Assembly (NCBI RefSeq): GCF_021568795.1
Contig: NZ_JAKGUE010000017.1
Location: 1 to 60,995, forward strand
Source of the DNA: Dethiosulfovibrio faecalis
GTDB taxonomy: Bacteria > Synergistota > Synergistia > Synergistales > Dethiosulfovibrionaceae
DNA length: 60,995 nucleotides
Direction of reading: 5' to 3'
A model generated the notes under the pieces. It ran no database searches. It worked only from the letters and a program-made list of their open reading frames with translations, and had not been told where the DNA came from. Both the position numbers and the translations under genes were made by a program. Of this stretch, positions 1 to 60,995 are shown in pieces (position 1 is the first letter of the stretch; every line of letters begins with the position of its first letter).

Positions 1-34
1 GTTCTGAGAACCGCGGGGCCTGTACGTTTCTCTA

Positions 35-1150
35 TTATCGTTTCCCCATAAACACGAGTGGGACGAGTAGAAGCGCCAGAGTGCATGATGTAGCTCCGAC
101 GTTACAGCCGCTGCTGGTCCCTTCGGTTTTTTCGCCGAAGTTCGACGTGACGTCTCCCGAGCCGGATGACTGGATATCCATGGATGTCACCTTTCCCGAC
201 GAAGAGAAGTCAAGGCGGTTAAGATCGATATCCCTTCGCAGTTCGTTATTTACAGCGGTCCAGGATAGATTGAGATCCTTAAGGTCGTAGACGATGGTCC
301 AATCCGTCGGCGAGTCCGAGCCCTTGGTCCCTTCCGTCTGAGCCACCTTTCCCATTACGAAAAATCCGTCGTCTTTGGATATGTCCTCTTTCGCCATTAC
401 CTTTTCCGAAAAATAAACGTCGCGAACGAATCTTACGTCGGACGTCCTTTTGTGTTCGTCGGAAGGAATGGGCAGAGTGCCTCCGAATCCCTGATACCTA
501 GCCAAGTTGGCGTAACTGGGGCCGTAATAATCGTTGGTCATGCACTTTTTGCCCGGATAGTTGACTGAGATCGTCCCCGAGTTTTCCGGAGGGAATTCCA
601 CGATGGCGCAGTTTCCCTCTTTGTCTGCGAGAAACCAGTGCATATCGCAGGAGAGCTCATCGTCTATGACCAATCCGGTAATCCCGAATTCGTTGAATTT
701 GCTTAAAGCCTCCGACACGTTTGAGCAAGTGTCCAGCAGAACCCTTACCACCTCTATGCAGCTGAGAAAAGGCTTGCTTCCAGGTCCGGGATATTTCGGC
801 GGGTCCACGAACAGCGTGGCCGCATAGAAACCCGCTTCGTTGAGTCCGCATCCGGGAGCGCTGAGCTCCCCATACGAGCGAGTCTCCACCACAAGGTCGA
901 AAGTTATGCTTCCGTAGGAGGAGGTCCAAGTATACGGAGTGGAACCGTCGGGGGAAAGCATGGCTGTTTTCTCTATCCCACTCAGGTTCTTCAAGACCAT
1001 CCCGGTTGGTTCCGGCCAGTCCATGTTTCTGGCGATCAAGGTTTTTTGGTCGTTTCCCAGAAGAGATATGGAACATGCCGATCCCTTCATGGTTAAGCTC
1101 GAAAAAATGATCAATAATACCAAGGTTATTCGTAGTTTTTTCACGATCAT
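35..1150 (-). CDS. Choloylglycine hydrolase-family (Ntn) amidohydrolase with Synergist-type C-terminal sorting tail
   Basis: A 371-residue secreted amidase-like protein of the bile salt hydrolase / penicillin V acylase family. Residues 5-20 are a hydrophobic signal segment, followed directly by Cys26 (GSACS). Cys26 would be the N-terminal nucleophile after cleavage, and IARNMDWPE a little further on is typical of the family. The last ~25 residues run GCN, then a hydrophobic stretch, then KR. From memory this matches the Synergist-CTERM sorting signal and would place the protein in the cell envelope. The ATG is preceded by AAGGGAG. The natural substrate cannot be read from sequence; N-acyl amino acids, small amides and bile salts are family possibilities. 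No partner gene is adjacent, and the next gene is divergent. Confidence 0.85.
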   Translation of the reverse strand: MIVKKLRITLVLLIIFSSLTMKGSACSISLLGNDQKTLIARNMDWPEPTGMVLKNLSGIEKTAMLSPDGSTPYTWTSSYGSITFDLVVETRSYGELSAPGCGLNEAGFYAATLFVDPPKYPGPGSKPFLSCIEVVRVLLDTCSNVSEALSKFNEFGITGLVIDDELSCDMHWFLADKEGNCAIVEFPPENSGTISVNYPGKKCMTNDYYGPSYANLARYQGFGGTLPIPSDEHKRTSDVRFVRDVYFSEKVMAKEDISKDDGFFVMGKVAQTEGTKGSDSPTDWTIVYDLKDLNLSWTAVNNELRRDIDLNRLDFSSSGKVTSMDIQSSGSGDVTSNFGEKTEGTSSGCNVGATSCTLALLLVPLVFMGKR

Positions 1151-1309
1151 ATCTCCCTTCGTTTTTACGCCAGCGATCGACGACTTATTACAGGGACTAT
1201 CTTTAGCTTGGAACGGCAGTATAAAACTATAGTAAATTATAGCTTATTCTTCTGGGAAATCGATGGCGATCCCGCTCTCGGGGCCGCCTTACCTCTAAGA
1301 TGAGCCAGA

Positions 1310-1345
1310 GATTCTCTTGACAGGTAGGAGAGAATCGATTAGTTT
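1310..1345 (+). promoter_or_regulatory. Promoter with an inverted repeat around the -35 box
   Basis: TTGACA (1317-1322), a 17-nt spacer and TAGTTT (1340-1345) form a plausible sigma-70 promoter 70 nt before the methyltransferase gene. Perfect 8-bp arms GATTCTCT (1310-1317) and AGAGAATC (1329-1336) flank the -35 box and look like an operator for a dimeric regulator. Confidence 0.5.
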
Positions 1346-1415
1346 GGTCAATCGAACTTATGTGTGGACGAGGTTCTCGTATTCGAATATAAAAGCAGAA
1401 AGAAGGGAAGAGACG

Positions 1416-2453
1416 ATGAGAAAAGAACTGCCTAAGGTGAATTCGGATTGGGGAAGGTTTTTTATGTTTCAGCGGGAGACTCTCCGATGGGAACTGCTTA
1501 AGACCGCAATAGAGCTCGGCCTGTTCGATCTGACGACCGATGCCGTTACCTCCGACGATGTGGCCGACGGGCTGTCCCTCCATAGGGAAAACACCGAGCA
1601 TATGATGAACGCCTTGGTCGCTTTGGGATGTCTGTCGAAGGAAGATGGAAAGTACGCAAACAGCGGACAGGCCGAGTTGTTCCTCACGTCAGAAGGCGAG
1701 ACCTCGCTGGGCGAGTCCTTGCTGTATATGGAAAAATGGATGTTGCCCGTCATGAACGGAGGGATGAAGGACCTGGTGAAAAACGGTCCCAGGGAGAGAA
1801 AGAACATAGCCGATCCTGCCATATGGGAGCAGGGGGCGCGTATAACCGTCAATCATTCCCGTTGCGGTCGCGCTCAGTTCATAGCCGAGAGGGTGTCCGA
1901 ACTGCCGGAGTTCCAGTCGTTTGGCAGCATGCTGGATCTCGGTGCCGGGCCCGGGATAATCGCCGTCGCCGTGACCTCGGTCCACGATTCGATGAAATCC
2001 GTGGTTCTCGACCAGTCTCCGGTGGCCAAGGTGGCCGAGGAGATCGTCCGAGAGTACGGTATGGAGGACCGTATGACAGTGAGGTCCGGCGACTACATGA
2101 AAGACGATATCGGCTCCGGTTACGACCTGATAATGGCTAATTTCACCTTGAATTTTTATCGTGACGACCTGTCCTCCATAATGACGAAGGTGCGGGATGC
2201 GCTCAACCCCGGCGGTGTTTTCGTGGTCATGTCCGACGGAATCAGTTTCGACGGCACTGGCCCGGCGGACAGCGTTCTGAGCTGGTTGCCCACCACGTTG
2301 CAGGGCGAGGATATGTCCATCAGGACCGGCCAGATCTCGAATGCCATGCTGGAGGCAGGTTTCGGGTCGACGGAGGTCAGGGTTCTCCCCGACGAGGGCG
2401 GCATGCAGGGCCACGGCCCGGTGGAGATGACCGTGGGAAGGAAGAAGGCGTAG
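1416..2453 (+). CDS. SAM-dependent O-methyltransferase-like protein
   Basis: A 345-residue class I methyltransferase of the plant-type O-methyltransferase layout. Residues ~15-100 form a winged-helix dimerization domain (LLKTAIELGLFD, then a helix-turn-helix-like stretch). A Rossmann domain follows, with the SAM-binding motif LDLGAGPG at residues 173-180. The ATG at 1416 was chosen because AGAAGGGAAG lies just upstream; the open frame extends further 5' without a ribosome site. The substrate is unknown. Family members methylate hydroxyls of quinones, polyketides or carotenoid-type compounds. A strong hairpin terminator begins in its last codons. Confidence 0.8.
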   Translation: MRKELPKVNSDWGRFFMFQRETLRWELLKTAIELGLFDLTTDAVTSDDVADGLSLHRENTEHMMNALVALGCLSKEDGKYANSGQAELFLTSEGETSLGESLLYMEKWMLPVMNGGMKDLVKNGPRERKNIADPAIWEQGARITVNHSRCGRAQFIAERVSELPEFQSFGSMLDLGAGPGIIAVAVTSVHDSMKSVVLDQSPVAKVAEEIVREYGMEDRMTVRSGDYMKDDIGSGYDLIMANFTLNFYRDDLSSIMTKVRDALNPGGVFVVMSDGISFDGTGPADSVLSWLPTTLQGEDMSIRTGQISNAMLEAGFGSTEVRVLPDEGGMQGHGPVEMTVGRKKA

Positions 2454-2484
2454 CCGGTTCGTGACGGACCGTCTACGCCTTTTT
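2445..2484 (+). terminator. Rho-independent terminator of the methyltransferase gene
   Basis: AAGGCGTAG (2445-2453, including the stop codon) pairs with CTACGCCTT (2473-2481). An inner stem of CCGGTTCG against CGGACCG closes over a TGA loop. A T-run follows to 2484. Confidence 0.8.
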
Positions 2485-2494
2485 CAGTATGGTT

Positions 2495-3841
2495 TTACTT
2501 AAGACCGTTGTAGATGATAACAAGTATGGCGGCGGGGGCCACCACCTTGAGGATCCAGGTCCAGGGCGAGAGCAGGGCGAAGGGGCGGCTGCCGTCGTTG
2601 GTGACTTCCTTCTTCATCCTGTCCCCTACTACCCACCCTGCGAAGATGCAGATCAGTATGCCGCAGGTGGTGAGCAGCAGGTTGTTGCAGAGCCAGTCAA
2701 GGCCGTCCAGAAAGCCCATGCCGAAGAGCTTTATGTCCATGGCCCCGTTTGAGAGGGCCGAGGGGATGCCTACGAGAAAGATGGCGATGCCCATGATCCA
2801 TGACGATCTGGCCCTGGTCCACTTGAGCTCGTCCATACAGTAGGAGATGACCACCTCGAATAGCGACACCGAGGAGGTCAGTGCCGCTATGAACAGCAGG
2901 GCGAAGAATAGAGCGGACCAGACCGGTCCTCCCCACATCTTGGAGAACACCGCCGGAAGGGCTATGAAGGACAGCCCTGCCCCGGCCCCTGCGTCCACAC
3001 CGAAGGCGAAGACGGTGGGAAATATCACCAGCCCGGAGAGAAACGCCACCATGGTGTCCAGAAAGGTGACTGTGGCCACCGATTTAGGCAGGTCCTCGTC
3101 GTTGGAGATGTAGCTTCCGTAGGTGATCAGTATTCCCATGCCGAGAGAGAGGGAGTAGAAAGCCTGTCCCAGGGCGTCTATGACGGTTGTTCCCGTGACC
3201 TTTGAGAAGTCCGGCTTTAGATAGAAGGCCACTCCCTCCGCCGCTCCGGGCAGTGTGAGGGCCCTGACCATGAGGATTATCAGTATTATGAAAAGTCCGG
3301 GCATGAGCACCTTGCAGTACTTCTCGATGCCCTCGCCGACCCCTCGGTAGACCACGACGACCACCAGGGCCATGAAGACGAAGAACGCGGCGATGACCTG
3401 GACCGGATCGGCGATGAATGTGAGGAAGATGTTCTGGACGTCCTCGACTCCGCCTGCCGTCATAAGTCCGGTGAAGGATTTGAATATGTAGGCCAGTGTC
3501 CAGCCTCCGATTACGGCGTAGTAGGAGAGGATCAGGAAGGCCACTATCAGGCCGAGCCACCCGACTATAGGCCAGGCTCCGCCCTTGAGCTTGCGGAAGG
3601 CCCCGACGGAGTTTCTCTTTGACGCCCTGCCTATGGCGAACTCGGCCAGCATGACCGACGCGCCGATGCAGAACACCATGGCGAGGTAGATTATGAGAAA
3701 GGCCGCTCCTCCGTTTTTACCCGTTACGTAGGGAAAACGCCATATGTTTCCCAAACCCACCGCGGACCCAGCCGCGGCGAGCATGAATCCCATTCGACTT
3801 CCCCATTGCTCTCTTTCGGTTCCGTTGCCGTTTCCACTCAA
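2495..3841 (-). CDS. Neurotransmitter:sodium symporter (NSS/SNF) family transporter
   Basis: A 448-residue Na+-coupled amino-acid transporter of the inner membrane, like bacterial LeuT, TyT1 and MhsT. The N-terminus has the sodium and substrate-site motif GSAVGLGNIWRFPY, and about eleven hydrophobic segments follow. The start was set at the TTG at 3841 because AGGAGG ends 8 nt upstream; a second TTG six bases earlier lies only 2 nt from that site. The substrate (Trp, Tyr, Leu, Met or similar) cannot be read. Upstream, a consensus promoter, a 32-codon ORF and a terminator hairpin precede the gene with no other clear promoter, so transcription attenuation is likely. An aminotransferase gene lies further upstream on the same strand. 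Confidence 0.93.
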   Translation of the reverse strand: MSGNGNGTEREQWGSRMGFMLAAAGSAVGLGNIWRFPYVTGKNGGAAFLIIYLAMVFCIGASVMLAEFAIGRASKRNSVGAFRKLKGGAWPIVGWLGLIVAFLILSYYAVIGGWTLAYIFKSFTGLMTAGGVEDVQNIFLTFIADPVQVIAAFFVFMALVVVVVYRGVGEGIEKYCKVLMPGLFIILIILMVRALTLPGAAEGVAFYLKPDFSKVTGTTVIDALGQAFYSLSLGMGILITYGSYISNDEDLPKSVATVTFLDTMVAFLSGLVIFPTVFAFGVDAGAGAGLSFIALPAVFSKMWGGPVWSALFFALLFIAALTSSVSLFEVVISYCMDELKWTRARSSWIMGIAIFLVGIPSALSNGAMDIKLFGMGFLDGLDWLCNNLLLTTCGILICIFAGWVVGDRMKKEVTNDGSRPFALLSPWTWILKVVAPAAILVIIYNGLK

Positions 3842-3921
3842 TTGCAAAACCTCCTAGGTGATGTAGTGATATCCAAGACGACTGGCCCTTACGGAAGACC
3901 TGCGTTTCTAGATGTGCCGAT

Positions 3922-3955
3922 AAAAAAAGGCCGGGATCTCGTAAGATCCCGGCCT
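3922..3955 (-). terminator. Terminator or attenuator hairpin before the NSS symporter
   Basis: AGGCCGGGATCT (3928-3939) pairs perfectly with AGATCCCGGCCT (3944-3955). Read on the minus strand it is followed by seven T residues. It lies 20 nt after the stop of the 32-codon ORF and 80 nt before the symporter start, so it may act as an attenuator rather than a simple terminator. Confidence 0.85.
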
Positions 3956-3975
3956 GAAGTGCGGTCAGCTTTTGT

Positions 3976-4074
3976 TTAAACGCCGACAGAAGCTCCAGGA
4001 TAGGACCTGCAGCTAATAACTAGGCTCATGACTATGGTTGCCGATGCGACTTTAAAATCGGTAAAACGGTTCAA
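3976..4074 (-). CDS. Putative 32-residue leader peptide upstream of the NSS symporter
   Basis: A short ORF starting TTG at 4074 with AGGAGG 7 nt upstream, ending TAA at 3976. It starts MNRFTDFKVAS, has a hydrophobic middle (ATIVMSLVIS) and ends CRSYPGASVGV. It sits between a consensus promoter (4116-4144) and a strong terminator hairpin (3928-3955), with the symporter gene beyond. Two readings fit. It may be a regulatory leader whose translation controls the terminator. Or it may be a tiny secreted lipopeptide, since VISC resembles a lipobox. I do not recognise the family. There is no run of one amino acid as in classical trp or his leaders. Confidence 0.6.
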   Translation of the reverse strand: MNRFTDFKVASATIVMSLVISCRSYPGASVGV

Positions 4075-4115
4075 CGCAAGTCCTCCTCTCTTTTGGGCGT
4101 CTTGGATTATGCGAC

Positions 4116-4144
4116 ATTGTAGACACTAAAGCGAAGTTTGGCAA
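4116..4144 (-). promoter_or_regulatory. Promoter of the leader peptide and symporter unit
   Basis: On the minus strand TTGCCA (4139-4144), a 17-nt spacer and TACAAT (4116-4121) give a near-consensus sigma-70 promoter. Transcription would start near 4108, about 34 nt before the leader ORF. Confidence 0.8.
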
Positions 4145-4175
4145 GAGGGAGTTTTGTCCTCCTGGAAACGCCATG

Positions 4176-5294
4176 CTAGCCTCTTTCCCTCAGATATTCC
4201 TCCAGGATCTCACAGCATTTGGAGAAGTCCTTACGTCCCAGGCCGATTCGGAAGTGGTTTTCGTCGACCCCGAACACCGATCCTGGCAGTACCATGAGGT
4301 TTTTCTTCTCCACTACGTGGGCGAAAAAATCCTCCGCCGGGAAGTCTCCGTTCAGTACTGGAAAGCCTATGGATCCGGCCATGGGAGGAATCCAGCGGAA
4401 CAGGTCCTCGTGTTTACCGAAGAACTCCGCCGCGGTTACGCCGTTTTCAGCCACTATCTTTCTGCAACGTTCCATCAGATCGTCGGCACATCTCAGGGCC
4501 ATGATGGACAGGAGTTCCGACGGGGCGGAGCCGCATATAGTGGTGTAGTCTCTCAGGCAGGTCACCTTTTCCATCAGGTAGTGGTCGGTGCAGGCAAGCC
4601 ATCCCATCCTCAACCCCGGCAGGCCGTACGACTTGGAAAGCCCCGAAAGGCTTACGGCCTTGGGGTATATCTCCGCCGCCGATGGCAGCCGAAGGTCTGC
4701 GGTCGGTTCCAGACCCCGGTACATCTCGTCGGAGAAGACCCATATTCCCCTCTCTTCCGTCAGGCTCAGTATCCTTCGGAACTCCTCCTTCGTGGGCTGG
4801 AATCCCGTGGGGTTATGGGGAAAGTTGACCACCAGCAGCTTGGTCTCCGGTCTTAAAAGCGATTCCAGGTGATCCAGGTCCAGTTTCCAGCGGTTTCCCT
4901 CCAGCACGATGGGCCATTCGGACAGGGTGCATCCTATAGACCTTGGAATCTCAAGCAGCGACTGATATATAGGCGACAGGGCTATCACGTGGTCTCCTCG
5001 TTCCAGAAGGGCGTTCATCGCCAGAAATATGCCCTCCTCCGGAACCAGAGTTATCAGGTTCTCCGGGCCGATCCCGTCGTAGCCGTCGGCTATTCCTGCC
5101 AGCAGGTCCGGATGCCCCTTGGGCTCGGTGTAGTTGAGGCGCAGGTCTTTCCAGGCCTCCATGGCCTCGTCGCCCCCGAGGGCCATAAGTTCGGCGACGG
5201 TCATGCTCTCGCAGTCCGAGGCGCTCATTATGTGTTTCACCGAGAACTCGTACCTGGCGAAATACCGCTCCAGCTTGAACGGGCGTATCTTCAA
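4176..5294 (-). CDS. PLP-dependent aminotransferase, class I/II
   Basis: A 372-residue fold-type I aminotransferase of the cytoplasm. NPTG is at 161-164, SDEMY has the cofactor-ring Asp at 189, and the PLP Schiff-base lysine is at 221 in SGLSKSYGLPGLR. RIGLGR near the end supplies the carboxylate-binding Arg. The start is the TTG at 5294, with AAAGGAG 9 nt upstream; the longer frame to 5360 has no ribosome site. It most resembles the aspartate/alanine/aromatic transaminase group, and substrate specificity is not readable. The downstream gene on the same strand is an amino-acid symporter unit with its own promoter, so the two may act in the same pathway but need not be one transcript. Confidence 0.88.
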   Translation of the reverse strand: MKIRPFKLERYFARYEFSVKHIMSASDCESMTVAELMALGGDEAMEAWKDLRLNYTEPKGHPDLLAGIADGYDGIGPENLITLVPEEGIFLAMNALLERGDHVIALSPIYQSLLEIPRSIGCTLSEWPIVLEGNRWKLDLDHLESLLRPETKLLVVNFPHNPTGFQPTKEEFRRILSLTEERGIWVFSDEMYRGLEPTADLRLPSAAEIYPKAVSLSGLSKSYGLPGLRMGWLACTDHYLMEKVTCLRDYTTICGSAPSELLSIMALRCADDLMERCRKIVAENGVTAAEFFGKHEDLFRWIPPMAGSIGFPVLNGDFPAEDFFAHVVEKKNLMVLPGSVFGVDENHFRIGLGRKDFSKCCEILEEYLRERG

Positions 5295-5422
5295 GTGAAT
5301 CAGCTCCTTTTCGTTTCGAGATTCTTCGATCACTTTAGCCGTTGAATAGGGCAGACGCAAGTGAAATTTAGGGGCGATGGTGTATCATCGATTTAAAATA
5401 CTCTTGCGGAAGGAGATGCTGC

Positions 5423-6277
5423 ATGGATTACATAAGATGTTCGAAGGTGGACCGAGAGGTTATATACGAATCGTTCGTCCTGGGATTTTCCGATTATCCC
5501 GTCCCTATGACTCTGGATGTCGACGGTTTTTTCGACAGGTTCTTCGGTTCTGAGGGCAACGATACGGACCACTCTTTCGTCGCGGTCGAAAACGGAGCGC
5601 CTGCCGGGCTGATACTGGGCGGTGTCAGGCGATTCGACGGATATCGAAACATGAGGTGCGGCACTTTATGCGTTCCTCCCGAGATTCGGGGAACCGGCGT
5701 AAGTGGACGTCTTTTCGAGCTTTTTCTGGAGAACGCGATAGAGATAGGGTGCGAACGTCTCAGCCTGGAGGTCCTGGCGGACAACGAAAGAGCCATCAGG
5801 TTCTACGAGAGGCGAGGCTACGAGAGGAAGAACAAGCTGCTTTATTTCGGCAGGTCGACTGGAAATACGGTGGAGAGCCCTTCTCGTCCCCCCGTCGGCG
5901 TCGATGTGGTGGAGACGGACGTCACGGTGGCGAGGGAATGTCGAGAGGGCATGTCGTCGCTCCATATCAACTGGCAGAACGAGGCGGATTATTTCCGCTC
6001 CGATCGGACCTCTCGGTGTTTCGCCGCATACGAAGGGGGCGAGATGGTCGGAGCGACGGTGATATCAGGCTCGGGAAAGGTCTATTTTCTCTGGGTGTCG
6101 GACTCTTGCAGAAGGAGGGGAATAGGACGGAATCTTCTCTGCCGTGGGGTCGATGCGGTCCGCCCGGAAAAGCTGAGCGTCAGTATGCCAGATAACGTAG
6201 ATATCCGTCCTTTTCTAGATGAAACGGGCTTCGTCAAGGAGTCGGTAGAACAGTACGAGATGTTCAGGATGGTTTAG
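5423..6277 (+). CDS. Tandem-domain GNAT N-acetyltransferase
   Basis: A 284-residue protein with two GCN5-related acetyltransferase domains. The N-terminal half (~1-145) has an acetyl-CoA motif A-like RGTGVSGRLF and ends NERAIRFYERRGYE. The C-terminal half (~155-284) has the second motif A-like SCRRRGIGRNLL. AAGGAG is placed 7 nt before the ATG. Double-GNAT proteins include mycothiol synthase-like and antibiotic or peptide acetyltransferases, but the substrate here is unknown. It is a single-gene unit between divergent and codirectional neighbours. Confidence 0.85.
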   Translation: MDYIRCSKVDREVIYESFVLGFSDYPVPMTLDVDGFFDRFFGSEGNDTDHSFVAVENGAPAGLILGGVRRFDGYRNMRCGTLCVPPEIRGTGVSGRLFELFLENAIEIGCERLSLEVLADNERAIRFYERRGYERKNKLLYFGRSTGNTVESPSRPPVGVDVVETDVTVARECREGMSSLHINWQNEADYFRSDRTSRCFAAYEGGEMVGATVISGSGKVYFLWVSDSCRRRGIGRNLLCRGVDAVRPEKLSVSMPDNVDIRPFLDETGFVKESVEQYEMFRMV

Positions 6278-6356
6278 CAGGATGAGGCGACGGGGGGATA
6301 TAAAATATATCGGATCCTTTCTCGCCGGATCTATTCGTGTATCGAGATGGAATATT

Positions 6357-6386
6357 TTGACTACTGGTCGAGATGAATAGTATAAT
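6357..6386 (+). promoter_or_regulatory. Promoter of the first solute-binding protein gene
   Basis: TTGACT (6357-6362), an 18-nt spacer and TATAAT (6381-6386). The duplicate gene downstream has the same arrangement at 7260-7289. Confidence 0.8.
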
Positions 6387-6422
6387 GATAAAAGTAAAAA
6401 ATATCCTTTAGGAGGGATGATT

Positions 6423-7175
6423 TTGAGCTATCTGAAAAAGTTTGTTCTGTCGGTTTTATTCGTATGTCTTACGGCCGGTACCGTTTTTGCCGTCGGAGTG
6501 GATGACATCCGCTTCATGACAGAGGAATATCCTCCTTTCAATATGAAAGGAGACGACGGCGTCGCTACAGGAATAGCTGTGGATGTTTTGGCCGAGATGT
6601 TCAAGAGGGTGGGTTCCTCCAAGACCGCCAAGGACGTGGAGGTGCTGCCTTGGGCCAGAGGCTATAAGGAAGTGCAGTCGACCCCGAACACCAGCCTTTT
6701 CTGTATGACTCGGTCTGAGGAGAGAGAGCCGTTATTCAAGTGGGTTGGCCCGATAGCTTCCACCAGAGTAGTAGCGACCGCCTTAAAAAGCAAAGGTATA
6801 AGTGCTGGGACCGACGCCGAGCTGGCCGGTCTCTCAGCCGGGGTTATCAAGGACGACATCGGCGACCAGTTGGCGGAAAAAGCGGGAATCAAAAAGATAG
6901 ATAGAACTGCCAACAACGATCAGAACATAAAAAAGCTTAACTCCGGCAGGATAGACATCTGGGTTTACGAGGAAAACGTGGCCCTTTGGCAGCTCAAGGA
7001 CATGGGGTTCGATCCGGCCGATTATGAAACGGTATATGTTTTGGAGGCAGGACGTCTGGACTACGCCTTCCACAAGGACACCGACCAGGCCCTTATAGAC
7101 CAACTTCAGAAGGTGCTGGACGAGATGAAGGCAGACGGATCCTACCAGGCGATAGTTGACAAATATCTACGCTGA
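6423..7175 (+). CDS. Extracellular solute-binding protein, family 3 (first of a tandem pair)
   Basis: A 250-residue periplasmic binding protein of the polar-amino-acid type (SBP_bac_3). It has a Sec signal peptide (basic start, hydrophobic core, cleavage near VFA) followed by the ligand-domain opening RFMTEEYPPFNMKGDDG. The TTG at 6423 was chosen over the ATG at 6417. AGGAGG is 7 nt from the TTG, and the paralogue at 7325 uses the same TTG and spacing and has the same length. No permease or ATPase gene is adjacent, so it either docks with a transporter encoded elsewhere or acts as a sensor ligand carrier. It has its own promoter. Confidence 0.88.
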   Translation: MSYLKKFVLSVLFVCLTAGTVFAVGVDDIRFMTEEYPPFNMKGDDGVATGIAVDVLAEMFKRVGSSKTAKDVEVLPWARGYKEVQSTPNTSLFCMTRSEEREPLFKWVGPIASTRVVATALKSKGISAGTDAELAGLSAGVIKDDIGDQLAEKAGIKKIDRTANNDQNIKKLNSGRIDIWVYEENVALWQLKDMGFDPADYETVYVLEAGRLDYAFHKDTDQALIDQLQKVLDEMKADGSYQAIVDKYLR

Positions 7176-7259
7176 TTTTCTGAAGTAAGGGCCGAGCTCA
7201 GGCTAGGATCCAAAGGATCCCTCTTTGTTCGATGTAGTTGTGTCTCGAGAGGGAATATG

Positions 7260-7289
7260 TTGACTATGCTTCGGAATCGATAGCATACT
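7260..7289 (+). promoter_or_regulatory. Promoter of the second solute-binding protein gene
   Basis: TTGACT (7260-7265), an 18-nt spacer and CATACT (7284-7289). It is the duplicated but weaker -10 counterpart of the promoter at 6357-6386. Confidence 0.7.
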
Positions 7290-7324
7290 GATTAAGTAGC
7301 AGATATCTTTAAGGAGGGATCGCT

Positions 7325-8077
7325 TTGGACTATCTGAAGAAATTCGTGCTCTCGATTTTATTCGTGTGTCTTGCGGCTGGCAGCGTTTTCGCAGTCGGAG
7401 TTGACGATATTCGTTTCATGACCGAGGAATTGCCGCCATACAACATGAAGGGCGACGATGGAGTCGCGACGGGCATAGCTGTGGACGTCCTGGCAGAGAT
7501 ATTCAAGAGAGAGGGATCTTCCAAGACCGCAAAGGACGTGGAGGTCTTGCCCTGGGCCAGAGGTTACAAGGAGGTTCAGTCGACTCAGAACACCTGCCTT
7601 TTCAGCATGACCTATACCGACGAGAGAAAACCCATGTTCAAGTGGGTAGGCCCTCTGGCAGCTTCCAGGACGGCGGTCATCGCCCTGAAGAGCAAGGGCA
7701 TAAAAGTCGGCTCCGAAGCCGACCTTGCCGATCTTTCCGCCGGGGTCATAAAGGAGGACATAGGCGATATCCTGGCCCGTAAGGTCGGAATGACCAAGGT
7801 TGATATAGCGGCTAACAACCTTCAAAACGTCAAGAAGCTGAACTCCGGTCGAGTCGACGTTTGGGTCTACGAGGAAAGCGTCGCTCAGTGGCAGCTCAAG
7901 GATATGGGGTTTGATCCGGCGGACTACGAGACGGTCTTTGCCCTGAGCGAAAGCCACCTTTACTACGCCTTCCACAAGGACACAGACCAAGCCCTTATAG
8001 ATCGACTTCAGAAGGCGCTGGACGAGATGAAGGCAGACGGATCCTACCAGGCGATATTGGACAGATATTTACGTTGA
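7325..8077 (+). CDS. Extracellular solute-binding protein, family 3 (second of a tandem pair)
   Basis: A 250-residue paralogue of the protein at 6423-7175, alignable along its full length without gaps and very similar by eye. Promoter spacing, ribosome site and TTG start were duplicated along with the coding region. It has a Sec signal peptide and the mature opening RFMTEELPPYNMKGDDG. Differences concentrate in the middle, for example CLFSMTYTDERKPM against SLFCMTRSEEREPL and AASRTAVIA against ASTRVVATA. That suggests a shifted ligand preference, which is an inference. A strong terminator follows. No permease or ATPase partner is nearby. Confidence 0.88.
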   Translation: MDYLKKFVLSILFVCLAAGSVFAVGVDDIRFMTEELPPYNMKGDDGVATGIAVDVLAEIFKREGSSKTAKDVEVLPWARGYKEVQSTQNTCLFSMTYTDERKPMFKWVGPLAASRTAVIALKSKGIKVGSEADLADLSAGVIKEDIGDILARKVGMTKVDIAANNLQNVKKLNSGRVDVWVYEESVAQWQLKDMGFDPADYETVFALSESHLYYAFHKDTDQALIDRLQKALDEMKADGSYQAILDRYLR

Positions 8078-8094
8078 TCTCCTGATATATGAGC

Positions 8095-8126
8095 CGAGGG
8101 GGTCCGATACGACCCCCTCGTTTTTT
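8095..8126 (+). terminator. Rho-independent terminator of the solute-binding protein pair
   Basis: CGAGGGGGTC (8095-8104) pairs perfectly with GACCCCCTCG (8111-8120) over a 6-nt loop. Six T residues follow. Confidence 0.92.
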
Positions 8127-8154
8127 ATGGGAGACCGTTACAAAGTGGTAGCAC

Positions 8155-8183
8155 TTGCAAATCAATTGATTTTCGAGTATAAT
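8155..8183 (+). promoter_or_regulatory. Promoter of the GNAT gene at 8216
   Basis: TTGCAA (8155-8160), a 17-nt spacer and TATAAT (8178-8183). Transcription would start about 25 nt before the TTG start codon. Confidence 0.8.
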
Positions 8184-8215
8184 AACAACGCTATAAAATT
8201 GAAAGGAGTGGTTTT

Positions 8216-8752
8216 TTGTATTTAGAAGAAACTTCCAAACTGCCTCGCAAAGTCGTTGAAAATCTGGACGGAGACATCGGTAACCTGAAGGTCTATCTGG
8301 TTCAGGACTACAACGTCAACCTGTTGAAGAGAATGGTGAACTTCGGCCTCGGCATATTCGGAGATCTGGGTATGGACGAGTGGGGATTGGTGCCTCAGAT
8401 ACGTCACGGAAACGTCTTCGTCCTAAAAGAGGAGGACAAGAAGAGAATAATAGGCCTCGCCATTCTGATGAGGGACTGGGAGGATCTGGAGAAATGTTAT
8501 CTTTTCGACTACGCCATAGCCGAAGACCTTCAGGGTCAGGGGCTGGGCTATCATTTCCTCAGGGCCATAGTGAGGAACCTCAGAGACCAGGACTTCACTA
8601 AGATGGGGCTGACGGTGGATACGGAAAATGCTCCCGCCATAAAGCTGTACAAGGACAAAATGGGTTTCGAGATAGTCGGAGAGAACAAGGACGAGTATGG
8701 AGAGGGTCATCACCGTTATATCATGGAGTTGCCCTTCGAAAAGGTGAAATAA
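8216..8752 (+). CDS. GNAT N-acetyltransferase
   Basis: A 178-residue single-domain GNAT enzyme. The acetyl-CoA motif A appears as EDLQGQGLGYHFLRAIV in the middle, followed by TENAPAIKLYKDKMGFE, the usual motif B. The TTG start has AAAGGAG 7 nt upstream and a good promoter before it. The extended N-terminal ~60 residues are less typical. Diaminobutyrate or polyamine acetyltransferase-like roles are possible, but the substrate is unassigned. It stands alone between its own promoter and terminator. Confidence 0.82.
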   Translation: MYLEETSKLPRKVVENLDGDIGNLKVYLVQDYNVNLLKRMVNFGLGIFGDLGMDEWGLVPQIRHGNVFVLKEEDKKRIIGLAILMRDWEDLEKCYLFDYAIAEDLQGQGLGYHFLRAIVRNLRDQDFTKMGLTVDTENAPAIKLYKDKMGFEIVGENKDEYGEGHHRYIMELPFEKVK

Positions 8753-8810
8753 CCGAATAGGTAAACTACGTTTCGTCCTGTTTGGACGTTGCGATTTAAA
8801 ATTATATAAA

Positions 8811-8837
8811 GGCGGGCCTTTAAGGTCCGTCTTTTTT
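8811..8837 (+). terminator. Rho-independent terminator of the GNAT gene
   Basis: GGCGGGCC (8811-8818) pairs with GGTCCGTC (8824-8831), with two G-T wobbles, followed by six T residues. Confidence 0.8.
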
Positions 8838-8975
8838 GTTGCTCTAGGCACAGAATTAATTGCATTTTATTTGAATATGGAGGGTAGGATCAGGAACTAG
8901 CGGTGATTTCGGGAGTATAATCTGACGACTGCGCCGATGGTTTCGGCATCATATTTCGGGAAGGACAGTGTTGTC

Positions 8976-10958
8976 GTGGAGTTTCTGCTCTTGGGCTCTG
9001 TTGCCCTGTACTTTTTATCCGCTCTGGGTTCTTTGTCTTTCGGAAGGAGGTCTCCGGGAGGATGGATAGTGCCGCTGTCTTCCGTTTTGTCATCTCTCAT
9101 GGCGGTATTGCCCCTTGTCTCCGTCCTGGCCTGTGGATCGATCCTGGATTTCCGTGTCCCATGGGGTTTCCCCGTGGGGTCTTTTCACGTCCGTATGGAT
9201 ATGTTGTCCGGATGGTTCGTCCTCATCCTCTCTCTGGTCTCGCCGGCCGTGGCCCTCTACGGTAGAGGCTATCTCTCGAATCGGGGGGAGACCGTTCGGG
9301 GATCCTGGACCGGCTTTTTTCTCCAGATGCTCTCCGGCGGGATCTTCATGGTCCTGATCTCCTACGACGGAATACTCTTCCTGCTTTCCTGGGAGATCAT
9401 GTCCATGGCGGCCTTTTTTCTGGTGATGTTCGACCATCCCAGGGAGGAGAACAGGAGGGCCGGATGGATCTATCTAGTCGCGACCCACCTGGGAACGGCG
9501 TTTCTGTTCTTCATGTTCTTTCTGCTTGGAGCCAAGGCCGGTTCCTTCGACCTCGACTCCCTCTTAGGTTTGGGAGGTATGGCGAACCTGGTCTTTCCTC
9601 TGGCGATAGTGGGCTTCGGCGCAAAGGCCGGTTTTCTGGGGCTCCATCTGTGGCTTCCAGAGGCCCATCCTGCCGCTCCCTCCCACGGTTCCGCTCTCAT
9701 GAGCGGTGTGATGGTCAAGACCGGGATATACGGGGTCCTGAGGGTCCTTGCGATGGCTCAGGAATGGCCGCAGTGGTGGGGATGGCTGCTTCTGATACTG
9801 GGGGTCGCGTCCGGATTGGGCGGAGTAGTCCACTCGGTGGTCCAGAGGGACCTCAAGAGGCTACTGGCCTTCTGCACTGTGGAGAACATGGGGATAATCC
9901 TCATCGGTCTCGGAATAGGGGTGTTGGGCACGGGATACGACCGTTCCGTCGGGGTTATCGCGATGGGAGGAGCTTTGCTCCACTGTCTCAACCACTCGTT
10001 GTTCAAGGCCGGACTGTTCATGGCGGCGGGGTCGGTGATAAAGACCGCCGGAACCGGCGACATGGACTGGCTGGGGGGACTGTGCCGAACGATGCCGAGG
10101 ACGGGAACGGCCTTTCTCGTCTTGTGCCTCTCGGTGTGCGGATTGCCTCCATTCAACGGCTTTGTGGGAGAGTTCCTGATATACACCGCCTCTTATCTGA
10201 CCGTAGTGCCGGGTGCGATGTCCTCCGTGGGGCTAAGGATAGGCGGCTTCGTCGCCATCTCCTCTCTGGCCCTCGTGGGAGGTCTGGCCGCCATGGCTTT
10301 TTTGAAGGCCTACGGCATGGTGTTCCTGGGCTTTTCCAGGTCCGACGGTGCGGCTAAAGCCGATCCGGGGTCGGACATGGTCGTCCCCATGTCGTCTCTG
10401 ACGATACTCTGTCTGGTTCTGGGGCTGGCCGGTTCTGCGTCTATCCTCATGGCAGGCTCGGTTGCGACGGCGGTGCATCCTCTGGATCTTTCCCTTGGGA
10501 GTCTGACCCCTTTGGCGGAGGTCTCAAAGGCCTATCTGAACGTTTCGTTCATCTCTTTTGTCCTCTTCGGAGCCGGGTTCTGGCTCTGGAGGCTAAGGGC
10601 CCGTCTCCAGAGAGACAGGACCGTGTCCCTGGGGCCCGTGTGGGGATGCGGATACGGCAATCCCTCTGCCAGAATGCAGTACACCGGATCGTCCTTTTCC
10701 CAGCCCGTATTCGCGGCTTTTCGGTCCTTTCTGCGTTCCGAGGTGGCGGGGTCTCTGCCCGAAGGGTATTTTCCCGGGCCGTCCATTTTTCACGCCGATA
10801 CGAGCGGTGTGTTTCACCGATATTTTTACGGGCCCCTTTTCGGAACGGTCATGAAGGTGGTCGGAGAGGCTAGAAAGCTCCATCACGGTGGCACCCACCT
10901 CTATGTGTTCTACGTTTTCGCCGCTCTCGTGGCGGTCCTCCTGTGGAGTCTGAGATGA
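8976..10958 (+). CDS. Ehr-like complex, large antiporter-type membrane subunit (HyfB/NuoL-like)
   Basis: A ~660-residue multi-spanning inner-membrane protein of the Mrp-antiporter / NuoL / HyfB family, expected to carry one proton or sodium channel. The core motifs are clear (GFGAKAGFLGLHLWLPEAHPAAP cut short here, and LLAFCTVENMG). The C-terminus ends in the HyfB-like HHGGTHLYVFYVFAALV. GTG at 8976 is preferred because GGAAGGA lies 10 nt upstream and a TATAAT (8916-8921) would leave a normal leader; an in-frame ATG at 8937 has no ribosome site. It is the first of six tightly packed genes resembling energy-converting-hydrogenase-related complexes. Confidence 0.88.
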   Translation: MEFLLLGSVALYFLSALGSLSFGRRSPGGWIVPLSSVLSSLMAVLPLVSVLACGSILDFRVPWGFPVGSFHVRMDMLSGWFVLILSLVSPAVALYGRGYLSNRGETVRGSWTGFFLQMLSGGIFMVLISYDGILFLLSWEIMSMAAFFLVMFDHPREENRRAGWIYLVATHLGTAFLFFMFFLLGAKAGSFDLDSLLGLGGMANLVFPLAIVGFGAKAGFLGLHLWLPEAHPAAPSHGSALMSGVMVKTGIYGVLRVLAMAQEWPQWWGWLLLILGVASGLGGVVHSVVQRDLKRLLAFCTVENMGIILIGLGIGVLGTGYDRSVGVIAMGGALLHCLNHSLFKAGLFMAAGSVIKTAGTGDMDWLGGLCRTMPRTGTAFLVLCLSVCGLPPFNGFVGEFLIYTASYLTVVPGAMSSVGLRIGGFVAISSLALVGGLAAMAFLKAYGMVFLGFSRSDGAAKADPGSDMVVPMSSLTILCLVLGLAGSASILMAGSVATAVHPLDLSLGSLTPLAEVSKAYLNVSFISFVLFGAGFWLWRLRARLQRDRTVSLGPVWGCGYGNPSARMQYTGSSFSQPVFAAFRSFLRSEVAGSLPEGYFPGPSIFHADTSGVFHRYFYGPLFGTVMKVVGEARKLHHGGTHLYVFYVFAALVAVLLWSLR

Positions 10959-11875
10959 TGGACCGCCTTTTCGCACTGGTCGCGGTGGCCGTTGCACTCG
11001 TGGCGGCGCCCTTTCTCAAGACAGTGATAAACAGGACCAAGGCAGCCGTGGCAGGAAGGCAGGGGCCACCCCTTCTGCTTCCCTACAGATCTCTCGTCCG
11101 GCTGATGTCCAAGGGGGCCGTCTACGGATCCCAGACTACCTGGATCTTCAGGGCCGGCCCCGTCGTGTCACTGGTGTCCACGATGGGTGCACTCTGTCTG
11201 GTGCCCTTCGCAGGCAGGCCCGCCTTGGTTCACTTCGAGGGGGATATCCTCCTGATGGCCTACCTCATGGGAGTGGGGCGGTTTTTCACGGTCTTCGCTG
11301 CGATGGATACCGGGTCCAGTTTCGAGGGCATGGGAGCCGACAGGGAGGCCTTCTTCTCCGCCCTGACGGAGCCGTCGCTGCTTCTGGGGGTCGCGGGGCT
11401 CGGGGCTATAACCGGCTCGCTGTCCTTGAGCGGTATATACGGAAAACTCGGAGGATCCGCCTTTCTGGGGTCCAACCTGCCTGCCTTGATATTCATCCTG
11501 GCGGCTTTCGTGATAGTCTACCTGGTCGAGAACTCCCGAATCCCGGTGGACGATCCCACGACCCATCTGGAGCTGACCATGATACACGAGGTCATGGTGC
11601 TGGATCACTGCGGCATCGACCTGGCCTTCATAGAGTACGGAGGAGCGTTGAAGCTCTGGACCATGGGGCTTCTCGTGTCGGGACTGGTTTTCCCGGGAGG
11701 AACCGGCAGTCTGTGGCTCGACGTCCTCCTGTCTCTGTGCTGTCTGATGGGGTTCCAGGTTGTGGTGGGACTGGTGGAGTCCTCCTCGGCCCGTCTGAAG
11801 ATGGGGAGGGTTCCCCTCCTTCTGGCTGTGGCTTTCGTCATGTCCACTCTGTGGATTATGTGGGTAGTGAGGTGA
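10955..11875 (+). CDS. Ehr-like complex, NuoH/HyfC-like membrane subunit
   Basis: A 306-residue, eight-segment membrane protein of the respiratory complex I subunit 1 family, which joins the hydrophilic arm to the membrane arm. VENSRIPVDDPTTHLELTMI is the hallmark acidic loop of NuoH and HyfC. The ATG at 10955 overlaps the upstream stop in an ATGA junction and has GTGGAG 7 nt before it. It belongs to the 8976-16201 operon. Confidence 0.9.
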   Translation: MMDRLFALVAVAVALVAAPFLKTVINRTKAAVAGRQGPPLLLPYRSLVRLMSKGAVYGSQTTWIFRAGPVVSLVSTMGALCLVPFAGRPALVHFEGDILLMAYLMGVGRFFTVFAAMDTGSSFEGMGADREAFFSALTEPSLLLGVAGLGAITGSLSLSGIYGKLGGSAFLGSNLPALIFILAAFVIVYLVENSRIPVDDPTTHLELTMIHEVMVLDHCGIDLAFIEYGGALKLWTMGLLVSGLVFPGGTGSLWLDVLLSLCCLMGFQVVVGLVESSSARLKMGRVPLLLAVAFVMSTLWIMWVVR

Positions 11876-11882
11876 TCCTATT

Positions 11883-12518
11883 ATGAAGCAGCTTCTGATG
11901 GCTCTGCTTTTGCTGGTGGATCTCAATATGTTCGCCACGTCCAGGGTGGACAGCCTGATAAGATCGGCGGCTCTCCAGGGCGCCATCGTCGTCTGTCTGG
12001 TGGCGCTGTCGTCGGTCGGAGGGCTTTCCTCGGTGGAATTGGCCTTTCTTCTCGTGACTGGGCTGGTCAAGGCTGTGTGCCTGCCCATGGTGATGTTCAA
12101 GGCCCTCAGGTCGGTCGGTATCAGGAGAGAGCTGGAGCCCATGATAGGCTACAGAAAGTCCCTGTTCGTCGGGCTGTTCGCCGTGGGGCTCTCTCTGTGG
12201 ATCTCGGTGAAGCTTCCCATGCCTCCCGGGGTGGATGACCCAATGGGACTGTCCGTGGCGCTGCTCTCCATGATGGCCGGTATGTTCCTGGTCGTTTCCA
12301 GAAAGAAGGCCATATCTCAGGCGGTGGGATATCTGGTTATGGAGAATGGGATCTACTTTATGGGTCCGGCCGTGGCGGTACACCATCCTTTGGTGGTGGA
12401 GGCCGGGGTCCTGCTGGACCTTTTCGTGGGGGTTTTCGTAATGGGAGTGATTATCCTACATATAAGGCGGGAGTTTAACCACATAGACGTGGATAGACTG
12501 TCCGAGCTGAAGGACTGA
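11883..12518 (+). CDS. Ehr-like complex, HyfE/NuoK-like membrane subunit
   Basis: A 211-residue hydrophobic protein in the position of HyfE, which combines a NuoK-like core with extra segments. Hydrophobic helices cover most of the chain, with acidic residues inside the membrane part (VELAFLLVTGLVKAV). It ends in a charged cytoplasmic tail (VDRLSELKD). GAGGTGA sits 7 nt before the ATG, and the gap to the upstream gene is 7 nt. Sequence identity to named families is low by eye, so the call leans on gene order. Confidence 0.78.
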   Translation: MKQLLMALLLLVDLNMFATSRVDSLIRSAALQGAIVVCLVALSSVGGLSSVELAFLLVTGLVKAVCLPMVMFKALRSVGIRRELEPMIGYRKSLFVGLFAVGLSLWISVKLPMPPGVDDPMGLSVALLSMMAGMFLVVSRKKAISQAVGYLVMENGIYFMGPAVAVHHPLVVEAGVLLDLFVGVFVMGVIILHIRREFNHIDVDRLSELKD

Positions 12519-12524
12519 TTGAGT

Positions 12525-13973
12525 ATGATCTGGATTATAGTCCTACTGCCCTTCCTTTCCGGGGTGGTCGGTTTCGTAGCTCCATGGCCCTCGGTCAGGA
12601 ATGTAACTCTGGTTTCCGTCTCCCTCGTCCATCTCCTGGGGGTGCTGTCCATCTGGGCCGGAGGCTACGATCTTCCGGTGGAGGGGTGGATCGGCTGCGA
12701 CGGGCTGTCGGTGTTTTTCCTGCTGGTTACGTCTGTTTTGTTCTTTCTCGGCTCCTTTTCCACCTTGGCCTATCTGAGGGAGCACAGTTTCCCCAACTCG
12801 AGAGGGGCCTTCTCCAGGGAGTCCGCCTTCGTGGGCTCCATGCTGATGTTTCTGTCCACCACCACCCTGGCTATAGTGAGCCATCACACCGGGGTGTTCT
12901 GGATGGCCATAGAGGGTACCACACTGGTCACGGCACCTCTAATCGCCTATTGTAGGACCCCGGGAGCGTTGGAAGCGGCTTGGAAGTATCTTCTGATATG
13001 CTCCGTGGGAATAGCCATGGCCCTGGCGGGAAACACCGCTTTGGCCGTGTCGTCTCTTTTTTCCGGAGGACATGAGATCTCCCTGACCTTTCGGGATCTG
13101 GCGGAGCACGGAGGCGAACTCGATCCCCTGTGGCTGAAGATCTCCTTCGCCTTCATACTGGTCGGCTACGGGACGAAGATGGGTCTCGCCCCTATGCACA
13201 CCTGGCTTCCCGACGCCCACAGCGAGGCGCCGTCTCCCGTGTCGGCCCTTCTGTCCGGCGCACTGTGCAACTGTGCTTTTCTCGGAATAGCCAGGACCGG
13301 CTCCATCCTCACCGGTGCCGGTCTGGAGAGTTACTGGGGCAGCCTGACGGTGGCCTTCGGGGTCGTCTCCGTGATTATCGCGGGATGCATGATCCTGAGG
13401 CAGTCGGGGTTCAAGCGGCTCCTGGCCTATTCCAGCGTGGAGCACATGGGGATACTGGCCATAGCGGTGGGGTCCGGCGCCGGTGCCGGAGGGATCTTTC
13501 ACGCCCTCAACCACTCTCTGACCAAGGGGTCTTTGTTTCTGGCGGCCGGATCTGTCTTGAGCCTCTATCACACAAAGGCCATAGCCTCCATCTCCGGTCT
13601 GATCCGCGTGGCCCCCGTGACGGGAGCGGTCTGGATCGCCGGTTTCATGTCCATATGCGGTCTTCCGCCCTTCGGGACCTTCTTCAGCGAGATGATGATC
13701 CTATCGTCTCTGGGGGCAGGGGAAAGGTGGATCGTCATGGGGGCGCTCCTGCTGGGGCTGGCCATGGTGTTTATAGGAATGTGGAAGGCGGTCATATCGA
13801 TGGTGTTCGGAGAGGCCCCCTCCGGGGCGGATCTTCCGGCGGGGCGAGCGGTCGTCTGGGAAGATCTGCCCCCGATGATACTGTGCGGGGTCGCCCTGAT
13901 CCTGGGTCTTTGGACTCCGGCCCCTCTGTGGCGTCTCGTGGAGAGCGCCGCTATCTCTATGGGGGGGATGTAG
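12525..13973 (+). CDS. Ehr-like complex, second antiporter-type membrane subunit (HyfF/NuoN-like)
   Basis: A ~482-residue membrane protein of the NuoL/M/N family and the second ion-channel subunit of the complex. Typical motifs are GYGTKMGLAPMHTWLPDAH (~residues 208-226) and LLAYSSVEHMGIL, both carrying the conserved lysine and histidine region, and ALNHSLTKGSLFLAAGS. ATG at 12525 (AAGGA 10 nt upstream) and TTG at 12519 (4 nt upstream) are both possible starts. The gene follows its neighbour without a gap. Confidence 0.88.
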   Translation: MIWIIVLLPFLSGVVGFVAPWPSVRNVTLVSVSLVHLLGVLSIWAGGYDLPVEGWIGCDGLSVFFLLVTSVLFFLGSFSTLAYLREHSFPNSRGAFSRESAFVGSMLMFLSTTTLAIVSHHTGVFWMAIEGTTLVTAPLIAYCRTPGALEAAWKYLLICSVGIAMALAGNTALAVSSLFSGGHEISLTFRDLAEHGGELDPLWLKISFAFILVGYGTKMGLAPMHTWLPDAHSEAPSPVSALLSGALCNCAFLGIARTGSILTGAGLESYWGSLTVAFGVVSVIIAGCMILRQSGFKRLLAYSSVEHMGILAIAVGSGAGAGGIFHALNHSLTKGSLFLAAGSVLSLYHTKAIASISGLIRVAPVTGAVWIAGFMSICGLPPFGTFFSEMMILSSLGAGERWIVMGALLLGLAMVFIGMWKAVISMVFGEAPSGADLPAGRAVVWEDLPPMILCGVALILGLWTPAPLWRLVESAAISMGGM

Positions 13974-15449
13974 ATGTCTCGCTGTCTTGCGACCGGAAAT
14001 ATGGAGTCCTTTCCGATCTCGCAGGTCCCGGTACTTCCGTGGGACGATTTTCTCGATTGGATCGTGGACGGCGTGGTCCAGGGAGAACGGCTGATCTCCC
14101 TGTTTCACCGCCGGAACGATATAGTCTGTTCCGTTCTGGCCGACGATTCCCGGGGAAGCCTCTCCGTGGCCATGGGGAGGTTCGACGGTCGGTCCTATCG
14201 CGCCCTCACGCCGGTCTGTCCTCAGGCCCATATGTTCGAGAGGGACATGGCGGAGAGGGGAGGTCCCGTTCCGGAAGGCCATCCCTGGCTCAAGCCGGTC
14301 AGGTTCCCCAGAGGAGGGGCTCTCGGAAGCTCCGTGGGGGATATGGATTTCTACAGGGTCCAGGGCGAGGAGGTTCACGAGGTCGCTGTGGGACCCGTCC
14401 ACGCCGGGGTCATCGAGCCCGGACATTTTCGTTTTCAGTGCTACGGGGAGATAGTCCTTCACCTGGAGATATCCCTAGGGTATCAGCACAGAGGTGTGGA
14501 GAGGCTCTTTGAGGCTCCTCTGTCGGCGGGGCAGGCTATAGCGGCCGAGTCCATCGCCGGAGATTCTACCGCCGGTCACGCCGGAGCCTACTGCGGGGCC
14601 ATGGAGGCCCTGGCCCGGTGCGAGGTGGAGCCCCGAGCCCGGGCTGTGAGGTGCGTCGCCCAGGAGCTGGAGAGGGTCGCCTGCCATATCGGAGATATCG
14701 GGGCCATGGCGGGAGACGTGGGATATCTGCCAACATCCTCTTTCTGCGGGAGGATCAGGGGAGACGTGCTCAACCTGACCGCGTCCATCTGCGGCAACAG
14801 GTTTTCCCGAGGGCTTTTTCGTCCCGGCGGTGTGCTGTGGGATATAGACGACTCGATGGCGAAAGATCTGCTGAAGAGTCTCGCCAGAATCCGATCCGAG
14901 GCGGCGGACGCCGTAGGTCTTCTGTGGAGCTGCCCCACGGTCATGGCCCGCTTCGAGAATACCGGGGTGCTCTCTACCCTCGATTGCGACTCCCTCGGGC
15001 TGGTGGGACCTGCCGCCAGGGCCTGCGGGGTGACCCGTGACGCGAGGCATTCCTTCCCCTATTGGTCCTACCGTTATCGGCCGATAAGGGTGGCGGTCGA
15101 GAGTGGCGGGGACGTCCTGGCCAGGGCCAGGGTCCGGTGGTCCGAGCTGGAGAACTCCTTCGACTACCTGGAGGCCCTTCTGTCCGACCTGCCCAGATCT
15201 TCCGTGATGGTCCCGGCGGGAGAGCTAGAGCCTTCCTCCATGGCGGTCTCCATGACGGAGGGATGGAGAGGGGAGATAGTCCACGTGGCCGTGACGGACC
15301 GGACGGGGAAGGTGGAGGACTACCGAGTGGTGGATCCGAGCTTCCACAACTGGATCGGGCTGGCTACATCCATGAGGAACAGAGGGATATCCGACTTTCC
15401 CCTCTGCAACAAGAGCTTCAACCTATCCTACTGCGGTTTCGACCTGTAG
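13974..15449 (+). CDS. Ehr-like complex, large hydrophilic subunit (HyfG/NuoCD-like) without NiFe cysteines
   Basis: A 491-residue fusion of a NuoC-like N-terminal part (~1-140) and a NuoD / hydrogenase large-subunit-like part (~150-491). GPVHAGVIEPGHFRF and ISLGYQHRGVERLFE are classic for the family. In true [NiFe] enzymes two CxxC motifs hold the metal. Here the first position reads ESIAGDSTAGH (~192-202), with alanine and serine where cysteines belong. The C-terminus ends NLSYCGFDL instead of DPCxxC. The subunit therefore should not hold a NiFe centre. That separates it from group 4 hydrogenases and fits the Ehr class, whose electron partner is unknown. An RPIRV stretch near the middle is also hydrogenase-like. 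Confidence 0.9.
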   Translation: MSRCLATGNMESFPISQVPVLPWDDFLDWIVDGVVQGERLISLFHRRNDIVCSVLADDSRGSLSVAMGRFDGRSYRALTPVCPQAHMFERDMAERGGPVPEGHPWLKPVRFPRGGALGSSVGDMDFYRVQGEEVHEVAVGPVHAGVIEPGHFRFQCYGEIVLHLEISLGYQHRGVERLFEAPLSAGQAIAAESIAGDSTAGHAGAYCGAMEALARCEVEPRARAVRCVAQELERVACHIGDIGAMAGDVGYLPTSSFCGRIRGDVLNLTASICGNRFSRGLFRPGGVLWDIDDSMAKDLLKSLARIRSEAADAVGLLWSCPTVMARFENTGVLSTLDCDSLGLVGPAARACGVTRDARHSFPYWSYRYRPIRVAVESGGDVLARARVRWSELENSFDYLEALLSDLPRSSVMVPAGELEPSSMAVSMTEGWRGEIVHVAVTDRTGKVEDYRVVDPSFHNWIGLATSMRNRGISDFPLCNKSFNLSYCGFDL

Positions 15450-15466
15450 GAACTGGAGGCGATGTT

Positions 15467-16201
15467 ATGCTGTTAGATATCCTTCGTGTGAGGGCGAAAC
15501 AGGGTTTCAGGACCATGGCCTATCCCGACGGTCCTCCTCCGGCCCTGCTGGAGAGGTTCGCCGGACTGCCTGTGGTGGACCAGGACCGCTGCTCTCTTTG
15601 CCCGGGACACTGCCTTTCGTCCTGTCCGGTCGGTGCCATAGAGAAAAACGGATCTCTTACCATAGACCTCGGCCTCTGTCTTTTCTGCCGCGAGTGCCAG
15701 AGGGCCTGTCCCTACGGGGTTCTGTCTTTCGGATCGGACCACAGGCTAGGCTCCTCCTCCAGGGAGGGACTGATCTCCTCGGGAGACGGTTCGCCCCCGT
15801 TGGCCCTAAACGAGAGGGCCGCCGGGCTTTACGGGCAGGTCTTCTCCCTCAGGGTTGTCAGCGCCGGAGGGTGCGGGGCCTGCGAGGCGGACGTCAACGT
15901 CCTCAACACCCTGGCCTGGGATCTGGGACGGTTCGGCATAAACTACGGGGCGTCTCCAAGACACTGCGATGGCATGATCCTCATAGGTCCGGTCACTCCG
16001 AACATGGAGGAGGCCGTGATAGAGACCTACAGGGCCATCCCTGAGCCCAAGTTCGTGATAGCCGTGGGAACCTGTACCGTGACGGCCTCTTCCAGAGAGG
16101 ATTTTCCCGTTCCGGTGGATCTCTACATTCCGGGCTGTCCTCCCCATCCTCTGACCATCCTGGACGGAATGCTCCGTTTTCTTGGAAAGGTTAAAGAATG
16201 A
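15467..16201 (+). CDS. Ehr-like complex, small subunit: ferredoxin plus NuoB-like fusion
   Basis: A 244-residue iron-sulfur protein. Residues 42-82 carry two [4Fe-4S] motifs (Cys42/45/49/53 and Cys71/74/77/81), as in NuoI or HyfH. Residues ~125-244 are NuoB/HyfI-like, with Cys136 and Cys139 (GCGACE), Cys203 (GTC) and Cys224 (GCPP), the four ligands of the cluster facing the active site. The fusion replaces two separate genes of complex I. The start is ATG 15467 with GGAGG 7 nt upstream; the same frame is open further 5' but inside the upstream gene. So electron transfer is conserved while the NiFe site of the partner is gone. Confidence 0.9.
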   Translation: MLLDILRVRAKQGFRTMAYPDGPPPALLERFAGLPVVDQDRCSLCPGHCLSSCPVGAIEKNGSLTIDLGLCLFCRECQRACPYGVLSFGSDHRLGSSSREGLISSGDGSPPLALNERAAGLYGQVFSLRVVSAGGCGACEADVNVLNTLAWDLGRFGINYGASPRHCDGMILIGPVTPNMEEAVIETYRAIPEPKFVIAVGTCTVTASSREDFPVPVDLYIPGCPPHPLTILDGMLRFLGKVKE

Positions 16202-16228
16202 CCGCCGTTCCTTCGGGCTGCTCGAAGG

Positions 16229-16257
16229 TTGCGTAGTCCGGCTTTTGGAACTATATT
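16229..16257 (+). promoter_or_regulatory. Promoter of panC-panD
   Basis: TTGCGT (16229-16234), a 17-nt spacer and TATATT (16252-16257) in the 100-nt gap after the Ehr-like operon. Confidence 0.6.
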
Positions 16258-16301
16258 ATCACCGTAATTTCGGAGAGAAGAACCTCGAAGGAGTGGGTAC
16301 G

Positions 16302-17150
16302 TTGGTTTCAATTATACGCAAACCGAAGGAAATGTCGGCTTTTGTCCTGGAACGTCGCAGGGCGGGGCAGTCCGTCGGCCTGGTCCCCACCATGGGGTAT
16401 CTGCACGACGGCCATATGTCGCTGGTGAAGAAGAGCATGATAGAGAACGACGTCACGGTTGTCTCTCTTTTCGTAAACCCGATTCAGTTCTGTCCCGGCG
16501 AGGACCTGGAGAGCTACCCCAGAGACGAGGAGAAGGACCTGTCCCTGCTGGCCGCAGCGGGGGTCGACGTGCTTTTCGCCCCCGGAGTTGAGGATATGTA
16601 CCTTCCGGGAAACTCGGTCTATGTGGACGAGACCGCCTTGAGCCTCCCTCTGTGCGGAGGGTCTCGGCCGGGCCATTTCAGAGGAGTCTGCACCGTGGTG
16701 CTGAAGCTTTTCAACATAGTCCGTCCCGACAGGGCCTATTTCGGCATGAAGGATTATCAACAGCTTCAGGTGCTCCGAAGGATGATCCGTGATCTGAACG
16801 TCCCGGTGGACATAAGGCCCTGCCCTCTGATAAGGGAGGATGACGGTCTGGCCCTCAGCAGCAGAAACGCCTATCTGTCGGAGGAGGAGCGGAGATCCGC
16901 CCTGGCCCTGTCTCGGTCTCTGGCGAAGGCGAAGGAGGCTTTCGATGGGGGAGAACGCTCTGCATCGGTTCTGAGGGATCTGGTCCGGTCGGTACTGTCC
17001 GAGGAAGAGGCCCTCGAGCCTGAATACGTCGAGGTGAGGGACGCCTGCGAGCTGTCCGAGGTGGAATCGATCTGCGATCCCGCCGTGATAGCTTTAGCCG
17101 TCAGGGTCGGCCGAACCAGGTTGATAGACAACGTCGTGTTGGGAGAGTGA
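16302..17150 (+). CDS. panC: Pantothenate synthetase
   Basis: A 282-residue cytosolic enzyme that joins pantoate and beta-alanine with ATP to give pantothenate. Landmarks are [10 protein letters not shown] (29-38, the nucleotide-binding HxGH type), [24 protein letters not shown] and the flexible loop LSSRNAYL. The TTG at 16302 was chosen because AAGGAG lies 8 nt upstream and the length then matches the family. It overlaps panD, which makes the beta-alanine, by a TGATG-type junction. The two are probably coexpressed and translationally coupled. Confidence 0.96.
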
Positions 17151-17542
17151 TGCAAGTGTTTTTACAGATGTTGAAGTGCAAGCTCCACGGGGCGATAGTG
17201 ACCGAGGCCAACCTGGAATACCAGGGAAGCATATCCATAGACAGAGACCTCATAGACCAGGCGGGGTTTCTGATCGGAGAGAAGGTCCTGGTGGCGGACA
17301 TGGCCTCGGGCAGCCGTTTCGAGACCTACGTCATAGAGGCCCCCAGGGGAAGCGGCGAGATCTGCCTGAACGGGGCGGCTGCACGGCTGGGCACGGTGGG
17401 AGACCGAGTCATAGTGATGGCATGGTGCCTCATGGACGCAGAGGAGGCGGCTTCCCACAGGGCCAAGGTCGTCAAGATCGGTCCGGACGGAGCGGTAGAG
17501 AGGGTCTTCGATATGGACAGAGGGGACGGGAACGAAGTCTAG
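17150..17542 (+). CDS. panD: Aspartate 1-decarboxylase precursor
   Basis: A 130-residue pyruvoyl enzyme that makes beta-alanine from aspartate. The self-processing site is Gly26-Ser27 in YQGSISID; cleavage gives the short beta chain and the pyruvoyl-bearing alpha chain. [11 protein letters not shown] and [10 protein letters not shown] are typical, and the lysine, threonine and tyrosine around them match the active site. The ATG overlaps the panC stop. The 3' end overlaps the convergent pentapeptide gene by 4 nt. Confidence 0.95.
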
Positions 17543-18141
17543 ACGATCTTTATCCCCAGTCTTACTGCCAGGTCCACCGCCTGCAGGGCGCTGATCTTGG
17601 CTCCCCGGAGCTCCGCGAAGGTGTCGGAAAACGCTATTCCGTCTATGGAGCAGTCCGAGAGGTCCAGGTTTTTAAGGGCCGTCTTGAAGAAGCTGACCCC
17701 GGAGAAGTTCACCCTGGACAGGGCGACCTTTTTGAATCTGACCTCTGAAAAGAAGGCGTCTTTGAAGTCGCATTCCTTTACGGTACAGTTTTCCCAGAAG
17801 GTCTCCACGTAGTTGGAGTAGCTGAAGATACCTCCGGTCAGGGATAATCCTTTGAAGGAGCTTCTGTCGAAGGAGCTGCCAAGGGCCTTGCAGTCGGTCA
17901 CTTTGGCGTTTTTCCAGTAGCTTCTGGCCAGTTTGCAGTTGGATAGGTCGCAGTTTTTGAGCTCCACGTCGTAGAAGCCGATGTTCTCCATGTCGCAGCC
18001 CGAGAAGGTGCAGTTGGTCAGACGGACCGACTCTATACGCAGTCCCGAGAGATCCAGATTTTCCAGGTTTTCACCCTCGAAGGTCGCCTCTCCTATGTAG
18101 TCGTCCATCTCTCTAGCCCGTTCTACGGCTTGTGCCAGCAT
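17539..18141 (-). CDS. Pentapeptide-repeat protein
   Basis: A 200-residue protein made mostly of A(D/N)LXX-type pentapeptide repeats from ~residue 20 to 185, for example [11 protein letters not shown] and [11 protein letters not shown]. The repeats would fold as a right-handed quadrilateral beta helix. The start at 18141 has GGAGG 7 nt upstream; the open frame to 18201 overlaps the promoter. Family members include DNA-gyrase protecting Qnr/MfpA proteins and many of unknown role. No signal peptide is seen. It converges on panD and has its own promoter at 18173-18201. Confidence 0.85.
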
Positions 18142-18172
18142 ATTAAGACCTCCCGTCTGAATTTCGAGATTA

Positions 18173-18201
18173 AGTTTACTGTAATTTATAGGTGTCCGCA
18201 A
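18173..18201 (-). promoter_or_regulatory. Promoter of the pentapeptide-repeat gene
   Basis: On the minus strand TTGCGG (18196-18201), a 17-nt spacer and TAAACT (18173-18178). Its -35 box lies inside the inverted repeat at 18191-18225. Confidence 0.6.
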
Positions 18202-18225
18202 GGCTTTTTCAGCCGTTCGGACACC
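18191..18225. repeat. Inverted repeat between divergent genes
   Basis: Perfect 8-bp arms GGTGTCCG (18191-18198) and CGGACACC (18218-18225) enclose a 19-nt centre that can form a smaller GGCT/AGCC stem. It covers the -35 box of the minus-strand promoter. No long T-run follows on either strand, so an operator or an RNA hairpin is more likely than a terminator. Confidence 0.55.
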
Positions 18226-18330
18226 TTTATCTATGTGACCGTAATTCCTCTGGCTTGTGACCTGGCTTAAGGTGTAGAATAACGAAGATTATCGAACGTT
18301 AGAGTCTTTGGTCTTTGGGGAGGGCTGCGT

Positions 18331-19233
18331 ATGGGCGGCGATAGTTCGGTCCGGTCGGGAGCGGCCATAGTGCTCCTGGCCGCTGTGTTCTGGGGTACCA
18401 CCGGAACCCTTCAGGCTCTGGCCCCCGAGGGATCGTCTCCTCTGGTGGTAGGTGTCCTCAGGATGACCCTGGGGGGGCTGTTTTTGGCGGGGTTCGTGCT
18501 TTTCAGATACGGATCCGATGCTCTTGCCGGAAGATGGCCCTGGAAAACCCTTTTGATGGCGTCCTCCAGCATGGCGGTGTATCAGCTGTTCTTTTTCTCC
18601 GCCGTTCTAAGAACCGGAGTCGCTGTGGGCACCATGGTCACCATAGGCAGTTCCCCCATATTGGCCGGACTTCTGGCCAAGGCGGTTCTGAGAGAGTCTC
18701 TTACACCCAGATGGACTGTGGCGACGGCCTCGGCCATAGGGGGATGTGTCCTGCTGTCCCTCGGTGACGGAGCGGTACGGGTCGACCTGATAGGCGTGCT
18801 TTTGGCGGTCGGGGCGGGGGCGTCCTACGGATTCATAGGGCTGGGAATGAAGCAGCTTCAGAGAACCAGAAATCCTCTGGCGGTAATAGCCGCCACCATG
18901 TTGGGAGGGGCCGTTCTGGGCTCTCCTCTGTTTTTGTTTCATCCAGTCGCTTGGCTGGTCACGATTCGGGGGATCTCGGTGGCCTTGGCCCTCGGCTTGG
19001 TAGGAACGGCGATTCCCTACGGTATGTTCTCCGTGGCTTTGACCATGATACCCATCTCGACGGCCTGTACACTGACCCTCATGGAGCCACTGACCGCCTC
19101 TTTGCTGGGAGTTTTCCTTTTGGGAGAGAGCCTGGGGGCCAGATCTTTTGTGGGTATAGCCCTTATCTTTACCGGAATAATGATACTGTCTCTTCCGGAC
19201 GGTATTGCGAGGAAAAAGGAGGCGAGATCTTGA
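18331..19233 (+). CDS. EamA/DMT-superfamily transporter
   Basis: A 300-residue inner-membrane protein with ten predicted hydrophobic segments in two EamA repeats (~10-140 and ~155-290). AAVFWGTTGTLQAL opens the first repeat. ISTACTLTLMEPLTASLLG in the second is the usual family signature. GGGGAGG is 7 nt before the ATG. DMT proteins commonly export amino acids or drugs. The directly overlapping LysE-type gene supports amino-acid export as a theme (inference). Confidence 0.88.
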   Translation: MGGDSSVRSGAAIVLLAAVFWGTTGTLQALAPEGSSPLVVGVLRMTLGGLFLAGFVLFRYGSDALAGRWPWKTLLMASSSMAVYQLFFFSAVLRTGVAVGTMVTIGSSPILAGLLAKAVLRESLTPRWTVATASAIGGCVLLSLGDGAVRVDLIGVLLAVGAGASYGFIGLGMKQLQRTRNPLAVIAATMLGGAVLGSPLFLFHPVAWLVTIRGISVALALGLVGTAIPYGMFSVALTMIPISTACTLTLMEPLTASLLGVFLLGESLGARSFVGIALIFTGIMILSLPDGIARKKEARS

Positions 19234-19829
19234 GTAAGATAGATATGGCGGCGCTTATTCCCTACGTGTTCATAACGACCTTCACCCCCGGTCCGAACAA
19301 CGTCAGCTCCGCCGCGATGGCGGTGAAGTTCGGACTTGGGAAGACCTGGGGTTACATGCTGGGAATCGCGTCCGGCGTTTTCCTGCTGATGATCCTTGGG
19401 GGGTCTCTTTCCGGCTTTCTGATGGAGTTGGTCCCAAAGCTCGAGGGGATCATGAAATGGATCGGAGCGGCCTACATAATCTGGTTGGCCTGGGGACTGG
19501 TTAGGGAGGTTCCCCACGAGGGCGGTTCCTCCGAGGGTGAGGGAGGGTTCCTAAAGGGGATGACCCTTCAGTGCGTCAACGTCAAGGTTATGATTTATTG
19601 CCTGACCCTGTACTCGGTGTTTCTAAGGCCTCTGCTGGCTCGGCCTCTGCCCGTGCTGATGTCCGCTCTCTTTTTGGCTGCGGTCTGTTTTTCCTCGGTG
19701 GTCCTTTGGGCCCTGTTCGGAGTCGGGATAGAGAGTTTTCTCGGAAGTCCCGGCAGGCGCAGGGCCCTTAACTACTTCTTCGCGGCCATGTTGGTCGTGA
19801 CAGCTCTTCAGGTGGCCGAGTTGATATGA
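19230..19829 (+). CDS. LysE/RhtB-family amino-acid exporter
   Basis: A 199-residue inner-membrane exporter with about six segments. TTFTPGPNNVSSAAMAVKFG at the N-terminus is the family hallmark, and LGAAYIIWLAWG-like sequence follows (IGAAYIIWLAWG). The TTG start at 19230 has AGGAGG 7 nt upstream and overlaps the stop of the EamA gene, so the two are translationally coupled. Its 3' end overlaps the convergent gene at 19808 by 22 nt. The substrate is unknown. Confidence 0.88.
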   Translation: MSKIDMAALIPYVFITTFTPGPNNVSSAAMAVKFGLGKTWGYMLGIASGVFLLMILGGSLSGFLMELVPKLEGIMKWIGAAYIIWLAWGLVREVPHEGGSSEGEGGFLKGMTLQCVNVKVMIYCLTLYSVFLRPLLARPLPVLMSALFLAAVCFSSVVLWALFGVGIESFLGSPGRRRALNYFFAAMLVVTALQVAELI

Positions 19830-20806
19830 ACGTCCGGTCTGGCGATGTGCCGGACCTCGTCGCAGAACCAGTCGTAGATGGTCTCCTTGGGGGTCTTTAT
19901 GCCTCTGAGGGCCTCTATGCTGGTGCCTAATAGAAAAAGAGGGCGGCTCGGCTCTATGAGGTCCATTCCCGACGGCTTGAGCCCCGACTCCAGCCTGTTT
20001 AGCTGCTGGTCGTTGTCGGTCACCAGAAGCACCATGGTCCAGTTTTCCTGGTCCTCCGTGTCGATGTCGGCCCATCCCGGAATGTATATCCGTCTCTGTC
20101 CCAGCATGAACAGCTCTATCTGCCCCAGAGCTGTCACGGCGGCTCTTAGGTCGTCGGGGTCCTTCACCCTCAGGCAGAAGAGTCGATCCGTGTTCTGAAG
20201 CCTGAATCTGTCTTCCGGTGTCGTCTCCGTGGTTCTGTAGTGGTCGAAGTCGTAGCCGCTTCTCAGCATAAGGTCCACCGTCAGGTTGCCCGTAGGGGCT
20301 CCGGTTCTCTCTATCCAGTCGGCGAGTCCCCTTTCCCCCGGAATTGGCTCTTCTCTGGCGGAAACCCCCCAGAAGGGAAAGGTGTCCATAAGATCCTTCA
20401 CAGAGGGATGTTCGGGCCATAGATAGCGGAATCTGCCGTTATCCTCGGTGAATAGCTCCTCTCCTTTCAGGTAGGGTACGACGGGGAATCTCTCCGCCAT
20501 GGTGAACTCCTTCAGACCCCACCGTCCCAGGAAAGCCTTCTCCAAAAGCAGGTTGAGCCTGTTTCTCCAAAGAGCCGTGGCAGGGTCGGTGTCGGCCATG
20601 GGTTTCAGCGGTATTCCCATCTCGGAGGCCAGCTTGTCCCTCTCTGCCAGCCCCTCCTCGGTAAGTATCATTCCGCCTCCTGCCGGTCTTAGGAGTCCTT
20701 GCTTCCCTAAAGTATCCAACTTGTCCGGCTCGTTGCCTGCGAGAAGGACCGTTTCCTCGTCCCAGCAGATGGCTTCCCCCTCGAACAGAAGCGTCAGGTG
20801 GGTCAT
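19808..20806 (-). CDS. Conserved-looking protein of unknown function
   Basis: A 332-residue soluble protein that I do not recognise. The first ~65 residues could be a winged-helix-like module (LDTLGKQGLLRPAGGGMILT, then EEGLAERDKLA). The rest is mixed alpha/beta and rich in Trp and acidic residues, with no signal peptide or membrane segment. The ATG at 20806 has AAGGAG 10 nt upstream. The frame is open much further 5', but that part lies inside the OPT gene on the same strand and is a shadow. It has its own near-consensus promoter and overlaps the LysE gene tail to tail by 22 nt. Confidence 0.7.
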   Translation of the reverse strand: MTHLTLLFEGEAICWDEETVLLAGNEPDKLDTLGKQGLLRPAGGGMILTEEGLAERDKLASEMGIPLKPMADTDPATALWRNRLNLLLEKAFLGRWGLKEFTMAERFPVVPYLKGEELFTEDNGRFRYLWPEHPSVKDLMDTFPFWGVSAREEPIPGERGLADWIERTGAPTGNLTVDLMLRSGYDFDHYRTTETTPEDRFRLQNTDRLFCLRVKDPDDLRAAVTALGQIELFMLGQRRIYIPGWADIDTEDQENWTMVLLVTDNDQQLNRLESGLKPSGMDLIEPSRPLFLLGTSIEALRGIKTPKETIYDWFCDEVRHIARPDVHINSAT

Positions 20807-20848
20807 GGCGTAAGATCTCCTTCCTGGTGGACTGTCTCTCTTCTTTCG

Positions 20849-20877
20849 ATTATATATCCCCTTTATTATAAACACAA
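20849..20877 (-). promoter_or_regulatory. Promoter of the unknown gene at 19808-20806
   Basis: On the minus strand TTGTGT (20872-20877), a 17-nt spacer and TATAAT (20849-20854). The -35 box touches the base of the OPT terminator hairpin, so the two units are packed end to end. Confidence 0.75.
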
Positions 20878-20903
20878 AGGAGGGGCCGAAAGGCCCCTCC
20901 TTT
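20876..20903 (-). terminator. Rho-independent terminator of the OPT transporter gene
   Basis: AAAGGAGGGGCC (20876-20887) pairs perfectly with GGCCCCTCCTTT (20892-20903) over a GAAA loop. On the minus strand it is followed by TTTGTGTTT. Confidence 0.88.
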
Positions 20904-20925
20904 AGCTGTCTTGTTTTTAGTCGTC

Positions 20926-22893
20926 TTAGTCCGCTTCGGCGGTGCAGCACTTTCTGTACATATAGAGAGCCAGCACCATGAAAAGAACCAGTCCTCCGAT
21001 TCCGCTCGCCGAGAGGGGCCCGCCTACGGCTATCTTGTCCGCCACTCCGACGTAGGCCAGGAAGGCGGCCAGAAGACCCACCAAAGCGTCTCCCGCGACG
21101 AAGCCTGAGCTGATGAGCATTCCCGTCTCCAGGGCGGGTTTGTGCTTCTCGTGTCCCTTGGGGAACTTCTTCATGACTGCCTCTCTGATGAGGGATCCGA
21201 AGAAGATCGGCACGGAGAGGTGGATCGGGAGGTACAGGCCGATGCCGAAGGGAAGAACCGGGATCTGGACCAGTCTGGCGCAGAGTCCCAGAGCCGCTCC
21301 GATCCACACCAGGGTCCAGGGCAGGTCTCCCTGGAATATCCCCTGGACGACCATGGCCATCAGCCCCGCCTGGGGAGCCGGGAGCTCCTTGGAGCCGAAG
21401 CCGTAGGTGCTGTCCAGCATTATCAGGACGAGCCCTATCACCAGCGCGGCGGCGACGGTTCCGATCATCTCCCCGATCTGCTGATACTTGGGGGTGGATC
21501 CGACAAGGAATCCGGTCTTGAGGTCCTGAGACATATCTCCGGCGCAGGCCAGGGCGATGCAGACCACCGATCCCGCCGTGAGGCTCGCCAGTATTCCCTC
21601 TATGCCGGAGATCCCGCCGAGCTTTACCAGTATCGCCGTCAACAGAAGGGTGGCTATGGTCATCCCGGACACCGGGTTGTTGGAGCTTCCGACCAGACCG
21701 ACGATCCTGCTGGAGACCGTTACGAAGAAGAAGCCGAAGACGACCACCGCTATGGCGGACACTATCCTGGCTACGGTGTTGTCTATGGGAAGGACGAATA
21801 GCATGGACACCGCCACCAGCAGGGATCCCCATGTGACGATCTTTCCGGGAAGGTCCTGCTGGGTCCTTCTCTCCGGCGTCCCGTCGTCGTTCTTGGAGCG
21901 TTTCATGACGGCCTTGAAGCTGTTGATAATGGTGGGAAGGGCTTCCACGAAGCTGAGGAGTCCTCCGAAAGCAACCGCTCCGGCTCCGACGTAGCGGATG
22001 TATTTATTCCATATCCCCCACACTCCGAGTTCCGACACGGCCGTCGCCGCCGGGAAGATGGCGTCGGCCGAATGTCTTCCGAAGAACTCTATCAGAGGGA
22101 TGACTCCCAGCCAGGCGACTACGCCTCCGACGAGCATTATGGTGGCTATCCTGCGACCGACGATAAAGCCAACTCCCATGAGGGACGGGAATATGTCGGC
22201 GCCTATGTGGGCTCCGGTGAAGCCCTTGATGCCCCACTCGATTTCCTCGGGGAAGATCTTCATTCCCGCCTGGGCGAAACGATACACTCCTGCCAGACCG
22301 AGGGATGCGAACAATGTCTTGGCCGGGGCTCCTCCGACCTCGCCCGCCACGAGGACCTCGGCGCAGGCCGCGCCCTCGGGGTAGGGGATGTTCCCGTGTT
22401 CCTTGACGATCAGGAAGCGCCGCAGGGGGATCATGAAGAGCAGTCCCAGCAGCCCTCCCAGGGCGGACATGAGGGTTACGGTGATCAGCTTGGGGGGGAC
22501 CAGCTGAGGGTTGGTCCGGGCCAGTATGTAGAGGGCCGGCACGGTGAATATGACCCCCGCCGCCAGGGACTCGCCGGAGGACGCTATGGTCTGGACGATG
22601 TTGTTCTCCAGGATGGTCCCCTTCTTGAGGATTCCCCTCATTATGCCCATCGAGATGACCGCCGCCGGTATGGACGCCGATACTGTCATGCCGACCTTGA
22701 GGCCCAGATAGGCGTTGGCTGCTCCAAGGACGATGGAAAGAATAAAGCCTAGAAAAATGGCCCTGAAGGTCAGCTCCGGTATCTTCTTATCCGACGATAC
22801 GTAGGGCGGATATTGATCCCCGTCCATCACCTCGTAGGCCTCTTCGGGCAGCCTGCGAATAGGCTCTTTCTTTGTTTCTTCCGAAGTACTCAA
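20926..22893 (-). CDS. OPT-family oligopeptide transporter
   Basis: A 655-residue inner-membrane transporter with ~14-16 hydrophobic segments, expected to import small peptides by cation symport. The N-terminal cytosolic tail (PEEAYEVMDGDQYPPYV) is followed by LGAANAYLGLKVGMTVSASI, and IPYPEGAACAEVL and GSSNNPVSGMTIATLL are OPT hallmarks. The start is the TTG at 22893, because AAGGAGG ends 8 nt upstream; the seven-codon longer frame would place that site inside the gene. It ends in cysteine-containing MYRKCCTAEAD. The divergent C69 dipeptidase next door suggests peptide uptake and breakdown work together. Confidence 0.93.
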   Translation of the reverse strand: MSTSEETKKEPIRRLPEEAYEVMDGDQYPPYVSSDKKIPELTFRAIFLGFILSIVLGAANAYLGLKVGMTVSASIPAAVISMGIMRGILKKGTILENNIVQTIASSGESLAAGVIFTVPALYILARTNPQLVPPKLITVTLMSALGGLLGLLFMIPLRRFLIVKEHGNIPYPEGAACAEVLVAGEVGGAPAKTLFASLGLAGVYRFAQAGMKIFPEEIEWGIKGFTGAHIGADIFPSLMGVGFIVGRRIATIMLVGGVVAWLGVIPLIEFFGRHSADAIFPAATAVSELGVWGIWNKYIRYVGAGAVAFGGLLSFVEALPTIINSFKAVMKRSKNDDGTPERRTQQDLPGKIVTWGSLLVAVSMLFVLPIDNTVARIVSAIAVVVFGFFFVTVSSRIVGLVGSSNNPVSGMTIATLLLTAILVKLGGISGIEGILASLTAGSVVCIALACAGDMSQDLKTGFLVGSTPKYQQIGEMIGTVAAALVIGLVLIMLDSTYGFGSKELPAPQAGLMAMVVQGIFQGDLPWTLVWIGAALGLCARLVQIPVLPFGIGLYLPIHLSVPIFFGSLIREAVMKKFPKGHEKHKPALETGMLISSGFVAGDALVGLLAAFLAYVGVADKIAVGGPLSASGIGGLVLFMVLALYMYRKCCTAEAD

Positions 22894-22923
22894 AAAAAAT
22901 TCCTCCTTCAATAATTAAGACTG

Positions 22924-22937
22924 TTGACCAAAGTCAA
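22924..22937. promoter_or_regulatory. Small palindrome upstream of the OPT gene
   Basis: TTGAC (22924-22928) and GTCAA (22933-22937) form a perfect 5-bp inverted repeat 31 nt upstream of the OPT start codon. It could be an operator. Evidence is limited to symmetry and place. Confidence 0.35.
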
Positions 22938-23033
22938 AACTATCTTCTTACCGATATAATAGGCAGTCAAGGTTTTGTTCCTATTGTATGGATATGTAAA
23001 CTTTGATTCGTCTTTGTCCGGCTTTTGGGCATT

Positions 23034-23061
23034 TTGCGTCGAAGTCGATTGGGCATATAAT
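23034..23061 (+). promoter_or_regulatory. Promoter of the C69 dipeptidase gene
   Basis: TTGCGT (23034-23039), a 16-nt spacer and TATAAT (23056-23061), about 52 nt before the GTG start. Confidence 0.7.
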
Positions 23062-23112
23062 GAATAACGATCCGAATATGATTTTTAATTTTCGAAACAA
23101 GGAGGGGTTGTT

Positions 23113-24837
23113 GTGAAGAAAATTACGGTGTCGACTGTGTTTGTCGTTTTCCTGTTGACCTTGCTGACCGTTTCGTCCGCTACTGGCTGTACGACGATGC
23201 TGATTACCAAGGGCGCTACCGAGGATGGCTCGGTTATCGTGTCTCATTCGGACGATAACGATCTCATGGATGAGAGGATCGTCTATGTTCCCGCAATGGA
23301 TCACGAGAAAGGGGAGACCAGGTCCGTCTACTGTTCAGCGGCGGCTATGGGAGAGTTCCCCGAGTATCGGTGTTTCCTCTATCCCAGAATGGTAGCCGAC
23401 GGAAGAGGACCGGCCTATATGGGAGATGAGCCGTCTATCGCCCTCGGAACCATCCCTCAGGTTTCCCACACCTACGCCTATTTCGACGGCAACTACGGCA
23501 TAATGAACGAGCATCAGCTGATGTTCGGAGAGTGTACCGACGGGGCCAAGATCACGGCAAAGCCCGAGCCGGGGAAGAGGATCTTCTATTCCTCCGAACT
23601 CTCCCGTGTGGCGTTGGAGAGATGCCGCACCGCCAGAGAGGCTATAGCCCTGATGGGATCTCTCATAGAGGAATACGGCTACTACGGAACCGGCGAGACC
23701 CTTCCCGTGGCCGACACGGAAGAGGGATGGATAATGGAGATGGCTCCCTCTCCGGAGGGGGTCGGTGGGCTCTGGGTCGCCAAGAGGGTGCCGGACGGAG
23801 AAATGTTCGTCGGTGCCAACGAGTTTCGCATCCGCGAGGTGGACCGGGACGATCCGGACATGATGGTGGGGAAAGAGCTCTTTCCCGTGGCAGAGAAACA
23901 CGGCTGGTGGAAGCCCTCCGACGGGCCTCTGGACTGGCTCAGGACCGTTAGCCTTGGGGAGTACAACCATCCGTACTACTCCCTGCGCCGGGTCTGGCGG
24001 GCCTTCTCCCTGGCCGCTCCCTCTTCGGAGCTCTCCCCCTGGGTGGAGGACGGATATACGAAGGCCTATCCCTTCTCGATCAAGCCGGATAAAAAACTGT
24101 CGGTTCGTGACGTCATGGCCATACATCGAGACCATTACGAGGGCACCGAGTTCGACCTGACCAAGGGAGTGGCGGCGGGGCCCTTCGGATATCCCGACCG
24201 CTTCTACGGACCATACGACGGCAAGGGCGACGTAGGAGACCCGAAACGCAAGCTCGACGGAGCCTGGGAACGTCCTATCTCCGTGACCTACTGCGGCTAT
24301 GCCTTCGTAAACCAGGCCAGGGGGTGGCTCCCCGATCCTATAGGAGGGATAATGTGGCTAGGGCTGGACAAACCGGCCGACACGGTGTTCATTCCCTTCT
24401 TCGTAGGGGTCGAGTCTCTTCCGGATTCGGTGGAGACCTGCGATACCTCTCTGTTCAGCAGAGACAGCGCCTGGTGGGCGTTCAACTTCGTCTCCAACTG
24501 GGCGGGACTCAGATACGATGCCATCCACGGCGATATAGTCTCCCGCCGTGAGGCTATGGAGACCGGTTTCCTCGAAAAGCTCAAAGAGGTCGAGAAAGAG
24601 GCGATGGAGATAAATCGAAAGAATCCGGAGGAACTGGCCGGTTTTCTGACCTCCTTCTGCGATGAAAACGCCGGTCGTACCGTGGACGGCTGGTGGGATT
24701 TCTCCGAAGAGCTTATAGTGAAATACGACGACGGGTTCATAAACGTGGGCCAGATGGGAACCGAGGCGGGCTATCCCATGGAGTGGCTGAAGACCACCTC
24801 GTGGCCCGAAGGACCTACGGAGTACGGGAAGCGTTGA
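23113..24837 (+). CDS. C69-family dipeptidase (secreted Ntn hydrolase)
   Basis: A 574-residue dipeptidase of the PepD / peptidase U34 family. Residues 1-25 are a signal-like segment, and Cys26 (ATGCTTMLI) is the expected N-terminal nucleophile after processing. TEDGSVIVSHSDDND and YGIMNEHQLMFGECT follow, as in the family, and LSVRDVMAIHRDHYEGT is a further hallmark. The GTG start has GGAGG 7 nt upstream. Secretion plus the divergent OPT peptide transporter points to breakdown of peptides for fermentation. Two genes follow codirectionally with short gaps. Confidence 0.93.
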   Translation: MKKITVSTVFVVFLLTLLTVSSATGCTTMLITKGATEDGSVIVSHSDDNDLMDERIVYVPAMDHEKGETRSVYCSAAAMGEFPEYRCFLYPRMVADGRGPAYMGDEPSIALGTIPQVSHTYAYFDGNYGIMNEHQLMFGECTDGAKITAKPEPGKRIFYSSELSRVALERCRTAREAIALMGSLIEEYGYYGTGETLPVADTEEGWIMEMAPSPEGVGGLWVAKRVPDGEMFVGANEFRIREVDRDDPDMMVGKELFPVAEKHGWWKPSDGPLDWLRTVSLGEYNHPYYSLRRVWRAFSLAAPSSELSPWVEDGYTKAYPFSIKPDKKLSVRDVMAIHRDHYEGTEFDLTKGVAAGPFGYPDRFYGPYDGKGDVGDPKRKLDGAWERPISVTYCGYAFVNQARGWLPDPIGGIMWLGLDKPADTVFIPFFVGVESLPDSVETCDTSLFSRDSAWWAFNFVSNWAGLRYDAIHGDIVSRREAMETGFLEKLKEVEKEAMEINRKNPEELAGFLTSFCDENAGRTVDGWWDFSEELIVKYDDGFINVGQMGTEAGYPMEWLKTTSWPEGPTEYGKR

Positions 24838-24864
24838 TCTGACGATTCGGAAAGGGTGGTTCGG

Positions 24865-25248
24865 ATGGAAAGAGTGGATATGCCCATAACAGGGATATGT
24901 TCTTTCGGCAAATATCCCATCTGCGGGGATGCGGATGGACTCGAGGCGGATATGGCGGTGCTCGGCGTGCCCTACGACCTGGGCGTTGGCTTTCTCAGCG
25001 GCACCAGGCTGGGCCCGAGAAGGATAAGGGAGGCCTCTACCCAGTACGCCAGGGGTTCCAGAGGATTCTACGATCCTGAGCTGGCCGCCATACTGAGGGG
25101 CATAGCCGGGAGGTTCAACGTGGTCTGTCTCGATCTGGTGGAGGTGGCTCCTCAGTACGATCCTTCCGGCGCCACCTGCCGCATCGCCGCTATGACCCTG
25201 TTGGAGTTCATGGGGCATATATTGAAAAGACGGGAAGCTAAGAATTAG
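24865..25248 (+). pseudogene. Agmatinase/arginase-family remnant with in-frame internal deletion
   Basis: A 127-residue open frame that joins the two ends of an agmatinase-like protein. Residues ~25-70 match the family N-terminus (DMAVLGVPYDLGVGFLSGTR, then GPRRIREAS). Residues ~82-120 match the C-terminus (VVCLDLVEVAPQYDPSGAT, as in GMDVVEVAP of SpeB). The central ~170-180 residues with the metal ligands (GGDH, DAHxD, DxDxxDP) are absent, and the junction falls near DPELAAILRG. The frame is intact and AAAGG precedes the ATG, so a short protein may be made. It cannot be an active ureohydrolase of the known type. It lies 28 nt after the dipeptidase gene. Confidence 0.75.
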
Positions 25249-25267
25249 TTTATCTACGGAGGTATTC

Positions 25268-25978
25268 ATGAATATAAAGATAGGATCCGGCGTTTTCGAG
25301 AGGTTCGAGGGGTACCGCAGAGCGGTGGTCCTGGTGAAGGGAGCGGACAATTCGGGAGAGGACGACAGTCTGATGGCCAAGCTCAGGGCCGCCGAGGCGG
25401 ACGTTAGGGAGAGGTCCGATCTGGCCGACTACAAGGAGATTCCCCGTATAGCATCTTGGCGGGAGGTCTTCCGGTCCATGGGCATCAACCCGAACAAGTA
25501 TCCTCCATCGGTCGCCAACCTGATAAAGAGGACCGGCAAGGGGACCGATCTTCCCTTCGTGAACAAGCTGGTATGCATCTTCAACGTCATCAGCCTGAGG
25601 CATATGGTTCCCTGCGGAGGTGACGACCTCTCGGTGGTTACCGGAGATCTTCGGCTGGACGTGGCGTCCGGAACGGAGGACTACGTTCCCCTGGGCAAGC
25701 CTGACGTTTTGGAACATCCGGACGAAGGGGAGATAATCTACTTCGACGACGGCAATAGGGACGTCTTCTGTCGCGCCTGGTGCTGGAAGAACGGGGACAG
25801 AAGCAAGATAACCAAGACGACCACCGACGTGGCCATAAACGTGGAGGGAATGCCTCCCGTCTCTTTGGAGGATCTGAAAGCAATAGGGGACGAGCTGGCC
25901 GAGATGGTCCGAGAGCACTGCGGAGGCGAAGTCTCTGTCCACATACTGGACGACGAGAACGACAGCCTTGAGATATAG
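25268..25978 (+). CDS. B3/B4-domain protein (PheRS beta-like editing domain)
   Basis: A 236-residue protein carrying the B3/B4 fold otherwise found in the beta subunit of phenylalanyl-tRNA synthetase, where it clears mischarged tRNA. WREVFRSMGINPNKYPPSVAN and LPFVNKLVCIFNVISLRHMVP (each truncated in the family text as conserved blocks) are characteristic, followed by GGDDL and a C-terminal stretch TTDVAINVEGMPP. No catalytic synthetase core is present. Free-standing members probably act as trans-editing or amino-acid-binding proteins (inference). GGAGG is 5 nt before the ATG. Confidence 0.8.
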   Translation: MNIKIGSGVFERFEGYRRAVVLVKGADNSGEDDSLMAKLRAAEADVRERSDLADYKEIPRIASWREVFRSMGINPNKYPPSVANLIKRTGKGTDLPFVNKLVCIFNVISLRHMVPCGGDDLSVVTGDLRLDVASGTEDYVPLGKPDVLEHPDEGEIIYFDDGNRDVFCRAWCWKNGDRSKITKTTTDVAINVEGMPPVSLEDLKAIGDELAEMVREHCGGEVSVHILDDENDSLEI

Positions 25979-26007
25979 CGAACGAAAAATCAAGGGACTG
26001 AGTGTAT

Positions 26008-26145
26008 ATGTTTCGATCACTGGGAATTCTTTTTAAGTTTGCCTCCGATGGGGCAGGGGTTCTTTTGGCGGGAATTGCCGGGCTTATAGGTATTTTGATC
26101 GTAGGTGCATGTGTTTGTAGTCTGTTATGGGGCGTGTTTTTTTAG
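26008..26145 (+). CDS. Putative 45-residue single-span membrane peptide
   Basis: A short ORF between the B3/B4 gene and cas3. After a basic start (MFRSLGILFKFASDG) a ~27-residue hydrophobic stretch (GVLLAGIAGLIGILIVGAC and onward) ends in LLWGVFF. AAGGGA lies ~11 nt before the ATG (or 4 nt before an in-frame GTG at 26002). A strong terminator begins 9 nt after the stop, which supports it as an expressed unit end. The family is unknown; hydrophobic toxin or transporter-accessory peptides look like this. Confidence 0.45.
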   Translation: MFRSLGILFKFASDGAGVLLAGIAGLIGILIVGACVCSLLWGVFF

Positions 26146-26154
26146 ATCTTTATT

Positions 26155-26188
26155 AGGAGGTCTCTGAATTTTCAGGGACTCCTTTTTT
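26155..26188 (+). terminator. Rho-independent terminator before the CRISPR-Cas locus
   Basis: AGGAG (26155-26159) pairs with CTCCT, with further pairing of TC to GA and CTGA to TCAG around a small bulge and loop. Six T residues follow, from 26183. Confidence 0.8.
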
Positions 26189-26210
26189 ATTTTTTCGAGG
26201 ACATTGATCC

Positions 26211-26238
26211 TTGATTTTAAGGCGCTTGGTGGTATGGT
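26211..26238 (+). promoter_or_regulatory. Candidate promoter of the cas operon
   Basis: TTGATT (26211-26216), a 16-nt spacer and TATGGT (26233-26238), 29 nt before the cas3 start. Confidence 0.5.
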
Positions 26239-26266
26239 GTTTTAGGGTGGCTCAGAGGTGAAGTCT

Positions 26267-28792
26267 ATGGCTTTTATCGACGACGAGCTGTTTCGTTACT
26301 GGGGAAAATTCGAGGGGGATCAATGGCATCCCTTGGTCTATCATTGTTTAGACGTGGCGTCGGTGGCTCTCCGCTGGCTAAAACTGAGTTCTGCCGTGAG
26401 ACGGTCCCTTCATTGCGAGGATGAACGGGATAAGTGTCCTGTAGCTTATTTTATCTTTCTTCACGATCTGGGTAAGGCAGACCTTCGGTTTCAGCTGAAA
26501 GGACGTTCCGTTATGGAACGTCTATGGTCGTCAGGGGATCTCCGTGAAGTCGACAAGGTGCTGCATCGCGGTTACATGCACGGTCCAGCCGGTCTGATCC
26601 TGTTCGAGAAGGACAGAAAGGCGGTCTATTCCGACTCTGTGACCGATTGGATGAGGTCCGTGGCCGCACACCACGGTTCGATGTCCCCGGTGGATCTCTC
26701 TATCAAGACGGAAAGGTACGGCCCGGATCTTTGGAAGGAACGGGATGAAAGGGTCCGTTCCCAGATGACCTCTCTCGGTCGGGATCTGTTTTTAAAGGAT
26801 TTTCCCGAAGAAAATATCGGAGAGCCTCCCTATGGTCTGTTGGGGTTTTGTTCCATCTGCGATTGGCTGGCGTCCAACGAGGAGTGGTTCCCCTATCGTT
26901 CTGAATCCATCTCTCCAGAGGATTACATGGACGAACGATTTCCACTGGCCGAGACCGCCTTGAGAGAGTGTGGCCTGATAGGAGATAGGTCGGGCAGATG
27001 CGGTATGGACGGTCTGTTTACGGGATGGACTCCTAGGGGCATCCAGACCCTATCTCTGGAGGATCTCGATGATGGTTCCCCATCTCTGGCCGTCATGGAG
27101 GCTCCTACCGGATCGGGAAAGACCGAGGCCGCCCTGGCCCTTGCTTCCCGCTGGTTGGCTGATGGTCGGGCCGATTCCGTCATATTCGCCCTTCCCACCC
27201 AGGCCACGGCGAACGCCATGTTCGATCGCTTGACCAGGATAGCTCCCGTGCTTTTCCCTGGTTCGGCAAACGTCGTCTTGGCTCATGGCAAGTCCCGATT
27301 CAACAGTGGATTTCGATCGATTATGAAAAAAGGGGCCAGCCTTTCATCTGGAGAGGACGGTCTTGTCCAGTGTTCCCGTTGGTTGGCGTCGGGAAAGAAG
27401 CGGGCCTTCTTGGGGCAGATAGGTGTCTGCACGGTGGATCAGGTGCTTCTGAGCGTGCTTCCCGTTCGACACGGCTTCGTGAGGTCTTTCGGAATATCCC
27501 GGAGCGTCCTGATAGTGGACGAGATCCACGCTTACGACAGCTACATGAACGGTCTTCTCGAGCAGGTCCTCCAGTTTCAGAGGGACTCTGGGGGGTGTGC
27601 CATCCTGCTTTCCGCCACGCTCCAGCATAGTCGTCTACTCCGATTGACCTCTCTATGGAGCGGTCAAGATGCCTCTTTACCTTCTTCTAATTCCTATCCT
27701 CTCGTTACTCTTGCCAGACCGGGTAGTATAGACTGCCGTATTCCCTTCGACTCTCCTCCCAAACGAATCGTGTCTATAGAGACGATTCGTTCCGATTGCG
27801 CCATTCCCAGCGATGAACTTCTCGAGCGACTTGTCAAAGAGACCGAGAACGGTAAAACCGTCGCATTCATATGCAATCTCGTGGATCATGCCCAAAGAGT
27901 AGCTCGTAAGCTTAAATCGATGTCGTCCGTTCCTGTCGACCTGTTTCACGCTCGATATACCTTCCGGGATCGTGCGGTTATAGAGAGCCACGTTATCCAT
28001 CGCTACGGTCCAGGACGTACCCCCGGAATTGGCGGAATCCTGGTTGCCACCCAGGTGGTGGAACAGAGTCTGGACCTGGACTTTGACCTTATGGTCTCCC
28101 AGCTCTGCCCGGCGGATCTCCTATTTCAGCGTTTAGGCAGGCTCCATCGCCACGATTCTCTTCACGGAGACGGCGTTCCTCCCAAGGCGATTGTTTTGAC
28201 TCCTACGGGGGACGATTTTGGCCTTCACGGTATCGTCTACGAGAACGAGGCTCTTCTTTGGAGGACCAGAATTATGTTGGAGGAGAGGAAATCCATAACG
28301 TTTCCCGACGCATACAGGGATTGGATAGAGACGATTTACGGTGACGAGCCCATGTTCGGTGAGCCGGATCATGTAACTAAAGCCAACCAGGAATGGCGAA
28401 ACGGACAGATGGGCAAGGAGTTCGCCGCCATATCCCTGGTCAAGTCCTCTCTGAACCTGTCCGACACCGGGGCTGAGGCGGCAAAATTGACCAGAGATGG
28501 CGAGATGAGCCTGACGGTCCTGCCCTATGACTGTGCGACGAAATGTCTGATGGATCCAGACGGGACACCTCTCGCGTCCGTGTCCGATATGCCGGGGACT
28601 CTGGAAGTGGTGGATATGCAGGCCGTATCGGTCCCGGCAGGCTGGGGCAAGTACCTGGGGAAACTGGAGCAACGGGACGGGATATTCTTTTTACCGGTGG
28701 ACAGGGTAGAAGACGGTTGGGAGACGACCTCTCCCATGATTCTGCGGTACTCGTCGCAGTTTGGGCTGGAAAGGGTGATGAAAGAACGATGA
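26267..28792 (+). CDS. cas3: CRISPR-associated nuclease-helicase Cas3, type I-E
   Basis: An 841-residue effector that unwinds and degrades DNA marked by Cascade. The N-terminal HD nuclease has His26, His66-Asp67 (FLHDLGKAD) and AAHHGS. The SF2 helicase follows, with Walker A APTGSGKT (~279-287), DEIH (~418-421), LLSATL and motif VI QRLGRLHRH (~620). All expected catalytic motifs look intact. The ATG at 26267 has GAGGTGA upstream; a GTG three codons earlier is the alternative. It overlaps cse1 by ATGA. It begins the eight-gene cas operon. Confidence 0.96.
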   Translation: MAFIDDELFRYWGKFEGDQWHPLVYHCLDVASVALRWLKLSSAVRRSLHCEDERDKCPVAYFIFLHDLGKADLRFQLKGRSVMERLWSSGDLREVDKVLHRGYMHGPAGLILFEKDRKAVYSDSVTDWMRSVAAHHGSMSPVDLSIKTERYGPDLWKERDERVRSQMTSLGRDLFLKDFPEENIGEPPYGLLGFCSICDWLASNEEWFPYRSESISPEDYMDERFPLAETALRECGLIGDRSGRCGMDGLFTGWTPRGIQTLSLEDLDDGSPSLAVMEAPTGSGKTEAALALASRWLADGRADSVIFALPTQATANAMFDRLTRIAPVLFPGSANVVLAHGKSRFNSGFRSIMKKGASLSSGEDGLVQCSRWLASGKKRAFLGQIGVCTVDQVLLSVLPVRHGFVRSFGISRSVLIVDEIHAYDSYMNGLLEQVLQFQRDSGGCAILLSATLQHSRLLRLTSLWSGQDASLPSSNSYPLVTLARPGSIDCRIPFDSPPKRIVSIETIRSDCAIPSDELLERLVKETENGKTVAFICNLVDHAQRVARKLKSMSSVPVDLFHARYTFRDRAVIESHVIHRYGPGRTPGIGGILVATQVVEQSLDLDFDLMVSQLCPADLLFQRLGRLHRHDSLHGDGVPPKAIVLTPTGDDFGLHGIVYENEALLWRTRIMLEERKSITFPDAYRDWIETIYGDEPMFGEPDHVTKANQEWRNGQMGKEFAAISLVKSSLNLSDTGAEAAKLTRDGEMSLTVLPYDCATKCLMDPDGTPLASVSDMPGTLEVVDMQAVSVPAGWGKYLGKLEQRDGIFFLPVDRVEDGWETTSPMILRYSSQFGLERVMKER

Positions 28793-30273
28793 ACTTGCTG
28801 TCGGATAGGTGGATTCCCGTTTCCGACGGGGCGTCCATGACTCAAATATCCGTGGAGGAGCTTCTATGTTCCGATAGATGCTATTCCATATGCCATCCAA
28901 GGGACGATATGGAACTGGCAGCTTTGCAGTTGCTAGTGTGTCTGACCCAGGCCGTCTTAGCGCCCGAAAACGACGAGGAGCTTCGGGGAAGACTGGAGAC
29001 GCCCCTTGATCCAGTGGAGTATCGAGAGGCCGCGGCGATAAAGATGGACTGGTTCGACCTGGAGCATGAGAAAACTCCGTTTATGCAGGATCCCAGGGTT
29101 TTAGAGTATATGACCTCTAAAGGGAAGGATCTGGCTAAGGAAAAGACCGGAATAGCCAAGCTTCTTCCGGGACTTCCAGAGGGAAAGGGGTCCGGCTGTC
29201 TTTTCAACGGGGCCGGGGATATCCGGTGTATGTGTCCCTCGTGTGCCGCTATGGCTCTTTTCAACCAGGCTACCGAGGCCCCCTCCTTTGGGGGAGGTTT
29301 CAAGGATCCTCTGCGAAAGGCGGGACCTGTTACGGCCCTCATATATGATGAAAACCTCAGACTCATGGTCTGGAAAAACGCTCTCCCCTGCGACTTTGTG
29401 GAGGGAAGACTTCCGTCGGTGGATGAGAAAAACGACGTGCCTAACTGGATTTTACAGATGGGCGAGGGAGACGTGGTTCGGACTGAGGAAATTGGTCTCT
29501 TGAGGGGGCTGTTCTGGCAGCCCGCTAGCCTTTTTCTTGAGTGGTCGGATGGAGAAGGGACGTGTGACTGCTGTGGTCTTAGGATGTCCAGATCAACTTT
29601 GTCATTTTGGAAGAGGAAGTTCAAATACGATCTTGACGGCGTTATGTGGCCTCATCCTCACGGGGCCAGACTTATGGACAAGGGGAAATGGAACGGGGTC
29701 ACGTTTAGGGGAGTGGCCCCTCTCTGGACTCGCTTTTCCGAGTTTTTGAGATGGCAGGACGGACACCAGCCCGAGCTGGTTTTGGAGCATTATAAAAACT
29801 TCGTTTCTCACGAGCGGCTGAACCTGAGCGTCGGAGGCTATACCAACAGACAGGCTTCCATCCTGGAGAGGCACCATCAGGTGATATCTCTGGGATCCGG
29901 TTGGCCGGAGCATATCGAAGATATCGACGGTCGAGTAGAACTGGCCGTCGGATATGAAAAAGAGCTGAGTGGCAAGAGTTTCGGGTTGGGCAAGAGGGTG
30001 TCTGGCGATGGTGGTGGTCTCAAGGAACGGGCAAGGAAGATGTTTTTCCAGAAAACCGAATCGCTGATGCACGAGGCGCTTCAGTACACCGAATGGAACA
30101 GGGAGAAGGCGTTCCGCCTGGAACTTGCCGATCGGCTGAAGGTCCTGTGTTCCAAAATTCTTGAGGAGGTCGCCAGGCCCTATATGGATCAGCCTCACGG
30201 GTTGTTGGCCTATGTCACTGCTAAAAAGAACCTGGAAGCAGCTATGGATAGGCTCCATAAATCCATCGAATGA
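28789..30273 (+). CDS. casA: Cascade large subunit Cse1/CasA (Cas8e)
   Basis: A 494-residue large subunit that recognises the PAM and recruits Cas3. LLSDRWIPV at the start is the Cse1 hallmark, and FMQDPRV and KNALPCDFVEGRLPS-like segments follow. A zinc-knuckle-like pair CMCPSC (~146) and CDCCG (~260) is present, as in many Cse1 proteins. The start overlaps the cas3 stop. The open frame extends further upstream inside cas3, which is not counted. Confidence 0.92.
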   Translation: MNLLSDRWIPVSDGASMTQISVEELLCSDRCYSICHPRDDMELAALQLLVCLTQAVLAPENDEELRGRLETPLDPVEYREAAAIKMDWFDLEHEKTPFMQDPRVLEYMTSKGKDLAKEKTGIAKLLPGLPEGKGSGCLFNGAGDIRCMCPSCAAMALFNQATEAPSFGGGFKDPLRKAGPVTALIYDENLRLMVWKNALPCDFVEGRLPSVDEKNDVPNWILQMGEGDVVRTEEIGLLRGLFWQPASLFLEWSDGEGTCDCCGLRMSRSTLSFWKRKFKYDLDGVMWPHPHGARLMDKGKWNGVTFRGVAPLWTRFSEFLRWQDGHQPELVLEHYKNFVSHERLNLSVGGYTNRQASILERHHQVISLGSGWPEHIEDIDGRVELAVGYEKELSGKSFGLGKRVSGDGGGLKERARKMFFQKTESLMHEALQYTEWNREKAFRLELADRLKVLCSKILEEVARPYMDQPHGLLAYVTAKKNLEAAMDRLHKSIE

Positions 30274-30292
30274 CGTAAAAGGAGGTCTTGTT

Positions 30293-30748
30293 TTGTCCCC
30301 TGAATTCGATTTTGTAAGGATAAAGGAAACGTTCGACGGAATGTCCAGCGGTGGAAGGGCGGAGATAAGCCGTGCCGAGCTCCCAAGTGATCTGGTTTTA
30401 AGAGGTGCCCTCTATCGACTTTTGCCGGAGGGAGAACCTCCCTCTTCTCAGTGGCAGCGTGTAGTGTTTCTGTTGCCATGGGCGAAACAAGAGGATGGGG
30501 CCTCTCAGCTAGGGAGGCAAATGGCCTATGCGGAGAGGAAAATCTCGGAACAGCGTGTCTTTCAGACGGTTCGTTCCGACTATCCTCAGGACATCCTTCA
30601 TATGCGGAGGCTGTTGAGATATTTGAAGATCGGTCTGGACTGGAACGATTTTGGAAAAACCCTCTGGTTTTGGGGAGAGGTACAGAAACGGCGTATCGTG
30701 GAAAGCTATTTTATGGCTAAAAAATCGTCCTATTCGGAGGAGGCATAA
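30293..30748 (+). CDS. casB: Cascade small subunit Cse2/CasB
   Basis: A 151-residue alpha-helical small subunit that stabilises the crRNA-target hybrid (two copies per Cascade). RAEISRAELPSDLV and SDYPQDILHMRRLLRYLK are typical of Cse2. The TTG start at 30293 has AAGGAGG 7 nt upstream; the open frame begins earlier inside casA. It sits between casA and cas7, as in other type I-E operons. Confidence 0.88.
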   Translation: MSPEFDFVRIKETFDGMSSGGRAEISRAELPSDLVLRGALYRLLPEGEPPSSQWQRVVFLLPWAKQEDGASQLGRQMAYAERKISEQRVFQTVRSDYPQDILHMRRLLRYLKIGLDWNDFGKTLWFWGEVQKRRIVESYFMAKKSSYSEEA

Positions 30749-30751
30749 ATC

Positions 30752-31861
30752 ATGGATCGCAGGTTCTTGAACCTTCACGTTTTAATTTCCCACAGTCCGT
30801 CCTGTCTCAACAGAGACGATATGAACATGCAGAAATCGGCTCGTTTCGGAGGGGTGAGGCGGGTGAGGGTCTCCAGCCAGTGTCTGAAGAGGGTGATACG
30901 GAGAAGCGACAAGTACAGGGAGCTTTTCGGGGATCCTTCGGTGAGGACCAGGAATAACGAGGCCTTGATGGGATATCTAAGATCGATCCCCAGATTCGAC
31001 AGATTCTCCGATGGCGAGCTTAAATTGGTAATCAATTCTTCCGGGATGCAAAACAGCGTCGTGACTCCGTGGATGATCGACGAGTTCGAGTCGATCGTGG
31101 AGGCCGTCCACTCCGCCATAGTTGAAAAGAATACCCCTGAGGATAAAATCCTCAAGATGGCGGATAAAGCTTCCCCAAAAAATAAAACCGGGGACAAAGA
31201 CATCGATAAGGCAATGGAGAAGGCGGCCGACGAGTTTAAAAAGGCAGGCGTATCCTGTGCCGACATAGCCCTTTCCGGCAGGATGTGTGCCTCTGGAATA
31301 CTTGACTCCGTAGAGGGAGCCATGTCTCTGTCCCATTCCATAACCACCCATGCCATGGAGGCAGAGATCGACTGGTTTACCGCCATGGACGATCTGACCT
31401 GCGAGACGGAGGAGACGGGAGCAGGGCATCTCAACACCCAGGAATTCGGATCGGGGGTTTTCTATCGCTATGCCTCGATAAATATGGATCTTCTTGAGAA
31501 GAACCTAGGCGGAGATAAAGAAAGGGCGATTGATACGGCTGCCGGGTTTACGGAACTTCTCTCTACCGTTGTGCCAACGGGGAAACAGAAAAGCTTTGCC
31601 TCCTACTCTTTGGCCGATCTGGTGTTGGCCGTAAAGTCCGATATACCCGTATCCCTTCATAATGCCTTCGAAAGGCCAGTTTCCGGCGACAGGCGAAGCG
31701 GTTTGATGGACCCATCCATAAAGGCTCTATCGGGGTACAGAGACCTAGTCCACAGCGGCTACGGTCTGGACGAGGAGTCGGCGGTATTCTCGATCAGGGA
31801 CACATCTTTAACTGAACGGGTCGGCTCTCTGAAAGAGTTGCTCGAGTGGATAAAAGAATAA
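30752..31861 (+). CDS. casC: Cascade backbone subunit Cas7/Cse4/CasC
   Basis: A 369-residue backbone subunit that coats the crRNA spacer (six copies). The opening FLNLHVLISHSPSCLNRDD, with KSARFGGVRRVRVSSQCLKR, is diagnostic of type I-E Cas7. GAGHLNTQEFGSGVFYRYAS lies in the centre. ATG at 30752 is 3 nt after casB, with GGAGG ~11 nt upstream. There is a lysine-rich linker around 140-160. Confidence 0.95.
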   Translation: MDRRFLNLHVLISHSPSCLNRDDMNMQKSARFGGVRRVRVSSQCLKRVIRRSDKYRELFGDPSVRTRNNEALMGYLRSIPRFDRFSDGELKLVINSSGMQNSVVTPWMIDEFESIVEAVHSAIVEKNTPEDKILKMADKASPKNKTGDKDIDKAMEKAADEFKKAGVSCADIALSGRMCASGILDSVEGAMSLSHSITTHAMEAEIDWFTAMDDLTCETEETGAGHLNTQEFGSGVFYRYASINMDLLEKNLGGDKERAIDTAAGFTELLSTVVPTGKQKSFASYSLADLVLAVKSDIPVSLHNAFERPVSGDRRSGLMDPSIKALSGYRDLVHSGYGLDEESAVFSIRDTSLTERVGSLKELLEWIKE

Positions 31862-31870
31862 TCCGATGCC

Positions 31871-32590
31871 ATGTGTCGCTACCTGATAATTAGACTTCAG
31901 GGCATCCTTCAAGCCTGGGGACGCCATACCTTCGAGACCTATCGTCCCACAGAGGTCTTTCCTACTAGGTCGGGAATTACCGGTCTGATCGGTGCCTGTC
32001 TGGGATTGACCCGCCGAGATCACGAGGCTTTAGCTGAATTGGACAGTTCCTATCGCTACGGAGCCAGACTTGACGGGTGCAGAGATGTCTTTTGGGACAT
32101 CTCCGATGAGAACCTGTCTCTGATGAAGTCGATTGGATGTGATCCGGGAAAATTGGAGGATTTTCACACAGTTCAGGATGTCAGGACCGTGGGAGGAGAT
32201 ATCAAGCCTACCGAGGTCACCCGTAGGGAATATCTGGAGGATGCCTGTTTTTCGGTGGTCCTGTGGGAAACGGAAGAAGCGGCGTTCGGTCTGGATCGTA
32301 TAGAAGAAGCGTTGAGATCCCCTAAATTCACCCCCTATCTAGGCAGAAAAAGCTGCCCTCTCGGCAGGCCTCTTTTCGACGGGATGGTCGAGGCCGAATC
32401 GGCTTATGATGCGTTGAGCCGAACCGCTCCAGGATGGGGGATTTTATACGTCGAGGACGACCCGGGAGAGAAAGGCGTTAGCATGAGGATCCGGGATGTT
32501 CCGCGGTTTAAACGAACAAGGCAGTTCGATACTAGGACGATCTACGTTTCCACCGTGTCGGAAGGAGGTGGAGGCAATGTATCTGAGTGA
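31871..32590 (+). CDS. casD: Cascade subunit Cas5e/CasD
   Basis: A 239-residue Cas5 protein that holds the 5' handle of crRNA. YLIIRLQGILQAWGRHTF, TEVFPTRSGITGLIGACLGL and FTPYLGRKSCPLGRPLF are the standard Cas5e blocks. No clear ribosome site precedes the ATG, so translation probably couples to casC, which stops 9 nt upstream. Its 3' end overlaps casE. Confidence 0.93.
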   Translation: MCRYLIIRLQGILQAWGRHTFETYRPTEVFPTRSGITGLIGACLGLTRRDHEALAELDSSYRYGARLDGCRDVFWDISDENLSLMKSIGCDPGKLEDFHTVQDVRTVGGDIKPTEVTRREYLEDACFSVVLWETEEAAFGLDRIEEALRSPKFTPYLGRKSCPLGRPLFDGMVEAESAYDALSRTAPGWGILYVEDDPGEKGVSMRIRDVPRFKRTRQFDTRTIYVSTVSEGGGGNVSE

Positions 32591-33130
32591 ATGGAGGTTG
32601 CCCTGGTCCAGAAGCCATAACCCGTATGAGATCCATCGAAAACTATGGGAGGCTTTTCCCGATATGCCGGATGGCAAACGGTCGTTTTTGTTTCGTTGGG
32701 AGAAGCAGTTCAGATCTATATCGGTTTTGATGTTATCCCAAAACGAGCCTAGAAAGTTCCAGGGAGCCACGTTTCATAGGTCTTCCGTCTTCGATCCTCG
32801 CATCGACGAAGGTCCTTACATTTTTACTGTGAGAGCGAATCCGGTAAAGAGGCTTGCCGAGGCCCGATGCAGAGTCCCTCTGGTGGGGGAGCAGGCTCTT
32901 GTAGAATGGCTTAATCGAAAGATGGAGGGAATCTGCGAGATCGAGGATGTCACCGTGCAGAGCAGAAGCGAGATCTACTTTAAGAAAAGGGATATGGCTG
33001 GCAAAATCGTTACGGTTGATTATAGGGGGATTTTACGTCCTAAAAACGGAGAGGCACTGCTTTCGTTGATGAAAAAGGGACTTGGGCCGGCCAAGGCCTT
33101 CGGCTGTGGAATGCTCCTTTTGAAGCGGCT

Positions 33131-33134
<4 letters not shown>
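32577..33134 (+). CDS. casE: CRISPR repeat endoribonuclease Cas6e/CasE
   Basis: A 185-residue crRNA-processing ribonuclease. NPYEIHRKLWEAFPD carries the catalytic His (as His20 of E. coli CasE) near the N-terminus, and the glycine-rich GLGPAKAFGCGMLLLKR loop closes the second ferredoxin-like fold. It should cut the hairpin repeats of the array at 34362-34756. AGGAGG and a second GGAGG lie upstream of the ATG. It overlaps casD and cas1. Confidence 0.93.
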
Positions 33135-34337
<1,203 letters not shown>

Positions 34338-34361
34338 GGGGTTTTTCGCAGAAGAAAAAGA

Positions 34362-34756
34362 GGGTTCCCCACACACGTGGGGATGAACCGGAGGGGTTCG
34401 TCCGGCGGGCGTCCAACTGGCTGGGTTCCCCACACACGTGGGGATGAACCGTTTGACGGCATAGAGGAGTACGTGGAATACCTGGGTTCCCCACACACGT
34501 GGGGATGAACCGAGCCTGTATCGTTTCCCGACCTCCGGTTATTAGGGTTCCCCACACACGTGGGGATGAACCGGGAAAAAGGAGGATTGCGCCGTTCGTG
34601 CGCCCGGGTTCCCCACACACGTGGGGATGAACCGATCTTCCTTGGGCCGGATCAGGCGGCCTATCTGGGTTCCCCACACACGTGGGGATGAACCGCACGA
34701 ACACGAGTATATCGACCCTGGGAGAATGGGTTCCCCACAAACGTGGGGATGAACCG
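34362..34756 (+). CRISPR. Type I-E CRISPR array, 7 repeats and 6 spacers
   Basis: Seven 29-nt repeats begin at 34362, 34423, 34484, 34545, 34606, 34667 and 34728. All six spacers are exactly 32 nt. The repeat starts GGGTTCCCC and ends GATGAACCG. CCCCAC and GTGGGG form the hairpin cut by Cas6e. Repeats 1-6 are identical; repeat 7 has one change (ACAAACG for ACACACG), as expected at the end far from the leader. The leader side is thus next to cas2. Only 24 nt separate the full-length cas2 stop from the first repeat, so the leader must overlap the cas2 3' end. A possible -10 TATAAG lies at 34333-34338. Confidence 0.97.
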
Positions 34757-34809
34757 ATTCGGCTATTATCTAGAGGATCTCGGTAGTTTCCCAGAAAGGC
34801 GGTGACGTT

Positions 34810-35037
34810 GTGGAGTTACTTGAAGCAATCCGAAGGCATGATGAATCTAAAAATATGAAGATAACTTTCAAGGATGGGCGTCACCTGATCTGTCGATTTG
34901 AGACCCTTCTTTGGGAAGACTATTTCTCTTTCTATGTCCAAGTCAAGCCTGGTGGTTCATCTGAATTCGAACCTGGGACTCTATTGGAGGTTATCGGCGA
35001 GGATATTTTCGAAATCAATGGGAAAAAGATTCACTGA
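34810..35037 (+). CDS. Small protein of unknown function next to the CRISPR array
   Basis: A 75-residue open frame starting GTG at 34810, 53 nt after the last repeat. It is charged and soluble (MKITFKDGRHLICRF, then WEDYFSFYVQVKPGG), with a small beta-rich look and no membrane segment. An internal ATG at 34855 would give a 60-residue form. AAAGGCGGTGA upstream is a moderate ribosome site. The sequence is richer in A and T than the neighbours. I do not recognise a family. The 180 nt after it hold no gene, only the palindromes noted at 35176-35203. Confidence 0.5.
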   Translation: MELLEAIRRHDESKNMKITFKDGRHLICRFETLLWEDYFSFYVQVKPGGSSEFEPGTLLEVIGEDIFEINGKKIH

Positions 35038-35175
35038 CATGAAAAACGCAAATGTTGGCTTACTTTTTGCTGGTAGCGGATGTGTTTATTCTGGTCGATC
35101 TTGAGCCCGAGTTTTTTTAGGCGATCCAGATTAGAGGGTTTTTCACGTCTTTTGGCTATATCCCTCGACCCTTTG

Positions 35176-35203
35176 TGAGATGTATTCTCAATGTATACGT
35201 ATA
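35176..35203. promoter_or_regulatory. Two adjacent palindromes before the radical SAM gene
   Basis: TGAGA (35176-35180) and TCTCA (35186-35190) form one inverted repeat. TATACGTATA (35194-35203) is a perfect 10-bp palindrome. Both lie directly before the ribosome site (AAGGAGG at 35205-35211) of the radical SAM gene, an operator-like position. Confidence 0.4.
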
Positions 35204-35218
35204 TAAGGAGGTCATCTC

Positions 35219-36178
35219 ATGCACGTATTCGGTCCCGTGCCGTCTAGAAGGTTGGGGCGTAGCCTGGGGGTCAACCACATCCCCCCGAAGGTATGCAGCT
35301 ATGCCTGCCGCTACTGTCAGTTGGGAAGTACCTTGAATATGTCCGTCGAGCGTCGGAACTTTTTCGATCCCTCGGCCATAGCGGCGGAGGTGGAGGCCAA
35401 GCTGGAGGATCTTAGAAAATCCGGAGATCCGGTAGACTACCTGGCCTTCGTCCCCGACGGCGAACCTACCCTGGATCTGGGAATAGGAACGCTGGCCGAA
35501 AAGGTCAAAGCCTTCGGGGTTCCCATAGCGGTGATATCCAACGCGTCTCTGATAGGCGATCCTGAGGTCCAAGAGGATCTGATGCAGTTCGACTGGGTCT
35601 CTCTCAAGGTGGACGGAGCTACCGAAGACGTCTGGAGATTCGTCGACAGGCCCCATAAAAAGCTCTCCTTCGACTCCATCCTGAAGGGAGTCGGGGATTT
35701 CGCCTCCTCCTACGAAGGCCATCTGGAGACCGAGACCATGCTTATAGCCGGAGGGAACGATGGCGACGAACAGCTCGAGGCCCTGGCGTCCTTTCTGGAG
35801 CCGGTCTCCCCTGCGGTGTGCCGGCTTTCGTCTCCGACCCGTCCTCCCGCATGTCCCGACGTAGCCTGCGTCGACGAGGAAAGGCTGGCCGTAGCTACCG
35901 CCACCTTTCAGTCCCACGGCCTGAATCCCATGATACTCAACGCCTACGAGGGCGACGATTTCACCAGAACTGGAGACGTCCGGGACGCCCTGCTGTCCAT
36001 ACTGTCGGTTCACCCGATGAAAGAGGCGGCCGTGGCCCGCTTCCTCGAGAAGGAGGGCGACGATCCCGCCCTGGTGGAGCGGATGGTGGAGGACGGAGAC
36101 GTTGTCAAAACCGACTGGAGAGGCGACGTCTTCTACGCCAGAAATCTTCGCAACGCCAAGGACAGGGAGAGATACTGA
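35219..36178 (+). CDS. Radical SAM protein, TYW1-like Fe-S oxidoreductase family (COG0731-like)
   Basis: A 319-residue radical SAM enzyme. CSYACRYCQ (~26-34) is the CxxxCxxC motif for the [4Fe-4S] cluster, preceded by FGPVPSRRLGRSLGV, the hallmark of this subfamily. DGEPTLD and VSLKVDG follow, as in other members. A C-terminal ~60-residue part (VHPMKEAAVARFLEK) looks like a winged-helix domain. The reaction is unknown. The overlapping downstream AIR-synthase-like gene suggests a shared maturation or biosynthetic role. Confidence 0.85.
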   Translation: MHVFGPVPSRRLGRSLGVNHIPPKVCSYACRYCQLGSTLNMSVERRNFFDPSAIAAEVEAKLEDLRKSGDPVDYLAFVPDGEPTLDLGIGTLAEKVKAFGVPIAVISNASLIGDPEVQEDLMQFDWVSLKVDGATEDVWRFVDRPHKKLSFDSILKGVGDFASSYEGHLETETMLIAGGNDGDEQLEALASFLEPVSPAVCRLSSPTRPPACPDVACVDEERLAVATATFQSHGLNPMILNAYEGDDFTRTGDVRDALLSILSVHPMKEAAVARFLEKEGDDPALVERMVEDGDVVKTDWRGDVFYARNLRNAKDRERY

Positions 36179-37209
36179 TGTCCAAGTTCTCCCGTTCGAC
36201 CATGGAAAGATCGGTCTACGGACCTCTCTCTCGACAGGCTGGAGATCCCTCCGTTCTGTTGGGGAGCCTTTTCGGCGAGGACATTGCCTTGGTCGATACC
36301 GGAAGCGGTCTTGTGGCCTCCCACGTGGATCCCATAGTCGGAGCCTCCGAGGGGCTCGGCCGTCTGGCGGTTCACGTCGCCTGCAACGACATCGCCGCCG
36401 GAGGCATCCGTCCCAGATGGGCTCAACTGTTGGTTTTGGTGCCGGACGAGGGCGACGAGGATATACTTAAAGACATAATGGAGGACGCGGTGAAGGCGGC
36501 CCAGGAGATCTCCGTCACCATAGTTGGAGGCCATAGCGGTTACACCTCGGCCCTCTCCCGTCCTCTTGCGGCCGTTACCGCCTTCGGTTCCGCCGAGCCG
36601 GGACGGATGGTTTCCACCGGAGGCGCCTCCGAGGGAGACGTCGTATGCGTCACCCGCGGGGTAGGGCTTGAGGGCACAGCCATACTGGCCTGGGATTATC
36701 CAGAGGAGTGCCGCTCGAAAGGGCTTTCCGAGGGGGATATTGCCGAGGCCCGATCTCTGGCCGATAGGCTTTCCGTCGTGGAAGAGGCTCTCAAGCTGGC
36801 CTCTTTGGGGGCCACGGCCATGCACGATCCCACCAGAGGGGGCGTCCTCGAGGCTATGTGCGAGATGGCCCAGGGAGCCGGTATGTCCTTTAGGATCGAC
36901 GGCGACGCTTTGCCGATATCGGAGACGGTCGACCGTTTCTCCAGGGCCTTCGACTTCGATCCCATGAGGATGATATCCTCCGGGGCATTGGTGGTTACCC
37001 TGCCAGGCGAAGCGGTGGAACGGGCCGGTGCGGAGCTCGAATCCATCGCACCTCTTTATCCCGTGGGAGTCGTGGAGAAAGGTTCGGGGGTGACGATAAC
37101 GTCATCTTCGGGAGATCGATTTTACGAAGACCCCGAGCCCGACTTCGACGAACTGGCCCGGCTTCAGGCCTATATCTCCTGTGAGAAACGGCAAAAGCTG
37201 GTACACTGA
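36178..37209 (+). CDS. AIR synthase-related protein (HypE/ThiL/SelD superfamily)
   Basis: A 343-residue protein of the PurM/HypE/SelD ATP-binding superfamily. Acidic N-terminal motifs (GEDIALVDTG, SHVDPIVGA, HVACNDIAAGGIRPRW cut here) and a C-terminal AMHDPTRGGVLEA block are present. It lacks the Cys/Sec-Gly-containing active loop of SelD and the C-terminal cysteine of HypE, so neither name fits. It shares its ATG with the stop of the radical SAM gene and is therefore coexpressed. The product is unknown. Confidence 0.8.
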   Translation: MSKFSRSTMERSVYGPLSRQAGDPSVLLGSLFGEDIALVDTGSGLVASHVDPIVGASEGLGRLAVHVACNDIAAGGIRPRWAQLLVLVPDEGDEDILKDIMEDAVKAAQEISVTIVGGHSGYTSALSRPLAAVTAFGSAEPGRMVSTGGASEGDVVCVTRGVGLEGTAILAWDYPEECRSKGLSEGDIAEARSLADRLSVVEEALKLASLGATAMHDPTRGGVLEAMCEMAQGAGMSFRIDGDALPISETVDRFSRAFDFDPMRMISSGALVVTLPGEAVERAGAELESIAPLYPVGVVEKGSGVTITSSSGDRFYEDPEPDFDELARLQAYISCEKRQKLVH

Positions 37210-37289
37210 TAAGGTACCCCGAAAGGACGGGGATAGGAACGGCGGTCCTCGTGCCGCCGCGGCCTTTGAAGGGGGAGATTCGTCAGATC

Positions 37290-37715
37290 ATGGATTACGA
37301 TTACCGAGAGAAAAAGTCCGTTTTGATCTTGAACGCCAAGCTGAAGGTGGGGGTGGCCCTCACGGTTGCCGCTCATCTGGGCACTTCCATGGGGTTCCAC
37401 GGAGAGGAGCACATGGGAAGGGAATGGCTTTCCGATAAATCGGGAGTGAGGCATCGCGGTTTGCCCCGCTATCCTCTGATGGTGTTCAAGGCCAAGGTTG
37501 CCCAGCTCAGGGAGGCTTTGAACAAGGCCCGGGAGACTCCGGAGCTTCTCGTCATAGACTGTCCCTCCATATTGCTGGATACAGCCGGAGACGACGAGCT
37601 GGCTGCGGCTTTGGAGGAAATGAACGAACAGGACGTCGACTACATGGGAATATTGATCCACGGTTCCAGAGACGTGGTCGACAGCATAACCGGCAAACTT
37701 AGACCTTGGTGGTAG
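37290..37715 (+). CDS. DUF2000-family protein
   Basis: A 141-residue protein of the DUF2000 type, a peptidyl-tRNA-hydrolase-2-like fold. KSVLILNAKLKVGVALTVAA and HLGTSMGFHG match the conserved first half, and VDYMGILIHGSRDVVDSITG the second. The ATG at 37290 gives the normal family length; the ribosome site (GGGGGAG) is a little distant. Function unknown. It lies 80 nt after the AIR-synthase-like gene, with GC-rich small hairpins between. Confidence 0.75.
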   Translation: MDYDYREKKSVLILNAKLKVGVALTVAAHLGTSMGFHGEEHMGREWLSDKSGVRHRGLPRYPLMVFKAKVAQLREALNKARETPELLVIDCPSILLDTAGDDELAAALEEMNEQDVDYMGILIHGSRDVVDSITGKLRPWW

Positions 37716-37734
37716 CTTCGTGAGGCGGTTGATA

Positions 37735-37768
37735 AAGAGGCCGGATTCCTCTGGGAATCCGGCCTCTT
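37735..37768. terminator. Bidirectional terminator between convergent genes
   Basis: A perfect 14-bp stem, AAGAGGCCGGATTC (37735-37748) against GAATCCGGCCTCTT (37755-37768), with a 6-nt loop, lies between the DUF2000 gene and the chemoreceptor gene. Confidence 0.85.
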
Positions 37769-37788
37769 CGCCTTTTCAGCTGCTTTAA

Positions 37789-39801
37789 CTACTTTACGTC
37801 CAGAGCTTTCTGGGATCTCAGGCGGAAGTGAGCCACCGCCTTCTCCATGTCGTCGCTCAGGGAGACCAGTTCCTCCGCCGAACGAGCCATCATCTCCAGA
37901 GCCTGGCTCTCTTCCTCCATGCCATGGGTGATGGATTTCAAGGCTTCCGCTATGTTCTTCGTGTTGGTCGATATGTGCTCCACTCCGGAGGCCATCTCCT
38001 GAGTGCTGGCCGACTGTTCCTCCGCCGCCGCCGCTATGGACTGGACGTTCTCGGTTATGCCGTTCATCCTCACGACCACCTGGGTGAAGACTTCCTTGGT
38101 CTCGTCGGTCCGCTTGACCAATTCTCCTATCAGGGTGGCCGATCTCTCCTGGTCCGAAGCGGCCGTCTTGGTTCTGCTTATTATCTCCTGGATGAGGGTG
38201 CCCACGTTCTGGGCCGCCTTGTTGCTCTCCTCCGCCAGCTTTCTAACCTCTTCGGCGACCACGGCGAATCCTCTGCCGTGCTCTCCAGCCCTGGCCGCCT
38301 CTATCGCGGCGTTGAGGGCCAAAAGGTTCGTCTGGTCAGCTATGGTGGTGATCGTCGTCACGAACTGGCCGATGGAGTCCACCGAATCGTCCAGGCTCTT
38401 TATGGCGTCCCCGACCTTGGTCCCGGCGGAGGAGACGTCGTCTATGACGGATACCATTGCGTTGAGAGCCTTAGTGCCCTTCTCCGCCTCGTGGGAGGTG
38501 TTCTCCGCAGCCTCGCCGGCTTCCACCGCGTTCTGGGCTCCCGACTGGGCTCCCTCCGCTACCTCCGATATGCTGGCGTTGGTCTGTTCCACCGCGGAGG
38601 CGGTGTTCTGGGCCATCTCGTTGCCTCTGACGGTCTGCTCCAGGATCTGATCGGAGGTGGCGTTGGCCTCCTCGACGGCGGCGTTGACGTCCTGGGCCCT
38701 GTCGAGAACGGTTCTTGCGCTCTCGTTCACCACCGATAGCGCCGACGATACCTCGGACGTCATTGCGTCCACAGCCTGTCTGAGCTGTTTGAGTTCCTTT
38801 ATGCTGGAGCGATCTTCGATAGTGATGTCGAGATCGCCCTTTGCTATCTTGCCCATGGCCTGTACGGCCTTTTCCACAGGGGTGGCTATGGATCTTGCTA
38901 TGAAGAACGATACGACCACTATCGCCAGGATCAGTCCTAATGTGATCAGGGCTATGGTGTTTCTCATTCGAATCACCGGGGCCGTGAACTCGTCCAGATA
39001 GGCCGACGAGAAGATCAGCCAGCCGGTGAACTCAGAAGGTGCGTAGGCCGCCAGCTTTTCCTTGCCCTCGAAGGGATAGCCTTCTACGCCACTTTCTCCT
39101 CTCATACCTTTTTTCACTATTTCGACAAGCTCTGCCGGAATGGCTTTGCTCTCGACCGATGCGTTCAAAGTTCCCTGGTGCTCTTCGTTAGGGTGGAGAA
39201 CCACGATACCCTTTCTGTCTATGGCGAAGATGTAACCGGTTTGTCCCCAGCTGTACTTATCGACCGTTTTCTGGAGCGATTTCAGAGGTATACTTCCGCA
39301 GAGAAGCGCCGACGGCCTGGATTTGCCCTCCTCGAATATGGGACTGGCCACCACTATGACCATCTCTCCGGTTTTCTTCGACTTTACGGGATCGCTCAAA
39401 GCGGTCTTGCCGGTCGAAAGGGCCTCCTTGACGTAGTCTCTGTTTTCGAGATCCAGGGTGGTCCCGTCCAGATAACGGGCCTGTCCTTTTTCGTCCACCA
39501 CCCAGATTTCCTGTATCCCCGTTACGTTTATATCGACTTGTTCTATGAACGTTTTCTGGGTCTCCCAGTTCATGGATCTCATGCTGACGCTGGATGCCAG
39601 CAGATCCACTGCAGCTACCTCAGATTTGATGTAGCTGTCGATCATCTCCCCTACCGAGCTGGTCAGGGCTATTCCCTCTTTTTCCGCTGCGGCGGTCAGA
39701 GCCGTTCCGGACCTCTGAATGGCCAATATCCCCAGGGTTCCAAGGCCTATGAGCCCCGTAAGGACGAACACCGCTATTAGTCTCCCCTTAAGTGTGTTCA
39801 T
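37789..39801 (-). CDS. Methyl-accepting chemotaxis protein with double-Cache sensor
   Basis: A 670-residue chemoreceptor. Its parts are a first membrane segment (~5-27), a periplasmic dCache ligand domain (~30-270, with [14 protein letters not shown] and [17 protein letters not shown]), a second membrane segment (~275-297), a HAMP domain, and a long coiled signalling domain with the invariant tip [20 protein letters not shown]. The start at 39801 has GGAGGGGGATC just upstream; the longer frame covers the ribosome site. Cache receptors of this type often sense amino acids, which fits the organism's probable diet (inference). Confidence 0.92.
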
Positions 39802-39932
39802 GTTGATCCCCCTCCTTGTTTTTGCATAATCCACCCTTTTTAAAATTATATTGCCAAAAGAGGGGGGAGGCTAGAGAGGTATTCGGATTATTATGTATGG
39901 GTATTTCGCATCGATTGACTGGGATTTGCGTC

Positions 39933-42026
39933 TTACCCCAGCGTGGCCGCGCTGATCAGCAGATTTTTGCCCCTTCCCCCCTTGGGTTTTTCCAAGGGGA
40001 TCAGATCGCTCTCATCTTCGATTCTGAACCTGGATATCAGTTTCTCCAGGCTGGAGGAGCTTTCAGCTACCTCTAAGGCAGCCTGGACCACCAGAGATGC
40101 CGTACTCTCAGTGTTCGCGCTTTGATCCCTTATCTCCTTTATGAGCTCCGTTGTCGCCAGATTCGCCTGGGCTATGCTGTCTACCGAGGCGGATATCTCC
40201 TCCCCCGAAGCGGCTTGTTCCTGTGATAGAGACGCTATAGCGCGGCTTTCCTCCGCCATGGAGTTTATCGATTCGGTGACGTCCGTAAGGGTCTCTACCA
40301 TGCGGGAAGTCTCCTCAAGGACTCCCTCCATAAACTCGGAGGTTCTGCGAGCCTTGTTCCCGCAAGAGGTAGCTCCGACCTGAAGGTCTTCCATCAGGAT
40401 GGAGATCCGTTTGGAAGCCTGTCCCGATTCCTCCGCCAGTTTTCTTACTTCCTCGGCTACCACTGCGAAGCCTCTCCCGGAATCGCCGGCTCTGGCGGCT
40501 TCGATCGCTGCGTTGAGGGCCAAAAGGTTGGTCTGGTCCGCTATTCCCTCTATGGTGTTTACGAATCCGGTTATGCTGTTTACCGTCTCCGCCAGTTTTA
40601 ACATGGATTCCCTGGACTCAATCGTGAGTCTTTCCTCTTCCTCTATCCTGGTCATCAGCCTCCTGATCCCGTCGGCGGTTTCGTTCGCTTTTACCGAGAC
40701 CAGAGAGGCGCTTTCCGCTCCCTTTGAGGCTCTGTCCGCACCGTTCTGGGCTCCGTAGGCGATTTCCTCCAGAGCCGCTGCCGCTTCCTGTACCGACGCG
40801 GAATTATCCTCCGCTTTTGTCTCTACGTCGTCCACCGACGTCTTTATTGTCGAGGACGCCTTAGACGCCTTGGCCGCCGCTTCCGAGAGAGACCTGGACC
40901 GGATCAGAGAGGAGGAACTTTCCTTCTTTATTGTTCTCATTGCTTCGCGAAGATCCTCCGTCATGTCGGTCAGAGAGTCGGAGAGGGCTCCTATTGCGTC
41001 TTTCGCGTCGTAGGCGAAGTCGTCTCTGGATATCGTAAGATCTCCCTCGGCGATCCTTCGGGCCAAGGACGCAGATCTACGCAGGGGCCTTACCAGATTT
41101 ACGTAGGCTATCGCCATAATCGTACCCGCTATCAGAGCTCCGGCCAGCCCCACTAAGACCAGCTTCAGGGCCATGGCCTTGACCGTATCGTATATGGCCG
41201 ACTCGGGATAAAGGAATATCATAGGAAATCCGTCACCATTTCTGCCGTAATAGGCCCTCTGAACCGATCCCACCGTACATTTCGAGGTTCCCGTCTCTCC
41301 GGCTATAGCGGCTTCCGTTATCTTTCTGAGAGATTCGGGGACGGAGGGATCTTCGTGAAGGGGGATGCCGAGAATATCCCCGGTCGTTCCGGCTATGACC
41401 GATCCGGTTCTCGTGAGCATGAAGAGGTTGCCCTCGCCCTGTATCTTTCTGTCCGTCACGAATTTTTGAAGATCGTCCAGAAGGATGTCCACCCCGAAAA
41501 CTCCCCACAGCTTTCCGGAACTTTCCCTTATGGGGGCCGCCACGGTTATGACCGGTCTGCCGGTGGAAACGTCCTTGTAGGGGTCCGTGACGGATACTTC
41601 ATCGGACTCGACAGCCTTGACGTACCAGGGTCTTCTTCTGGCGTCGAAGCCGGAAGGCAATTTCTGATCGGGGTCGTCGCTGATGAAGGAACCGTCCGTC
41701 GCCTTTCCTACGTAAGCCTGCACTATGCCGGACCGGTCGTCGCCCTTTCCGGCCTTTGCCAGGAAAGACTCCATCGCGGGTCTGTCCGGGATGGTCCCCT
41801 CCTGTATCAGATATCCCAGCTGGCCGCTGATGCTGGAGGCCTGAGTCCTGAGTTCGGATATCATGCGTTCCGTTATGACCTTTGAATCCTCCAGGCCGTT
41901 GATTCCCGACAGATCTATCTGTCTCTCCAGATCCTCTCTGGCGTAGAAGCACGCCAGCCCCGTCACAGTAGCTATCGCCAGCAATACACATACAGCCATG
42001 GCGCAGAAACGCTGTCTTACGGTCAT
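39933..42026 (-). CDS. Methyl-accepting chemotaxis protein with Cache sensor
   Basis: A 697-residue chemoreceptor with the same layout as its downstream neighbour: membrane segment ~10-30, periplasmic Cache domain ([20 protein letters not shown]-type motif, [11 protein letters not shown]), second segment ~285-310, HAMP, then signalling tip [20 protein letters not shown]. The ATG at 42026 follows AAAGGGGA. The RPWY and DPY motifs are typical of amine- or amino-acid-binding dCache domains. The C-terminus ends in a basic tail without a methyltransferase-tether pentapeptide. It diverges from its neighbour in the sensor, so ligands probably differ. Confidence 0.9.
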
Positions 42027-42200
42027 ATGTCTATCCCCTTTCAATTCTTGGCTCTCCTGTTCCCGTTCCCGTGTCTTTCGACCCTTCCACTTTAGATCGG
42101 ATGGATCATAAAAACAATAGTTCTGTGGTCTGATTGAAATAAAACTGAAATATGTTAGAATAGAACTTGTGTTTTGCTATGCTAACTTATCGGATGTTAC

Positions 42201-42232
42201 AAAAAAGACCTCGTTCTGTCAAACGAGGTCTT
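42201..42232 (-). terminator. Rho-independent terminator of the AbrB-type gene
   Basis: AAGACCTCGTT (42205-42215) pairs perfectly with AACGAGGTCTT (42222-42232). On the minus strand a run of six T follows. Confidence 0.9.
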
Positions 42233-42248
42233 GGATTGCTTTCGTCTG

Positions 42249-42737
42249 TTACTTGCTGAGATAGCGGGCCAGCAGAGGCACCACCATGAGTACCAGGGTT
42301 ATCCTACTGACGTGGAAGAGCAAGGCAAGCGGAGCGTTGGCGTCGCTCTCGGTCGCCGCCAGTCCCAGTCCGGAGAGGCCTCCCGGGGATGATGCGAAAA
42401 GGGAGGTCAGTATGTCCATGCCGAAGAATCGAGATAGAGCAAGTGCCACCAATACGCCGAACCCCAACATCACCACCGAGTAGCCCATAGCCACCGGTAT
42501 CATGCCCGGAAGGCTCTTGACCGAGCTTACGTCGGAGTTGAAGACTATGGCCCCGGCCACTAGAAGTTGGGATATCGCGCTGAGCCATCTGGAGCTTTCC
42601 ATGTCGGGAGCGAAGGCTATCTTGACCGCCAGCCCGGCGATCATCCCTCCGACCATTATTCCCGACGGCATCCGGCATAGGTGGCCTATCAAGCCTCCCA
42701 AGGCCACGGCCCCCCATACCATAAAAACGTGGTTCAT
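42249..42737 (-). CDS. Half-size AbrB-family membrane protein
   Basis: A 162-residue membrane protein corresponding to one of the two repeats of AbrB-type transporters, which are usually ~350 residues. About five hydrophobic segments are present, and the repeat signature SSPGGLSGLGLAA, then ESDANAPLALLFHVSRI, is well conserved. AGGAGGG is 9 nt before the ATG. No second half is encoded nearby, so it would have to form homodimers or pair with a protein encoded elsewhere. It lies downstream of a 37-residue membrane peptide and a hairpin that resemble an attenuator leader. Confidence 0.8.
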   Translation of the reverse strand: MNHVFMVWGAVALGGLIGHLCRMPSGIMVGGMIAGLAVKIAFAPDMESSRWLSAISQLLVAGAIVFNSDVSSVKSLPGMIPVAMGYSVVMLGFGVLVALALSRFFGMDILTSLFASSPGGLSGLGLAATESDANAPLALLFHVSRITLVLMVVPLLARYLSK

Positions 42738-42768
42738 ATCGGCGAACCCTCCTAGGTATAAAACAGGG

Positions 42769-42796
42769 GAGGGGGCTCCGTTTCAGAGGCCCCCTC
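42769..42796 (-). terminator. Hairpin between the 37-residue ORF and the AbrB-type gene
   Basis: GAGGGGGC (42769-42776) pairs with GCCCCCTC (42789-42796), and a TC/GA pair extends it inward. On the minus strand CCCTGTTTTAT follows, a weak T-run. It may be a partial terminator or attenuator, or a processing hairpin. Confidence 0.6.
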
Positions 42797-42814
42797 GTGA
42801 AGTACGGTATATCT

Positions 42815-42928
42815 CTAGTTCTGATGTGCGTTCTGTCGAATCGTCCTGTATTTCTGAAGTATCTCTTTCCTCCAGAGTACGCAGGCCGACAGTATGAGAT
42901 AGGCTACTACGAAATTGAAAGCCGACAA
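42815..42928 (-). CDS. Putative 37-residue single-span membrane peptide
   Basis: A short ORF starting TTG at 42928, preceded by AAGGAGGGG. It has one hydrophobic span near the N-terminus (FNFVVAYLILSACVLW) and then a basic tail (RKEILQKYRTIRQ). A near-consensus promoter (42971-42999) lies directly upstream. The shape resembles small accessory subunits of transporters. The half-size AbrB-type protein 78 nt downstream is a natural partner candidate (inference). Confidence 0.6.
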   Translation of the reverse strand: MSAFNFVVAYLILSACVLWRKEILQKYRTIRQNAHQN

Positions 42929-42970
42929 AGCGACCCCTCCTTCCATGTAACATCGTCATCGCTTCAGACC

Positions 42971-42999
42971 AGTATAGAGCTCCGAGTCTTGAAGGGCAA
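42971..42999 (-). promoter_or_regulatory. Promoter of the 37-residue ORF and AbrB-type gene
   Basis: On the minus strand TTGCCC (42994-42999), a 17-nt spacer and TATACT (42971-42976). It lies ~43 nt before the TTG start and directly after the 3' end of nothing on this strand but the M20 peptidase stop at 43033. Confidence 0.7.
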
Positions 43000-43032
43000 G
43001 GTTTTTATGGCGCTAAAGGTTTTCTTCAGAGG

Positions 43033-44142
43033 TTAGGCTCGGACTATCTCCAAGGCCACCTTCGACATGGCCTCCAGTTTCGATATCTCCAGCGATTCCT
43101 CGTTGGTGTGGGCTCTCTGATATCCCAGGCCTAGGTTTACCGATGGAAGCCCTCCATAGTTGAGCACGTTGGCGTCGCTGCCCCCTCCCGTAGAGGTTAT
43201 CTTTGGTATCAGTCGGGCTGCTTTGACCGCCTCTACCGCCTTTACCACCACGGGGGCATCGGCCGGAAGGGAGTAGCCCGGGTATTTCTCCTCAACCTTT
43301 TCCTCCAAGGTGGCCCCGTATTCCGCGATCGCCCGTTTCATGGTCGTCCTCATCTCCAGAATCTGCCTCTTCAGCTTATCCTCCTTGAGGGATCTGGCCT
43401 CCGCTTTGATCTCCACTCTGTCGCAGACCACGTTGATGGCGTGGCCTCCCTTGATCATCCCTACGTTGGAGGTGGTCTCCTCGTCTATACGACCGATTCT
43501 TAGTGAGGCTATCCCTCTGGATGCCGCCTGTATGGCGTTGATGCCCTTTTCCGGAGCCACACCGGCGTGGGCCGCCAGTCCTATTACCGTCCAGGTTATC
43601 GAGGTGGCGAAGGGGGCGGTGGTTATTATCGATCCCGGCTCGGTAGAGCTGTCGAAGACGAAGGCCATGGAGGACTTGAGCTTCGAGAGGTCCAAGGCCT
43701 TGGATCCTAAAAGTCCAACCTCCTCCGACACTGTGAAGATAACCTCTATTCCCGGATGGTCGGCTCCGTCTTTTTTTAATACCTCTATTGCCTCTAGAAT
43801 TGCAGCTATCCCCGCTCTGTCGTCCGCTCCAAGGACGGTCGTGCCGTCGGAGTAGACGATCCCGTTTCTTACTATGGGTCTGGTGGGGTGGGAGAGCGGT
43901 ACCGTGTCCATGTGGGCCGTCAGGGCTATCCAGTCCTTTCTTCCCCCCGAGGGAGCCAGTCGTGCCACTATATTCCCCTGTTCGCCTCCGGTCTTGTCGG
44001 CGCCGTCGTCCACCGATACCTCCAGTCCCAGGTTTTCCAGTCGCCGAATAAGCGTCTTCGCCATGGCCTCCTCCCGTCCCGAAGGAGCGGTGATGCGGGC
44101 CAACTCGATGAAGCTCTTAAGGAGCCTGTCTTTATCGATCAT
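43033..44142 (-). CDS. M20-family metallopeptidase (tripeptidase T-like)
   Basis: A 369-residue cytosolic di-zinc peptidase. LTAHMDTVP holds the first metal His and catalytic Asp, LGADDRAGIA the bridging Asp, and FTVSEEVGLLG the catalytic Glu pair. YQRAHTNEES near the end supplies the last His. A dimerization domain sits in the middle (TAPFATSITWTVIGLAAHAG). GGGAGG precedes the ATG. It would finish peptide breakdown after uptake by the OPT or other transporters. Confidence 0.92.
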   Translation of the reverse strand: MIDKDRLLKSFIELARITAPSGREEAMAKTLIRRLENLGLEVSVDDGADKTGGEQGNIVARLAPSGGRKDWIALTAHMDTVPLSHPTRPIVRNGIVYSDGTTVLGADDRAGIAAILEAIEVLKKDGADHPGIEVIFTVSEEVGLLGSKALDLSKLKSSMAFVFDSSTEPGSIITTAPFATSITWTVIGLAAHAGVAPEKGINAIQAASRGIASLRIGRIDEETTSNVGMIKGGHAINVVCDRVEIKAEARSLKEDKLKRQILEMRTTMKRAIAEYGATLEEKVEEKYPGYSLPADAPVVVKAVEAVKAARLIPKITSTGGGSDANVLNYGGLPSVNLGLGYQRAHTNEESLEISKLEAMSKVALEIVRA

Positions 44143-44314
44143 ATCGGGTCCTCCCTTTCCGGTAGTTTTCCCCTCTTATCGTTCGATAGACGGCTTCAAG
44201 GACAGATTACCCCAAGGATAGCCAGGTTGAAAGGGTACGTCGAGCTTGACTTTCCCTGATCTTGTCTCCTTCGGACTTCTCATAATGTATTATATTCGCT
44301 GGAGGTGATCTTCC

Positions 44315-45091
44315 TTGAGAGGCCGATCGTCGCTCGTCCTGTCGCTGTTTCTGATATTATCCGCCTTTTCCTCGGAAGGTGCGATACTTCGGGGTAGGGT
44401 CGTATCGGTTTTGGACGGGGATACCTTCGACGTTATGTGCGGTCGCCGAAAACTGAGGGTTCGCTGTCTTTTGATGGATACCCCCGAGCTTCATCACCCC
44501 GTGAGAGGGATCGAGGAGTTCGGTCTAGAGGCCATGAAGGCAGCGGAGTCCATGGTTTTAGGAAAGTCGGTCATTCTGGAGACCGCCGGAGTGGACCGTT
44601 ACGAAAGGACCTTGGCCCACCTGTGGTATCGCGACGGCAAAGAGGACCGGGACCGGCTTCTGTCCGAGGAGCTGTGTCGTCTCGGTCTGGCTCAACCTCT
44701 TCTGATGGGAGACGAGCTGACCTATTCCGACAGGCTGGAGCTGGCCTTGGAGGAGGCCTGCTCGGAAGGCAACGGATTCTGGAGAGTCGCCCGCTCCAGG
44801 CTTTTTTCGCCTGGACAAATAAAATCGGAACTGACCTCCCTGAGGGGGCACTTCGTCGAAGTCAGGTTGAGGGTTTCTCGAATTTCCGACGGCCCTTCCC
44901 TTTGGAGGATATATCCCTCGGAGAGGGGATTCTCCGTCACCGTTAGAAAAGAGGTCTTTCGAGGCGTCTTGCCCGGTTACCTTTCCGAAGGGGCGGAGAT
45001 AAGGGTGGTTGGAAAGGTTATGGCCGGTTATCATGGTGCGGAGATCTCGATCGGCTCGGCCATACAGATCTCTCCTTTTCGCCATATATAG
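44315..45091 (+). CDS. Secreted thermonuclease-like (SNase) protein with extra C-terminal domain
   Basis: A 258-residue protein with a signal peptide (~1-22) and a staphylococcal-nuclease domain (~24-150). VLDGDTFDV holds the Ca2+ Asp, VRCLLMDTPEL the active-site Arg and Glu, and DRYERTLAHLW the second Arg, so it appears catalytically complete. A further ~95 residues (FSPGQIKSELTSL to the end) look like a separate OB-fold-like domain. The TTG start has GGAGGTGA 6 nt upstream. It may be a periplasmic or outer nuclease. The DnaA-box cluster begins at its stop codon. Confidence 0.88.
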   Translation: MRGRSSLVLSLFLILSAFSSEGAILRGRVVSVLDGDTFDVMCGRRKLRVRCLLMDTPELHHPVRGIEEFGLEAMKAAESMVLGKSVILETAGVDRYERTLAHLWYRDGKEDRDRLLSEELCRLGLAQPLLMGDELTYSDRLELALEEACSEGNGFWRVARSRLFSPGQIKSELTSLRGHFVEVRLRVSRISDGPSLWRIYPSERGFSVTVRKEVFRGVLPGYLSEGAEIRVVGKVMAGYHGAEISIGSAIQISPFRHI

Positions 45092-45166
45092 TGGATAACA
45101 TCTTTTCCAACGCTAATCCACGGGGGTTTTCACCGGTTATCCACAGGCTTATCCACTGTATCCACA
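45090..45166. promoter_or_regulatory. Cluster of five DnaA-box-like sites
   Basis: Within 77 bp are: 45090-45098 (reverse strand, TTATCCACT), 45114-45122 (TAATCCACG, 7 of 9), 45137-45145 (TTATCCACA, perfect), 45149-45157 (TTATCCACT) and 45158-45166 (GTATCCACA). Four face the same way, and the last three are packed at 12- and 9-nt steps. It fills the gap between the SNase and AsmA-like genes. It could be oriC, a DnaA titration site or a DnaA-controlled promoter. No dnaA or dnaN gene is in the window. Confidence 0.75.
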
Positions 45167-45184
45167 AAAATTGGAGGTAGAAAG

Positions 45185-48100
45185 ATGAAAAAAAGGGTAT
45201 ATTTCTCCCTTTTGGCAGGGATTATGCTTTTAACGATATTGGCGTTCAGATGGGGTGGGGCCAAGATCGTCGATCTTATAGATAGGGAACTCCAAGACGG
45301 GGTCGCCTCTATGGGGGGGGCCTCCATGTCGATAGGCTCTATCGACGGGAACCCCTTCAGCGGCTACCGTATCACCTCTCTTCGGCTTATGGACCGGTCG
45401 AGGGTCACTGTTGCGACGATCCGATCCGTCACAGGGAAGCCTGATCTCAAGGCCCTGCTGAGAGGCAGGATCAGGTTGGCCTCCCTTGAGGTCGAGGGAG
45501 TCAGGGTCGAGGAGATGCTGCTTCCCGATCTCGTTTCCGAAACCGAGAGCGGCGGCGGGGAAGTCCCTCTGGAGATAGGTCTGGTGACGGTGTCGGACTG
45601 CGGTCCCCTCTACGGTGGGGGATGGAGTTTGACCGAGCTGAAAGCCGTCGGCGAAGGGGTGTCCTGGAGCGGACACGTCCGGGGATCATGGCGTGAGGAG
45701 CCTCTGGACGGAGATTTCGAGTTCGACCTATCCGAGGGAGTAAAGATTCCGGTCGCGTCTATTCGCGGGGTAGGGGGATCCCTTTCCTTTTCCGGCAGCT
45801 TATCTCCCGGGCTGGACGGTTCGGGCAGCCTGGAGGACCTCTCGATGGAGCGTCTAGGGGCGATGCTGCCATCTCTCGAAGGGATCGGCGTCAAAGGCAG
45901 GGCGAATCTACGGTACCGCCTTTTCGGTACGTTCTCGTCTCCCGTTCTGTCCGGCGATCTGCGCTTCTCCGAGGGCGGTCTGGGAGAGCTGCCTCTGCCC
46001 GACGTTAGGGGAGACGTTGGCTTCTCCGACGGGGAGCTGTCTCTGTCCTCCTGTCGAATCGAGCTGGGAGAGGGAACCCTCTCGGGGGACCTCTCCGTGG
46101 GGCTGGCCTCGGAGGATCGTCCGATCCAGGTCGATCTGGTGGCGACCGACGTCGATTTATCCTCCTTCTCCGGAGAGCTTCGGGATAAGGCGGTTTCGCT
46201 GGACGTAGGCTTTCTATCCATCGCCCTGAAGGGCCCCGCCGCGTCTCCTGTGGGCGAGATGAGCTTTCGGAAGGTCAGGGCCTTGAAAAGCGGCGGAGGC
46301 CTGACCGACATGTCGGGAAAAGTAACTATAAAGGAAGACGGAGGACTCGACGTTCTGGTTCGGTCGCCTTTGGCCGGAGGAAAGCTATCGGTGAAGGGGG
46401 CGGTCGACCTGGACGGCGGATCGGTGGATCTGTCGGCCCTGGCCGATAACGTGGATCTCTCGGAGTTGTCGTCCCTGACGGGGAACCGCCTTTCCGACGT
46501 GGAAGGAAAGATCGGGGCGAATATAAAGGTGTCCGGTCCGCTGGGAGCCCCATCGGCGGAGGGAAGGCTTTTCTCCGATAAGCTCGCTGTTTCCGGTGGG
46601 TCTCTGGGACGGACCGAGGGCAGTTTTCGATACGATAAGGGCCTTTTGAGGATCATCTCCCTCTCGTCGGCGATAGGTTCCGGCAAGGTCACGGGAGGAG
46701 GTACGGTGAACCTCGAAAAGGGACCGTCCGTCCGTCTCGACGGAAAGCTTTCCGGTATCTCCGGGGCGTCGCTGGAAAAGGCTTTCCCCGCCGCAGGAGG
46801 GAATATGCCCGAAGGCGTCCTGGATGGCAGCTGGTCCTATCGATCCAGTGGAAGCGGAGGGCTTTTCAGCATGGACGTCAGGTCCGGCAAACTAACCTTC
46901 GTAGAGGTATTCCCCCTCGTTGGATTCGAGGCCAAGATCTTCGTCGAAGGAAACAGGCTGAAGATCGATAAGGTGGAGGCGGGGCTCTACGGAGGAAGGC
47001 TTTCCCTGTCCGGGGCTGTCCCCCTGGCGGCAGGGGATATGGCGATCAAAGGATCCCTGTCCGGTCTGGACGGTTCGGCCCTCTTCGGAGCTATGGGAGG
47101 CCTGGAGGCTGCGGGCAAGGTCGACGGCGAATTCTCCCTGTCCGGCTCCTACTCGTCTCCCAGGTTGGATTTCTCCGCCCGGACCGACAGGCTGGACCTG
47201 GAGAGCCTTCCCGTGGAGAAGCTGTCTCTTTCGTTGAAGAGCGGCAAGGGTCGGATAGACGCCTCTCTCAATGGACTGATGGGCGGTTTTCCTCTCAAGG
47301 GCGGCGGATGGATTAGGCTGCCCTCTGGAAAGGATACCGGCGCCCTCGACCTGGAGGCCTCTGTGAGGGGACTGGACATAAGGAGCATAATGCCGGAGGA
47401 CATCGAGATGGGAGGGACCCTTTTCGGCAAGATTCACCTTCTAGGCCCTCTTAACAGGCCCAAGCTGTACGCACAGGGGAAGGCCCCCAGGCTTCAGGTG
47501 GGTAACATGGCCTTCGCCAGCGTCGACATCGGAGGATTCCTGGGCAGGGACGACGACCTCTCCTTCCAGGCCTCCAGCCTCTTCGGAGACCGTCGGGTGC
47601 AGGCCTCCTGCGACGTCAAGCCCTCAGAGTCGGGCTGGGGACTGGAGTTCGACGCCTCCGGAGGCGACATCCTTCTCTCCTCGCTGGTTCCGAACCTTGA
47701 GGGAGTCGTGGACGGCCGAGTCGACCTCGATATGTCCGGTTCCTGGAAAGACGGAAAGGTCTCGGCCTCGGGCAGTGCCTCGTCCCGAGAGCTGTCTACC
47801 CACGGGGTGAAGGTCAGGTCGGTCTCTCTGCCTTTGAAGGTGGATGGTCCCTCCCTCAAAGTATCCGGCGGAAAGGCCGAGATGTACGGGGGCAGGGGAG
47901 ACGTGGATCTATCGGTGGACCTGACTAGAAATTCCTGGAAGGGCAAGGTCGAGGTGAAGGACATAGACGTGAAACCCCTTCTGGAGGACGGGGCCGATCT
48001 TCCCGGGATCATCTCCGGCGACGCCGACCTGAAACTGGACCTATCCGGTGTCGCGGGGAGAGCCTTTCTCTTCAACGTAACCGGCTTTCTCAGGGGCAGG

Positions 48101-48754
48101 TCGGTGGAGCTTATCGACTTCTCCGTGCTGAACCCGGTCACCAAAGGAGCCCCTCTCAGGATCAAGGACCTGGCGGCTAGCTTCAACATAGACGGTCAGG
48201 AACTGTACATACTTCCAGGGAGCAGAGCCTCCGCCTGGCCCGGCGACGATTTTTACCGATACGTCGACGTCAGCGGATCGGCCTGGAGAAGCGAGTCCGA
48301 CTCCATGGGAGATAAAAGAGATCCGCTGGACCTGAGCTGTTCCGGAGAGGTTAACCTGAAGGCCCTCAACGCCCTTCTAGGGGCGATGAGAAGCCTTCTG
48401 GAGGCCACCATAGAGAACATCAAGGATCCCAGATCACTGGCTACGGACCTTCTGGCGGGAATAGTCGGGGGATACTCGGCCAAGGATTTCAGAGAGATAA
48501 GCCTTCACGTGGGAGGAGGCTGGGATTCTCCGGTCATATCGAACCTCAAAATCGGTGAGAAAGGCGGCCTCGGAGGACTCGGAACCGGCCTCCCGACCAA
48601 CGGAAAGGGCGGAGAGACCAAGATAAGGATACAGATCGACATACCCACCGGAGAGGGAGGAGGAGAGGAGGACGACGCCGGAGATCAGGTGAAGCAGCAG
48701 ATCCTGGAGAACCTCCTCAAACAGGTCATAGGCGACCAGGATACCACGGAGTAA
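45185..48754 (+). CDS. AsmA/TamB-like large envelope protein
   Basis: A 1189-residue protein with one N-terminal membrane anchor (~7-22) and a very long region of repeated amphipathic beta segments, rich in Gly, Ser and Leu (pattern GxLSxSG, as in FSLSGSYSSPRLDFSA). That is the groove-forming architecture of AsmA, TamB and YhdP proteins that bridge inner and outer membrane and move lipids or help outer-membrane assembly. The C-terminal ~40 residues are acidic (GEGGGEEDDAGDQV). TTGGAGG lies 7 nt before the ATG. It implies a two-membrane envelope. A DnaA-box cluster sits directly upstream. Confidence 0.82.
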   Translation: MKKRVYFSLLAGIMLLTILAFRWGGAKIVDLIDRELQDGVASMGGASMSIGSIDGNPFSGYRITSLRLMDRSRVTVATIRSVTGKPDLKALLRGRIRLASLEVEGVRVEEMLLPDLVSETESGGGEVPLEIGLVTVSDCGPLYGGGWSLTELKAVGEGVSWSGHVRGSWREEPLDGDFEFDLSEGVKIPVASIRGVGGSLSFSGSLSPGLDGSGSLEDLSMERLGAMLPSLEGIGVKGRANLRYRLFGTFSSPVLSGDLRFSEGGLGELPLPDVRGDVGFSDGELSLSSCRIELGEGTLSGDLSVGLASEDRPIQVDLVATDVDLSSFSGELRDKAVSLDVGFLSIALKGPAASPVGEMSFRKVRALKSGGGLTDMSGKVTIKEDGGLDVLVRSPLAGGKLSVKGAVDLDGGSVDLSALADNVDLSELSSLTGNRLSDVEGKIGANIKVSGPLGAPSAEGRLFSDKLAVSGGSLGRTEGSFRYDKGLLRIISLSSAIGSGKVTGGGTVNLEKGPSVRLDGKLSGISGASLEKAFPAAGGNMPEGVLDGSWSYRSSGSGGLFSMDVRSGKLTFVEVFPLVGFEAKIFVEGNRLKIDKVEAGLYGGRLSLSGAVPLAAGDMAIKGSLSGLDGSALFGAMGGLEAAGKVDGEFSLSGSYSSPRLDFSARTDRLDLESLPVEKLSLSLKSGKGRIDASLNGLMGGFPLKGGGWIRLPSGKDTGALDLEASVRGLDIRSIMPEDIEMGGTLFGKIHLLGPLNRPKLYAQGKAPRLQVGNMAFASVDIGGFLGRDDDLSFQASSLFGDRRVQASCDVKPSESGWGLEFDASGGDILLSSLVPNLEGVVDGRVDLDMSGSWKDGKVSASGSASSRELSTHGVKVRSVSLPLKVDGPSLKVSGGKAEMYGGRGDVDLSVDLTRNSWKGKVEVKDIDVKPLLEDGADLPGIISGDADLKLDLSGVAGRAFLFNVTGFLRGRSVELIDFSVLNPVTKGAPLRIKDLAASFNIDGQELYILPGSRASAWPGDDFYRYVDVSGSAWRSESDSMGDKRDPLDLSCSGEVNLKALNALLGAMRSLLEATIENIKDPRSLATDLLAGIVGGYSAKDFREISLHVGGGWDSPVISNLKIGEKGGLGGLGTGLPTNGKGGETKIRIQIDIPTGEGGGEEDDAGDQVKQQILENLLKQVIGDQDTTE

Positions 48755-48768
48755 TAGATTTAAATAAA

Positions 48769-48810
48769 AAGTCGGAGGGGCCCCGAACTCGGGGTCCCTC
48801 CGACTTTTTT
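48769..48810. terminator. Bidirectional terminator between the AsmA-like and PpiC genes
   Basis: AAGTCGGAGGG with the following CCCCGA pairs with CGGGG and CCCTCCGACTT across an ACT loop. T-runs occur on the outgoing side of both strands. Confidence 0.92.
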
Positions 48811-48832
48811 ATATTTGTTGTGTTGTGTCTCT

Positions 48833-49726
48833 TTATTTCTTGTCCGCCGACGCCTCCTTGGGCTCGGGGAGAAGGATCTCGACCTTATAGGTCTTCTTCA
48901 GCTTATCCACGTACTCCGACAGGGTGTCCCTCTGCTTCTGCTGGAGAAGCTGCTGGCGGATTCCGTCTTTCACCTCGTCGAAAGGCTGTTCGGAGGCGTC
49001 CTTATGGTCGGTCACCTTTATTATGTGGTAGCCGAACTGGGTCTTGACCGGATCGCTGATGTCTCCGATCTTGGTGGCGAAGGCGGCCTTCTCGAACTCG
49101 GGGACCATCTGTCCCTCGGTGAAGAAGCCCAGATCTCCGCCTCTGGACTTGGAGGGACAGTCCGAATCCCTCTTGGCGGCGTCCTCGAAGCTGACCTTAC
49201 CGGCCAGGATATCCTTACGGATCTTGGCCACTTCTTTTTGGGCTTTCTTCCAGAGGTCGTTTCCGGCGTCTTTGGAAACCTGTATAAGGATGTGGCTGGC
49301 CTTTACCGATTCGGGAACCTTGAAGGCCGCCTTGTGGTCGTCGTAGAACTTTCTGACCTCCTCGTCGGAGACCTTCGCTCCGGAGAGGATCTTCTCCATG
49401 GCCATTCCGGCCAAAACCCTCTTTTCCAGCTCGGCGATGGTCTCTTTGTATTTATCCGTCTCGGCCAGCTTGTTGTCCTTGCCCCAGAGGTAGAACAACA
49501 CCGAGTTCGCCATGTCCTCCACAAGGGCCCTCTTGCCTTCGGGGGTGCTGAAGTAGGCCGCCTGGCTGGGCTGGGCTCCCGACGTCACCTGATCGAAGTC
49601 CGCCTGGGTGACCGTCTCTGAGCCTACCTTGGCGAGGATTTCGTCTTTCTTCTCGTCCGCCGCGAAAGCCGCACCGCTGAGGGCGACCGTCAGTGTCAAA
49701 GCCAGTATGATGTTCTTTTTCTTCAC
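48833..49726 (-). CDS. Periplasmic PpiC/parvulin-type peptidyl-prolyl isomerase
   Basis: A 297-residue foldase of the SurA/PrsA/PpiD type. It has a Sec signal peptide (~1-23), an N-terminal helical chaperone domain (~30-145), a parvulin domain (~150-245, with VKASHILIQV and SRGGDLGFFTEGQMVPEFE) and a C-terminal helix. The start is GTG at 49726 with GGAGG 8 nt upstream. It would help proteins fold between the membranes. The 5' region holds a hairpin and an extended -10 promoter, noted separately. Confidence 0.92.
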   Translation of the reverse strand: MKKKNIILALTLTVALSGAAFAADEKKDEILAKVGSETVTQADFDQVTSGAQPSQAAYFSTPEGKRALVEDMANSVLFYLWGKDNKLAETDKYKETIAELEKRVLAGMAMEKILSGAKVSDEEVRKFYDDHKAAFKVPESVKASHILIQVSKDAGNDLWKKAQKEVAKIRKDILAGKVSFEDAAKRDSDCPSKSRGGDLGFFTEGQMVPEFEKAAFATKIGDISDPVKTQFGYHIIKVTDHKDASEQPFDEVKDGIRQQLLQQKQRDTLSEYVDKLKKTYKVEILLPEPKEASADKK

Positions 49727-49767
49727 ATTCGTTACCTCCAAGAGAAAATATTTGCGTCCAGTAGACG

Positions 49768-49773
49768 TTTATA
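49768..49773 (-). promoter_or_regulatory. Extended -10 promoter candidate for ppiC
   Basis: On the minus strand TGG is followed by TATAAA (49768-49773), an extended -10 element; TGGATC 17 nt upstream is a weak -35. Transcription would start ~35 nt before the GTG. Confidence 0.45.
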
Positions 49774-49779
49774 CCAGAA

Positions 49780-49823
49780 AAGAGCCCCTTGATCCATAGG
49801 CACATCTACCGAAAGGGGCTCTT
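49780..49823 (-). repeat. Long-loop inverted repeat upstream of ppiC
   Basis: AAGAGCCCCTT (49780-49790) and AAGGGGCTCTT (49813-49823) are perfect 11-bp arms with a 22-nt loop. On the minus strand TTTT continues after the second arm, giving terminator shape. No minus-strand gene upstream explains it, so an attenuator or the end of a small RNA is possible. Confidence 0.6.
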
Positions 49824-49876
49824 AAGCTTGACTGTCCTTTCCTATGGCTGTTATTCTGCTATGGGAGGTGGTCCTA

Positions 49877-50128
49877 TTGATTCAGGTCGTTTCTCTCTCT
49901 TGGGAGGAATTCAAGAAAGCTTTCGCTCACGTCTTCAGGGAGGTTGACCGTTTTCTGAAGGGGCTTACCGAGTACACCATTTCCGCCAGATGCCCCGAGT
50001 GGTGTCTAAGGATAGACCACGATCGAGGCTGGATAATCTTCGACTACATGGGAAGAAAGCCTCCGGAGAACCTGGCTAGGCCCAAGGGCCCTCATCTGTT
50101 CAGGATAGAGGGATGTCCTTATCTGTAG
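49877..50128 (+). CDS. Small protein of unknown function
   Basis: An 83-residue protein starting TTG at 49877, with GGAGG 8 nt upstream; an ATG 33 nt earlier lies before the ribosome site. It has an amphipathic helix (WEEFKKAFAHVFREVDRFLK), two cysteines in ARCPEWCLRI and a C-terminal RIEGCPYL. No membrane segment is seen. It may bind metal through Cys, but I do not recognise it. It is followed by its own terminator. Confidence 0.6.
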   Translation: MIQVVSLSWEEFKKAFAHVFREVDRFLKGLTEYTISARCPEWCLRIDHDRGWIIFDYMGRKPPENLARPKGPHLFRIEGCPYL

Positions 50129-50141
50129 ACCGAACGATCCT

Positions 50142-50177
50142 AAGCTCCCGGGAACGCCCTCGGGAGCTTCCTTCTTG
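50142..50177 (+). terminator. Terminator after the small unknown gene
   Basis: AAGCTCCCG (50142-50150) pairs perfectly with CGGGAGCTT (50161-50169) over a 10-nt loop, followed by CCTTCTT. Confidence 0.75.
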
Positions 50178-50195
50178 TCCGATTCCCGTAGAGGT

Positions 50196-50224
50196 TTGAC
50201 ACCGTAACTCCACTTGGGTATTCT
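50196..50224 (+). promoter_or_regulatory. Promoter of the regulator and BMP-type ABC operon
   Basis: TTGACA (50196-50201, perfect), a 17-nt spacer and TATTCT (50219-50224). Confidence 0.75.
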
Positions 50225-50256
50225 CAGGATAGAACATTTCAGAAAGCGGTGACGGC

Positions 50257-50934
50257 ATGGCCATAACTGAGCGTATAGAGGATTATCTGGAGACCGTTCT
50301 TGAGATAGAGCTGGAGGGCTCGGTTCCCTCCGTGACCGAGCTTGCCTCCCGTCTGGGAGTTCGAAAGGCCACGGTGGTAGTGGCCGTCCGTAAGATGGTC
50401 GACATAGGGCTTCTGGACCACCAGAGATACGGAAAGATCGAGCTCACCAGGGAGGGCAGGGAGAAGGCTCTCGAGACCTACAGAAGACATCAGCACATGA
50501 CCTTTCTCTTCTCCGAGATCCTCGGTGTGGAGGACTCGATCGCCGAGGAGATGGCCTGTGCGGCGGAGCACGCGCTGGATCCCGCCACCGAACGGCGTCT
50601 TGCCGCCTTCGTCGATTTCTGCTGTCGTTCCAAGGCCGAGGGGCGTGGTTGGATAGCGGCTATGGACAACTTCGTCGCATCGCCGGAACATCTCTCCATA
50701 CCCCTTACGATGCTTCTGCCTAGACAGAGGGGCAGGGTTCTTCGTATAACCGCCTCGGGTGCCAAGAGGACCGTCCTCAGAGAGAGGGGGTTTTTGCCCG
50801 GAGAGGAGATTAAGAGGATGGACGACGGCAGGGGGAAGGACGTCGATGTCCGTCTGGGAGATCGAACCGAGGTCCTCGGAAGTCTGGACGCCCTGGCCAT
50901 ATGGGTGATTCCGTCGGAGGACGGCGATGAATGA
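50257..50934 (+). CDS. DtxR/MntR-family metal-dependent regulator with FeoA-like domain
   Basis: A 225-residue transcription factor. Residues ~5-60 are the winged helix (SVTELASRLGVRKATVVVAVRKM-type recognition helix). Residues ~70-140 are the metal-binding dimerization domain, with HQHMTFLF and EEMACAAEHAL giving the His, Glu and Cys ligands of the family. Residues ~150-225 are an SH3-like FeoA domain. Its 3' end overlaps the ABC ATPase gene by 8 nt, so regulator and importer are one operon. Metal control of a BMP-type importer would be unusual, since regulators of this class normally sense iron or manganese. Confidence 0.88.
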   Translation: MAITERIEDYLETVLEIELEGSVPSVTELASRLGVRKATVVVAVRKMVDIGLLDHQRYGKIELTREGREKALETYRRHQHMTFLFSEILGVEDSIAEEMACAAEHALDPATERRLAAFVDFCCRSKAEGRGWIAAMDNFVASPEHLSIPLTMLLPRQRGRVLRITASGAKRTVLRERGFLPGEEIKRMDDGRGKDVDVRLGDRTEVLGSLDALAIWVIPSEDGDE

Positions 50935-52444
50935 GCTATCCGCTTTAAACGTCACCAAGACCTTCGGTCCCTTCACAGCCGTGGACGATCTGTCCCTTAC
51001 GGTCAAGGGCGGAACGATCCACGCGGTCGTCGGAGAGAACGGCGCAGGTAAATCCACCTTGATGAAGTGTCTCTACGGCATCTACCACCCGGACGGAGGA
51101 AGTTTCCGAATGGACGGCAAACCTCTGTCCATAGGATCCCCCAGAGACGCCATGGGATACGGCATAGGCATGGTACATCAGCACTTCATGCTGGTGCCGT
51201 CCATGTCCGTCTGCCGTAACGTGGTTTTGGGCGACGAGCCCAAAAGAGGAGTCGCCTTCGACCTGGACGGAGCCCGGGTCAGGGTGGGAGAGCTGATCGA
51301 CCGCTACGAACTGAACATATCTTCGGACGTGCCGGTAGGAGATCTCCCCGTGGGCCGACAGCAGCAGGTGGAGATTCTGAAGCTCCTCTACCGCCGTGCG
51401 GAGATACTCGTGTTCGACGAGCCGACGGCGGTTTTATCCCCCAAGGAGGTAGACGGACTCTTCGAGACGATCCGAGGCTTTCGCCAGGAGGGACGGACCG
51501 TCATCTTCATAGCCCACAACCTGGGCGAGGTCCTTGAGATCTCCGACACCGTCTCCGTGATGAGAAAGGGACGGCTGATAGACACCAAACCCGCATCAGA
51601 GCTGGACAGGGCATCCCTGGCCGAGCTCATGGTGGGGCGCTCCATAGACATGCCGTCGGTATCGGAAGCTCCCAGGCTCTCGCCCGAGCCGCTTCTGGAA
51701 CTCAAGTCCGTCTCCGTCTCCGGCACCCCCAGGCCCCTCCTGGAAGACGTCTCCCTCGAGGTCTTCGGAGGCGAGATACTGGGGATCGCCGGTATCACCG
51801 GAAACGGCCAGAGCGAGCTGGAGGAGGTCTTGTCCGGGCTCAGAGGCTGTGAAGGCACGGTCGTAATAGACGGCCTGGACGTCTCAAAGCTGGACTCTCT
51901 GGGCAGACGAAACCTCGGGCTGGCCTATATACCGGAGGATCGGATACGGACCGGCCTGGCCTCCCTGGCGGACCTGGTCGACAACACACTCATGGGCTAT
52001 CAGTACGATCCCCGGTTCGGAAAGAGGATATTCAGGAACTACGGTGCCTCCGTTGTCCACGCCGACTCGGTGATGGAACGCTACGGCGTCGCGGCCGCCC
52101 ATAGAGGGGTCCAGGCGGGAACCCTGTCGGGAGGCAACATGCAACGCCTCGTCATGGGCAGAGAGCTGGAGCACGATCCCAAGGTCCTCCTGGTATCTCA
52201 GCCGACGAGAGGCGTAGATATCGGCGGAGCCGAGGAGATCCACCGTCACATACTGGACCTTCGCTCCAAGGGCAGCGCTGTGCTGCTCATCTCCTCCGAC
52301 CTGGACGAGGTCCTCTCCCTGAGCGACAGGGTGGCGGTCATGTTCAGAGGCAGGGTCGTCTCGGTCCTGTCCTCCACGGAGGCCACCAGGGACAGAGTGG
52401 GAAGGATCATGCTGGAGGGAAGGGAGGACGGCGACCTTGTCTGA
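50927..52444 (+). CDS. BMP-type (nucleoside-like) ABC importer, double ATPase
   Basis: A 505-residue ATPase with two fused ABC domains, as in sugar and nucleoside importers. The first has Walker A GENGAGKST (~38) and VGRQQQVEIL as signature. The second has GITGNGQSE, where the Walker lysine is replaced by Gln, so it is a degenerate site as usual for this class, with a good signature LSGGNMQRLVM. GGAGG is 6 nt before the ATG. It energises the two permeases that follow. Confidence 0.93.
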   Translation: MNELSALNVTKTFGPFTAVDDLSLTVKGGTIHAVVGENGAGKSTLMKCLYGIYHPDGGSFRMDGKPLSIGSPRDAMGYGIGMVHQHFMLVPSMSVCRNVVLGDEPKRGVAFDLDGARVRVGELIDRYELNISSDVPVGDLPVGRQQQVEILKLLYRRAEILVFDEPTAVLSPKEVDGLFETIRGFRQEGRTVIFIAHNLGEVLEISDTVSVMRKGRLIDTKPASELDRASLAELMVGRSIDMPSVSEAPRLSPEPLLELKSVSVSGTPRPLLEDVSLEVFGGEILGIAGITGNGQSELEEVLSGLRGCEGTVVIDGLDVSKLDSLGRRNLGLAYIPEDRIRTGLASLADLVDNTLMGYQYDPRFGKRIFRNYGASVVHADSVMERYGVAAAHRGVQAGTLSGGNMQRLVMGRELEHDPKVLLVSQPTRGVDIGGAEEIHRHILDLRSKGSAVLLISSDLDEVLSLSDRVAVMFRGRVVSVLSSTEATRDRVGRIMLEGREDGDLV

Positions 52445-53492
52445 CGTGAAAAACAGATGGATTCAGGAGCACAGGGATAGCCTGATCGTCCTGGGCTCCT
52501 TCGTCGCCAGCGTGTTGTTCGGAGGGGTGATAATAGCCCTCTACGGGGCTAACCCCATGGAGGCCTACGGAGAGATGATAAACGGCGCTCTGGGCGACTC
52601 GGACGCCATGCTGGGCACTCTGGCCAAATGGGTGCCCCTTCTGCTGGCCACCTTCGCCATATCCGCGGCCTTCAACGGCGGAATGTGGAACATCGGAGCG
52701 GAAGGACAGCTGTACGTGGGTGCCTTCTCCGCCACATGGATCGGCCTGACCTTTCCCGCCCTGCCCGGTGCGGTGCTGATGCCGTTGGCCCTTCTGGCCG
52801 GACTAGGAGGAGCCGCCTTCTGGGCCTGGATCCCGGCCAAGCTCAACCTGGACCACGGGCTCAACATAGTGGTCCTGACCATAATGCTAAACTCCCTGGG
52901 CACCCTTGCGACCCAGGCCCTCACGGTCGGTCCCTACGCCGGTAATCAGGTGGCGGCGGGAGCCACGGACAAGATCCCCGAGGCCATGCGTTTCGCCAAA
53001 CTGACCGACTTCAGCAACCTCAACACCGGAATATTCATAGCACTCGTGGCCGTGATATTGGTGACTATCGCCATGCTGTTCACCGTCAGGGGCTATGACT
53101 GGAAAATGTGCCGCCTGAACGGTCGTTTCGCTAGATACGGAGGGATCGACGTCAGAAAGGTCAAGATGTCCGCCATGCTCCTCTCCGGAGCCCTGGCGGG
53201 ACTTGCCGGAACCCTGCTGGTGATGGGCGAGCAGTACCGTTTTCGGACCGCCATATCGCCGGGCTACACCTGGACGGGAATGATACTCGCCATGATGGTG
53301 GCCTATCACCCGGTAGGGGGGATACTGGCCTCGGCAGTCTACGCTGTGATGGAGTCCGGAGCCCTCCAGATGGAGCTCATGACCGACGTTCCGGTGGAGG
53401 TCGTCCAGATAGTCATGTGTCTGGGAGTGCTGTTCGTCACAGCCGGATTCGCCGTGGCCAACCGAATGGCCAGCAGACTCAGGGAGGACTGA
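52437..53492 (+). CDS. BMP-type ABC importer permease 1
   Basis: A 351-residue inner-membrane permease with ~9 segments. FNGGMWNIGAEGQLYVGAF and LNLDHGLNIVVLTIMLNSLG match the YufP/NupB type. The TTG start has GGGAGG 9 nt upstream and overlaps the ATPase stop. It pairs with the next gene to form the channel. Confidence 0.93.
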   Translation: MSDVKNRWIQEHRDSLIVLGSFVASVLFGGVIIALYGANPMEAYGEMINGALGDSDAMLGTLAKWVPLLLATFAISAAFNGGMWNIGAEGQLYVGAFSATWIGLTFPALPGAVLMPLALLAGLGGAAFWAWIPAKLNLDHGLNIVVLTIMLNSLGTLATQALTVGPYAGNQVAAGATDKIPEAMRFAKLTDFSNLNTGIFIALVAVILVTIAMLFTVRGYDWKMCRLNGRFARYGGIDVRKVKMSAMLLSGALAGLAGTLLVMGEQYRFRTAISPGYTWTGMILAMMVAYHPVGGILASAVYAVMESGALQMELMTDVPVEVVQIVMCLGVLFVTAGFAVANRMASRLRED

Positions 53493-53495
53493 TCC

Positions 53496-54359
53496 ATGAC
53501 GGAATTCTTTCAGGCGGCGGTCCGCATGGGAACCCCCCTTCTCCTTATGGCCCTAGGCGGAACCTGGACCCTCCAGACCGGCATACTCAACATAGGCCAG
53601 GAGGGAGGCCTCATACTGGCGTCCTTCTTCGCGGTGCTGGGAAACCATCTTTTCGGAAGCTGGGTCATTGGGATAGTTTTCGCCGTAGCGGTGGCACTCG
53701 TCTACAACATGATCTTCGCCTTCTTCTCCGTGACCTTGCGCTCCAACATATGGGTCATAGGAATGGCTCTCAACATAATGGGATCGGCCCTGTCGATCCT
53801 CTTTCTGAAAAGCTTCTTCGGCGTTAAGGGAAGCTTCAGAAGTCCGAACATGGTTAGAATACCGGACGTGGAGCTCTCATTCCTGCCCAGCTGGCTGGAC
53901 GGGTTTTCACTGATCGTCTGGGTGGCGGTTGCCGTACTGGCGGTAGTCGCCTACATGGACTCCAGGACCGTCCTGGGAATGAGGCTCAAGGCAGCCGGAG
54001 AGAACGAGGAAGCCCTCGATGCTGCCGGGGTCCCGGTATGGCGTCTCCGCTACGGAGTATTGGTGGTGAACTCGTTAATGGTGGGATTGGCCGGTGCCTT
54101 CCTGTCCACGTCCTATCTGCTCTCCTTCGTTCGGGGAATGAGCGCCGACAGGGGCTGGATGGCCGTGGCTGCGGTGATCTTCGGAGACGGCCATCTGGGA
54201 TGGACGTTCTTTGCCGTTATAATCTTCGGGGTGGCACAGGCCGGGGGATTCCAGCTCCAGGCCATGGGAGTGCCGAGCCATCTGGCCCTCATGCTGCCCT
54301 ACGTTCTGGTCATAGTCGCTCTGGTGACCCGGGGGATCGGAAAAGGCCGATCTTCCTGA
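53496..54359 (+). CDS. BMP-type ABC importer permease 2
   Basis: A 287-residue permease of the YufQ/NupC type with ~8 segments. TLQTGILNIGQEGGLILASF, MRLKAAGENEEALDAAGV (the coupling helix to the ATPase) and GRGWMA-like sequence (DRGWMAVAAVIFG) are typical. AGGGAGG lies 8 nt before the ATG, 3 nt after the upstream gene. Confidence 0.93.
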   Translation: MTEFFQAAVRMGTPLLLMALGGTWTLQTGILNIGQEGGLILASFFAVLGNHLFGSWVIGIVFAVAVALVYNMIFAFFSVTLRSNIWVIGMALNIMGSALSILFLKSFFGVKGSFRSPNMVRIPDVELSFLPSWLDGFSLIVWVAVAVLAVVAYMDSRTVLGMRLKAAGENEEALDAAGVPVWRLRYGVLVVNSLMVGLAGAFLSTSYLLSFVRGMSADRGWMAVAAVIFGDGHLGWTFFAVIIFGVAQAGGFQLQAMGVPSHLALMLPYVLVIVALVTRGIGKGRSS

Positions 54360-54386
54360 TCAATAACATATAGGAGGAATAGGATA

Positions 54387-55388
54387 ATGCGTAAAGTGAC
54401 GGTACTACTGCTCTGCCTCTCCATGTTGCTCGGTCTCGCCGGGGCTTCCCTGGCGGCGGACAAACTCTCCGTTGCCCTCATAATAGAGGGTCAGCTGGGA
54501 GACGCCTCCTTCTACGACAGCGCCAACCGCGGTTTCGACAAGGCCAAGGCGGAGCTGGGCATAGTGGGCAAGGTCATAGAGTGCAACTACGACCCGGCCA
54601 ACTACGTGCCCTATATGGCGACCGCCGCCAAGAAGTTCGACCTGGTCCTGTCCGTCGGATTCGGGATGATGGACGCCATCGCCGAGGTGGCCCCCAAGTT
54701 CCCCGAGACCGACTTCGCCCAGTTCGACACCACCGGCGACATAGCCCACGTAACCTTCATCGACTTCAAACAGAGCGAGGGCAGCTTCCTGGCCGGGGCT
54801 CTGGCCGCAATGATGACCACCAGAGAGGGCGACCCCAGGGTTAACCCCGAGGCCACCATAGGAGTCGTCTGCGGCGAGGATATACCGGTCATGTACAGCT
54901 TCATCGCCGGATACGAGCAGGGCGCCAGGGCGGTAAACCCGGACGTTAAGATCCTCAGGGGTTTCGTCGGTCGCTGGGACGACCCCGCCGGTGGCAAGGA
55001 GATGACCCTGAACCAGCATAAAAACGGCGCCGACGTCGTCTATCAGGTCGCCGGAGGGACGGGAGAGGGAATCATAGCCGCCGCCAAGGAGGGCGGGTTC
55101 TACGCCATCGGTGTCGACTCCCCTCAGGAACATCTGGCTCCCGAGGCGGTGCTGACCTCCATGCTCAAGAGGCTGGACGTGGTGGTCTACGACCTCATCA
55201 AGGACAAGCAGGAGGGGACCTACCGGAGAGGAACCGTCCTCCGCTACGGACTGAAAGAGGGCGGAGTGGGCCTTTCCTGGTCCGACAGCGCCCTTAAGCT
55301 CGTTCCGGCCGACGTGAAGGCCCGTCTGGACGAGCTGACCGAGGAGGTCGCTTCGGGAAAGATAGAGGTCGCCGAGACCACGAAGTAG
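54387..55388 (+). CDS. BMP-family substrate-binding protein
   Basis: A 333-residue periplasmic binding protein of the Bmp/Med/PnrA family. It has a Sec signal peptide (~1-23) without a lipobox cysteine, so it is free in the periplasm, unlike many lipoprotein homologues. Family blocks are GQLGDASFYDSANRGFDKA, FDLVLSVGFGM and GVDSPQEHLAPEAVLTSMLK. AGGAGG is 7 nt before the ATG. Ligands in this family are nucleosides or riboflavin, and this one is not assignable. A strong terminator closes the operon. Confidence 0.93.
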   Translation: MRKVTVLLLCLSMLLGLAGASLAADKLSVALIIEGQLGDASFYDSANRGFDKAKAELGIVGKVIECNYDPANYVPYMATAAKKFDLVLSVGFGMMDAIAEVAPKFPETDFAQFDTTGDIAHVTFIDFKQSEGSFLAGALAAMMTTREGDPRVNPEATIGVVCGEDIPVMYSFIAGYEQGARAVNPDVKILRGFVGRWDDPAGGKEMTLNQHKNGADVVYQVAGGTGEGIIAAAKEGGFYAIGVDSPQEHLAPEAVLTSMLKRLDVVVYDLIKDKQEGTYRRGTVLRYGLKEGGVGLSWSDSALKLVPADVKARLDELTEEVASGKIEVAETTK

Positions 55389-55409
55389 CCGTCGTCGGAT
55401 TTTTCCATT

Positions 55410-55441
55410 AAAAGGGCCCTGCGTTTACGCAGGGCCCTTTT
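55410..55441. terminator. Bidirectional terminator between the BMP operon and nik operon
   Basis: A perfect 14-bp stem, AAAAGGGCCCTGCG (55410-55423) against CGCAGGGCCCTTTT (55428-55441), with a TTTA loop. Confidence 0.93.
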
Positions 55442-55445
55442 CGTG

Positions 55446-56246
55446 TCATCCTCTATTTCTATTCGGTCTCGACGGAGGCATCGCCTTTACCAGCTCGTCC
55501 AGCAGAGGGAGATGCTTATTCGCCGCGAAAGTAGCGGGGTCGAAGGGTTCCAGACGACCGTCCTCCAGCAGAAAGGCTCTGTCGCAGAATCGTCTTACCA
55601 GCCGAAGGTCGTGGGTCACGAACAGATAGGCCGTTCCCAGGTCGGATCTCAGTTCGTCCAATAGATCCAGTATCTGTGATTGGACTACCATGTCCAGGGC
55701 ACTGACCGCCTCGTCCAGTAGGATCAGATCGGGGCCGGGGGCCAGAGCTCGGGCTATGCATACACGCTGAAGCTGCCCACCGCTGAAGCGGTCGGGGCGT
55801 TTCCCCTTATCGGAAGAGAGCAGGCCGACCTGTTCCAGAAGAGAGTCTATCCTCTCTTCTAGACGTCTACCCTTGAGCTTTTCGAAGTTTCTCAGCGGTT
55901 CGGACAGTATCTCTCTGGCCGTCATCCTGGGATTGCACGAATCCAGGGCGTTTTGGAAAACCACCTGAACGGCCCTGCGTCGGTTTTTCGAGAGATGGGT
56001 TTCGGCGGAGATCGATTCTCCCATCATACGAACCTCCCCGTCGTCGGGAGACTCCAGTCCCAGCAGGATCCGTCCCATGGTGCTTTTGCCGGAACCGCTG
56101 GGCCCTATCAATCCCACGCATTCGCCCGGTCGGACCGACAGGTCTATCTCCTTCAGTACCTCCACTCTCTCTCCTTTTCGAAAGAAACCGCCTCTTCTGT
56201 AGCTTTTTGAGACTCTCGACAGCTCGATCACAGGGGTAATATTCAC
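55446..56246 (-). CDS. nikE: Nickel/peptide ABC importer ATPase (NikE-like)
   Basis: A 266-residue ATPase with Walker A GPSGSGKST, signature FSGGQLQRVCIARAL and Walker B LILLDEAVSALD. The usual Q-loop VVFQNALDSCNP is intact. The GTG start overlaps the nikD stop in a GTGA junction. It is the last gene of the five-gene operon. The Nik assignment rests on the nikA gene of the operon; ATPases of Nik and Dpp systems look alike. Confidence 0.88.
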   Translation of the reverse strand: MNITPVIELSRVSKSYRRGGFFRKGERVEVLKEIDLSVRPGECVGLIGPSGSGKSTMGRILLGLESPDDGEVRMMGESISAETHLSKNRRRAVQVVFQNALDSCNPRMTAREILSEPLRNFEKLKGRRLEERIDSLLEQVGLLSSDKGKRPDRFSGGQLQRVCIARALAPGPDLILLDEAVSALDMVVQSQILDLLDELRSDLGTAYLFVTHDLRLVRRFCDRAFLLEDGRLEPFDPATFAANKHLPLLDELVKAMPPSRPNRNRG

Positions 56247-57016
56247 GATAGGATCCCCTCCGTCTCTCCCGAGAGTTTCATGTGGGCTTCTATCAGCTCG
56301 GCAGTGTAGTCCGATCCGGGGTGGTCGAACAGGTCCTCGACTGTTCCGGAATCCACCATTACGCCGTCCTTCATCACTACGACGTCGTCGGCCATCTTCG
56401 CCAGCACTCCGAGATCATGGGTTACCATTATCATCCCCAGATTTTTGCGACTTACGAGGTTTCCCAGAAGGGTCAATATTCTGGTCTGGTTTATGGCGTC
56501 CAGGTCCGTGGTAGGCTCGTCGGCCACTATGAAAGGAGCCTCCGTAACCAGGGCCAGGGCTATCATAACCCTCTGGAGCATTCCGCCGCTCATCTGGAAA
56601 GGGTATAGATCCAGTAACCTGGGTTCCCTCGACAGGCCCACCTCTTCGAGGGCTTCGACTACGGTGGAGTGGTCGGATATGTCGTGGGCTTTCAAGGTCT
56701 CCGTGAAATGGTTCCCCACGGTGTAGACAGGGTCGAAACAGCTTACTGGGCTCTGCATTATCGAGGTGATCGACGAGCCCAGATATTCTCTCGATTCCGC
56801 CGTCGATTTCCCCTCTATAGCTATCTTTCCGGAGGAGGATAATCCCGGCGGAAGAAGTCCCAATATGCCCAGACAGGTCAATGATTTGCCGCATCCGCTC
56901 TCTCCCAGGATTCCCAGAACCCGTCCCCTGTAGGCATCGAGAGAAATCCCCTTCACCAATTCTCTGGAACCGTAGCGTACCTTGAGGTTCCTGACGGTTA
57001 GATAGGGCGAGTTCAT
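56243..57016 (-). CDS. nikD: Nickel/peptide ABC importer ATPase (NikD-like)
   Basis: A 257-residue ATPase with Walker A GESGCGKSLT, signature MSGGMLQRVMIALAL and Walker B FIVADEPTTDLD. The start is ATG at 57016 with GGAGG 7 nt upstream, overlapping the nikC stop; the frame remains open further 5' inside nikC, which is not counted. It has the shorter oligopeptide-type ATPase C-terminus usual for NikD. Confidence 0.88.
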   Translation of the reverse strand: MNSPYLTVRNLKVRYGSRELVKGISLDAYRGRVLGILGESGCGKSLTCLGILGLLPPGLSSSGKIAIEGKSTAESREYLGSSITSIMQSPVSCFDPVYTVGNHFTETLKAHDISDHSTVVEALEEVGLSREPRLLDLYPFQMSGGMLQRVMIALALVTEAPFIVADEPTTDLDAINQTRILTLLGNLVSRKNLGMIMVTHDLGVLAKMADDVVVMKDGVMVDSGTVEDLFDHPGSDYTAELIEAHMKLSGETEGILS

Positions 57017-57834
57017 GCCGCAGCCTCCGTGACCAGAGCCGGGTCCAGAGAGTCTCGAAGCGAGTCTCCCAGAAGATTGCAGGCCATCACGGTGAGAAAT
57101 ATCATCGCTCCTGGGTAGACCATAAGTTCCGGGTGAGTCCAGATGTAGCCCCTGGCGTCGGCTATCATGACCCCCCATTCGGGAGTCGGAGGGGTTACGC
57201 CCAGGCCGAGGAAGGAGAGACCCGAGACGTGAAGCATCATATGGCCTATATCCATCGTCGCCAGTATCGCCAGTTGGGAGAAGATCGAAGGCATCATGTG
57301 GCGGAACAGTATCCCCCAGTGCCCGGTTCCAGATACCCTGGCGGCCATTATATAATCCCTGTTTCGTATGGATAGGACCATGCTTCGGACTATACGGGCG
57401 TACCAGGCCCAATGGGTCATGGCTACCGCCAGTATGACGTTGGTCATTCCGGTTCCCAGGATGCCTATGAGAAACATGGCGAGGATGAACGTGGGGAAGG
57501 TAAGGAACACGTCGCAGAGTCTCATCAGAAGGGTATCGACCTTGCCTCCGAAATATCCTGCGGCGGCCCCGACGACGAACCCCGTCCCCATCACGAGTCC
57601 CAGGATCAGGGCCACCGATCCCATGGAGACTCTGGTTCCGTAGAGAAGTCTGGACAGGACGTCTCGTCCCAGATGGTCGCAGCCCAGGACATGGCCGTCC
57701 CCCGGAGGTGCGAATTTCATCGCCAGGTCTACCTCCATCGGATCCCAGGGAGTAAGACGAGAGGCTCCGACGGCGGACAGGGCTATCAGGGCCAGTAGAG
57801 CAAGCCCCACCACGGTGGTCTTTCTTAATGGCAT
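57013..57834 (-). CDS. nikC: Nickel/peptide ABC importer permease (NikC-like)
   Basis: A 273-residue permease with ~6 segments. HVLGCDHLGRDVLSRLLYGT near the N-terminus and the coupling-helix block ARVSGTGHWGILFRHMMPS are the standard DppC/NikC signatures. It starts ATG 1 nt after the nikB stop. It forms the channel together with NikB. Confidence 0.9.
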   Translation of the reverse strand: MPLRKTTVVGLALLALIALSAVGASRLTPWDPMEVDLAMKFAPPGDGHVLGCDHLGRDVLSRLLYGTRVSMGSVALILGLVMGTGFVVGAAAGYFGGKVDTLLMRLCDVFLTFPTFILAMFLIGILGTGMTNVILAVAMTHWAWYARIVRSMVLSIRNRDYIMAARVSGTGHWGILFRHMMPSIFSQLAILATMDIGHMMLHVSGLSFLGLGVTPPTPEWGVMIADARGYIWTHPELMVYPGAMIFLTVMACNLLGDSLRDSLDPALVTEAAA

Positions 57835-57835
57835 C

Positions 57836-58777
57836 TCAGCTTCGTCCCCCTTCCAGTCTTATCCTCGGATCGAGCCAGGCATATAGAATATCTATCGCCA
57901 GATTCATCACCACGAAGATCACCGTCATCATGAGTATGAAACACTGCATCACCGGATAATCCCTGTTGTAGATCGCCGAGACGGCATATCGGCCTACCCC
58001 GGGCCATGAGAAGATGGTCTCGGCCACCACCGCTCCTCCGAACAGCTCGCCTATGTGCATTCCTACTGCGGTCACTATCGGTATCAGCGAGTTTACCAGT
58101 ACGTGTTTCCCTATTACGACTTTTTCAGGAAGACCTCTCAGTCGACCGTAAAGTCCCCAGCGGGCGTGAAGGTTTTCCAGAACGCTCCCCCTTATCAGCC
58201 TGATGTTTATGCATATGGACATCAGAGACATCGATACGGCTGGCATTATCATGTGAGCCGGGCCCCCCAGTCCCATGGAGGGCAGCCACTTGAGCTTTAT
58301 GGAGAACAGCCATATCAGCAGATACGCCAGCCAGAAACCGGGCATGGAGACCCCCGTGAAGGCCAGGAATCTGGTGGAATGGTCCGGCAGACGGTCTCTG
58401 TTGAGTGCGGCCCACAGTCCCAGGGGCAGACTTGCCGCAAGCGTCAGTGCCAGAGAAAACGCCGCCAGTTTCAACGTGTTGGGCATGTAGTATATGATCT
58501 CAGGAAACACCGGATTCCCGGTCACGTAGGATTTTCCGAAATCCAGATGGATCGCCTTCGTAACCCAGCGCATATATTGAACTGGCAGAGACGAGTTCAG
58601 CCCCAGTTCCTCCCTGGCGGTGGCGAGGGCCTGGTCCGTCGGAGGTATCCCGGACAGGCGCAGATATGTCATGGCCGGATCTCCCTGTCCCAGTCTGAGG
58701 ACGAGAAACACCACGATCGAGACGATAACAAGCAGCGGTATGAGCTGGGCCACCCTTTTGGCTATATAGCGAATCAT
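57836..58777 (-). CDS. nikB: Nickel/peptide ABC importer permease (NikB-like)
   Basis: A 313-residue permease of the DppB/NikB type. IRYIAKRVAQLIPLLVIVS opens the chain, DLGKSYVTG-like sequence (HLDFGKSYVTGNPVFPEI, cut) follows, and the C-terminal half ends with FSWPGVGRYAVSAIYNRDYP, a family hallmark. Ribosome-site strength is modest and the gap to nikA is 15 nt. Confidence 0.9.
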   Translation of the reverse strand: MIRYIAKRVAQLIPLLVIVSIVVFLVLRLGQGDPAMTYLRLSGIPPTDQALATAREELGLNSSLPVQYMRWVTKAIHLDFGKSYVTGNPVFPEIIYYMPNTLKLAAFSLALTLAASLPLGLWAALNRDRLPDHSTRFLAFTGVSMPGFWLAYLLIWLFSIKLKWLPSMGLGGPAHMIMPAVSMSLMSICINIRLIRGSVLENLHARWGLYGRLRGLPEKVVIGKHVLVNSLIPIVTAVGMHIGELFGGAVVAETIFSWPGVGRYAVSAIYNRDYPVMQCFILMMTVIFVVMNLAIDILYAWLDPRIRLEGGRS

Positions 58778-58792
58778 TTTCGATATCGTTTT

Positions 58793-60400
58793 CTAAATGC
58801 CGCTCTTCGGAAGTCTTATCCGTTCGAAGGGGATATCGTAGGGAGTCGGCCTGAAGGGAATGTCCGATAAATTGCCTTCCCTGTAGACTTTTATCGCGGT
58901 GGAAAACGAAAGCGGCATATATACGGCCTCTTCGTGCAGCGTCGTCAATATATACCGATAGAGCTCGGCTCTTTCCTTTTCGTCCACTGTGACCAGGACC
59001 TCGGAGATGCTGCGATCCAGTTTCTCCTTCATCTTCAGTCCGGACTGAGCCTGGTAATCCGCATGGGACGGGATCCTCATGGAGCTGCAATAGGATTGAG
59101 GGTCGTAGGGAGCTCCCCAGGTAGATGAAAATATCATCCCGAATTCGCCGGATTTCTGTCTCTTGTAGTACGAGTCCGCCTCTTCCGCCACGAGCCTGAC
59201 GTCGATTCCGATTTTTCTCAGATCTCCCTGAATGGCCTCCGCCGATGCCTTCTGGAGAGCGTCGGTCCCTACGAAGCAGAAATCCAGGGCTAGAGGAACC
59301 CCGTCTTTATACCTGAAGGGGGAACCTTCCTTTTTTCCCCAGCCGGCCTTATCCAGCAGTTTTGCCGAAAGTTTGGGATCGTAGACGTATGGTTTCAGAT
59401 TCAGATCGCAATAGGGTCGGTTTTTCGCGAACAGGGTTTCCGCCGGGTATTCCATTCCCAGAAAAACGTGCTTCACTATGGCCTTTCTGTCAACCCCGTG
59501 AAGAATGGCCTTCCTTACCGAGGGATCGTCGGTGGGAAACCTGCCGGAGTTCATCGCGATGCTTCGTCCCTCGAGGGGGCCGGACAGACCCGTGACGATA
59601 CCGTCCATGGAACGGTAGCGATTGAAGGTCTCCATGTCTATCTGCCCCGTGCTCGCTCCGTATATCAGGTCTATCTCTCCGGTCTCGAATGCCAGCGCTC
59701 TTGCGGTGGGATCCGATATAACCTTGACCATTATCTCGTCCACGTCTTGTTTCCCCCTCCAGGAGCGGGGATTGGCCTTAAAAAGGTCGTATTCTCCCTT
59801 TTTGGAATCGACGAGCATCCAGGGTCCGGTTCCGATAGGGGCCTTTATACTCTTGGAAGTATCTCCGTCGTCGGGAAATGCCGAGGGAGACAGGAACCTG
59901 AAAGGCCTTATCAGGCTCAGTTCGGCCAGAGCCGGGTAGTACGGGTTTTTCAGAGTCAGCCGGAAGGTGTGTTCGTCCACCGACTCCCAGCCATCGATCT
60001 GATTGACCAGGTCCATCCATTCATGTCTTTTCGCATTAGCCATTATGGCGTCGAAATTCATCACCACGGCCTCGGCATCGAAAGGCGTGCCGTCGGAGAA
60101 CGCCACCCCCTCCCTGAGTCTGAAGGTATAGACCTTGCCGTCCGGAGAGATGTCCCAGGACGTCGCCAGAGCGGGACTGTAGGATCCGTCTTCCTCGTAC
60201 TCCACCAGAGGGTCGTACACCATTCGCTGGGCGTACATCTGACTTGGGCTGTACATATGAGGTAGAAGGGGCCCGGCGTAACTGGGCCACGAATATACGA
60301 TTCTCGTTTTTTTCGAGCTTTCCTGCGCCCAAACGGCCGTGGACAGAACGATCGCGGAAAGGGCGACGGCCAAAGAAATTAACAACCTTGATCTTCGCAT
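58793..60400 (-). CDS. nikA: Nickel-binding periplasmic protein (NikA-like)
   Basis: A 535-residue solute-binding protein of family 5 with a Sec signal peptide (~1-25). It matches E. coli NikA over its whole length as I recall it: LLPHMYSPSQMYAQRMVYDP, YYPALAELSLIRPFRFLSPS, IKAPIGTGPW, GMIFSSTWGAPYDP and MRIPSHADYQAQ, which includes the His of the nickel-chelate site. This is closer to NikA than to DppA or OppA. ATG at 60400 has GGGAGG 7 nt upstream. Nickel would serve urease- or hydrogenase-type enzymes encoded elsewhere; the Ehr-like complex here appears not to need it. Confidence 0.9.
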   Translation of the reverse strand: MRRSRLLISLAVALSAIVLSTAVWAQESSKKTRIVYSWPSYAGPLLPHMYSPSQMYAQRMVYDPLVEYEEDGSYSPALATSWDISPDGKVYTFRLREGVAFSDGTPFDAEAVVMNFDAIMANAKRHEWMDLVNQIDGWESVDEHTFRLTLKNPYYPALAELSLIRPFRFLSPSAFPDDGDTSKSIKAPIGTGPWMLVDSKKGEYDLFKANPRSWRGKQDVDEIMVKVISDPTARALAFETGEIDLIYGASTGQIDMETFNRYRSMDGIVTGLSGPLEGRSIAMNSGRFPTDDPSVRKAILHGVDRKAIVKHVFLGMEYPAETLFAKNRPYCDLNLKPYVYDPKLSAKLLDKAGWGKKEGSPFRYKDGVPLALDFCFVGTDALQKASAEAIQGDLRKIGIDVRLVAEEADSYYKRQKSGEFGMIFSSTWGAPYDPQSYCSSMRIPSHADYQAQSGLKMKEKLDRSISEVLVTVDEKERAELYRYILTTLHEEAVYMPLSFSTAIKVYREGNLSDIPFRPTPYDIPFERIRLPKSGI

Positions 60401-60412
60401 GTTTTTGCCTCC

Positions 60413-60428
60413 CATAATGAGTGTTATG
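60413..60428. promoter_or_regulatory. Palindrome downstream of the nik promoter
   Basis: CATAA (60413-60417) and TTATG (60424-60428) are perfect 5-bp arms with a 6-bp centre. They lie between the expected transcription start (~60432) and the nikA ribosome site, so a nickel-responsive repressor could bind here. It does not match the GTATGA-type E. coli NikR site. Confidence 0.45.
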
Positions 60429-60438
60429 AATTTCGTAG

Positions 60439-60467
60439 AGTGTAACTAGGGAGGTTCTTCGTGTCAA
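60439..60467 (-). promoter_or_regulatory. Promoter of the nik operon
   Basis: On the minus strand TTGACA (60462-60467, perfect), a 17-nt spacer and TACACT (60439-60444). Confidence 0.8.
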
Positions 60468-60574
60468 ATAGATAGAAATAAGTAGCACGAATATACCCGA
60501 GTTCAAAATTCCATGCGGTATCCTTTTCAGGTGGTACAATAATTTAAATGACAAAAGTAAGGGAGGTCTCTTTC

Positions 60575-60995
60575 GTGAGTGGACAGGCAGAGAGCAAGGG
60601 GTTGTCCGTAGGCGTTCAGGTTGTGGTGGTGGTCGGCGTCATAATAGCCGTCCTGCTTGCGGTGGTCGTAGGAGTGGCGTCCGTCAGGGCCGGAAGGATG
60701 TTGGAGCGGACCATCGACGACGGAGGTCTGGGCTTCGTCGAAAGCCTCCAGACCGGGGTGGCTCAGGAGATAGAGACCCTGAGGATCAGCAACCGCTCCT
60801 ACGTCAACATAGTGGTCCAGAGACTGGCCGGCAAGAGGGTCTTCGACAATCAGGAGACTGTCCCTGTCGGCGATCGTCAGGTTCCTAAGATCTTCATCAT
60901 GGACGACGGTCTCAAACTCATCACAGGAAACGAGGTTATGGTGAACGAATGGCAGGATGCCATGGGAAGCCAGTTCTCCATTTTTCAGGTCACGA
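60575..60995 (+). CDS. Chemoreceptor-like sensor protein, N-terminal part (runs off the window)
   Basis: 140 codons of a gene cut by the window edge. GTG at 60575 has GGGAGG 8 nt upstream, and TGG plus TACAAT (extended -10) ends near 60540. A membrane segment (~14-38, VVVVVGVIIAVLLAVVVGVA) is followed by a periplasmic domain that looks like the start of a Cache3-Cache2 sensor (VPKIFIMDDGLKLITGNEV and DAMGSQFSIF). That form is typical of methyl-accepting chemotaxis proteins or sensor kinases. The output domain is not visible. Confidence 0.75.
   Translation, partial: MSGQAESKGLSVGVQVVVVVGVIIAVLLAVVVGVASVRAGRMLERTIDDGGLGFVESLQTGVAQEIETLRISNRSYVNIVVQRLAGKRVFDNQETVPVGDRQVPKIFIMDDGLKLITGNEVMVNEWQDAMGSQFSIFQVT

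Follow-up and report, generated by a model that had tools for sequence, protein, structure and literature searches.

The gap between two protein-coding genes of Dethiosulfovibrio faecalis holds a cluster of five DnaA boxes that is not random, that recurs across the order Synergistales with fixed spacing, and that is independent of any one neighbouring gene. Here, we analyse this cluster in a contig of 60,995 nucleotides (the window), which is the whole of contig C17 in a draft genome of 2.67 Mb and 43 contigs. The cluster is not an origin of replication in this genus. We consider it probable (about 0.6) that it is a dedicated DnaA element, distinct from the origin but near it, acting as a sink or as a regulatory platform that restrains re-initiation. 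We infer the binding of DnaA from the identity of the boxes and from their likeness to the boxes beside dnaA; the control would presumably be negative in sign, and its role would lie in the cell cycle.

To our knowledge, the restraint of DnaA is poorly known outside of E. coli and B. subtilis. A search of the literature, mostly of open papers, found nothing on a replication-control site or on DnaA boxes in Synergistota, and no results there on DnaA binding, replication timing, or deletion. The array is a short, exactly defined, and deeply conserved candidate DnaA site in Synergistales. With it, the choice between titration and active switching of DnaA becomes testable in a third lineage.

A five-box array between two genes

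An earlier note on this DNA had described, at 45090-45166, one perfect box, three that match at eight of nine positions, and one that matches at seven, all within 77 bp. Four of these were said to point in the same direction, with the last three stepped by 12 and 9 nt. Every position was confirmed exactly, as were the directions and the steps (Table 1). Pfam matched both of the flanking genes to the families that the note had named, SNase and AsmA. The gap spans 93 bp from the SNase stop codon (45089-45091) to the ATG of the AsmA-family gene. Box 1 and that stop codon have 2 bp in common, and the AsmA start codon follows the fifth box by 18 bp.

Table 1. The five boxes, one conserved segment, and the flanking genes, in window coordinates
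Feature	Position	Strand	Description
SNase-like gene (thermonuclease fold)	44315..45091	+	Pfam SNase, E=2.4e-15
DnaA box 1	45090..45098	-	TTATCCACT, inverted, at most 1 mismatch
Non-box segment	45107..45113	+	CCAACGC, invariant in 7-genome footprint
DnaA box 2	45114..45122	+	TAATCCACG, 7/9
DnaA box 3	45137..45145	+	TTATCCACA, perfect
DnaA box 4	45149..45157	+	TTATCCACT; stepped 12 bp from box 3, as in several families
DnaA box 5	45158..45166	+	GTATCCACA; stepped 9 bp from box 4, where other families have 8 bp
AsmA-family (AsmA/DUF748-like) gene	45185..48754	+	Pfam AsmA, E=3.2e-07, 30.0 bits against a cut-off of 29.8

The window as a whole has 17 boxes at no more than one mismatch, where 7.4 are expected. 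Four such boxes within 77 bp did not arise once when 12 Mb of sequence was simulated with a Markov model; a genome of 2.67 Mb is expected to contain about 1e-4 such groups. This bears out the view, also in the earlier note, that chance is very unlikely to have produced the cluster. Further, a paired motif, TTATCCACN{1,30}TATCCAC, is found at just two places in the genome. One lies on contig C3, upstream of dnaA; the other is the gap between the SNase and AsmA genes. An inverted-pair motif, in a scan of the whole genome, is found at the dnaA locus only.

Conservation within the genus and across the order

The note had proposed that the gap be compared in relatives, and this comparison came out strongly positive both in the genus and, with a matching array, across the order. 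A 96-bp segment of the gap differs from its counterpart in two congeners, G001 and G005, at 2 and 3 positions, respectively. Fourfold-degenerate sites in the AsmA gene differ by 18% and 26% in the same two comparisons (p=3e-6 and 1e-7 against the gap), and those in the SNase gene differ by 12% and 18% (p=3e-3 and 3e-4). Judged by these comparisons, the gap is under purifying selection.

When seven congeners are aligned, the boxes and their short flanks are nearly invariant, while the sequence beyond them cannot be aligned in the more distant congeners. Box 1 with its flank reads CATATRTAGTGGATAAC throughout the genus; this segment, TCCAACGCTAATYCAC, and CACC are shared by all seven. The parts of this island that lie outside of the boxes are CATATRTA, CCAACGC, and CACC. 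Three congeners (G002, G003, and G004) have a different gene in place of the SNase gene, and nevertheless retain all five boxes at unchanged offsets of 0 (minus strand), 24, 47, 59, and 68. In these three, the second box is TAATCCACA, which matches at eight of nine positions; the fifth box is ATATCCACA in every congener of the focal genome except G001. Such conservation argues that the cluster is functional.

Two segments, CCAACGC and CATATATA (45083-45090), are invariant or nearly so in the seven congeners. They may be binding sites for another protein, or part of a promoter. A promoter scan of the gap found no good promoter.

For the order as a whole, 151 Synergistales genomes were searched with the three-box motif TCCACN{4,8}TATCCACN{2,5}TCCAC, with the reversed motif as a control. 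The motif is present in 53 of these genomes; the control gave no match. The loci were classified by tblastn, with inspection covering genomes other than G108, G142, and G146, and the genes were named from Pfam. Nearly all of the inspected matches lie either at dnaA or in a block having the order parB-parA-rsmG(GidB)-SNase-[boxes]-AsmA, with at least one of these neighbours present. The SNase gene is the usual upstream neighbour and the AsmA gene is the usual downstream neighbour. The boxes directly follow the SNase gene even in families where the SNase protein is only 32-40% identical.

Outside of the focal genus, the array has plus-strand boxes at -62, -12, 0, and +8 relative to its core (that is, steps of 50, 12, and 8 bp), sometimes with a fifth box at -80 or -81. 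Taking one locus per genus, the -62 box is placed exactly in 10 of 13 loci, as is the -12 box; in 20,000 randomisations, the highest count was 5. The 41-bp spacer between these two boxes, in contrast, cannot be aligned, and its identity (approximately 0.33) is like that of random sequence, versus approximately 0.9 for the boxes. Thus, it is the length of the spacer that is held, not its sequence. All of the boxes are in tandem in most families. The focal genus keeps the right-hand trio (with steps of 12 and 9), and has its left-hand box inverted and at -59.

As a further, negative control, a scan of genome contigs that yielded mostly SNase genes of other groups was used, giving 74 SNase loci from outside the order. 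Downstream of the SNase gene, 68 of these have no box and 6 have one; none has two or more. The element is not universal in the order, since the array was not found at the SNase position in the examined loci of family f9 (Acetomicrobium; L013-L015 and L183), nor in the single f4 locus examined (L022). Every f4 and f9 motif match that was inspected lies at dnaA.

The array is also found away from its usual neighbours. In genus g3 of family f1 (G008, G010, and G013), a similar triple directly follows parB, with neither SNase nor AsmA. One genome, G058, carries a four-box array with the 50-12-8 spacing but none of the neighbours of the block, and without SNase or AsmA within 4 kb. Matches in G006 (contig C6), G111, and G115 (contig C99) are isolated and chance-like.

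Several smaller observations accompany these comparisons. In two of the g3 genomes, the box triple and a second pair of boxes lie in and after an ORF of 151-154 amino acids, between parB and a HIT-domain gene (L142:3999-4397 in G010; L143:4045-4444 in G008). In family f10, two perfect parS sites (GTTTCACGTGAAAC) adjoin the cluster (L020:2334-2379 in G022; L021:1322-1364 in G031), a sequence arrangement that suggests a link between the cluster and ParABS. The focal genome has two ParB-family genes, one at C3:154912 (8.6 kb from dnaA) and one at C2:182890. No match to GTTTCACGTGAAAC at one mismatch or fewer was found anywhere in its assembly. The parS link of f10 therefore could not be extended to the focal genome, and a parS-linked site there was rejected, despite a ParB gene near dnaA. 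The genus may be using a divergent parS.

Candidate roles in the control of DnaA

How might such an element work? DnaA would occupy the five boxes as an ordered array, made of the tight right-hand trio (with steps of 12 and 8-9 bp) together with one or two left-hand boxes some 50 bp away. The element would be copied soon after oriC fires, and would then absorb newly made DnaA or promote its conversion to an inactive form. By way of this early duplication, re-initiation would be restrained, as it is by the clusters of B. subtilis and by datA of E. coli. Of the three readings that the earlier note had offered, a DnaA reservoir is the best fit to what we find, with the binding of DnaA presumed. 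Here, a subtlety enters. A simple sink needs no fixed spacing. The geometry suggests a more structured mode of action than titration.

A second possibility is transcriptional control by DnaA, in which the boxes would repress the AsmA-family gene or time its expression, or would do so for the SNase gene. In other bacteria, DnaA does regulate transcription (PMC4447404). In the focal genus, the boxes lie directly against the ribosome-binding site of AsmA, and most families have AsmA as the next gene downstream. If this were the role of the boxes, they would always be found upstream of AsmA. They are not. In family f5 and in some f6 genomes, the boxes are followed by a gene other than AsmA, and AsmA is likewise not adjacent in the g3 genomes and in G058. 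Even where AsmA is present, it may be as close to the boxes as 18 bp or as far away as about 170 bp or more, and the gap lacks a detectable good promoter. The boxes remain without SNase, with AsmA displaced, or with only parB, which makes it unlikely that control of AsmA is their main role. That control, which the earlier note had put forward, does not hold as the whole story, and is better kept as a lesser or secondary role; as the principal explanation we regard it as improbable. In families f5 to f7, the gene that follows the boxes looks like a P5C dehydrogenase, judged from its first residues only.

The DnaA element that we prefer can be compared with those already studied. The DnaA-box clusters (DBCs) of B. 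subtilis are likewise groups of boxes outside of oriC and near the origin, as "oriC-proximal" in the title of Okumura et al. (2012) indicates. Deleting all six causes early initiation, according to two later papers (PMC5295017, PMC13220808). These six contrast with the one cluster away from dnaA in the regions scanned of G001, G034, and G018. The geometry of the Synergistales array is fixed (50-12-8) and order-wide. YabA, in contrast to B. subtilis, is absent from the focal genome. In E. coli, chromosomal boxes titrate DnaA and are enriched near oriC (PMC12371093).

A third possibility, also suggested by the fixed geometry, is catalysis. Fixed geometry suggests an ordered complex, and this keeps among the rivals an element that acts on the DnaA cycle itself, with its spacing set by a specific DnaA oligomer and its effect being either inactivation (as with datA) or reactivation (as with DARS). 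Exact spacing around a spacer of free sequence, and boxes in tandem in most families, are what such an oligomer would lead one to expect. datA stimulates the hydrolysis of DnaA-ATP. Like the array, it has five DnaA boxes outside of oriC near the origin, and it is a negative regulator of initiation. It acts on the nucleotide state of DnaA with IHF, however, and is about 1 kb long (PMC5295017), against 77 bp here. The focal genome has one protein of the HU/IHF family. Thus, an IHF alpha/beta pair, and with it an IHF dependence in the style of datA, is not evident.

DARS1 and DARS2 of E. coli also act on the nucleotide state of DnaA, and they resemble the array in being short and intergenic and in carrying a few DnaA boxes whose arrangement is fixed. 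Their core requires boxes I and II to be head-to-head, and DARS2 needs both IHF and Fis (PMC8682772). The boxes here are in tandem in most families, and the one inverted box of the focal genus points away from the others. Identity with DARS was therefore rejected, and a catalytic element of either kind seems to us unlikely.

If the preferred DnaA element is pressed to a more specific form, we might tentatively picture an ancestral, order-wide element of fixed nucleoprotein geometry (-62, -12, 0, and +8, with the spacer free) that was originally tied to parAB-rsmG. It would inactivate DnaA, or sequester it in an orderly way, without IHF or YabA, and would be built unlike datA, DARS, or the B. 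subtilis clusters. We judge this version to be less likely than not.

The cluster is not the replication origin

The earlier note had also entertained oriC at this site. The focal genome has a single dnaA (C3:146291), on a different contig from the cluster. Its locus (L001, G000 C3:144791-148276) has 18 boxes at one mismatch or fewer in 3.5 kb, clustered on both sides of the gene in the bipartite layout known from B. subtilis. A stretch of 82% AT lies upstream of the gene, at a distance of about 270 bp. The note had suggested that the AT-rich first codons of AsmA might serve as the unwinding region; the AT maximum per 40 bp at the cluster is 68%, against that 82% upstream of dnaA, and gives the suggestion no support.

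Because the focal genome is split into too many pieces for an analysis of skew, stretches of relatives (G001, G018, G022, and G034) were used instead, the first being of the same genus and having a main contig of 2.57 Mb. In G001, both GC skew and keto skew stay mostly below zero until about 1.00 Mb; beyond this point, as far as about 2.2 Mb, they are mostly positive. Here, dnaA lies at 0.996 Mb, and the cluster lies at 1.150 Mb, well inside of the positive arm and 154 kb from dnaA and the switch. The switch in skew, which the note had named as the check on oriC, is thus not at the cluster. It is likewise at dnaA in G018, a member of another family. The skew of G034 is noisy, and that of G022 is ambiguous because its cluster and dnaA are only 11 kb apart. 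With the switch at dnaA, and with dnaA on another contig amid dense boxes, an origin at the cluster is ruled out.

Where both are on one contig, the cluster is 11-154 kb from dnaA; in G004, the distance would be about 220 kb if the contig is circular. Near the origin, the only groups of three or more boxes are those at the cluster site and those at dnaA or immediately next to it (400 kb scanned in G001, 400 kb in G034, and 240 kb in G018). In G022, an extra four-box group, with one perfect box, lies 20 kb from dnaA on the side opposite the cluster (C1:20435-20518, in L106).

It might still be argued that the cluster is a remnant or secondary origin module, a part of an ancestral origin next to rsmG-parAB that rearrangement split from dnaA. 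The cluster shares with the oriC that flanks dnaA in the same genome the double box TTATCCAC-N-TATCCACA (where N is one or two bases) and a similar density of boxes. The SNase-boxes-AsmA block is about 9 kb from dnaA in G066, adjoins rsmG-parA-parB in many genomes, and is itself adjoined by parS sites in G022 and G031. The dnaA side differs, however, in its module, which across the order has steps of 13 and 8 (12 and 8 at the cluster) and frequently includes an inverted box at +32 to +34, in its AT-rich stretch in the focal genome, and in having the skew switch. Purifying selection after relocation also speaks against a relic. We therefore hold this account to be very unlikely.

A chance cluster, or an artefact of composition, can be set aside with near certainty, for although isolated 9-mers like TTATCCACA are common (539 in the genome at one mismatch or fewer), chance is excluded by the simulation, the reversed-motif control, the SNase loci of other groups, and conservation across families. 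Elsewhere in the window, at 9878-9897, two minus-strand 9-mers that resemble boxes (TTCTCCACA and TTATCCCCA) lie 11 bp apart inside of a predicted ORF, and this pair is probably due to chance.
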